The notes beneath the pieces were generated by a model. The model was not told the origin of the DNA, searched no databases, and saw only the letters and a program-made list of their open reading frames with translations. A stretch of DNA of 38,576 nt from contig JWZX01003036.1 of NCBI GenBank assembly GCA_001275005.1, positions 1-38,576 of the forward strand, given 5' to 3'. The position numbers and the translations under genes were made by a program. Shown here one piece after another: positions 1 to 38,576 of the stretch. The stretch is from Chrysochromulina tobinii. Its lineage: Eukaryota > Haptophyta > Prymnesiales > Chrysochromulinaceae. Every line of letters begins with the position of its first letter. Position 1 is the stretch's first letter.

Positions 1-355
1 CACGAGCACACCAAGCCGAGGCGCTCGGAAGGATGCGACGCAAGCCAACGGCCCGCGATCTGGGCGTGATCCCCAGCCTCCAGCCACGTGTACCGGTAGA
101 TGTCGTGTTCGTCCCGACCCGTTTCTGAACCAGAACCGGTACGCTTCTGTGTGAGCAGGAGGTCTCGTTCCGTCTCTAGAACCGTCAAGTAGGGGACAGG
201 AGCCTGGCAACCGACCGCTTGGTCCGACCGCCCGGAGCCACAAGGCCATCTACAGAGAGGAAGTCTCGTACATGTATTGGTCTACTACAAGGGGTCAACA
301 AGTAGGGGACAGTTTCTGAATTTTTATCTCAGTAAAACATGCATGCAATTCTCTA
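1..355. other. Non-coding left edge with short direct repeats
   Basis: No convincing coding frame is visible. The word AAGTAGGGGACAG occurs twice (about 187-199 and 300-312), and GTTTCTGAA also occurs twice (121-129 and 312-320), so the segment may hold the edge of a degenerate repeat or a small duplication. A GTACCGGTA palindrome-like word lies at 90-98 and ACCGGTAC at about 135-142. Nothing else is supported. Confidence 0.4.
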
Positions 356-409
356 ATGCGTCACGGGCTTTCTTCGTGCACTGCACAAACACGATTTTAT
401 TTCACGATT

Positions 410-883
410 ATGTCACAGCGAACCTATAATGCTTACTTACGCTATGAGGCCATCCGTCGCGAAGAGAGCACAAGTTCAGCCGTGAACGCGGAGGTCCTCA
501 CAAGGCCGCGCGCCGAGCTCATTATCGCAGCGGCGGCACCAGCGGCACCACCGGCACCACCGGCAGCAACGGCAGTGAGAATACCAGCGCGAGGGCGGAC
601 GGCCGCCATGGTCGCCGCTGAGCGACACGCTGAGGCTGAGAGGGCATTCGTACGGGCCAATGCGAGCATGGAGCGAGCGGAGCTCCGGCATCAATCAACT
701 GTTGTAGAGGCACGTGAGGAGCAGCAGACGCGTGAGCGAGAGCGTGTCGTCTCCGAGCAAGGTGCTGCTCGCCGCAGGCAAGCCGAGGATGCGGCAGAAG
801 CGAGCAGACAAATGTCGCTCGATCACCTGATTTCGATTTCCAAGGGCCCGGTTAGCGCGAGCATCAATGAATTCCGAAGGTGA
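410..883 (+). CDS. Hypothetical Ala/Glu/Arg-rich protein, weak
   Basis: An open frame with an ATG at 410 would give about 157 residues; an earlier in-frame ATG lies at 356. The N-terminus starts MSQRTYNAYLRYEA. An Ala/Pro tract made from a GCACC-type microsatellite (about 528-580) follows, then a charged Glu/Arg/Gln-rich stretch that could form a coiled coil. No family is recognised. The composition is what a spurious frame in GC-rich DNA could give, and no splice partners or polyadenylation signal are evident. It may be a terminal exon of something to the left, or not a gene. Confidence 0.22.
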   Translation: MSQRTYNAYLRYEAIRREESTSSAVNAEVLTRPRAELIIAAAAPAAPPAPPAATAVRIPARGRTAAMVAAERHAEAERAFVRANASMERAELRHQSTVVEAREEQQTRERERVVSEQGAARRRQAEDAAEASRQMSLDHLISISKGPVSASINEFRR

Positions 884-1108
884 CCTTCTTCTCGATCCTG
901 TTCCAAGAGTGTGTGGGGGGGGTCGGATGTGAGCGACGCGGACAAGGTGGATAAAATCCCGTTATGTGCACTTAAACAACGCATCTAGCCTGAAGTGAGC
1001 CGCCACGCCGTGAATTCACAGTGCGCGCGAGGCACTCCATGCACGCACACACGAGGAGAGCTCTCACCGTCACACACGCGCCGGTTTGGACGCCGCGCCG
1101 TGTGAGTG

Positions 1109-2279
1109 ATGACGGCCAACGCCGCCGTGCCTCTGCTCGTCCTTTTTTACGACGACAGGTACAATGAAACGCGCGATCGGCACACGATGCCCGTGTACCG
1201 CAGCCTCGACCGCGAGAACATTCCATTCCTCGTTGGCAGTCCGGAGGGTACCATCAGCGTCGGCCGGCCTGGCGACGGGCCGGCCGATCGCAAGCTGTTG
1301 CACTATCGGCCTGGACACAAGATACGATGGCTTCTCCAGGTACTGCCCACGGTGCGTTCTGAGCTTGTGCTTCTGCTCGACACCGATATCCTCTGGCTGT
1401 GCAGTGCGGCCGAGGTGATCGAGAAGCGCGTGAAGATGCTCGCGCAAAGGGAGCTGGCGGCAGCACGCACCGTCATCCTCTTCGGAGAGAAGGGCATGTG
1501 GCCGCCGTACCAGGAGTTTCGCGGCGTGCAGCTCCGCTACAATGAGACGTCGGGCTACCCGCCCGCGACAACGCGTGAGCCCTTCCGTTTCGTGAACGCC
1601 GGCGCGGCGCTCGGGCGGCCTCGCGACGTGCTCGCCATGCTCGAATGCATGCAGGCACGGTACGAGGGCTTCCCGGACGCATGCCCCGCTGGCCATGGCC
1701 CGGACGGCGAGCTGCGATATTATTCGCCCAATCGATCCTACGTGCCACCGCCGTTAATGGTGCCGAGTCGGCTGACCAAGTATCATGGGATGCGGCTGCG
1801 CGGGAGCAACTGGGGGTGGGAGCAGGGATGCTTCCACATGTACTACCTCGAGCACGTCCATGCCGAGCTCACGGCTGCGTGCCCTCCGGTCGTGCTCGAC
1901 CGCGCGGCAAGGTGTGATGGCCTCCCTGATAGCCTCCCTGATGACCTCCCTGATGGCCTCACTGATGGCCTCCTGATGATCGCCTGTGCTCGACCGCGCG
2001 GCAAGATGGCTCGTTCACCTGGCAGGTGTGGACGGTACCTCGCTGGCGCTCTCGCGCGCCGACGCCGAGCACGGGCGCCGTGGTGGGCGCCCGCGCGCGC
2101 TGCTCCTGTCGACGGGCGAGCGCCCGTGCGCGCTGCACGCCAACGGCCCTTCCAAGGCCTCGCTCAAGCCGTTGGCCGAGTGGTGGAATGGCAGTGGCGG
2201 TGTAATCCGAAAGTTCTGGCCATCTGCTGGCCGGGGACCCGTACTTTTGAAGCTCCGAGAAAGAGCGCGACGAGTATAA
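1109..2279 (+). CDS. PLOD/procollagen-type glycosyltransferase, two exons
   Basis: Exons 1109-1911 and 2006-2279 join in frame (AG|A, Arg-Trp) to give 358 residues. The fold reads like the glycosyltransferase domain found in lysyl hydroxylase/galactosylhydroxylysine glucosyltransferases (PLOD family). It has a hydrophobic first strand (PLLVLFYDD), a DxD metal and nucleotide-sugar site in LLLDTDILWL (about residues 91-93), FVNAGAALG (about 160-168), NWGWEQGCF (about 234-242), and after the intron LHANGPSK, the family's terminal His-Gly motif. These enzymes transfer hexose to hydroxylysine-type acceptors in the ER lumen. No hydroxylase domain follows. No signal peptide is visible, so a short 5-prime exon may be missing. 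The intron must be removed to recover LHANGPSK, which confirms the splice. A second sugar transferase starts 161 bp downstream on the same strand; a single two-domain gene cannot be excluded. Confidence 0.72.
1912..2005 (+). mobile_element. Introner-like intron (family A variant) with 20-bp flanking repeat
   Basis: A 94-bp GT-AG intron. Its body is built from about five imperfect copies of GCCTCCCTGAT(g/a), related to the repeat words in the hexosaminidase and phosphatase introns. The last 20 nt of exon 1 (1892-1911, GTGCTCGACCGCGCGGCAAG) recur exactly as the last 20 nt of the intron (1986-2005). The structure is therefore target copy, 74-bp insert, target copy. Here the insert supplies the donor (GTGTGA) and the duplicated target supplies the acceptor AAG. 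Confidence 0.68.
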
Positions 2280-2440
2280 TCTTCTGTGGTGTGAGTTCAA
2301 TTTTTGCTTGCTTGGGGTGGGCTCGTTTAGAGAACCGGCGGCGGCGTCTCGCGGACTATCGGTGTCATTTTACCGGTAGGAGGGGCGCGCGCCGTGACAT
2401 GCCGTGAAATGGCCGAAACTCGCCGACCTTCGCCGACTAC

Positions 2441-5293
2441 ATGGCGGCGCCCGTCCTGAAGCCCGGCGCCGCCACCGCCCGCGCAGGCTCGCTGATTTAC
2501 CGCGACATCCACGCGCCTCGCGACTTGCTTCCCGATCTCGCCGCCGCACTGGCCAGCCACGATCGGGAGCTCATCTTGCTCACGAGCAACGACGACCAGT
2601 ATGACCTCGCAGTCAACCTGATCGCCAACCTAGCCACGTTCGGGCTGCATAACCACGTCTTGCTGACGGACAATGCGGTGCTCTCGGTGCACGCGAGTCG
2701 GCAGGGTGCCGTCGCAGCCGTGTGGAGCACGATGCTAGATAGCTACACGGAGCGACCGGCGGTCGGCCCTGACTGCCCTGCAGGCTGCCACGACCCGGAT
2801 CCGCGCACCTCCGGTCGCACACATACTCCGCTGCGATGCCGGCGCACCGCGCCCGATGCCGCATCAGCGGGCGCCGAGTCCTGCCCACCCTCGCCCGCAG
2901 CGTTTTACCGCGCGGACGCGGTGCGCCGGCTCTGGCTGATGCGCTATCACTACGCAGCGCGGCTCGTGGGCTTGCGGTACCGCGTGCTCGTGCTTGACTC
3001 GGACTCGATCGTGTTGACGAACCCGTACCCTCTGCTGCGTGCGCTCGCACACGAGGTCCGCCCCCTCGGACTCGCGGTCGGCGTGGAGGACGTAGGCGCC
3101 TGGCCCGACATGTCGATCAACGGAGGCACCTGGTATCTGAGCGCGCGGCCGGGTGGGCCGGTGCAGGACTTGTTTGCATCGGTGATGGAGCACGCGCGGC
3201 GCGTGCTCGACGCCTACCCAGCACGGCGCATTTTGGACACGAGCCCCAAGGTGCGGCGGGGCAAGGCGGCCGATTTTTTGCTCTTCGACCAGACCTTAGT
3301 CAACGTCGCCCTGCTCTCGCGATGTCTCGGGCGCCCTGTCAACCTCACCTCCTCCGAGTCCGTTCGAATGGCGACCGGGGCTGATGAGCGGCAGCGCGTT
3401 CAGTGGAAGCGCGCATGCTGCTACGCCGCACCTTCAGAGCTCGGTCACCCGCCGTGGCGCGCTGGCGACGAGGCACAGCAAAAGGGCACCGGCTTGTTGT
3501 TGTGCGGCGGCGGCGGCGGCGGCGGCAGAGGCGGCGCGAGCGGCGTCCGCGGCATGCCGGTGCACTTGCAAGGCTTCAATCCGCGGCACATTTCGGCGCT
3601 GCTCGGCGGCGGCGGCACCTCTGCCGGCTGCGATCCGAGCAGCGTGCCGTATGGTACTGCCTATGAGCTTCGGTACCACCTCCTCCGCAACCACAGCCCC
3701 GAGGAGTCGAGATCGTACCTCCCCGAGATTGCATCTCTCTCTGAGCTTGCATCTCGGGAGATTGCATCTCTCTCCGAGCTTGCATCGCGCCCGCCCACCC
3801 AACGGCCGTCGGTACCGGTACCAGTACGTGCACCCCTTGCCGGAGTTTGCGGCGAGCGTTGTGTGCCACGGGACGTCTGCGCCAGGCTGTGTGCGCGCCG
3901 GGCGGGCGCCGTCACGGTCGCAGCCGCCCAGGTGTGTGCGCGCGACAGGTCGTGTGCAAATTGGAGCCGCTTCAGCGACGAAGGTCAAGAGGCGGTGCTC
4001 AAATCGCCACCTTGGCTCTTTGCTTCGGAGAGCGATCGCGACGGCAAGAGTGGGCGTGCGCATGCCACCTTCTGGGGCGCGCGCCCACCGCCCGCCGCCA
4101 TCATTCACTTCGTCTGCTCCAGCTGGCCGGGCTCTGACGGGCGGCGCGCGGCGATGCGCCTGTGGGGGCACTGGCATGCTGCGGACGTGTATGCGGAGGC
4201 GCCCGAGAGGGGACGTGCCCTCATCGAGTTTCGTCAACGCGGGTTCGTCAGCTTCGACGCCCCGGTGGACGCGGCTCGACCGGCGGCGCTCATGCCGTAC
4301 CTGAGGCTGCTCACTCTGGTGGCGCACGCCACAGGTCGAACGCCGAGCCTACCGGTCGTGCGCTGCGACGCCGAAGGGCAGGCGTGGGTGGAGGAACGCA
4401 TCGATGCGCGCACCGGCTGGCCTACGAGCCAACGCGACGGCAAAGGCAAGGGCAGCAAAGGCAAAGGCGGCGGAGGCGGCGGTGTCAGCGGCATGGATGA
4501 TCGATCGGGCCGCGGGCGCCCCTGTGGCTGGGCGTTCCACCACATCGCTGAGCGCTCGAGCACTGTGGAACTAGAGGAGCCCCTCTGCGTGCAGCGCCCA
4601 TTGGAAGGGTGCTTCCTCGCCTTTGCGACCCCGGATGAGCTCGCACCGCACGTGCCGCTCGGATTTTGGCGACGCTTCGCCGCGCGTGGCCGCACACCAG
4701 CCAGCACACCAGCCAGCACACCAGCCAGCACACCAGCCAGCACACCAGCCAGCACACCAGCCAGCACACCAGCCAGCACACCAGCCAGCGCACAGCCGGG
4801 AGCAGTCACGGAGACAGTCCTGTCCGCCGCCACCGCCGAGGTCGAGGCGCGTCAGCACGCCACCCCCACCGTCGAGGCGGACGCACATGAGTTTCGTCGA
4901 GTTTCGTCGAGTTTCGCCAAAGGCCCACCCACCGTCGAGGCGGACGCACCGCCGCTCCTCAGCCTCTTCGACGGCGCCAACGGTCGCAACCTGACTCTTG
5001 ACGATCTCTCGCGACGCACGCGCCCATACGTGCTGCCCACGACGACGCTTCCCACGACGTTTCCCACGAGCGCAGGCGCGACCGCAGCGCGCGTGCCGCT
5101 GCTTCTGATTGGGACGCCCAGTGCGGCGCTTCTGGCTCAGCAACCGCTGCTCGAGAAAGAAAGAGTAGGCGAGGCGCTGCGCACGATCAACCGGGGCTCT
5201 CTCGTGCCCACCAACGGCCCCGCGCGCTGGGGAGCGACTTGGATGCAGTGCATGCGCATGGTGCTGAACAACAAGTGCGCCGCCGTCTGTTAG
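2441..5293 (+). CDS. Nucleotide-diphospho-sugar transferase with long C-terminal extension
   Basis: An open frame of 950 residues from ATG 2441. Residues about 40-300 match the nucleotide-diphospho-sugar transferase family (Pfam PF03407 type, as in plant GT77 arabinosyl/xylosyl transferases): RELILLTSN, then VLVLDSDSIVLTNPY with the DxD site near 186-188, MSINGGTWYLS near 223, and DQTLVNVAL near 283. The rest, about 600 residues, is unrecognised. It holds a Cys-rich segment (CGERCVPRDVCARLC), Gly/Lys-rich linkers and a Pro-Ala-Ser-Thr tandem repeat. Proteins of this family act in the Golgi on glycoproteins or wall polysaccharides. No signal anchor is visible at this start, so an upstream exon or a link to the preceding glycosyltransferase is possible. 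Segment 2760-2900 has lower family similarity and might be an unspliced or inserted piece, though it stays in frame. Confidence 0.68.
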   Translation: MAAPVLKPGAATARAGSLIYRDIHAPRDLLPDLAAALASHDRELILLTSNDDQYDLAVNLIANLATFGLHNHVLLTDNAVLSVHASRQGAVAAVWSTMLDSYTERPAVGPDCPAGCHDPDPRTSGRTHTPLRCRRTAPDAASAGAESCPPSPAAFYRADAVRRLWLMRYHYAARLVGLRYRVLVLDSDSIVLTNPYPLLRALAHEVRPLGLAVGVEDVGAWPDMSINGGTWYLSARPGGPVQDLFASVMEHARRVLDAYPARRILDTSPKVRRGKAADFLLFDQTLVNVALLSRCLGRPVNLTSSESVRMATGADERQRVQWKRACCYAAPSELGHPPWRAGDEAQQKGTGLLLCGGGGGGGRGGASGVRGMPVHLQGFNPRHISALLGGGGTSAGCDPSSVPYGTAYELRYHLLRNHSPEESRSYLPEIASLSELASREIASLSELASRPPTQRPSVPVPVRAPLAGVCGERCVPRDVCARLCARRAGAVTVAAAQVCARDRSCANWSRFSDEGQEAVLKSPPWLFASESDRDGKSGRAHATFWGARPPPAAIIHFVCSSWPGSDGRRAAMRLWGHWHAADVYAEAPERGRALIEFRQRGFVSFDAPVDAARPAALMPYLRLLTLVAHATGRTPSLPVVRCDAEGQAWVEERIDARTGWPTSQRDGKGKGSKGKGGGGGGVSGMDDRSGRGRPCGWAFHHIAERSSTVELEEPLCVQRPLEGCFLAFATPDELAPHVPLGFWRRFAARGRTPASTPASTPASTPASTPASTPASTPASTPASAQPGAVTETVLSAATAEVEARQHATPTVEADAHEFRRVSSSFAKGPPTVEADAPPLLSLFDGANGRNLTLDDLSRRTRPYVLPTTTLPTTFPTSAGATAARVPLLLIGTPSAALLAQQPLLEKERVGEALRTINRGSLVPTNGPARWGATWMQCMRMVLNNKCAAVC
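3721..3790 (+). repeat. In-frame 36-bp direct duplication
   Basis: The block GAGATTGCATCTCTCT(c/g)GAGCTTGCATC is present twice and encodes EIASLSELAS twice in the sugar-transferase extension. It is a recent local duplication that keeps the frame. Confidence 0.75.
4696..4790 (+). repeat. 12-bp minisatellite encoding a PAST repeat
   Basis: Eight near-perfect head-to-tail copies of CCAGCCAGCACA encode a Thr-Pro-Ala-Ser repeat in the sugar-transferase extension. Such Pro/Ser/Thr linkers are typical O-glycosylation stalks. Copy number is likely variable between strains. A second small duplication, ACCGTCGAGGCGGACGCAC, lies at about 4870 and 4932. Confidence 0.85.
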
Positions 5294-5506
5294 GTTTGAA
5301 AACGGGATATTTCACTCACAGCATCATCTGTGAACGCGTAGTCGTGGTTTTCTTGGACCGGACGCGACAGACGTGTCAAGCAAAGAACGTAATCACGACA
5401 CATGCGACGCTGTGGGGGCGACGAACGAGTGTGAAAAAGCGTGTGTGAAACTGGAAAACAACGGTCGGACCCGCGCTTCGCGGCAGGTGCGCTGCGCTTC
5501 GTGTGG

Positions 5507-7804
5507 ATGCCAGCCTGGACTGGAGGGGAGACCCGAGACAAATCAGCCGAGGAGGCGATCGACTTCTCGGGGACAGAGCGCGCCTTCCTGTGCGAGCCGC
5601 TAGCCGAGGAGGCCTGCCGCAAGGCGGGCGTGCTGCTCGAGGAACTGCGCCCGCGCTCGTATGCCTCGTTCTCCGTCAAGGGCCAGGATGAGTGGCTGCA
5701 GCAGAAGCGGAGTGACGCGTACGAACAGAGGCGGCAGTTCAAGTGGCGACTCGTGCGTGAGCAGCACGCTCGCCTTGAGGCGGAGGACGCCAAGCGTCGG
5801 ACCCTGAAGGCCATCGAGGCCAGTGCCGGCGCTGCGGCTGGAGGTGCGAGCGTGGCGCAGCGGCAGCACGAGGCGGCGCTGAAGATCGTGGTGGAGCGGC
5901 AGACGCGCCTTCTCGAGAATGAGCTGCGTTCCGAGGCGCAGCGCCAGCGCATCGAGCGCAAGCAGGAGGCGGCGGCACAGGCGCGCGCCGAGTCGGCGAA
6001 CGAGCGCTCACGGGCAATCGAGGCGGCGAGGAGCAGCCGAGAGCTCATGTACGAGGTGCGCGGCGCGCGGCGCGAACTTGAGGATCGGCTCGGGCAGCCG
6101 ACGCCGCGCCCGGCGCGCCCGGCCTCAGCGCCGCACGCGCGGCCATCGAGCGGCGGCATCGGCTGCGGCGGCGGCGGCAGCGGCAGCGCGCGGAGCGCGA
6201 CGGGCGAGGCGGTCCGGCAGCGTGAGGAGGCGCAGCGCAAGCAGCAGCGCGCCATGGTGGAGGCGAAGATGGCGGCCAAGGAGGCGAGCACGGCGCGCCG
6301 ACGGGAGGCCGTTGCGACTGAGCGTGAGGTGCGCCGCCTCTACGCGGAGCAGATGAGGTTACGTCATGAAGAGCGCAAGGCGGCTTGCGAGCTGCAGGTG
6401 ATGCAATCGAAGATGCGCACGATGCGCGAGCTGCTCGACAAGCAGGAGAAGGCGCAGCATGAGCGTGATCGGCGCAACGCGGCCATCAAGAACGGCGAGG
6501 GGATCCTAGGGTCCTTGGTACGCAGTGCATCCGACGGCGCCCTCGGCGGCGGCTACGGGGGCCGTAGTGGCTACGGCGACGGCGGCTACGGCAGCGACGG
6601 CGGCGCGGGTGCCGGCGGCGAGGAGAATGCTCAGAACTCGCGCCAGGCGCGGGAGGAGAAGCGTAAGAATGTGGCCGCACGCCTGCAGCAAGCGCACGAG
6701 CGCCTGGCACACAAGCAGAAGCAGCAGCAAGAGGAGTTTGCTCTCAAGGAGAAGAAGGCCGACATGGCGCGTGCGCTCGCGGCGCAGGCGGCCGAGGCGG
6801 CGCGGCAGCAGGCGGCCGCCAGGCAGTTCGAGCACGAGCAGCGGAGCCAAGCGGCCGCCCTCGCCGCCGACCTCGCCCTCGAAGCGAAGCGCGCCAAGGT
6901 GCAGAGTGCCGCGGAACTGCAGGCGAGGCGTACGGAGGATTCGAAGAAACGGGTCGACGAGGAGCGAAGGCGCAAGCGGATCGAGGCGGAGGTGAGGGAG
7001 GAGGCGCAGCGCGAGAATGCCGAGCGCGTGCGCCGCGCTGAGCAGTACCGGATCAAGGAGACTGAGCGTTCGATTGAAGACAAGGACAGGCGTTACGACG
7101 AGAAGCGTCAGAATGCGGAGCAGCAGCAGAAGATGCGGCTCGCGTACCAGATCGCACGGGCGAAACAGGAGGAGGCCCTGCAGGCGAAGCTCAATGCGCG
7201 CGCGCACCAGGAGCTGCAGAGTTTAGGCAGCGCGCGTGCGACGCCCGCCGCGCTTGCGACGGCGCTCGAGGCGTACGAGCCTGTGAGGCACGAGCCGCCG
7301 CCGCCGCGAATGCGCCCGCGAGGACGCGAGGGCAGGCGCGACGCTGGCGGCGGCGGCGGCGAGGGCGACGGGGCTGGAGGGGGCGAGGCGGCGGTGCTCG
7401 AGACGGCGCGCGATGGGCGGCGGAGGCGCCGCGAGGCCAGCTCGGAGGCGGCAGAGCCGGCGCTCGCGACGGCGCCCCACGGCGACACGCGTGCTGACAG
7501 CGCCGCCGCGACGGCCGACGGCGGGTACGGGCGCAGCACGCAGCAGTTGAAGGCCTATGCCGCCATCGAGAGGCTGCGCGCTCGCCAGAACGCCGAGCTG
7601 CGCGCGGCCGTTGAGGCTGAGCAGCTCAAGGAGGCTGAGCGCGCACGCATCCTCGAGGCCACAGCCGACGGCGCCGACAAGACGCGCTTGCTCAAGCTGC
7701 TCAAGCTCGAGCGCGAGCGAGCCGACTCGGAGCTCATGGCGCTCACCGCCGAGCACGAGCTGGCCCTCGCGGAGCAATTCGCGAAGCTCGGGGTCACGCG
7801 CTGA
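5507..7804 (+). CDS. Long coiled-coil protein, possibly cytoskeletal or flagellar
   Basis: The frame is open from 5441; ATG 5507 (MPAWTGGETRD) gives 765 residues and lies just after an acceptor-like CGCGGCAG, so an upstream exon is possible. The N-terminus contains ACRKAGVLLEELRPRSYASF, a short globular segment of the kind that precedes coiled coils in several protist cilia or centrosome proteins. From about 5690 to the end the protein is almost wholly Glu/Arg/Ala/Gln-rich helix with heptad spacing. It is broken by a Pro/Gly linker (about 6090-6185), a Gly/Tyr-rich linker (about 6535-6620) and a Gly-rich linker (about 7290-7400). No enzyme motif is present. A flagellar role is inference only; any filamentous scaffold would look the same. 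Confidence 0.7.
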   Translation: MPAWTGGETRDKSAEEAIDFSGTERAFLCEPLAEEACRKAGVLLEELRPRSYASFSVKGQDEWLQQKRSDAYEQRRQFKWRLVREQHARLEAEDAKRRTLKAIEASAGAAAGGASVAQRQHEAALKIVVERQTRLLENELRSEAQRQRIERKQEAAAQARAESANERSRAIEAARSSRELMYEVRGARRELEDRLGQPTPRPARPASAPHARPSSGGIGCGGGGSGSARSATGEAVRQREEAQRKQQRAMVEAKMAAKEASTARRREAVATEREVRRLYAEQMRLRHEERKAACELQVMQSKMRTMRELLDKQEKAQHERDRRNAAIKNGEGILGSLVRSASDGALGGGYGGRSGYGDGGYGSDGGAGAGGEENAQNSRQAREEKRKNVAARLQQAHERLAHKQKQQQEEFALKEKKADMARALAAQAAEAARQQAAARQFEHEQRSQAAALAADLALEAKRAKVQSAAELQARRTEDSKKRVDEERRRKRIEAEVREEAQRENAERVRRAEQYRIKETERSIEDKDRRYDEKRQNAEQQQKMRLAYQIARAKQEEALQAKLNARAHQELQSLGSARATPAALATALEAYEPVRHEPPPPRMRPRGREGRRDAGGGGGEGDGAGGGEAAVLETARDGRRRRREASSEAAEPALATAPHGDTRADSAAATADGGYGRSTQQLKAYAAIERLRARQNAELRAAVEAEQLKEAERARILEATADGADKTRLLKLLKLERERADSELMALTAEHELALAEQFAKLGVTR

Positions 7805-8772
7805 GGGGCAGCCCTCGGGAGTGAGGGGAGACATAAATATGTCACCGTCTCGCGGACGAATCTGGGATCCAGATCCTCAGGTGGGAGGGCGCTCAGGTAA
7901 CGCCTCGCCACGACATTAAGGTAGTCCGCTTATGTTGTACATGGGGCGAAACCTGTGATCTCCAAAAAAACTGTCTGACACTTAAGGGGATTATGGAAGA
8001 AACCGCTCGAGCAAGAGGGAAGAGGTGTTCCGCCCGTGTGGTGCTCCCGCGTTCTTGGCAATGGCATTCGACATTGATGATGTGATGCGTCGATCATGAT
8101 TGAAAAAGTCAAAGTGGTCTTCCGAGTTCGTCCGTGTACAATTGTACCGTGATTCTTCGGAGTGACGGTGCTGAGTTGTGCGTGAGTGAGTGCGGGACTA
8201 TAGCCTCCTCCTGGGGCTACTTGTAGTCTGTTCACATGAACGACGCCGCGGTTTGGCAAGTCGCGTGGAGGAAAAGCGCCCCGCGAGTCGTCCTCTTCGC
8301 TCTTCGTGCTCCGTCGCTCTTCGTGCTCAACGTGCGTCGGTGCGATCGCTGCACGTGCGCACTGTGCCGCCTTCGCACGCGGAATCGATCGAGTCCGCTC
8401 AGGTGCTTTCCTCTATGGTGCCCCGCGGGCAATCCTGCATCTCCGGAGGGAGCACATATCGCGTCTCCCCAGGCGCCGCCTCCTTCCTCTCCACTCCCGC
8501 GCGCTTCACTGCCATGTGACTGCCCAATCCTGAGACCCCGAGCTGGGCTGCTTCTCTCGAGGGCATGCGACTTTCCGTTCGCGATGAGCTTCGGAGCCAC
8601 ATACGCGCACGCGAGTCCCCTCATCCTTGCGGCACGCTGTTGGCTGCTGCATATCTGCGCCGAGACACGTCAAGCGCCCTTCAAGCTTGCAGCCGCTTGT
8701 GTGCCCATATCTCTATGCTGCCGAATCTCGCATGCAGCCTAATCCTCTCTATACTTCTCTCTTGTTCGCAGG
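7805..8772. other. Intergenic stretch, possible 5-prime region of the WD40 gene
   Basis: No recognisable coding sequence. The overlapping frames here (for example 8236-8742) have no family features and look like GC-rich chance frames. Just before the WD40 start is a pyrimidine-rich acceptor-like sequence, CTCTTGTTCGCAG (ends 8771), so an untranslated or short coding first exon of that gene could lie in this stretch. I cannot place it. Confidence 0.4.
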
Positions 8773-9838
8773 ATGGTCGCGATGCTCATCAACTTTGTAG
8801 CGGAGAAGACGGATGCGCACAGCGACGGGATCAGGTCGGTGGCGTTTTCCCCAGACGGGACGAAGATTGTGTCTGGATCGGTCGACAAGACGATCAAAGT
8901 CTGGGATTCCGGTGCGCTTTTGCCCTCAAATCGCCCCTCCTCTTGGCCAAACTGATGCCTGCTGGCTTGTCTGGCAGGCAAACTGGAGCTGATGAGCGAG
9001 AAGACGAACGCGCACAGCGAATGGATCTCGTCGGTGGCGTTTTCCCCAGACGGGACCAAGATCGTGTCGGGATCGGGCGACAAGACCATCAAAGTCTGGG
9101 AGTCTGGTGCGCCGCGAACTCAAATCACGCCCCTCCTTGGCCAAAACTGATCCCTGCTGGCTTGTCTGGCAGGCAAGCTGGAGCTGATGAGCGAGAAGAC
9201 GACCGCCCACAGCGACACCATCGGGTCGGTGGCATTTTCCCCGGACGGGACCAAGATTGTGTCCGGATCGGACGACGGGACGATTAAAGTCTGGGATTCG
9301 GGTGCGCCGCGAGCCCTCAAATCGCCCTCCTTGGCCAAAACTGAACCCTGCTGGCTTGTCTGGCAGACAAACTGGAGCTGTTGAGCGAGAAGACCAATGC
9401 CCACAGCCACTTTGTCATGTCGGTGGCGTTTTCCCCGGACGGGACCAAGATTGTGTCCGGATCGGCTGATGGGACGATCAAAGTCTGGGATTTGGGTGCG
9501 CTGAGCCCTCACAATCGCCCCTCCTTGGCCAAAACTGATGCTTGCTGGCTTGTCTGGCAGGCAAGCTGGAGCTGATGAGCGAGAAGACGAATGCGCACAG
9601 CGACTACATCAACTCGGTCGCGTTTTCCCCGGACGGGACCAAGATCATCACCGGATCGGACGACAAGACGATTAAAGTCTGGGATATCATCAATTGGTCT
9701 CGCAAAGATCACTTGATGTTCAACGTTACCACCCAGCGATTTGTCTTGCAGATGCTGTGGCTGAACAAATACATAATGAAGTTTCCTGATGATGTGATTG
9801 ATCTGCTCATCGAAGCTTGCTTGCCGAAGCAGGTGTGA
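8773..9838 (+). CDS. WD40-repeat protein of five near-identical repeats, five exons
   Basis: Exons 8773-8911, 8978-9106, 9173-9301, 9367-9495 and 9561-9838 join in phase 1 to give 267 residues. Each exon carries one WD40 repeat with the same core: a (n)[14 protein letters not shown](v/i)(s/t)GS..(k/g)TIKVWD block preceded by KLEL(m/l)SEKT. The three middle exons are each exactly 129 nt. The last exon adds a non-repeat tail ([11 protein letters not shown] to IEACLPKQV). WD40 repeats form beta-propeller interaction surfaces; seven blades are usual, so five repeats are either incomplete or need a partner, unless upstream exons exist. Introns sit at the same phase in every repeat, showing growth by exon-intron duplication. 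ATG 8773 is the first Met but follows an AG acceptor-like site, so the true start may be upstream. Confidence 0.78.
8912..9560 (+). repeat. Four 65-66-bp homologous introns in a 195-bp exon-intron tandem array
   Basis: Introns at 8912-8977, 9107-9172, 9302-9366 and 9496-9560 all start GTGCGC and end GGCTTGTCTGGCAG, with a branch-like ACTGAT or ACTGAA about 25-30 nt before the acceptor. Donor-to-donor spacing is 195, 195 and 194 bp. The introns are nearly as similar as the exons, which argues for very recent duplication or gene conversion rather than old repeats. Confidence 0.85.
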
Positions 9839-10599
9839 GGTGAGGCGGGATGTCGGTAACCGTGCCGTGCATTGTTTGTTTTAGCTCAAAACTGTCAGAA
9901 TCGAACGTGGAAATCCCATTCTGCATACTCTAGTTCACAAACCAGCCCATAACCAGCCCAAAACTTACAATTTTACTAGACAAAAGTCAAAACCCTCTAA
10001 TTTCGCACAGAAAGCACGCACGACGCGTGCGGGATTGGGGATATTTGTCCCATGATTTGTCCACTTCTTTGTGGTAAAGGCTGCGAAACTGCGTTCGGTA
10101 AATTCGGTCAGCGTTCACTGTCGGTGCAGCGTGGAGATAGATCCAGAATTCATATGGATGGGTAGGGCCAAGAAGAAAAAGACCTTCCTAATTTGTGATG
10201 AAAGGCTGCTGCAAAATGAAAGGCGGCAACTCTGCAACTCTGTCATCATCTACTTCAGAAGCCAGCATCGTACGCCACCCGCACGTTTTTTGCAGTGGGG
10301 AAATCGTCTCTCGCGATGGGACCACACTGGTTCCTGGCGTCTCGCCTGGGTCCTCGGCTGCCCCTGGTCTCGGCGTCTGTCGTCGCGATGCCTGACGACG
10401 ACCAGCTTTCAGATCTAGCCAGCGTGCAGATCCGCTCGCATCCACATCTCGCGCAGATCCGCTCGCGCAGTCACCATGGCCACCGTGCGGCCACCGTAAC
10501 CTGAATCACTCCAGGCGGCTGCCAAGCTGCCGTGCGCCACGACACCGTCGTCTCTCGACGCCGCCGTCGTCACGCGACGGCGGCATCGAGTGACTTCTT
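9839..10599. other. AT-richer intergenic stretch
   Basis: From about 9880 to 10070 the sequence is noticeably richer in A and T than the genes, with an imperfect repeat (CCAGCCCATAACCAGCCCAAAAC). Nothing coding is recognised. The short frames near 10071-10520 lack family features. Confidence 0.4.
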
Positions 10600-10862
10600 T
10601 TGCGTTCCCTTCGGGGGGCGCGCCAACGGGCGCGTCTCTACACCTCCGACTCCCACTGCGACGACCCCGGCGCCCGTGCGCAGACTGCATCTACGGCACC
10701 GACTGCGCCGACTGCGGCCCGCGCTTTCCGCCTCCTCCGCCCATCTGCGCCGAGACGTGCAACTGGGCTTCCGACGCCGATTGCGACGGCGGCGGCCCCG
10801 GCTCGGAGTTCCGCCCGGCCCCAGGCCGACGGCATGTGGACCGGACCAATCGTCACATGTAG
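10600..10862 (+). pseudogene. Frameshifted remnant of a Cys-rich cassette gene
   Basis: In one frame from 10636 the sequence reads LYTSDSHCDDPGA; in a second frame from about 10671 it reads CADCIYGTDCADCGPR, then a Pro linker, then CAETCNWASDADCDGGGPGSEF. Together these are the halves of a LNR-like six-cysteine cassette seen repeatedly in algal secreted proteins, where a C.TC.(Y/W)(T/A)SD..CDD..PG..(Y/F) half is followed by (Y)GTDC.DCGPR. The switch of frame inside one cassette means the gene is broken or the assembly has an indel. The cassette then ends shortly after the second half-unit. It may be a relic or the visible exon of a larger gene. Confidence 0.55.
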
Positions 10863-11226
10863 TAAAGGTTGCAGACAGTGTGTACGTCCTGTACATAACC
10901 AGTCCAAGAACAAAAGTTCTCAAGTAAGAGCTACTCACCACCGAAACGAAAACGACAAACGCGGGTGGGGAAGCCGGCGGTAGCTCTCTCAACATGATGT
11001 TATTATTATTTGTTCATGTATTATTTGTTGTATGCATGGTTGTATGTTGATGAAGGCGTCACGACTGCCGAAACAATGTGGTACATGTACAGCCCTCTCG
11101 CAGTCGCGCCAAAGTCGCGCGCGCGCATGATGGTTACGAGTGAATTCACGAAAGTTGGCCCCACGGGTCCGTCTAGTGGTATACAGAACAGGACCTGACT
11201 TGCAGACGTGTGCACAGGCCCGCAGC

Positions 11227-12612
11227 ATGTCGTGTCCGGACACTGCCATGTGCAGACTCCGCACACGACTAGCGGCAATCGACAATGCGTGCGCGCGTCG
11301 GGAGGTACATTGCACGTGGGGTGAATCATCCTCTCGTTGCTGCATCCACAGCTGTCGGGGGCGCGGTGCTTGCGTGAATGGCTCCTGCCAGTGCGACACC
11401 GGTTTCAGTGGGGTCGACTGCAGCATGAGTGCCGACGCCCCTCACTGTCCCAATGGGGCACCACAGCCGCGTGGTATCTTCATCGGCGAGGAGGGACTTC
11501 ATGCAACAGGCGGATCGAGCACCATGAGCCCGGCACGCTTCGGCTATGCCCATGAATGCAAGGGTACTCCAATCACGACGTTGGAGCCATCACTGAACGG
11601 CATATACGCTCCAATAGACATCTTCTTGCTTCGCCTTCTCTCGGACCACACCTTCCGTTCCCTTTCGAGGTCGTGTGCACAGGCAGAGTGGCACCCGATG
11701 TATGCACGCCGCATCTACCACAACACTGACCTCGTCAGCAAGTGGAGCATCCGAGCAGTGCTTCGCCAACGAAGGCAGAGCAGGGGTGCCCCGATGCTCC
11801 CCTGGATCCACGAGGACCACTCTGATGTGGGCTCATGCGGCGAGCCGCTGGATCACTTTACGGAGGGAGATATACTGCTCACCTATTGGGGCCATGTGGC
11901 TTGCAAGCCGCCGAACGTCTTCCTCGTTGTGGTCCCTGGCGGCACACGCCACAGCCTCGTGTTGAACCGAACCGAGCATCGGTGGACGAGCATGCACCCT
12001 GAGCTTGTCACGTGGGCGCGCCGAGTGTACTCCCCTGCTCACTTGCATGCGCCGCGCCGGCCGGTGCTATACTTCCAAGGCTCCACCCGCGAGGCTGGCG
12101 CGAGCGCCGACGTGGTCAGCAGATGCTTCTTTCCTCACAACCGGAGCAAGGGGTGTGGTCAAGGGGTCTACTCACTTGGGATACGGCAAGCGGTGCGTCG
12201 GACCATCGGCAGCGACGCCCGCGTGGTCTTCAACGTTGGCAAGACTGGGGGTTACCTGACCACTCTGTCTCAGACAGAGTTCTGCCTGACTGCACCGGGC
12301 TTCGGGTTTGGAGTCCGCATCATCGACTACGTCGCGACGGGCTGCTTACCGGTCATCGTCCGAGTCGAGCCGCAAGTGCTCTTGCCTCTGGAGCCCGACC
12401 TCGACTACTCTGCGTTCGCTGTGAGCATACCGTTTGCAGCGATCGGAGCCCTTCCTGAGATTCTCGCCAACATGAGCTCCACCGAGATCCGCCGGAAGCG
12501 TGAGGCGTTACGGGATGTGCATAAACAGTTCATCTGGGACGAGGGGTACGGTCAGGCGTACGAAGCGGTGCTGGGCGCGCTGCAGCGCCGGCTTTCCCGC
12601 CGCCACACATGA
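11227..12612 (+). CDS. Exostosin-like glycosyltransferase (GT47) with EGF-like module
   Basis: The frame is open from 11140; the first ATG is at 11227 and gives 461 residues. Residues about 37-60 form an EGF-like module (CCIHSCRGRGACVNGSCQC then CDTGFSGVDC). The rest is an exostosin domain: HPMYARRIYHNTD, a central RPVLYFQGS strand, CRQGVY-like CGQGVYSLGIR, and the diagnostic SQTEFCLTAPGFGFGVRI-IDYVATGCLPVI nucleotide-sugar segment near 12270-12360. GT47 enzymes build Golgi polysaccharides (heparan backbones in animals, xyloglucan or xylan in plants), and EGF plus exostosin is a known algal and plant layout. No signal anchor is visible; an acceptor-like site (CTGACTTGCAG, near 11205) suggests an upstream exon carries it. 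Confidence 0.8.
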   Translation: MSCPDTAMCRLRTRLAAIDNACARREVHCTWGESSSRCCIHSCRGRGACVNGSCQCDTGFSGVDCSMSADAPHCPNGAPQPRGIFIGEEGLHATGGSSTMSPARFGYAHECKGTPITTLEPSLNGIYAPIDIFLLRLLSDHTFRSLSRSCAQAEWHPMYARRIYHNTDLVSKWSIRAVLRQRRQSRGAPMLPWIHEDHSDVGSCGEPLDHFTEGDILLTYWGHVACKPPNVFLVVVPGGTRHSLVLNRTEHRWTSMHPELVTWARRVYSPAHLHAPRRPVLYFQGSTREAGASADVVSRCFFPHNRSKGCGQGVYSLGIRQAVRRTIGSDARVVFNVGKTGGYLTTLSQTEFCLTAPGFGFGVRIIDYVATGCLPVIVRVEPQVLLPLEPDLDYSAFAVSIPFAAIGALPEILANMSSTEIRRKREALRDVHKQFIWDEGYGQAYEAVLGALQRRLSRRHT

Positions 12613-12865
12613 AGCCTTGAAGTAGGTTCATAGAATATCACAGACCATAGGCGTATAGTATAGGGCACACGGTAATAGAGATAGTACCTTATAGGCGTCG
12701 TCGGGCATCTGTCGTACAATGTATAGGTCCAGGTCGGTAGCGGCAAGCGCGGGTAGGACACCAGTAGCAGTACCAGGTAGGACTCGAATAACAGTATCAG
12801 CGTAGGACCCCGCTCGGTGAAGAACGGCGACCCCCCGTTTTCTGGTTCACAGGGGGTGAGAGAGC

Positions 12866-14598
12866 ATGAAAGATCTAAGGACTCACCTCTTCCTCGCCGT
12901 CCTCGTCCTGGCCTCCACGCCCGTGTCCGGCGTCTTGCCGAGGCCGCAGCAGCAAACAGACTCGGGAGATGTGTTCTCACTCGGCGAAGAGTTTCAGTTT
13001 CTCGCCGTTGGTGTGCATTCGACGCCCATGCTTCAGAATGCATTCGATCGCTATCGCGCCATCATCTTCCAGCGGCGCAAGCCGGACGGTGCTGCGCCTG
13101 CACTGAGCACAATAACAGGCTGCGACGTGAACGTGACGTCGGATGTGCAAGTCAAGACGCTCACGACGGATGAGTCGTACGAGCTGCATGTCCGAGCGCC
13201 TCGCCTGTTCGTGCGCGCTGCGACCGTCTTCGGAGCCTTGTACGCACTCGAGACGTTCAGTCAGCTCGTTCGCTCCGATTTGTCCATCGATGGCACCGTG
13301 ATCACCGACAAGCCGCGCTTTGCCTACCGTGGCACCATGATCGATACGTCCCGGCACTTTTATCCGGTCACGTCTATCAAGATGCACATCGACGCGATGG
13401 CGTACGCAAAGATGAACGTGCTCCACTGGCACATCGTGGACGAAATCAGTTTCCCGTACGAGTCCGTCGTGCTGCCACAAATGAGTCTCGACGGCGCCTT
13501 CAGCCCCAAGCACGTCTACTCGATCGCGGCCATTCGGGAGATCGTCGAGTACGCGATGCTGCGCGGCGTGAGGGTGATTCCGGAGTTTGACACGCCCGGT
13601 CACGTGAGCCGAGGCTGGGGCTCTCTCGGCGTGCTCACCCAATGCTACGACGTCAAGACGGGCGCGCCGACCAACTTCGGAGCCCTCAACCCGACGTTGA
13701 ACCAAACCTACGCGGTGCTCAGCACCCTCCTCGCCGAGGTCAGGGACGTGTTTGCACCCGAGGCGTACATCCACGTGGGCGGCGATGAGGTTCCTAAGGA
13801 GTGCTGGCAGTCCAACCCGCAAATTGCGTCCTGGCTGCATGAGCACCCGAGTGTGAAGGACTTTGCCGGGCTCGAAACCTACTTTGAGCAGCGGCTGCTC
13901 GCACTGCTCAAAGCGCAGGGCTCGTCGTACATCGTCTGGCAGGAGATCTTCGACAACGGTGTTGAGATCTTGCCAGATACCGTGATCGAGGTGTGGAAGG
14001 GGAGCCCAGGATTGTCTGTGATCACCTCTCATGGCCTCTGATCTCATCTGATTGCCTCGCTCATCAGGTGTGGAAGGGAGGCCACGGAGGCGACCAATGG
14101 CTCTGGCAGACCGAGATGGCGAAGGTGACTGGCGCTGGCTTCAAGAGCGTGCTGTCCGCGCCGTACTACCTCAACTACATCGCCTATGGGGCCGATTGGA
14201 TCAATTACTACTCGATCGAGCCGGCTAACTTTACGGGCGGCGCCGCCGCCGAGTCCAACGGCCTCATCGCCGGGCTTGAGGCCTGCTTCTGGTCAGAGTA
14301 CATTGATGCCACCAACCTCGCTTCTCGCGCATGGCCGCGGGCGGCGGCCGTCGCTGAACGGGCGTGGTCGGCTGAAACCGTGACGAACCTGACGGATGCG
14401 GAACGTCGGCTGCACGAGTGGCGATGCATGCTACTGACTCGTGGCATCAATGCGGAGCCGATCGGCACCTGCTCGGTGAACGCTCAACGCGTTGGCGGGC
14501 CGACGTTGCAGCAGTGGTGCCAATACCAAGTGCCTGGGTACGGTGGCTACTGCGCGGAAGAATGGGATCCCGTGTACAGCGCGCCGTGGGACCGATAA
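12866..14598 (+). CDS. Beta-N-acetylhexosaminidase (GH20), two exons
   Basis: Exons 12866-13990 and 14068-14598 join in frame (GAG|GTG, IE-VWKGG) to give 551 residues, the usual family length. An N-terminal signal peptide is clear (MKDLRTHLFLAVLVLASTP). A small N-terminal alpha/beta domain follows, then the GH20 barrel: YRGTMIDTSRHFYPV, KMNVLHWHIVDEISFPYES, EFDTPGHVSRGW, and the catalytic HVGGDEVPKECW with the Asp-Glu pair at about residues 307-308. VWKGGHGG and WYLNYI-like YYLNYIAYGADW are encoded after the splice. The enzyme removes terminal GlcNAc or GalNAc by substrate-assisted catalysis, in lysosome-like compartments or outside the cell. All key residues are present. Upstream on the same strand is an exostosin, a plausible but unproven partner in glycan turnover. 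Confidence 0.92.
13991..14067 (+). mobile_element. Introner-like intron (family A) with duplicated exon edge
   Basis: A 77-bp intron that starts with GTGTGGAAGGGG and is followed by exon 2 starting GTGTGGAAGGGA: 11 identical nt, 13 with the shared AG before, and 16 of the first 20. It ends CTGATTGCCTCGCTCATCAG, nearly the same as the 3-prime end of units in the phosphatase intron array. Here the duplicated target supplies the donor and the insert supplies the acceptor. Confidence 0.7.
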
Positions 14599-15255
14599 GC
14601 TGCTGTGGTGCTGCCGTGGCCGATACGCCCTATAGCTTTGCGCGGCCACCACCAACTACATGTATGGTCAAGAGCAATTGTTCCTTAGAGCGAGAGAACA
14701 TCATAGAAAATAGACGCAAGCGGTGTGCGCGCGCCGGGATGCTTGGTTAGCGATTCGGCGTGAACCGTTGTGTGCGACCCCGCGTGCTGCGTGGTGAGGG
14801 CACGGCTTTTCAGATTTCGCGATTCGCGACGTAGTCTTTTGTTATGATTATTGTTAAATTAACGACGAACGTAACTCGGCCGGCGGGCCGCGGGACCAGA
14901 GCCCCGGGCGAAGCCGAGATGCGGCCGAGCGCGGCAGCAAAATTAATACCGCATCGCGGTCCACAGACGTGCGCGCGTCCCCCGCGCCCAGGACCCCCAG
15001 ACGCTCGGTCTGGCAGGACGACCACACCTGGCCATGCACCTGGTACACAGAGAACACACGCACACACACCAACGCAAACCGCGTCGGTTGTACCGTCCGC
15101 GAGAGACACGACCCCAAAGTCATACGTGGTATCGAAGTAGCTGTCACCTGCCCCTCGCCATGCCGGCTCGTGATGCACTCCGAGATTACTCCGAGATTAC
15201 TCCGAGATGCCACCGTACGGTCGCTCTCTCCTCCTTGGAGTGCTCAACACGGCGC
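14599..15255. other. Intergenic stretch between converging genes
   Basis: Lies between the end of the hexosaminidase gene (+) and the end of the phosphatase gene (-). No coding signature. It includes an AT-rich patch (about 14840-14875), CA-rich runs near 15055-15075, and a small triplet of CCGAGATTACT at about 15180-15205. Both 3-prime untranslated regions probably lie here. Confidence 0.45.
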
Positions 15256-18200
15256 TCAAGAGAGCACAAGGTCGGCCATCTGCAGCCCGACATGCATGTC
15301 CTCCTCCTCCTCGTCGTCGTCCTCGTCCTCGGTGCTCGATGTGTCGCCCTCCTCCTCCTCCGCCAACGCCGGCCGGGCGCCATGATGGGCGCTCGACATG
15401 GCGCTCGGGTCCCCTCGAGTGCGTGCGCCCACGACGGCCACCCGCACTGCGGGGTCTGCTCGAATCAGCGCGCCCAACGGCTGCGCCCCGTCGGGGCTGC
15501 CCGCGCTGTGTTGAGCACCAACAACCGCCGGGCCGCCGTCGCCGCCGCCGCCGCCAAGAACTCCAGCGCCCCCATCGTACAGGAGCGTCGCGTCCTCAGC
15601 ATGTCTCTCAGTACCTGTAGGCCTCGAGCTGCCGGGCTCGGGCCGCGGGCGCGGCGGCGTGAACGGCCGTTTCGGGTCGAGGACCCAATTGTGCTCGGCG
15701 GCGGCGGCACGCCCCCGTGCACGCAGAACCTGTGGGCAAGTGGATGGGGCGTCGTGGTGAGCACTAGTGAGCACTTGCATGCACGAGGGGGAGAGCGGCA
15801 CGCCCGCGTGCATGCAGAACCTTGGGGAAGACGTGGAGCTCGCGGCTCATGACGACCATCGCCGCGTCGTTCTTGTGATGGCCGCCGTAATCGGGCGCCG
15901 AGAAGACGGTTAGAATGCGCCCGCCTGCACACCTGCCATCACCAAGGGAAGCAGGCGAGATCACGGCGAGATCACGAAGGTCGTTTGGCGCACTCAGTCG
16001 CACTCAGTCGCACTCAGTCGCAATCAGTCGCAATCAGTCGCACTCAGTCGCACTCAGTCGCACTCAGTCGCACTCAGTCGCACTCAGTCGCACGCGCACC
16101 ACTCGAAGCCGTCCTGGACGCACTGGTGGGCGCGCAGGATGAGCTTGAGCCCATTAGCCGCGCAAAAGGCGCGTACGCGGTCGGGCGCGAAGGCGACCGT
16201 ATTGGGACCTGTGGGGAGAGGGTGCAGGGCGCGGTGAGGAGCACTTGCATGCAAGCGTAGGGTCTCGAGCGCGTTCGACTCGATCGTATTGGGACCCCGC
16301 GAATTCGGATGGCAGCCGACAAGACCGTCTGAGTCTGTTGGATCGGACCAAAGGATCTGATATGGGAAGCACTCAGTGACCAGTCAGTACTGATGAGGAA
16401 ATCACTCAGTGGCCAGTAAGTACTGGGCGATAACTGCTGGCAAGTTGTGCACCATCAGAGGGGCAATCAGTGACTCACCTCGTTGAGCACGTTCCGTTGC
16501 GACAAGTTCACACTCACGGGGCGCGGCAGCTCGCGGAGCTGATCGAGGTTCTGAAGCGACTCGCCTATGCCCCCATGCACAGCAAGCACCACATCGTCAA
16601 TGAGCGCCGCCACGGGCATCATCTCGAACACCTGGTTGATGGCAGTCCACACGTGCGCGCCGTCGCGGCAGCGGCGCATACACTCCTGGCGGAAACCGTA
16701 GTGAGCGTTCACTTGCGGGTCCTCGTGGTTGCCTCGCAGCAACGTGACCCTCGACGGATGGCAGATCTTGAGTGCAAGTAGCAACGCCACCACCTCCAGC
16801 GAGTGCTTGCCACGGTCGACATAGTCACCGAGGAACAGATACGAGCAGTAGTCCACGTCGCCCGTGTATGCATTCGGCGAGCCAAACGCGGCAAAGAATC
16901 GCTGCAAATCTCCAAACTGGCCGTGCAAGTCTCCAAAGATCTTGAGCGGGGCTTTGAGCGGCACGAGCGATGAAGTCGTCCACATGCGTCGCTCGAGGCA
17001 GAGCTTGCACATGATGAGCAGCTCGGCATCTGTGCACACGTACTCGAGTGAGCCTTCGCCCATTCCGCAGCGCTCGAGCGCCGCCGCGTCCCACCCGCCG
17101 AGCAGCAGTGTGTCACACACGCGCTTGGCCACGTCCTTCCCAGGGGCGGGAGAGGGCGGCGCCAACCACGATCTCGCATGCATCTCGACCTGCCGCTTTT
17201 GGATCGCCGCGTCCGTCGGATCGATGTCGACAGAGGTCTGCCGTTGCAGCCCAGTCGGAGCCGCCGCCCTGCCCAGGAGACCTTTGGGGCTAGCCGACGA
17301 GAGAGACCGGTAGGTCATCGGCGCCTCGAGGACGACCTTCTTAAAGGCAAAGCGCACCTCACCGCCCGGCGACGGCGGCGGCTCGCCACCGCCGCGCCGC
17401 CGCCTCGCGCTCAGCAAAGGGCCCTGCGCACCCTCCACAGCGCCGCCCACGACAGCGCCGCCCACGACAGCGCCGCCCACGACAACGCCGCCCACGACAG
17501 CGCCACCCACGACAGCGCACGTGGATGCATGCATGCTCGGGCCGAGGTTGAGCGCCGTACCGGGCAGCGGCGGGTTCATGCCGCCGGCATGTGGCGGCGA
17601 GTCAGGCGCACTCACCTGATGAGGGAAGCAATCATTTTGATGAGGGAGGCAATCAGGGCGGCAATCAGCATGTGGCGGCGAGTCAGGCGCACTCACCTGA
17701 TGAGGGAAGCAATCATTTTGATGAGGGAGGCAATCAGGGCGGCAATCAGCATGTGGCGGCGAGTCAGGCGCACTCACCTGATGAGGGAAGCAATCAGTCT
17801 GATGAGGGAGGCAATCAGGGCGGCAATCAGCATGTGGCGGCGAGTCAGGCGCACTCACCTGATGAGGGAGGCAAGCAGCCTGATGAGGGAGGCAATCAAG
17901 TCGGCAATCAGCATGTGGCGCACTCACCGATAGAGACGGCCTCGAGGCACGTGAGGAAGCACGCACGGGGGTGCCCTTGCCCAAGGCCGACGTAGCCGTA
18001 TCGGAAGCGTCCTCCGCCGACGCCGCCGTCACTGCCACCGCTGTCGCTGTCGCTGTCGGAGCCTGCTGTGAAGCCTGCTGTGAAGCATGCTCACGTTCCC
18101 GATAGGGCGAGGCGGTGCGTGAGCTGTCCGGGCATGAGGCCTTCGGCTTCATCAGCCGGGTAGGGGGCGAGAGCGGCGAGCGGCTGGCGCTCCCTGGGCC

Positions 18201-18977
18201 ACTCCCAAGTGCATGCAGCGTCGGCGCTGCGAGTGGCTGGGCCACAACAGGAGCGTACCGGTACGGGCCGACGGCGCCAGAGGGAGATTCGAATGGAGAT
18301 TCGAAGGGAGCCGCGGCGGCGACGGCGGCGGCAGCGACGGCGGTGGCGGCGCTCTCCTTCGCGGCAGGCAGGCAGAGCGGGAACTCAGTACGGTACAGTC
18401 GGCTGCAACCCCGCAGCTTTAATTGGCCGACGGCCTCCCGAAAAACAGGGAGCGTCAGCCTCGTTCCCACAGCGCCTGTGAGCTGCTCATGGAGCGCGGC
18501 GGCCTCGGCCATCTCGGCCTCGACCTCGAGTGACGGCTGCCCGTACGCGAGCCGCACGTGCCCGAGCAACACCGCCAGCTCGGTGGCACTCAGCTCTCCG
18601 TCGCCGTCCTGATCGTAGACGCGGAACACGTACTGCGCACGCAGGCCGTTCCAAACGCCGCCGTGCGCGGTCGTGGGATCCATGGCGACGAGCGCGACGA
18701 GGAAATCGTAAAAGGAAAGTCGCGTCCCGCGCAGCATCGCACGGTAGTAGTGCGCCTCCATCGTCGCAGGCACGCCCAAGGTCGCAAGGAAGGTCGTCGT
18801 GGCTGCCGCGCCCGCGGCGCCCTCGACGCTCGGCAGCGATTCGTATACGCTGCGGCAGCGATCCACCCGCTCGTCGTCCCATCCTGCGACGCGCAAGAGC
18901 TCCGGCAGAGCCTCTGAAGGGTCATCTTGCCGGTCCCAAGGCTGGCGTGCCGAATCCCACATCCCGTGGTCCATCAT
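15256..18977 (-). CDS. EF-hand plus PPP-family Ser/Thr phosphatase (PPKL/PP1-like), six exons
   Basis: Exons (minus): 18977-17928, 17615-16479, 16356-16296, 16208-16100, 15932-15821 and 15729-15256; all joins keep frame. Length is 980 residues if the array intron is removed, 1084 if kept. The N-terminus has an EF-hand loop (DQDGDGELSATEL, residues 122-134), then a long disordered region. The catalytic domain has GDLHGQ (near 16930), GDYVDRG (near 16820), GNHE (near 16728), VHGGI (near 16580), ILWSDPTDSD and NSRGPNTVAF across a splice, RAHQCVQDGFEW, and ILTVFSAPDYGG. All metal ligands are present. The WSDP segment and ending RELHVFPKVL resemble plant and protist BSU1/PPKL phosphatases more than PP1, but Kelch repeats are absent and an EF-hand takes their place, suggesting calcium control (inference). 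The C-tail ends in an acidic Glu/Asp run. The Met before it follows a 1-nt overlap with a small upstream frame. Confidence 0.82.
15730..15820 (-). mobile_element. Introner-like intron (family B) with 26-bp duplicated exon edge
   Basis: A 91-bp intron of the phosphatase gene. Its first 26 nt repeat the first 26 nt of the next exon at 24 positions (GTTCTGC(a/g)TGCACG then GGGCGTGCCGC). The body holds GTGCATGCAAGTGCTCAC, with GTGCTCAC duplicated, a possible branch site CTCAC, and the end TTGCCCACAG. The GCATGCAAGTGCTC core is shared with the introns at 16209-16295 and, in variant form, 33115-33212. Confidence 0.75.
15933..16099 (-). repeat. Phosphatase intron filled by a 10-bp tandem repeat
   Basis: This 167-bp GT-AG intron contains ten head-to-tail copies of CACTCAGTCG (plus-strand phase, 15991-16090; two copies read CAATCAGTCG). 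On the coding strand each unit reads CGACTGAGTG. Its removal joins FEW to CAGGRILTVF, as the family requires. The intron is longer than its neighbours because of this expansion. Confidence 0.8.
16209..16295 (-). mobile_element. Introner-like intron (family B) with duplicated exon edge
   Basis: An 87-bp intron of the phosphatase gene. It starts GTCCCAATACGATCG and the next exon starts GTCCCAATACGGTCG: 14 of 15 identical. The core TTGCATGCAAGTGCTC and the end TCTCCCCACAG match the other family B introns. Removing it restores NSRGPNTVAFAPDRV, a conserved phosphatase segment. Confidence 0.78.
16357..16478 (-). mobile_element. Phosphatase intron related to family A, internally duplicated
   Basis: A 122-bp intron (GTGAGTCACTGATTGCC to CCCATATCAG). 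Two adjacent 28-nt blocks each start ACTGG(c/t)CACTGAGTG and end in a CATCAG or TATCAG acceptor-like word, so it holds two potential acceptors. The wording resembles family A, but no flanking direct repeat is visible. Removing it joins VLNE to ILWSDPTDSD, as expected for the family. Confidence 0.6.
17438..17518 (-). repeat. 15-bp minisatellite encoding a Gly-Gly-Ala-Val-Val repeat
   Basis: Five copies of CAGCGCCGCCCACGA (plus-strand phase) and a partial sixth, next to the intron array in the phosphatase gene. In the phosphatase frame they encode AVVGG-type repeats in the disordered linker. It may be coding or part of an extended intron, since the array's last acceptor is uncertain. Confidence 0.75.
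17587..17927 (-). repeat. Tandem array of intron-like units, each CAG|GTGAGT bounded
   Basis: On the minus strand, units at 17927-17859 (69 bp), 17858-17778, 17777-17697 and 17696-17616 (81 bp each), then a truncated 29-bp copy from 17615. Each begins GTGAGTGCGCC and ends TTCCCTCATCAG or TGCCTCCCTCATCAG, so each junction reads CAG|GTGAGT, an ideal acceptor abutting an ideal donor. All units are multiples of three with no stop, so any mix of splicing or retention keeps the frame; retained, they encode a 27-residue His/Cys/Pro repeat (VSAPDSPPHADC start). The ends match the hexosaminidase intron. I read it as an amplified family A introner, with a coding minisatellite as the alternative. Confidence 0.7.
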
Positions 18978-19162
18978 CAGTTCCGTTTGGGCTTGGTGGC
19001 CGTGGGTGCAGGTGGCGCTGTGCGGAACAAAGCGCGGAACAGTCGCGAGGCAAGATACACCGCGGCGAAGATGGCCAACAGATCAAATGGCGAGACGGGC
19101 AGAGCGCCTGCCTCGGCCGACTGAGAGGCCGCCGTGGCTAAAGAGGAGTAGGCCATCGGCAC
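18977..19162 (-). CDS. Possible small membrane peptide upstream of the phosphatase
   Basis: A 61-residue frame with a clear hydrophobic helix (FDLLAIFAAVYLASRLF) followed by a basic, Pro-rich tail ending KPKRN. Its TGA overlaps the phosphatase ATG by one base (ATGA), which is unusual for separate eukaryotic genes. It could be an upstream open reading frame, a small tail-anchored protein, or an exon of the same transcript. Composition suits a real membrane segment, but length and position leave it weak. Confidence 0.3.
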   Translation of the reverse strand: MPMAYSSLATAASQSAEAGALPVSPFDLLAIFAAVYLASRLFRALFRTAPPAPTATKPKRN

Positions 19163-19314
19163 GAGGACGCGCCGGTGGAGAAAGCGTGCCTGTGAATATG
19201 CTCGGTTTTGCGTTTCGGCAGAGATGCCGAACCGATACCGTCTTCGCGAGGGTGGAAACGGCGGCCCGTCGGTTCAAATTCACGAGACAAACGCGCTCCT
19301 TTTTTGGTTCGAAA

Positions 19315-21069
19315 ATGAAAATGGTAGCTCTGGTGACTCGCGCTGGACTCATTGCGGCTTTGTTGCACATTACCAACGCAGTGCCGGCAGCGCAACTGCC
19401 GACGGCTTTGTTGCACAACAGCGCAACTGCCGACATTCGTGACGCTTTCCTCGATGGAGGCTTTGCCGATGATTGGGAGGCTTTGCCGGAGGAGCTCAAG
19501 CCACACCCGGGAGATGAGTTTACTGGCACCGGTTGGGGCACTTTGACGTGCACAACATCAGGATGCGACGAGGTCACCTCGATCCCCGGCTGGAGCGGCG
19601 CGCTGCCCTCGAAGCACTACAGTGGCTACCTACCCGTCGCCAACAGCACTCGCATGCTCCACTACTATTTGCAGGAGGCGGACGCATCTCCTCTTGACAA
19701 GCCACTCGTGTTATGGCTCAACGGCGGGCCGGGGGCCTCCTCGCTCATTGGCGCCTTCACAGAGATGGGGCAGCTGATCTTCAATCGGGACAGCGCGGCC
19801 GAGAGCCCGCCGAAGCTGTTTCGCAATCCCTTCGCGTGGACCACATTGGCCAACATGCTGTATCTCGAGGTGCCCGCCGGCGTGGGCTTCAGCTACTGCG
19901 TCGACCCAGCCGACCCTTGCCATAACAGTGACACGAGTACTGCGGAGCAGAACCACGAGGCGCTGCTCGGCTTCCTGGAGCGCTTCCCCGAGTACAAATC
20001 CCGGCCTTTCTACCTCACCGGCGAGTCGTACGCGGGCATCTACCTACCCACGCTCATGGAACTCATCCTGAAGCGTGGCGCCATCACCAACGTGCGTGGC
20101 CTCGCGATCGGCAACGGCTGCTGGGGCACGCAGGCAGGGACCAATTGCGGCGACGTGACCGGCCAACCGGGGACCACGTGGAAGATTGACGCCGAATACT
20201 TTGCGGGGCGCGGGCTCATCTCTCCCGCGCTCAAGGAGGCCGCCGACGCCGCGTGCGGTGAGTGGATCGACCCGTTGACGCCCACGTGCAAGGAGGCATA
20301 TGATGCCATCTCCGAGGCCCTCGGCGAGTTCAACATCGACAACGTGGATGACTTCTGCGCCAAAACAAACCCCGTCACACTCAAGTCCTTCCGTGCCCTC
20401 GGCGGCCGCTTCGCTCGGTTCACAGCTCGGTTCACAGCCGCTCTACCTGCCGACGGCAGCGCAGACCTGCCCGCGGCCGCTCGTACCACCAGCGGCGATG
20501 CGGCCGCCATCGAGTTTGGTTCGCCCGATAGCTGGTCGGCGGAGGGCGGCGACGAGGCGGATCCCCCAGTCGGTGAGGTTCAGATGTGGTGCGGCGCCGA
20601 GGCCGCGCTGCGTACTTGGCGTTTGCTTCCGGAGGTAGCGGTTGCGATGCATGTCACTTTGGAGCGCAACATTACCTCCATATATGGCCTGCAACGTGGA
20701 TTTCGTTACACCATCGAGCCGCTCGACCTCTCGCCGCTCTACCGTCAGCTGGCCGACACAGCCGGCCTGGGCTTCCTCATCTACAACGGGCAAAGCGACG
20801 CCAACGTGCCGTACAATGGGCAGGTGCAGTACTGGGCGAAGAACTACACGGTCCTCGAGGAGTACAAGCCGTGGTACAAGGACCGCCAACTTTCCCAAGC
20901 AGTCGCGGCAGGCCATGTTCGAGGCCATGTACGCACCTACGCGACGCAAACCGCGGGGAAGACATTCCAGTTTGTCACCATCGGCGGCGCGGGGCACGAG
21001 GTGCCGACCTACCGCCCGAGCGCCGCACTCACGATGCTGCAGAAATTCGTGCTCGAGAAAATGAGATAA
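19315..21069 (+). CDS. Serine carboxypeptidase (peptidase family S10)
   Basis: A single exon of 584 residues from ATG 19315, chosen because it starts a signal peptide (MKMVALVTRAGLIAALL); the frame is open further upstream but without a secretion signal. Family features in order: the oxyanion-hole WLNGGPGASSL, the nucleophile in YLTGESYAGIYLPTL (Ser about 238), the catalytic Asp in IYNGQSDANVPYNG (about 495) and His in GGAGHEVPTYRP (about 561). Several Cys in the middle domain suit the usual disulfides. These acid peptidases remove C-terminal residues in vacuoles or outside the cell. A small internal duplication (CAGCGCAACTGCCGAC, near 19387 and 19420) sits in the propeptide-like region, and another encodes RFTARFTA. 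The start is head-to-head with the phosphatase gene. Confidence 0.93.
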   Translation: MKMVALVTRAGLIAALLHITNAVPAAQLPTALLHNSATADIRDAFLDGGFADDWEALPEELKPHPGDEFTGTGWGTLTCTTSGCDEVTSIPGWSGALPSKHYSGYLPVANSTRMLHYYLQEADASPLDKPLVLWLNGGPGASSLIGAFTEMGQLIFNRDSAAESPPKLFRNPFAWTTLANMLYLEVPAGVGFSYCVDPADPCHNSDTSTAEQNHEALLGFLERFPEYKSRPFYLTGESYAGIYLPTLMELILKRGAITNVRGLAIGNGCWGTQAGTNCGDVTGQPGTTWKIDAEYFAGRGLISPALKEAADAACGEWIDPLTPTCKEAYDAISEALGEFNIDNVDDFCAKTNPVTLKSFRALGGRFARFTARFTAALPADGSADLPAAARTTSGDAAAIEFGSPDSWSAEGGDEADPPVGEVQMWCGAEAALRTWRLLPEVAVAMHVTLERNITSIYGLQRGFRYTIEPLDLSPLYRQLADTAGLGFLIYNGQSDANVPYNGQVQYWAKNYTVLEEYKPWYKDRQLSQAVAAGHVRGHVRTYATQTAGKTFQFVTIGGAGHEVPTYRPSAALTMLQKFVLEKMR

Positions 21070-21252
21070 GTGAGAAAAAGCATCGATCCCACTGTCAGCC
21101 TTTCATGTGTGTGTTTTTGATCAGGTCGTCCCTTTTTCTCAGCATGCAAGAGTTGCCTCAAACACCCTTTTTCGTCTTATTGCCTAAAACGGATCTCTTT
21201 TGTTTTTCAGAGGGAGGCCTTGTGAGGCCTCTCTTCGTCCTCAGCGTGCGGC

Positions 21253-24200
21253 ATGAACCGCTTCGTATGCTTCTCGTGCTTGGTGTCAATCTATGCGTTG
21301 CCGCGTCAGCAGAGTGCGGTCTCCCTTCAGAAGGAGGTGGAGACTCAGGGCAAACTTTACCACAACCCGCCGCTGCTGCCGGAGAAGGAGCGTCGACGCG
21401 TGCATCACCTCCTTGAACGCGGAGAGCACGCAGTCGGTGCTCTACCGCCGCGAGAGATTGCGGCGAGCAGCGACTCTGTGCTGAATCCTTATACTATATC
21501 TTACGGAGCTATATCTTATCCTGACCGCTTCAACAAGGAGCCGAGCCATGCCTTGCCCGTGTCGAGCAATGCGTTGCCCGCCCATCAAGCTGCTGCGATC
21601 AGGATCATCCTGGACCGTGACCTGAAACAGGCTTCCGCGATCAGGGAACTCCTGGGCAGTGCAGATGGCTTGCAGCCCGAGGAGGGTGAGACTATCGGGT
21701 ATGGCCAACGCGACCTCGCAGCAACTCCCGAAGACAGCGCCATCGCACCGTGCACACCGGGGGAGGACGTCGAGGACGTGCCGTGTGCCCTATGGGCCAC
21801 TCAGGGCGAGTGCGAACATATTCCTGTGTTCATGCACTCAAACTGCGCAGCGTCGTGCCCCTGTCCAACGCCCACGTCCAACACCGGCTTCAGCCAGCTA
21901 GCAGGAAAGCTCCAAGTGTGCAAGCCGTGGTGCCCGGCGCACACAGCCCGATTGGATGTCAAGTGCGCCTTCCCCCAGTGCAACGGGTGTGCAGGGTGCG
22001 ACGCGAGCGACCCAAGCAACTTCCACGCACCGACCGCGGTCATCAAGGATGCGCCGATCATCAAGCCCATCCCGGCATGCAAGCCGTGGTGCCCGGCCCA
22101 CACAGCTCGATTGGGTGTCAAGTGCGCCTTTCCACAGTGCAGCACGTGTGCAGAGTGCGACGCGCTCAACACACCGGCAGCCAAGTTCCCAATCTTGCCC
22201 TTCAACGCTTCGGGAGACGACGAAGTGGGCTTGGTCGATGTAGGCTCGGGAGACTTCAACAACGCGGTCGACGAGCCCATCACACTAGCCTCGCCGGACT
22301 CGATAGGCGGCAGTTGCAAGCCGTGGTGCCCGGCGCACACAGCCCGAATGGAGGTCAAGTGCGCCTTTCCCCAGTGCAACGGGTGTGCAGGGTGCGACGC
22401 GCTCAACCTCAACACACCGACGAAGGTCGATGAGCCCATCCCAACTGCTGTTCTCGAGACAGACACATGCAAGTCGTGGTGCGCCGAGCACACCGCGGCC
22501 CTGGAGGTCAAGTGCACCTATGTCCCGTGCAGCACGTGTGCAGAATGCGGAGCGACGGAAGAAAGGGGTACCAAGCCGACGACTTCTTTTTTCGTCGAGA
22601 CAGACACATGCAAGTCGTGGTGCGCGGAGCACACAGCGGCCCTGGAAGTCAAGTGCACCTATGTCCCGTGCAGCGGATGTGCAGAATGCGCGGCGACGAC
22701 CTCCCCCCAGCCGACCTCCCCCCAGCCGACCTCCCCCCAGCCGACCGCTTCGGCACTCTCGCCGCCCCCTTCGCCATCGCCTCCACCGCCACCGCCACCA
22801 CCGTCGCCACCACCTTCACCATCACCACCTCCACCACCACCCTCGCAGCTGCCTTCACCTCCTCCGCCGTCGCCGCCAACGCCACCAATGACGGAGGAGG
22901 AGACGCAGCTAGCAGCGCCGGCGGAGAAGGTGGCGCAGCCAGCCGAGGACAAGGCGGCCCTCGAGAAGCTTGTGGCCGAAAAGATGGCTGAGCTTCAGAA
23001 AGCCAAACTCGCTCTGGAAGAGAAAGAGAGACTCGCTCTGCAGGAGAAGGAGCGCCTCGCTCTGCCGTCGCCGTCGCCGTCGCCGCTAGCACCATCGCCG
23101 CAGCCGCCGTCACCGCCACCATCGCCGCCGCCGTCGCCGCCACCATCGCCGTCGCCGCCGCCGTCGTGGTCGCCAGAAGTGCAGCCCGATTTCTCACCAC
23201 CACCTCAGGTTCAGCCCGAATTCTCACCACCACCTCAGGAGCAGCTCGACGTTATTGCTGAGCCCTCGAACCTTAGTGCTGAGCCCACGAAGGCGCAGGT
23301 GCTCGTGATCGTTTCGGACCACGGGAGCGGCACGTCGGACTTGGGGGTGGCCCTCAATACGCACCCGTGCATGCATGACCTGATGGAGCCGTTTGGCGAC
23401 GCTCTCGCCCTTTGGTCGTCGAGCAAGCTCGCGAAGGCAACCTGTGGCGAGTCGCGAACGGTCAAGAACGCTCTCTTCGACGCTGACTCGCATCAGCTCG
23501 TCAATGCGGTCAACGCGAAGCTGTCGGGCACGATCGATCGCGTGCTCACGCACTTTAACAAGAAAACCACCACAGCGGATTACTCGGTGCTGTACGAGGG
23601 CCTCGACTACAACCTCGCCGAGTACTTTGTGCGCGTGCGCGACCTCGTGTGTTCTCACATCCCCGCGACGGAGTGCCCGCGTGAAGACTGCGCGATCGTA
23701 CTCAAGTTCTTCCCGGCGTACGTCGACGTGAGTACCGAAGGACAGAAGACTCGGACCGACCTGCCGGATAAGTGCTCCGCGGCCAAGAAAGAGAAGAGCA
23801 TGGGCGCGTGGGCGGACACGCTCGAGTCGCTCCAGAGAAACCCCAAGGTCGCGACGCTGCAGTACAACCGCAATGAGCTCGATCGCCAATTCTCCAACTT
23901 CCACCGCTTCAGCCCGATCGGCACACGGTTCGACTGCACGATCCAACGCTCACCCAGCGAGTACGCGATCGCGGCACGGGATCACACGGACCTCCAGATC
24001 GGGGTCGAAAGCTGCTGGAAGGATGCCGAAGGTGCCGACAAGTGCCTCGGCGATGCCCTCAAGCTCGTCGGCCTCACCCCGCGAGCCATGATGGGCAAAG
24101 GCACGGAGGTGATGATGAGCGAGCTGAACGCGAGAGCCGAGAAAGGAAAGGTCGCCAGCCAGACCTGCTCCACCAACCAGACCGCCACGTTTACACGGTT

Positions 24201-24909
24201 CGCGTCCGGCGTCCAGATCACGGCAGTGTCGCCCTTGTACATGTACAACGCGCAGCAGGATGTCTTGCCGCAACAAGGCTACCCGCCACCTCCGACACCG
24301 CCTTCACCGCCATCATCGCTGCCTGCTCCATCACCACCCCTCTCGCCATCGCCGGCATCGTCACTGAGCTGGAACGATGCTATCCGCGACTGGAGGCTAG
24401 CTGACAAGGTCATGAAGCTTCCCGCCAACAACCGGGGCATCCCAGACAACGTGAGCGAGAACGACAAGGAATGGCAAGCCAGCATCCCTACTCTCGACAG
24501 GACGATGGCACCACCGTCGCAGCAGGGAGGCAAGCCAGAGCAGGGAGGCATGCCAGAGCAGGGAGGCAAGCCAGAGCAGGGAGGCATGCCAGAGCAGGGA
24601 GGCAAGCCAGAGAAGGGAGGCATGCCAGAGCAGGGAGGCATGCCAGAGAAGGGAGGCATGCCAGAGCAGGGAGGCAAGCCAGAGCAAGGAGGCAAGCCAG
24701 AGCAGGGAGGCATGCCAGAGCAAGGCTACCCGACACAGCAGCAGCAGCAGCAGGAGGGCCACTTGCCACAGGAGGGAGGCACGCCGCCGCAGCAGGGTGT
24801 GCCCCCCGCCGCAGCAGGATGTGCCCCCGCCGCAGCGCGACGTGCCCCCGCCGCAGCAGGACGTGCCCCCGCCGCAGCAGCAGGCCCACCCGCCACAGAA
24901 TTCGCCTGA
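21253..24909 (+). CDS. Secreted ShKT/Cys-repeat protein fused to a sulfotransferase-like domain
   Basis: An open frame of 1218 residues. A short hydrophobic N-terminus (FVCFSCLVSIYALP) matches that of the next gene. In order: LLPEKERRRVHHLLERG, a ShKT module (EDVPCALWATQGECEH to CAASCPC; a disulfide module here, not evidence of a toxin), five Cys repeats of pattern C-x2-WC-x10-KC-x5-C-x2-C-x2-C, a Pro/Ser linker, a short charged helix, a second Pro/Ser linker, then about 270 residues from near 23295. That last part reads like a P-loop sulfotransferase: VIVSDHGSGTSD and LNTHPCMHDLMEPF as the 5-prime PAPS loop, and QYNRNELDRQFSNFHRF as the 3-prime site. A Pro linker and a hexapeptide repeat follow. 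The frame derails at a run of six C (24802-24807), and the family sequence continues in another frame to 25363. A surface or secreted role in glycan sulfation is inference. Confidence 0.72.
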   Translation: MNRFVCFSCLVSIYALPRQQSAVSLQKEVETQGKLYHNPPLLPEKERRRVHHLLERGEHAVGALPPREIAASSDSVLNPYTISYGAISYPDRFNKEPSHALPVSSNALPAHQAAAIRIILDRDLKQASAIRELLGSADGLQPEEGETIGYGQRDLAATPEDSAIAPCTPGEDVEDVPCALWATQGECEHIPVFMHSNCAASCPCPTPTSNTGFSQLAGKLQVCKPWCPAHTARLDVKCAFPQCNGCAGCDASDPSNFHAPTAVIKDAPIIKPIPACKPWCPAHTARLGVKCAFPQCSTCAECDALNTPAAKFPILPFNASGDDEVGLVDVGSGDFNNAVDEPITLASPDSIGGSCKPWCPAHTARMEVKCAFPQCNGCAGCDALNLNTPTKVDEPIPTAVLETDTCKSWCAEHTAALEVKCTYVPCSTCAECGATEERGTKPTTSFFVETDTCKSWCAEHTAALEVKCTYVPCSGCAECAATTSPQPTSPQPTSPQPTASALSPPPSPSPPPPPPPPSPPPSPSPPPPPPSQLPSPPPPSPPTPPMTEEETQLAAPAEKVAQPAEDKAALEKLVAEKMAELQKAKLALEEKERLALQEKERLALPSPSPSPLAPSPQPPSPPPSPPPSPPPSPSPPPSWSPEVQPDFSPPPQVQPEFSPPPQEQLDVIAEPSNLSAEPTKAQVLVIVSDHGSGTSDLGVALNTHPCMHDLMEPFGDALALWSSSKLAKATCGESRTVKNALFDADSHQLVNAVNAKLSGTIDRVLTHFNKKTTTADYSVLYEGLDYNLAEYFVRVRDLVCSHIPATECPREDCAIVLKFFPAYVDVSTEGQKTRTDLPDKCSAAKKEKSMGAWADTLESLQRNPKVATLQYNRNELDRQFSNFHRFSPIGTRFDCTIQRSPSEYAIAARDHTDLQIGVESCWKDAEGADKCLGDALKLVGLTPRAMMGKGTEVMMSELNARAEKGKVASQTCSTNQTATFTRFASGVQITAVSPLYMYNAQQDVLPQQGYPPPPTPPSPPSSLPAPSPPLSPSPASSLSWNDAIRDWRLADKVMKLPANNRGIPDNVSENDKEWQASIPTLDRTMAPPSQQGGKPEQGGMPEQGGKPEQGGMPEQGGKPEKGGMPEQGGMPEKGGMPEQGGKPEQGGKPEQGGMPEQGYPTQQQQQQEGHLPQEGGTPPQQGVPPAAAGCAPAAARRAPAAAGRAPAAAAGPPATEFA
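24525..24726 (+). repeat. 18-bp minisatellite encoding (K/M)PEQGG
   Basis: Eleven tandem 18-bp units based on GGCAAGCCAGAGCAGGGA encode KPEQGG or MPEQGG (two units have KPEKGG/MPEKGG). A CAG run (about 24736-24752) and Pro/Gln-rich units follow. Extracellular linkers of this kind vary in length between alleles. Confidence 0.88.
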
Positions 24910-25363
24910 CCCGACCGAGGTCAACTCACCGGCCACGGTCGACGAGCCACCGGCCAGGGCCGATGAGCCGCCCGCCGAGGATACCCCGAGGGCAGAGTCA
25001 TGCGAAGACACGAAGGACGTGCCGTGCGCTTCGTTGGCCGCTATTGGCGAGTGCCAACGCATCCCAGTGTTTATGCACTCGACGTGCGCCTTGTCGTGCG
25101 GCTGCCCCGCGCCTGCTTCCTCCGAGGAGCTCCTACGGCGCGAAAGGGCCGACCAGGCTATTCTGGACCAAGCCAGGCTGAGTCGGCTCTGGGAGGAGGA
25201 TCCACCCTTGGCTCGGGGGCATTCGTCCTCAGCGGGACGGAGGCGTCCAGAGGACGTCGCGGTGGTGTCGGCCGAGGCATTAGCAGGGCTTGCCCCTTCC
25301 GAGCGTCGAAGGATAAGTCGGCTGTGGAAGCAAACGGGTGCGCTTTCGGCGCTTGTGCCATAG
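24804..25363 (+). pseudogene. Out-of-frame C-terminal part of the preceding gene, with a second ShKT module
   Basis: Past the six-C run the +1 frame reads PPPQQDVPPPQRDVPPP, which continues the Pro/Gln repeat. It then gives a second ShKT module (CEDTKDVPCASLAAIGEC to CALSCGC) and a charged tail ending ALSALVP at 25363. The neighbouring copies of the GTGCCCCCGCCGCAG unit have five C where the first has six, so one extra C explains the break. Either the assembly has a homopolymer error and the true protein runs from 21253 to 25363, or this allele is truncated at 24909. I mark it as broken without deciding. Confidence 0.65.
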
Positions 25364-25948
25364 GCGGCCGAAGCACTCGCCGCCACCGGTACGTACTGGT
25401 ACTGGCGAGCCTTATGGCAATGTGGTCTCCACACCAGACTATGCTCCGCGCTGTGGTGGGCGGCGCTATGGTGGGCGGCCATCGTGAGGCGCGCGCGCGC
25501 GCTCGGGCACAGGTGCCTCCATCGAGAGCGAGGTCCCTGGTGCTTGTGTTCCTAACGTTCCTGACCTTCGTTGGAGGCGAGGAGTGTAGCGCCATGAGGC
25601 GTGAGTGCGATGCGGGGAGAGTTCGTTTCCCTTTCCATGTGGGCTCGTGCGTCGCGGTGGCGGTGCGAGCAACGCCTGACGCGGGCGCTGTGACGGTGCG
25701 GGAGCGGGGCCGGGGGCTTGGCATGCGAATCGTTTTGCGTTGTGTGGGATTGGTCACGGGGAAGTTGGGGTGTCCGCGAAAAGAAAGACACAAACACCGA
25801 TTAACTAATGTCCGAACCAGCGTCGAATCGTGATCGTTCACCGACCGTTCGTTTGCATATGCACATGCAAAAATCGCCCAAAATCGGAAAGAAGGACATC
25901 TTGGGGAGGCTCACGCGCTTCTGGAGAGCTGCGCAGCGCAGCTGCGCA
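25364..25948. other. Spacer between the tandem ShKT/Cys-repeat genes
   Basis: No convincing coding content, though several frames are open by chance. It includes an ACCGGTACGTACTGGTACTG near-palindrome (25386-25405), a GCGCGCGCGC run (about 25492-25502) and GC-rich promoter-like sequence. The promoter of the second copy probably lies in 25700-25948. Confidence 0.45.
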
Positions 25949-27976
25949 ATGGTTTTCACCAACGCATTTTTGGTGACTATATTTGCCTTACCGCGTCACA
26001 GGAGTGTAAACTCCCTCGACATGGCTGACGACAAATTTCCTGTCAAGACGATCGTTTTGATGGCGCTCGAGCACGCAGTGGTGGAGACTGAGGCCAAGTC
26101 CCCGCCGCTTCGCCGTCACCCGCCAATGCTGCCGGAGAAGGAGCGCCGACGCGTGCATCGCCTCCTTGAGCGCGGAGTTCACGGAGTCGGTGCGGAGCTG
26201 AGTCCTCATGATCCTGTCCGCTTCAGCGACGAGCCGAATCATACCTTGCACGCCGATCAAGTTGCCGCGATCAGGAATCTCCTGGACAGTGCAGGTGACA
26301 TGCCGCCTGAGGTGCCTCAGCCTATTGGATATGAGATTAGGCGTCCCAATTCAACGAATTCAACTCCCGACACCGCACCGTGCATACCGGGGGAAGACAT
26401 CGCGGGCGTACCGTGTGCCCTATGGGCCACTCAGGGCGAGTGCGAACATATTCCTGTGTTTATGCGCTCAAACTGCGCAGCGTCGTGCCCCTGCCCAACG
26501 TCAACCTCTGTTCCCGGCTCCAGCCAGCTCTCAAACAAGGTGCCAATATGCAAGCCGTGGTGCCCGGCGCACACAGCCCGATTGGATGTCAAGTGCGCCT
26601 TTCCACAGTGCAGCACGTGTGCAGAGTGCGACGCGCTCAACCTCAACGCACCGGCCGCGGTCGACGGGCCCACCAAATTGACCTCGCCGGACTCGATAGG
26701 CGGCAGTTGCAAGCCGTGGTGCCCGGCGCACACAGCCCGAATCGAGGTCAAGTGCGCCTTTCCCGGGTGCAGCACGTGTGCAGGGTGCGACGCGCCCAAC
26801 CTCAACGCACCGATCGCGGACCATGAGCCGAAGCAAGTGAAGGACGATGAGCCCATCTCGACAGACGGTTGCATGGCGTGGTGCGCGGAGCACACAGCAG
26901 CATTGGAGACCAAATGCACCTTTGGACCGTGTAATCAGTGTGCCGGATGCGAGTCGCTCAGCGCGCTCGTCACAGCGCCGACCACGCCGACCTCGATAGA
27001 CGGGTGCATGGCGTGGTGTCCCGCGCACACGGCGGCCCTGGAGGTCAAGTGCACCTATGTCCCGTGCATGCAATGCGCAGTGTGCGAGTCGCTCGACATA
27101 CCGTCCACGGCCGATGCGCCGACCTCGATCTCGCCAATCTCGTCGACGTCGCCGACCTGGCGGAACATGATGGACGGATGCATGCCGTGGTGCACCTTTG
27201 AGGGCATGTGCAACTTCGCCGCATGCATGCAATGCGAAGCATGCGGCGGGCCGGCGCTCAGCCTCGACGCACCGACCGCGGACGAGGAGCCGACCTCGGG
27301 AGACAGTGCACCAGTCGAGCAGGATGCCGCCAAACTGGACCCAATGCTCCTCCCGACATTGCACAAGATCTTAGATCCTGGCACGACCTTGCACGAGACA
27401 TTAGGCGGGTGCGATCCCGCGTGGTGCTTCCCAGACGTTCAGTGGGGCAAGTGCACCATTCCGCAGTGCAAGCGATGCGCAGAATGCGAGCTGCCGCCCG
27501 CGCCGCCTTCTCAAATTCCGAGGCCTTCCACACTGCCATCCACACTACCATCCCCAGTCTCGTCACCGGTTTCGTCACTTGGGTGCGCTCCGTGGTGCGT
27601 GGCGCACACAGCGGCAATGGAGGTCAAGTGCAATTTCATCCCGTGCAAGCAATGTGCCGGATGCGAGTCACTCTACACGCCGTCCAAAGCTGATGAGCTG
27701 GCCTCGTCCGACCTGCCGACTCACCGGCTCTTCATCCCGGGTCACTGGCCATCACCTGTGCGGAAGCGCTACTCGGCCCGTGACGACAAGCGCTCCCACC
27801 TTGCGTCCGACCTGACGTCCGTGAGCACCGATGTGGGCTCTCTGCCCTTCATTCTCGCCATGGCTTCCTTTGCTCTTTGCGCCATCGCCTTCCTTTGCCC
27901 GTACCTGTGGCTGTGCTGCTGCGCTTCGCTTCGCCTGCGAACGACGAAGCTATCAGAAAGAGAGGGCTACGGCTAA
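25949..27976 (+). CDS. Membrane-anchored ShKT/Cys-repeat protein, paralogue of the upstream gene
   Basis: ATG 25949 gives 675 residues; the frame is open from 25808, but 25949 aligns with the start of the upstream paralogue (AFLVTIFALPRHRS versus CLVSIYALPRQQS). Shared parts follow in the same order: LPEKERRRVHRLLERG, a ShKT module (GVPCALWATQGECEH to CAASCPC), then seven Cys repeats. Two of the seven are shortened: CMPWCTFEGMCNFAACMQC and CDPAWCFPDVQWGKCTIPQC. There is no sulfotransferase-like domain. The C-terminus has a membrane helix (FILAMASFALCAIAFLC) then a Cys-rich, basic cytoplasmic tail, giving a type I surface protein. Repeat 1 and the ShKT module are nearly identical in DNA between the two genes, so the duplication or conversion is recent. 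The function is unknown; disulfide-rich adhesion or wall cross-linking is a guess. Confidence 0.75.
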   Translation: MVFTNAFLVTIFALPRHRSVNSLDMADDKFPVKTIVLMALEHAVVETEAKSPPLRRHPPMLPEKERRRVHRLLERGVHGVGAELSPHDPVRFSDEPNHTLHADQVAAIRNLLDSAGDMPPEVPQPIGYEIRRPNSTNSTPDTAPCIPGEDIAGVPCALWATQGECEHIPVFMRSNCAASCPCPTSTSVPGSSQLSNKVPICKPWCPAHTARLDVKCAFPQCSTCAECDALNLNAPAAVDGPTKLTSPDSIGGSCKPWCPAHTARIEVKCAFPGCSTCAGCDAPNLNAPIADHEPKQVKDDEPISTDGCMAWCAEHTAALETKCTFGPCNQCAGCESLSALVTAPTTPTSIDGCMAWCPAHTAALEVKCTYVPCMQCAVCESLDIPSTADAPTSISPISSTSPTWRNMMDGCMPWCTFEGMCNFAACMQCEACGGPALSLDAPTADEEPTSGDSAPVEQDAAKLDPMLLPTLHKILDPGTTLHETLGGCDPAWCFPDVQWGKCTIPQCKRCAECELPPAPPSQIPRPSTLPSTLPSPVSSPVSSLGCAPWCVAHTAAMEVKCNFIPCKQCAGCESLYTPSKADELASSDLPTHRLFIPGHWPSPVRKRYSARDDKRSHLASDLTSVSTDVGSLPFILAMASFALCAIAFLCPYLWLCCCASLRLRTTKLSEREGYG

Positions 27977-29017
27977 ATCTCGGCTCGTTGGTAGCCCGAG
28001 AAAGAACGTACCATCGAAAGAACGTACCCAGCCATCGTAATTGTGTAACAGTCATTCAAATCAAAGTTGTTGTTTCGGCGGATCCTCCCTGTTGCTCGGG
28101 TAGCGACAAGCGAGCCTCGGCGCCGGTCGGCCGTCGCGGCCCGCGCCAAACGTAAGAAATATTCATTTTTCGAGCGGGCGCAGGGCACACATGCATATCC
28201 CACCGCGGAAAGCGCTCCACCGCGCACAGTTTTGACTCCAGCGCACGAAGAGAGTCCCAGACGCGTTCACACTTCACAGAGCCAATGCCTATAGCGGAAC
28301 CAGGGGATACAACTCGACACCCAAAGACACCGAGCTGGCGTACCCATGAATGCGCGAGACAAGGTGCGGACTTCCTCGGCACTTGTCTGTGAACGTAAAG
28401 CAAAAACCGCCTCATCGTACATCGAGCTTCTACCTGTGGCAATGACCTGAGGCTCCACGAACATGGCAAGTACATGACACATGAGTTATCGGGACGCGTG
28501 CTCGTGTGCTCTCATAGATGCCGCTGTGTGTAGCTTCGGGCGACACACTTGTAGCTTCGGGCCGTTCGACTTGCAAGCTCCGATTCGTCAGCGTCCCGAT
28601 CGATTGCTCGAAGCGCTCCGTCACTTTCGGTGCCCTCATGAGCCCAACGGCCGTGCACGCCTTCCGAATCCATGCGGTCGACTAGTAACCGCACTAGCCG
28701 GCGCCCCACAGGCACCGCGCAGTGTGAGACCGGAGCGCGTCAGGACCGTCTGTCCGTCTCTCGTCTGGTCGATCGTCTGGTCTCTCGTCTCAACACGGCC
28801 GCGGGGAAGGCCGCGGTTGGACGGCGGTTTTGGCAATTTGGGGGCCGTAGGAAGGCGCTCACGGACTGTGTTCCCTAGACCTACTTTTGCGCGCCTGCGT
28901 GTCTACATACCCTCGTGCGCACTCTAGAGCCCGCCTCGCGCATACCTGGTTTGATCTCATTTTAAAAGAGCGCTACCTCCAGAGGGCTATACCCATGCCC
29001 GGCCGGCGGAGTTGCAC
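27977..29017. other. Intergenic stretch without supported genes
   Basis: About 1 kb. Several frames of 60-148 codons exist on both strands but none has family features, a signal peptide or splice partners. It contains a few short direct repeats (AAGAACGTACC near 28003 and 28020; GTAGCTTCGGGC near 28531 and 28550). Nothing more can be supported. Confidence 0.4.
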
Positions 29018-29530
29018 CTACTGCAGGTCTGGCACGCCCCCCCGTCGCGCGGATTCGCGGGCCGCGGCTGTCGCCGCGATCAGACGATCAAACCTGCCCT
29101 GGAAGCGCGCCACCTTACTGTGCAGCACGTACGGCTGAGCCGGGAGCGGCACGAATTGCCTGGTTGGTGGCGGCGCTCGAAATGACACTGCGCCACCAAA
29201 GAAGGAGATGATTGCCCGTATCAGGCGCACCCATAAGGAGTAGATCCATCCGCAAAGGCCGCCGATGAGGACGAGGACGAGTTCCGGTTGCTGCAACAAC
29301 ACTGCGAGGCGCACGCAAACACATGACAAGCAGGTCACATGAGTGTCTCAATCAAACTTCGGCAGCGCGGCGCACGCACTGAGAAAGAATATACCGACGA
29401 ACTGGAACAGCACGGACGAGACTGTGGAGGTCACATAGCCGGACTCTGCTGGCGCTGGAGGTGGTGGACTCGGTGGTTCCATCATGGCGTTGGCTGCCGC
29501 CTCCATGGTTGCCCACTCCTTCTCCGCCAT
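29018..29530 (-). CDS. Small two-exon membrane protein of unknown function
   Basis: Exon 1 29530-29380 (ATG 29530; another in frame at 29545) and exon 2 29301-29018 join across a 78-bp GTGCGT-CGCAG intron to give about 144 residues. The N-terminus is MAEKEWATMEAAANAMMEPP followed by a Pro-rich linker. The splice then creates two consecutive hydrophobic helices: SSVLFQFVGIFFLMLLQ, and LVLVLIGGLCGWIYSLW. A basic amphipathic stretch (RLIRAIISFFGG) and a soluble tail with KVARFQGRFDRLIAATAAAR follow. The join brings two helices together and keeps frame, which supports it. An acceptor 12 nt further on (TGTTGTTGCAG) would delete four residues. I do not recognise the family; a small ER or organelle membrane protein is likely from layout only. 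Confidence 0.5.
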
Positions 29531-29699
29531 GATTTCACGCCTCACTTTTCAGCATCGAGGACTATATGAATTCGCAACGACGCCGCCGGTGCGACGCGTA
29601 TGAGACACTGTGAAGTAGGATGGAGTGCGAAGATTCATGAGATCGACGCATTCTTTCTATCTCGGTATCCTATGACGGGACCGGGGTAGGACCGCCATG

Positions 29700-31110
29700 C
29701 CGGAGGCCAGTAACCTATGAGGCTGACTGAGGTGGGGAGCCGGAATCGGGGGGTCTAGAAGGGACCCGGATGGCTTCACGTGTCACCCATGGTCCTAGAA
29801 GCCACATAGGAGGCCTCGGAGGAGGTACGGCATGGTCCTGAATGGACAGACACGCGCTACGAGACTGTGGACCGGCGGAAGCCGGGAGAGTGGGGGTCGT
29901 CTCAGGGGGCTGAAACAGATCCCATCCGTCCAGGTGCGGGATGAGAGCGGAGACTAAGCTCGGTCCTGCAGAGGCGGGGATGCGGCTTCGAGGGAGCTCG
30001 GCGTTGGAGAGAGGGAGGACCGCGGGAGGCGGTTTGGACCCGGAGCCGAGCCAGAGAGGCTGACGACTCACAGAGGAGGCCCGTGGGGGCGAGAGAGGAG
30101 AGGAGGAGCCGCGGGAAGAGACCGGGGCGGAGAAGGAGGGAGGGCCGCGGGAAGAGACCTCCAGACTCGAGCGCGAGGATCGAGAGATCGAGAAATAGAG
30201 AGATCGAGATCGAGAGAGATCGAGAGAGATCGAGAGAGATCGAGAGAGATCGAGAGAGAGGAGAGGGAAGGAGGAGGAGGAGAGGTAGAGAAGGAGGAGG
30301 AGGTGAAGAGGTGACGGAAGGAGGAGGATGAGAGGTGACGGAGGGAGGAGGAGGAGAGTCGACGGTTGGAGGAGGATGAGAGGTGACGGAAGGAGGAGGT
30401 GGAGAAGAGGTGACGGAAGGAGAGGAGGAGAGTCGACGGAAGGAGGAGGATGAGAGGTGACGGAAGGAGGAGGTGGAGAGGTGATGGAAGGAGGAGGAGG
30501 AGAGGCGACGGACGGAGGAGGAGGAGAGGTGACGGAAGGAGGAGGAGGAGAGGTGATGGAAGGAGGAGGAGGAGAGGTGACGGAAGGAGGAGGAGGATAG
30601 GTGACGGAAGGAGGAGGTGGAGAGGTGATGGAAGGAGGAGGAGGAGAGGCGACGGACGGAGGAGGAGGAGAGGTGACGGAAGGAGGAGGTGGAGAGGTTG
30701 CCGGAGTTTGGCGATGGGGAGAGCTGGGAAGACCGTGGGAGGCAATTTGGGCCCGGAGCCGAGCCAGAGAGGCTGACGACTCTCGAGAACAGCGGCTGAG
30801 ATGGAGAGTGAGAAGAGCGGTTGAACTCCGAACCGAGCCGGAGGGCTGACGGTTGCGAAGAGGAGGGCCGCGGGAGGAAACCCGGGCGAGGCAAGGTGGA
30901 GGGCCGCAGGAGCGGCGGACTCCGGATCGAGCCTGATGGAGCCGCGGGAAGCGGTTGAGCTCCAGACTGGGCCGGGAAGGCTGAAGGTGCAGGGGCAGCC
31001 CGAAAAGAAGATGAGAAAGAAGATAGAAGCTGCGGGCGGGAGCCCGAGCGGGTCAGGAAGGAGGGCCGCGGGAAGCGGCAGAACTCCGTTCAAGCCTGGA
31101 GGCGAACGTC
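29700..31110. repeat. Purine-rich minisatellite block with degenerate longer repeats
   Basis: The plus strand is almost all purine from about 30080 to 30700. It has a GAGAGATCGA run (about 30185-30260), then many GGAGGAGGAGAGGTGACGGAA-like units of 24-33 bp (about 30290-30700). Around them, a longer degenerate unit resembling GGACCGCGGGAGGCGG then CGGAGCCGAGCCAGAGAGGC occurs at about 30013-30069, 30726-30783, 30818-30850, 30940-30980 and 31065-31100. The best pair is 713 bp apart and about 90 percent identical. Frames up to 480 codons on the minus strand are Ser/Pro/Leu repeats produced by the purine bias and have no family features. I treat it as non-coding satellite-like DNA. Confidence 0.7.
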
Positions 31111-32612
31111 GGAAGGAGAGAAGAATGAGAAACTCCACTCGAAGAGGGAGCGAAAAAGAAGATCTGCGGCAGGCTGAGACCTGGTCGCGGACGCGACGCC
31201 GGGTGGAGGAGGCGTCGGCGATGGGAGGGCATCTAGTAGATGCTGGCCGAGAGGGCCGAGTCCGTCCAGTGGCGGAGAGGGACAGCCATTCGTTCGAAAC
31301 GAAGTGGCTTGAGAGAGGGATGTGTGAACGCGCCTTGGTGGGCGCGCCTGTGTCTAGGGGTGTTCGACACCGGCGGGCGCCGTTGCGAATTGCATATAGT
31401 ATGCTTCGGGCCGTAAACCCCCCAAACACAGCTCCGCGAAGAACATACGAAGTCCGCTCCTGTTGTAATAGAATAAAGATGAAAGCAGTAGCGGATCTCA
31501 CAGGACTCACACTCTACAGCATGCTGCAACTTGCATGTGACCGACTACTGACCATCACAGCGGACGTCCGGCATGCAAGTAGCAAGAGACCATCATGCAA
31601 GCACATGGCCCAGGTTGTTAGCCCACCTTGCTATCCAACCATGATCAACCGCCGATGTCAGCTCCAGCGGCGAGATGGCTAGCCCGCATGGCTGCCCACA
31701 TGCATGCCCGCGCACGTGCACGCCCCCCCCCCCCATGCCCGCCCGCCAGTTCCCAGCCCCCAGAGCAGTCGCGACACGCGTGTGCGTCGCAGCCGCCACT
31801 ACCCAATCTCTCGGGTGCGCTCCCCAACGACCCCCCCCATGCGCCGTCCGCTGCCCGTGCCTCGTCTCGTCGCGAGCTGAGCGCACAACGATGGCATTCT
31901 TCGTCGTGCATGCCTCCACTGAAGGACGCCGCGTGCTGCTGAGCGGCAGAAAGACCTCAAGGACACGTGCCACGCCCATCCGCCGCCCGATCGCCGCGTC
32001 GAGGGATCGAGGCCACACCCGTCGTAGTCTCTCACTCGACGGGTATGGCGCCAACACCCCTCGTGGTCGATCGAGCTGCGCCCCCCTGCCCCACCGACAG
32101 GACTCCCCCCAACCTGCGAAAATGCTCCGAAAAATGCTCCGAATGCGCCCCACCGACAGGACTCCACCCCCTCCCTGCGAAATGCTCCGAATGCTGCTGC
32201 CTGCCTCGTACGAGTAGAAACCAAGAGGTGCCCCACAGGCACCGCTGGACTGCTGGAAGAAAGATCCTACCCACCGTAGTCGTCTGCCCACCATTCGCCG
32301 CCGCCCTCGCGGTGCCCATGTGACTGGTAACGTCGTCGCGGCTGGCTCGCCGCCTAATGGCGTGACCGTAGAACCTCTCATCATCCCGGCTAATGAAGAA
32401 GCCACTCCCGGCTAATGAAGAAAGAAGGAGCGAGGAGGCAGAAAGCCGTCCACCCTCGCTCCTGCCCGCCCTCTGCTCTCTGACCGCAGCACGTCGTCGT
32501 CCCCCGGCCCAAGCCAACGCCTCATCGATGCGCTCAACATGACGCCTCATCGATGCGCTCAACATGACGCCTCCTCTCGGCACTGGCTTGCCCCGGGCGC
32601 GAGCGCGCGCGC
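31111..32612. other. Intergenic stretch with local duplications
   Basis: No supported gene. Local repeats include CCCACCGACAGGACTCC with a downstream TGCGAAA(a)TGCTCCGAA (about 32091-32140 and 32149-32193), GGCTAATGAAGAA (near 32389 and 32409), and an exact 25-bp tandem duplication, ACGCCTCATCGATGCGCTCA then ACATG (about 32517-32567). A C run (about 31724-31734) is present. The 270-codon minus-strand frame (31593-32405) has no recognisable features. Confidence 0.45.
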
Positions 32613-34276
32613 TTACGCGTTGAAGAGCTCAATATACCGAGTGCCCATGTGCTTGTTGTTCATAATGGTCGCGCGCTGCGCCTCGGCCGGCGACGTAAAG
32701 GTGACGAAGCAGTCGCCCGACGCGCGCCCGTCGCGCTGGCCGATGACTACGCCGCCAGGGACGACCTGGAAACCAGCAAAGAAGCGCATCACGTCCTCGA
32801 CCGTTGAGCGGAAGGGGATGCCGCGCATTCGGAGGGTCGAGCCTTTCGGGGTCGGGCTGCCTGGCATGTGCGGGCCGCCCATGCCCATGCCCATGTGCTG
32901 CTGCATGCCCCCGTGCGCGCCGCCCATGGCGCCGTAGCCGTAGGCCGCCTGGCCATACGGAGACCCATGCATGCCGTATGCGCCCATGCCGTACGCGGCC
33001 TGCGCGCCCATGCCATTGGGCGCCATGACGGCCATGTTGGCCATGTAGCCGCCCACAAACTGCTCGAGCGCCGCGATGAGCTCGCCGCGCGAGACGCGGA
33101 AGAGCTCGACGTACCTGTGGGGACGCGGCGCCGTGGTGAGCACGTGCATGCAAGGCAGATCATCACGTGGCAATCCACGTGAAGCTCCGAGACGCGGAAG
33201 AGTTCGACGTACCTGCCGCCGATGTGCTGCCGATCCTTGCTCATGGCGCGCTCGCGGTCGTCGGCCGACGAGAACTCGACGTAGGCCTCTCCCGTGGGCT
33301 GCTCGCGCTCGTTGAAGATGAGGTGCACGCCGTTGAGAGGCACTGAGAATCCCGAGAAAAAGTCGAGGATGTCGTTGCGGGTCACCTTGTACGGCAGCCC
33401 GCGCATCTTGACGACCGAATCAGAGCCGGGCATGCCGCCCATGTAGCCCATCTGAGGCATGCCGTAGGGCGCGTAGCCATACGGGCCGCCCATGTGGGCG
33501 GCGGCGGCGTGCTGAGCCATCGCGCTTGGGTGCATCGAGTGCATGCCCGGCGCGAGGTTGTTCGACTTGCCAACGCGCTGCAGCGCCATCATCATCTGCT
33601 CAGGCGTCGCTCGGAAGACTTCGACGTAGCGCGTGCCGATGGTGGCCCGATCCTTGTTGAGCGCGGCGTCGGCGACCTCCTCGGAAGCGAACTCGACGAA
33701 AGCCTCTCCATTGGGCCGTCCATTGGGCCCGAGGATCAGGTGCACGCCGTGAAGACCCTTGGGCGCGTCGTAGCCCTGGAAGAAGGCGAGGATCATCTCA
33801 GCCGTCGTATTGAACGGCAGCCCGCGCAGCCGCACGATGCCATTCGAACCCAGATCCCCCATGCCCATGGCGCCCCACGCGCCGTGGCCGCCCGTTGGCG
33901 TGGCCGGCGCCACGTTGGCCTGGTTCATCTCGCCCTCGCTCGACAGGAAGACCTCGACATATCGCGTGCCCATGTGGCGGTGGTTGAGCGACTGCACGGC
34001 GCGCTCGGCCGCCATATCGGGCAGCTCGACGTACTGCGAGGTGAGAGAAACGAGGGTGAGAGCGGGTGAGAGCGGGTCGTTGGGATGCAAGGCGGGATGG
34101 GTTGGCAGTGGCGGCAGCAGCGGCAGCAGCGGCAGCGGCGGCGGCAGCAGCGGCAGCAGCGGCGCGCAGCGGCGCGCAGCGGCGCGCAGCAGCGCGCAGC
34201 AGCGCGCAGCAGCGAGCAGCAGCGAGCAATAGCTGCTGCTAGCAGGCATGGCAGCAGCTAGCGCCCATGGCTGCTA

Positions 34277-34345
<69 letters not shown>

Positions 34346-34834
34346 GCTGCTGCTGCTTGCTGCTGCTGCTGCTGCTGATTGCTGCTGCTGCTGCTGCTGC
34401 TTGCTGCTTGCTGCTGCTGCTGCTAATTTCTATGGCTGTCGTTTCTGCCGTTGGCGCTGGAGCGCGCGGGACGGCGGCTGCGGCGGATTGCTCACCGCCT
34501 CGCCGCTCTTGCGGCCTGTCGTGTTGTACGTGAAGATCACGCGGCGCGCCTGCTGCGGCGAGCCCGGCGCGGACGCAAACCACTGCGCAACCTCCTGCTC
34601 GGTCGCGGAAAAGGGCAGGCCGCGCAAGCGCACGTACGACGAGCCGTTACCTGGCTGCTGCTGCTGCTGTGCCACACCGTTGGGCTGAGCGACCTGGCCC
34701 TGCGGCGGAGGCGCGCCCTGCTGTGGAGGAGCCTGAGTGCCCGGCACCTGCGGCTGTGTCACGCCGTTGGTGGGCGGTGCCACCTGCGCCGGTGGCGTCG
34801 GCGGCGGCGCGACGGGCATCTGCGGCGCCTCCAT
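32613..34834 (-). CDS. hnRNP F/H-like RNA-binding protein with four RRMs, three exons
   Basis: Exons 34834-34496, 34033-33213 and 33114-32613 total 1662 nt and encode 553 residues in frame. After a Pro/Gln-rich N-terminus there are four quasi-RRMs of the hnRNP F/H, ESRP and fusilli type: VRLRGLPFSATEQEV (split by intron 1), VRLRGLPFNTTAEMI, VKMRGLPYKVTRNDI and LRMRGIPFRSTVEDV. Each ends with the paired GEA(y/f)VEF and IGTRYVE(v/l)F-type strand, the last ending RYIELFNA. Gly/Met/Tyr-rich linkers separate domains 2-3 and 3-4. Such proteins bind G-rich RNA and steer splicing and polyadenylation. Intron 1 removal gives GEA-YVELPDMAAERAV, matching the other domains. ATG 34834 is preferred; an upstream ATG at 34868 is in another frame. 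That a splicing regulator itself carries an introner-type intron is notable. Confidence 0.85.
33115..33212 (-). mobile_element. Introner-like intron (family B) with 25-bp duplicated exon edge
   Basis: A 98-bp intron of the RRM gene. The first 25 nt of the intron match the first 25 nt of the next exon at 24 positions (GTACGTCGA(a/g)CTCTTCCGC and on to GTCTCG). The body has a hairpin-capable CACGTGGATTGCCACGTG, then the core TTGCATGCACGTGCTCACCA, and ends CGTCCCCACAG. The core is shared with two introns of the phosphatase gene some 17 kb away. Confidence 0.78.
34034..34495 (-). repeat. RRM-gene intron 1 with a large CAG/CTG repeat
   Basis: A 462-bp intron (GTGAGCAATCC to CACCTCGCAG), by far the longest in this window. 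On the coding strand it contains an uninterrupted GCA/CAG run of about 22 units (34278-34344), more interrupted CAG tracts to about 34425, and GCAGCAGCG-type repeats (about 34105-34225). If unspliced it would read as poly-Ala, poly-Gln or poly-Ser depending on frame. Confidence 0.8.
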
Positions 34835-35187
34835 CACCACTGGCGAGCACGGATGACGTCGACGCCATGACGACCCCTCGAGAAGTGTGAACGAGCGTGG
34901 CAGTGCGCCACGGAAAGGCGTCCGTTCACGTTCACGTTAATTGGCCATCACGGCGAGACGCACAGCCACAGGTCCCGTGGAGACCCATCGTGGGGGGCGC
35001 AAAGCACAGAAAGGCGTCAAGAGGCCGCGCGCGCCGTGTGCGCGCTGCCGCTGGTGGACGCCGGCGGCGAAACGAGAGAAAACCCTCGTATAACTGGACG
35101 CACTGGTCACCATCGGTGCATGTTGAGCATCATACATGTATACAAGTATAGCATCTTGTAGACTAGCATCAACGTCGGGCCCGCGAC

Positions 35188-35205
35188 GCTGACCCGCGGG
35201 TCAGC
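35188..35205. repeat. Perfect 18-bp palindrome
   Basis: GCTGACCCGCGGGTCAGC is its own reverse complement, centred on CCGCGG. It lies outside genes and could be a dimeric protein-binding site or chance. Confidence 0.6.
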
Positions 35206-35268
35206 ATGTGTATTTCATGTGTGTGTGACCCTTATGCGCTAATTATGCGCCAATATACGAATATTACA

Positions 35269-35460
35269 ATTGTTACAACGATCATCGGCCCCGCAATCCG
35301 CCTCCTTGGCGACCCAAGACTGCCCTCCTTCCAAGCGAAAGCGGATGCAATCCTTCGAGGAGATGGCTCGACCATCGCCCCTGGCCACCCTGTCCTCGGC
35401 TGCCCCGTCGGCACCGACGCCCACGTTGAGAAGGTCATCCAAACCTCCATCGTAAGTTGA
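35269..35460 (+). pseudogene. Possible non-LTR retroelement reverse-transcriptase fragment
   Basis: The frame reads IRLLGDPRLPSFQAKADAIL, then GHPVLGCPVGTDAHVEKVIQ before a stop. A (k/v)LG.P(v/i/l)G(t/s)(d/e)..v segment is typical of the region after the polymerase motifs in LINE-like reverse transcriptases. Only this short block is present, with no catalytic YADD, so it would be a dead fragment. The match rests on a short motif and could be coincidental. Confidence 0.25.
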
Positions 35461-35765
35461 AAGTTCGTAACGATCATCGATCAACGAAGGCCCACATGAG
35501 ATGTCACATGTGGAAGGGCGGCTCCAGCTGACATAGTATAAGGCGTATACCCTTGTTCGGCCCTTCCGAAGGAGACCAGCCGCATCCCTGCATCTCGCAC
35601 TGACCCACTCGCCACTGTGCACATGCATCCGATCAAAGACAAAGTACGCAAAAGTACGCCCTTGACCGTGCCCCGCGCCGCTCCCCTTCATCAGCCAATG
35701 AAGGGTCGGTGGCGCTTGTAAATAGCTTTTACATTCAGGTGGCCCTCCAACATGTGGCCTGTGGC

Positions 35766-36683
35766 CTACGCCGCATGTGTCTTTGCAAAGACTCGGCGCA
35801 TCATCAGGCAGTGGCCCATCGACGCATGCGGCAAGAGCGACCGAAGGTCGTCGAGACTCATATCACCCACCAAATCCAGGGTGATGTCCTCGTCCGCAAA
35901 GGCCTTCCTGTACTTGGCCAAGGCTGCATGCTCCGGTTTGGACAGGAGCTCCGCAACTGACCCCGAAATGGGCTTCTCAGCCTGCTCGACCCTGTATTGC
36001 TCCAACACATGATGCCTGGCATTGAACATCGACTGGACGCTCTTGGTCGAAGCGAAGACCAGGGGAACAGCCACGAAGAGGCCCAAAAGTCCGATGGAGA
36101 TGAACCCAGCGATGAGGCCGAGATGCGATAGGACGAGCCATACTTGGGCAAATATGTAAAACAGGAAACCGAGGACCAAGAACAAGAAGTGGAAGTTCAA
36201 CAAGATGAATCCCATGCTTTCGGACCAGTAGGCTACCTCGGCCTTAGTCTTGAGCTCGCTGACTTGGATGTACAGGTACAGGGAGTGGAGCACCGACCCA
36301 AATAGGCACCACATTGCAAGAGAGTTGATGAACACGTAGACCTGGCCGGTAATCTCCAGGGTCACGATGCCAGAGGAGAACTCATCGATCTCTCCACCGA
36401 CAGCCGTCGCGTCTAATGCAATCATGGTGAAGAGAAGTGCGGCGACGACACCGACATTGACGAAATTATCCTTGATCATGGAGCCGTTTTCCGCGGTGTG
36501 TACAAAATCGCCGAGTTTGAGCCATTGGTTGCTCACGAAGAGCCAGAGAGCCTTCCATAACGAGACATCCGCGTCAAGATGCTTGTCTTTGCCGCCTTGC
36601 TCGCCGCCGTGCACGCTTGCGGCAGCCTCGATGTACGCTTCATCGCCGTCCACGATGCTCACCTTACGGGTTCCGAGACCCAT
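35766..36683 (-). CDS. Polytopic membrane protein with C-terminal SAM domain
   Basis: ATG 36683 (MGLGTRKVSIVDGDEAYIEA) gives 305 residues. The frame is open to 36761 but without an ATG, and a donor-like AAG|GTGAGC at the start leaves room for an upstream exon. After a charged N-terminus there are about five hydrophobic helices: NVGVVAALLFTMIALDA, VYVFINSLAMWCLFGSVL, GFILLNFHFLFLVLGFLFYI, VWLVLSHLGLIAGFISI and IGLLGLFVAVPLVFA. The C-terminus, LAKYRKAFADEDITLDLVGD to LDDLRSLLP and GHCLMMRRVF, matches a sterile alpha motif (SAM) helix bundle, a protein-protein or oligomerisation module. No transporter signature is seen. The SAM tail may cluster the protein at a membrane, which is inference. The gene is divergent from a dehydrogenase 176 bp away. 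Confidence 0.7.
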   Translation of the reverse strand: MGLGTRKVSIVDGDEAYIEAAASVHGGEQGGKDKHLDADVSLWKALWLFVSNQWLKLGDFVHTAENGSMIKDNFVNVGVVAALLFTMIALDATAVGGEIDEFSSGIVTLEITGQVYVFINSLAMWCLFGSVLHSLYLYIQVSELKTKAEVAYWSESMGFILLNFHFLFLVLGFLFYIFAQVWLVLSHLGLIAGFISIGLLGLFVAVPLVFASTKSVQSMFNARHHVLEQYRVEQAEKPISGSVAELLSKPEHAALAKYRKAFADEDITLDLVGDMSLDDLRSLLPHASMGHCLMMRRVFAKTHAA

Positions 36684-36859
36684 TCTTTGTCGGACAGGCG
36701 ACCACAACGTCGATTTTTGCTGAAGAGCGAAAACGCAAACGCCATTTTCGAACCTCGCCACATCTCCTCAAGTCAAGTCACCTCTCATCCACCTCATTCA
36801 CGCTCCATTCACGCAACATTGGTCCGCGAGAAATCAATACGTGCAGCCTTCGCCGTCTA
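36684..36859. promoter_or_regulatory. Shared divergent promoter region
   Basis: Only 176 bp separate the start codons of the SAM-domain membrane protein (-) and the dehydrogenase (+). The stretch must hold both 5-prime untranslated regions and core promoters. It is AT-richer than the genes and contains TCACCTCTCATCCACCTCAT and CATTCACGCTCCATTCACGC repeats (about 36778-36817). No TATA box is obvious. Confidence 0.45.
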
Positions 36860-38011
36860 ATGCGAGCAGCTATCCTTACAGGCCTCAAGACGATCGAGAT
36901 TGTCGAGCGCCCGGTGGCGGATCCCGCCAAAGGCGAGGTTGCGCTCGCCATTAACGCCGTCGGAATCTGTGGCTCGGACTTGGCCTACTGGGCGCAGGGC
37001 GTGGCTGGCGGCTTCAAGAAGCTCGACTTCTCGGCCGAGGGCCTGTGCAAGGGCTACTGCGGCCAGATGGGGCACGAGTGCGCGGGAACCGTCATCGCCG
37101 TTGGCGAGGGCGTCGACTCGCTCGTCGTCGGCGACCGCGTAGCCCTCGAGCCGGGCGTGCCGTGCGGCACGTGCGTCCAACACTGCCGCAAGGGCAGGTA
37201 CAACCTCTGCAAGTCGATGCGCTTCATCGGCTCGGCGGTGAACGAGGTGCCCGGAGCGATGGTGACGCGCTTCAACCACCCGGCCGCCTTTTGCTACAAG
37301 CTGCCCACCCACATCTCGCTCGACGAGGGCGCCATGTTCGAGCCTCTCTGCGTCGCGCTCCAGGCGGTGCGCCGCGCGCGTGTGGGGATCGCGATGCGGG
37401 TGCTGATCACAGGTGCGGGCCCCATCGGGCTGATGACGCTGCTCGCGGCCAAGGCGGCGGGCGCGACCGTCCTTGCCATCACCGACATGGTCGACGCCAA
37501 GCTCGTCGTCGCTCGCACTCTCGGCGCCACATATACCTTCAAGGCCAACACACCGAACCTCGTCTCAGTCGCGCAACAGGCGGTGGGCGGCGAGTTCGAC
37601 GTGACCTTCGAGTGCTCCGGCGTGGTGCCCGCGCTTGACCTGTGCGTCAGCGCCACCGGCTCGGGCGGCGTCCTCTGCGTCGTCGCCAACTACAAGGCCG
37701 ACGAGGCGGGACGTACTCCTGTGAGATTGCAGGAGCTCGCGAGGCGGGAGATCGATCTCGTCGGCGTGTACCGGTACTGCAATCTGTACCCGACGGCGCT
37801 CGAGCTCGTCTCGAGCGGCGCGGTCAACCTCAAGCCCCTAATCTCGCGCAAGTTCTCGCTCGAGCAGGCGGGGCATGCTTTTGAGTACTTTGCGACCGGC
37901 GAGCCGATTAAGGTACTCATCACGCCGAATGAGGCCGCGGGCGACGACGGGTGCAAGCCGTGCGAGTTTGACGAAGTGAGCCTCGAGAAGGCAAGAGAGT
38001 TTGGCGTATGA
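36860..38011 (+). CDS. Zinc-dependent sorbitol/polyol dehydrogenase-like enzyme
   Basis: 383 residues from ATG 36860 (MRAAILTGLKTIEIVERP), the usual length for medium-chain dehydrogenases. Catalytic zinc ligands are Cys 37 in GICGSD and His 72-Glu 73 in GHECAG, with a Glu in FEPLCVAL. A structural zinc lobe has four Cys (about 102, 105, 109, 117), but the spacing has one extra residue between the second and third compared with the common C-x2-C-x2-C-x7-C. The Rossmann motif is GAGPIG, followed by an acidic residue (TDMVDAK) that favours NAD. Sequence order and the FSLEQAGHAFEY tail resemble sorbitol and xylitol dehydrogenases, which oxidise polyols to ketoses in the cytosol. Other polyol or threonine dehydrogenase substrates are possible. 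The C-terminal extension after ITPNEAAG is short and acidic. Confidence 0.9.
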   Translation: MRAAILTGLKTIEIVERPVADPAKGEVALAINAVGICGSDLAYWAQGVAGGFKKLDFSAEGLCKGYCGQMGHECAGTVIAVGEGVDSLVVGDRVALEPGVPCGTCVQHCRKGRYNLCKSMRFIGSAVNEVPGAMVTRFNHPAAFCYKLPTHISLDEGAMFEPLCVALQAVRRARVGIAMRVLITGAGPIGLMTLLAAKAAGATVLAITDMVDAKLVVARTLGATYTFKANTPNLVSVAQQAVGGEFDVTFECSGVVPALDLCVSATGSGGVLCVVANYKADEAGRTPVRLQELARREIDLVGVYRYCNLYPTALELVSSGAVNLKPLISRKFSLEQAGHAFEYFATGEPIKVLITPNEAAGDDGCKPCEFDEVSLEKAREFGV

Positions 38012-38576
38012 TGAGTGGGTTCATGTGGACGAACAAAGGGTCAAGAAAAGGCGCGCGCTGCCTCTTATAGACATGTTAGAGATTATTTAAGAGATTATAC
38101 ATCTGAGATTATAAGTCGCGTCTTCAAACAAGACTTCCGCGTCTTGTGCACTCTCATCTCTCTCGTCTCTGTGTCTCTGAAGTCTGAACACTTGTATTCT
38201 TGTTCTATATGTGTATACCAAAAAGATAGTCCTGCTTTTGACGCTGCGATTCGGAGATTCGGTCGCACGTTCGGTCGTCGCGCTGTCGTGCGGGAATGTT
38301 GGTGGGTTTGGATGGTTGTGAGGTTCGTCTGTGTGATCCGTGTGCCCGTGTGTGCCCGAATCCCGTGTGGCACCCCCGGTGTCTAATTACCAGTACACCC
38401 CCCGGTGTCTTTTTACCGGTACATGTACTAGCTTACCGACCGAAGAAACTACTGAACTTTCTCAGCTTTTTTCTCTGTGAAGGAAGTGGAGTCAGCACAC
38501 GCCCTTAGGTCCATCAGACTTGCCTTGAGCTGAAAAGAGTTCCTAGCCGCTCTGTTTTGGCATCCGAATTATGTAA
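38012..38576. other. Non-coding right edge
   Basis: The 3-prime flank of the dehydrogenase gene. It contains a short repeat GAGATTAT (three times, 38080-38115), a duplicated CCCCGGTGTCT(aatt/tttt)ACC (about 38374-38420) with TACCGGTAC at 38414-38422, and otherwise nothing recognisable. Confidence 0.4.

What the first reader, a model, noticed from the sequence alone, without database searches (positions are those of the whole stretch)
17587..17927. Head-to-tail array of intron units with abutting acceptor and donor sites
Four units (69, 81, 81, 81 bp) plus a stub, each starting GTGAGTGCGCC and ending CATCAG, so every junction reads CAG|GTGAGT. Every unit is a multiple of three without stops. 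The locus could splice as one long intron, by stepwise (recursive) removal, or leave one to four units in the protein as a 27-residue Cys/His/Pro repeat. It could be an intron becoming a protein repeat, or the reverse, in a phosphatase linker.
Basis: partly seen in the sequence, partly recalled or inferred. Interest (0 to 1): 0.8.

Follow-up and report, generated by a model that had tools for sequence, protein, structure and literature searches.

The report
Head-to-tail intron array in an alga
In an unnamed marine haptophyte alga, a phosphatase gene carries four head-to-tail copies of what looks like a self-spreading intron unit, each made of a copied piece of the following exon plus a short repeated element, and the same design recurs across the genome.

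Summary
In detail: units of 69, 81, 81, 81 bp plus a stub, CAG|GTGAGT at every junction, open in the gene's frame. The array is best read as an intron, not a protein repeat. Each unit is T-E: T copies the first 28 nt of the next exon and brings the donor; E, 53 nt ending CTCATCAG, brings the acceptor. The 'stub' is the native exon copy of T, so splicing first donor to last acceptor restores the exon. The E tail (18-mer) occurs 991 times, its backward control never. In 9 of 20 E loci chosen by position only, the exon start is duplicated upstream; control 0 of 380. A second family gives 11 of 20, one spurious. Three sister introns, two in this gene and one in methionine synthase, restore conserved protein. 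Arrays recur: 32 against 5 control. These look like introners with 17-44-nt duplications; 3-9 bp is reported for introners (PMC9860276, passages). Against: no transcripts seen; one sibling insert (C1604) lies in a 677-residue open frame. Stepwise splicing is untested. Other assemblies have three units, perhaps by collapse.

The parts
16479..18977 (-). Open frame (833 codons) of a PPP-type phosphatase gene with a weak EF-hand match. If the array is spliced it is two exons, 18977-17928 and 17615-16479
   Evidence: spliced product aligned to P0004, P0005, P0006, P0007 and P0009
17616..17927 (-). The array: 312-bp intron (inferred) of four T-E units, first donor GTGAGT at 17927, last acceptor CATCAG ending at 17616
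17859..17927 (-). Unit 1 (69 bp): T with a 12-nt gap (17927-17912) + E1 (17911-17859)
17778..17858 (-). Unit 2 (81 bp): T 17858-17831 + E2 17830-17778
17697..17777 (-). Unit 3 (81 bp): T 17777-17750 + E3 17749-17697
17616..17696 (-). Unit 4 (81 bp), identical to unit 3: T 17696-17669 + E4 17668-17616
17588..17615 (-).
   Evidence: same place as the second T in the homology-checked introns
16357..16478 (-). Intron of the same gene without detected T duplication (ends CATATCAG)
   Evidence: junction NE|ILWSDPTDSD matches orthologs
16209..16295 (-). T-E|T intron of the same gene: T = GTCCCAATACGRTCG (15 nt), E recognised by eye as the second family
   Evidence: NSRGPNTV across the junction, orthologs NARGPNTV or NVRGPNTV
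15933..16093 (-). Intron beginning with about 10 copies of GTGCGACTGA, each a possible donor
   Evidence: the spliced protein has 2 extra residues against the five orthologs
15730..15820 (-). T-E|T intron of the same gene, 91 bp (not 3n); T = 26 nt GTTCTGC.., E of the second family (by eye)
   Evidence: HVFPKVLRARGRAAA against HVFPKVLRSRGRAAA in P0004

Best explanation
The array is one spliceosomal intron built from four head-to-tail copies of an introner-like insertion. An element E (branch-like CTGAT repeats, ending CTCATCAG) entered the exon just upstream of a GT, and the next 28 nt of exon (T) were duplicated, giving T-E|T (inferred). The first T supplies the donor GTGAGT, E supplies the acceptor, and the second T stays as exon, so splicing restores the old message (supported by homology for three sister introns, inferred here). 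The T-E unit then multiplied in tandem: units 3 and 4 are identical, and copy number differs between assemblies. Because every junction reads CAG|GTGAGT, removal in one step or unit by unit gives the same mRNA; which happens is unknown.
For: T opens units 2-4 and the downstream exon letter for letter. E tail GATTGCCTCCCTCATCAG: 991 exact copies, backward control 0. E loci chosen by position only: 9 of 20 have the sequence after the acceptor duplicated upstream (17-36 nt), mismatched control 0 of 380 at score 12. Second family TGCATGCAAGTGCTCAC: 493 against 0; 11 of 20 with duplication, L101 judged spurious, control 3 of 380 at score 12. Two T-E|T introns of the same gene restore the ortholog protein. 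A methionine-synthase intron with the same E family (C1435, 128 bp, not 3n, T 15 nt) restores a continuous match to solved methionine synthase 4ccz. Arrays of CAG|GTRAGT: 32 against 5 at 50-80 nt (3 of the 32 are the window's own), 8 against 1 at 81-110 nt. Low third-codon GC. 12 of 17 arrays have no open frame.
Against: No transcript seen; splicing is inferred throughout. The array is 3n and open. T lies in an unconserved linker, so orthologs cannot confirm this junction. The 9 codons of the exon copy of T score below all 76 exon windows (-0.65, a short stretch), so T does not look like typical exon here. The base before the first donor is part of TCG, not CAG. At 20-49 nt the array pattern equals its control (9 against 9). 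11 of 20 and 9-10 of 20 sampled loci show no T duplication by the test used. Queries shifted 60 and 100 nt downstream still gave 3 and 1 of 20. The window-wide direct-repeat scan is weak (7 against 4). In C1604 an insert of seven E copies, 3n, with T starting GC rather than GT, lies in a 677-residue open frame. The SET-gene array at C861 is also 3n and open, and Pfam could not tell retained from spliced (26.4 against 26.7 bits).
Confidence: 0.78

Rival explanations
1. Coding minisatellite: the units are always translated as a 27-residue Cys/His/Pro repeat in a disordered linker.
For: Open and 3n in the gene's frame; codon score within the exon range; E-type repeats lie in long open frames elsewhere, clearest at C1604. 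P0002/P0003 read through it, but they also read into a real intron (..NEVSH), so they are not evidence of retention.
Against: Third-codon GC below all 76 exon windows; E belongs to a family whose other copies end homology-checked introns; 12 of 17 arrays have no open frame.
Confidence: 0.1
2. Partly retained introns: alternative use of the four donors and acceptors makes isoforms with 0-4 in-frame repeats.
For: Every donor-acceptor choice keeps the frame; C861 has three 66-bp units, also 3n and open.
Against: No transcript evidence; open 3n arrays are a minority that chance can explain (2 of 17).
Confidence: 0.12
3. Origin by local tandem duplication alone (slippage or tandem genomic duplication) without a mobile element: E is an old intron end and T-E was only copied next door.
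For: Growth of the array itself fits local duplication (U3 = U4); in L086, L087 and L092 T follows a pre-existing AG.
Against: The same E words occur at hundreds of places, with different T each time and often singly.
Confidence: 0.2
4. Break repair with captured filler: a staggered break leaves long ends that are filled in (T) and a piece of intron DNA is captured (E).
For: T length is variable (medians 22 and 33 nt in the two samples); E of family 1 is often a patchwork of short repeats (by eye).
Against: Family 2 elements look uniform with fixed ends (by eye), which favours a defined element.
Confidence: 0.3

Closest known systems
Introners (Gozashti et al. 2022, PMC9860276; passages read)
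   Same: Similar introns in many genes; one splice site carried by the element and the other taken from the duplicated target; message length usually unchanged. Symbiodinium introners carry the acceptor and take the donor from the duplication, as here; Chrysochromulina sp. (a haptophyte) introners carry the donor.
   Different: Duplications there are given as 3-9 bp (4 bp in Chrysochromulina); here 17-44 nt in the position-chosen samples. 'tandem' and 'nested' have 0 hits in that text.
Direct repeats at intron borders (Rogers and Bendich 2025, PMC11782384; abstract read)
   Same: Reports direct repeats at or near borders of all 213 introns examined, 4-30 bp, read as traces of insertion.
   Different: Mean 11.4 bp and not tied to one element family; here the copy starts exactly at the splice site, reaches 44 nt, and the element is shared among loci.
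Amoebophrya introner elements (PMC7789003; passages read)
   Same: Repeated introns with direct repeats at exon borders.
   Different: Direct repeats 3-5 nt, inverted repeats 8-20 nt, mostly non-canonical splice sites; here GT-AG.
Stwintrons (PMC8469720 and PMC7138796; passages read)
   Same: Complex introns removed by consecutive reactions; some spread like introners.
   Different: One intron lies inside a splice site of another, and the Hypoxylon ones have no flanking duplications; here intact units lie side by side.
Recursive splicing with zero-length exons (PMC5126111, PMC2773006; search listing only)
   Same: AG|GT junctions inside one intron.
   Different: Described for large animal introns; here 69-81-nt units, and recursion is untested.
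Intron gain by tandem genomic duplication (PMC4974935; search listing only)
   Same: A duplicated exon piece can supply a splice site.
   Different: No shared element between the copies in that model (recalled).

Membership tests
Introner (intron-creating element) | Sequence-similar introns at many loci | tested here: met
   991, 493 and 57 exact family words against 0 backward controls
Introner (intron-creating element) | Target duplication in the flanking exon | tested here: met
   9 of 20 and 11 of 20 (one judged spurious); controls 0 of 380 and 3 of 380 at score 12
Introner (intron-creating element) | Duplication length 3-9 bp, as reported (not a strict definition) | tested here: not met
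   17-44 nt; 15, 26 and 15 nt at the three homology-checked introns
Introner (intron-creating element) | One splice site taken from the duplication, message restored | tested here: met
   two introns of this gene against five ortholog proteins, one in methionine synthase; for the array itself not testable, linker unconserved
Introner (intron-creating element) | Terminal inverted repeats | tested here: inconclusive
   family 1 ends CTGAT..ATCAG, 5 nt only (by eye); inverted copies between T at L049/L051, near-identical loci, probably one event
Introner (intron-creating element) | Excision shown in transcripts | not testable with these tools
   no transcripts of this gene were found among the proteins
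Recursively spliced intron | Intermediates or lariats ending at internal AG|GT | not testable with these tools
   only the sequence sites are shown
Stwintron | An internal intron interrupts a splice-site element of an external intron | tested here: not met
   all donors and acceptors are intact and side by side
Coding minisatellite | Exon-like codon use | tested here: inconclusive
   third-codon GC outside, codon score within the exon range

The most novel reading that the evidence does not exclude
This haptophyte carries a distinct class of intron-creating insertion that duplicates 17-44 nt of exon and borrows a splice site from it, by a mechanism unlike usual cut-and-paste transposition (target-primed copying or filled-in staggered breaks). 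Repeated amplification of the T-E unit makes multi-unit introns with AG|GT at every junction, natural test objects for recursive splicing of very short introns; where units are 3n and open (window, C861, C1604) the same insert could also enter the protein.
Probability: 0.45. Interest if true: 0.85.

Novelty: new variant of a known kind. Interest (0 to 1): 0.68.

Why it matters
How new introns arise is a long-standing question. Here many insertions look young enough that the duplicated exon piece is still readable, so the inserted element, the duplicated target, the borrowed splice site and the restored message can be read off one genome. The long, variable duplication constrains the mechanism and sits badly with a usual short transposase footprint. 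The arrays offer introns of several nearly identical short units in which one-step and unit-by-unit splicing could be told apart.

Tried and rejected
Coding repeat: not favoured but not excluded. Structured RNA: no Rfam match in the window at gathering thresholds; the array RNA folds less stably than its 100 shuffles (z +2.76). Viral carriage: one exact word of each family and 22 nt of T, 0 matches in viral contigs; I also read passages of PMC12768974 on introners in mirusviruses. Window-wide direct-repeat scan: one search gave mostly low-complexity pairs; the filtered version found 7 with GT..AG edges against 4 control, weak by itself though it includes two homology-checked introns. Own-genome protein search (29 matches): besides the gene itself, catalytic domains of other phosphatases and stretches resembling the array residues; I looked at 10 of the latter places and did not examine the introns of the phosphatase paralogs. 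20-49-nt spacing: no excess. SET-gene array at C861: Pfam and solved-structure searches did not discriminate. Taxonomy through the neighbouring carboxypeptidase found no close named relative among the 120 listed; an HSP90 exon did.

Full report
What is there. The array lies on the minus strand of a gene whose first 833 codons (18977-16479) hold a weak EF-hand match (residues 114-138; 20.8 bits against a cut-off of 25) and a metallophosphatase domain (678-824, 80.4 bits). Best solved relatives are PPP phosphatases, BSU1 first. The assembly has 53.15 Mb in 2253 contigs. An HSP90 exon (L094) has Calcidiscus leptoporus (96%), Emiliania huxleyi (95%) and Tisochrysis lutea (94%) as best named matches over 85% of its length, so I take this to be a haptophyte.

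Same-species copies. P0002 (jgi) and P0003 (ena), from other assemblies, equal the window protein outside the array, apart from the start codon chosen and three residues read into the next intron, but have three units instead of four. P0002 keeps the TDC unit and one NDC unit; P0003 has two NDC units. This may be real copy-number change or collapse of identical repeats.

Anatomy. Units 2-4 begin with the 28 nt (T) that begin the downstream exon; unit 1 has T with 12 nt missing. The rest (E, 53 nt) is CTGATTGCC-type repeats ending CTCATCAG. The layout is T-E-T-E-T-E-T-E|T. The donor lies in T, the acceptor in E, and the last T is exon.

E is a genome-wide family. GATTGCCTCCCTCATCAG occurs 991 times (489+502), backward control 0. 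A second tail, TGCATGCAAGTGCTCAC, occurs 493 times (234+259), control 0. A head that carries its own donor, GTGAGTSTCGTYAATTGCC, occurs 57 times (41+16), control 0.

Long duplications. I took 20 places from those listed, by position only. In 9 of 20 the sequence right after CATCAG is repeated 74-152 nt upstream over 17-36 nt (score 14 or more); pairing each locus with the others' downstream sequence gives 0 of 380 at 12 or more and 1 of 380 at 10. Six of the nine copies start with GT, giving a donor; three follow an existing AG. Queries shifted 30, 60 and 100 nt downstream gave 0, 3 and 1 of 20 at score 14, so some repetition exists beyond the boundary (with GT required, 6 of 20). For the second family, 20 of the places listed gave 11 of 20 at score 14 or more; I judge L101 (T 47 nt) a low-complexity false hit, leaving 10, all starting with GT (17-44 nt). 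Control: 7, 3 and 1 of 380 at 10, 12 and 14. L113, with no acceptor found, counts as a miss. I also gave 16 E loci (of its 29 matches; window copies and some overlapping ones left out), on 14 contigs, to the GT-required test without a control: 11 contigs hold at least one such intron; C1041 was dismissed because T is E itself, C1619 and C1202 gave none.

A mirror type exists, seen by eye (C182, C265, C380, C1338, C1677): exon end T|GTGAGT..E..T, where the T copy supplies the acceptor AG.

Checked by homology. With the array and four further introns removed, the product (968 aa; no stop met by 15300, where I cut) aligns to P0004, P0005, P0006, P0007 and P0009. The T-E|T introns 16295-16209 and 15820-15730 fall in conserved stretches and restore NSRGPNTV and HVFPKVLRARGRAAA, where orthologs read NARGPNTV or NVRGPNTV and HVFPKVLRSRGRAAA or variants. 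The second is 91 bp, so retention would shift the frame. The intron 16093-15933 leaves two extra residues against orthologs. At C1435 an intron of 128 bp (not 3n) with T = GTGATGATCTCGGGC and five family-1 repeats interrupts methionine synthase; spliced, the 224 residues match solved methionine synthase 4ccz without a gap at the junction.

Arrays recur. CAGGTRAGTN{50,80}CAGGTRAGT: 32 places (17+15, 3 of them the window's), backward control 5. At 81-110 nt 8 against 1 (some span two shorter units); at 20-49 nt 9 against 9, no excess. I held 20 of the loci, 16 distinct arrays, and with the window 17: 5 have all units 3n, 5 have some frame open through the array, 2 have both (L022 and the window), 12 have no open frame (only units between consecutive sites were scored). 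C861, outside that pattern, has three 66-bp units, 3n and open, inside a SET-like gene; Pfam's SET match ends at the array, so retained and spliced forms score alike (26.4 and 26.7 bits).

Results that favour translation. One search found stretches resembling the array residues elsewhere, some in long open frames. I looked at ten such places. At C1604 seven E copies sit between two copies of GCACGCGGCTCACTCCTCGCCCA, 174 nt apart (3n), inside a 677-residue open frame; T there starts GC, not GT. That insert may be retained, or be a GC-AG intron.

Coding test. Codon use was learned from 3520 codons (two HSP90 frames, the carboxypeptidase, 12 phosphatase pieces). Third-codon GC of the units is 0.39-0.48; 76 overlapping 27-codon exon windows of this gene have mean 0.78, minimum 0.52. 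The codon score of the units (-0.38 to -0.45) lies at the 7th-13th percentile of those windows; one stop-holding frame scores higher. The 9 codons of the stub score below all 76 windows, which speaks mildly against T as ordinary exon.

How it works. Shown: the T-E architecture, the families, the duplication, the arrays, and exon restoration at three sister introns. Inferred: that the array is excised, that E was inserted, and that units multiplied by local duplication. Unknown: one-step or stepwise removal, and the insertion mechanism. At L049 and L051 (near-identical, probably one event) E lies inverted between T copies; the spliced frame is open in L051 and, in L049, from about 45 nt before the junction. 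This fits DNA insertion better than reverse splicing.

What is in print. Searches, and the 40 of 67 'introner' papers listed, showed no title on head-to-tail introner arrays or on long-duplication introners in haptophytes; the library is partial. Gozashti et al. 2022 (passages) give 3-9 bp duplications and splice-site co-option. Rogers and Bendich 2025 (abstract) report repeats of 4-30 bp near intron borders. Stwintron papers (passages) describe nested introns.

Noticed in passing
window 1892-2005 (+): Another T-E-T in a different gene: the 20-nt GTGCTCGACCGCGCGGCAAG flanks a TGATGGCCTCCC repeat; donor-carrying type.
   Followed up: partly
window 15989-16093: Intron that starts with about ten copies of GTGCGACTGA, so the donor itself is repeated.
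   Followed up: partly
window 33117-33215 (-): Direct repeat of 28 nt (CAGGTACGTCGAACTCTTCCGCGTCTCG) 98 nt apart, possible further T-E|T intron.
   Followed up: no
L049 and L051 around 1476-1551: E lies in inverted orientation between T copies.
   Followed up: partly
L042 (C1604) 1399-1596: Seven E copies between T copies that start GC, in a 677-residue open frame: retained repeat or GC-AG intron.
   Followed up: partly
L117 (C861) 310-508: Three-unit array of 66 bp, 3n and open, in a SET-like gene; closest sibling of the window array.
   Followed up: partly
L015 (C960): Array with 87, 54 and 66-nt units; the exon after it reads like a prolyl 4-hydroxylase (recalled, not searched).
   Followed up: no
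window 8803-9685: 194-bp tandem repeat, 4.5 copies, that looks like WD40 repeats (recalled).
   Followed up: no
window 30256-30698: 24-bp purine-rich tandem repeat, 18.3 copies.
   Followed up: no
C1354:4234-4312 and C1759:12433-12511: Identical array units on two contigs, perhaps haplotypes or duplicates.
   Followed up: no
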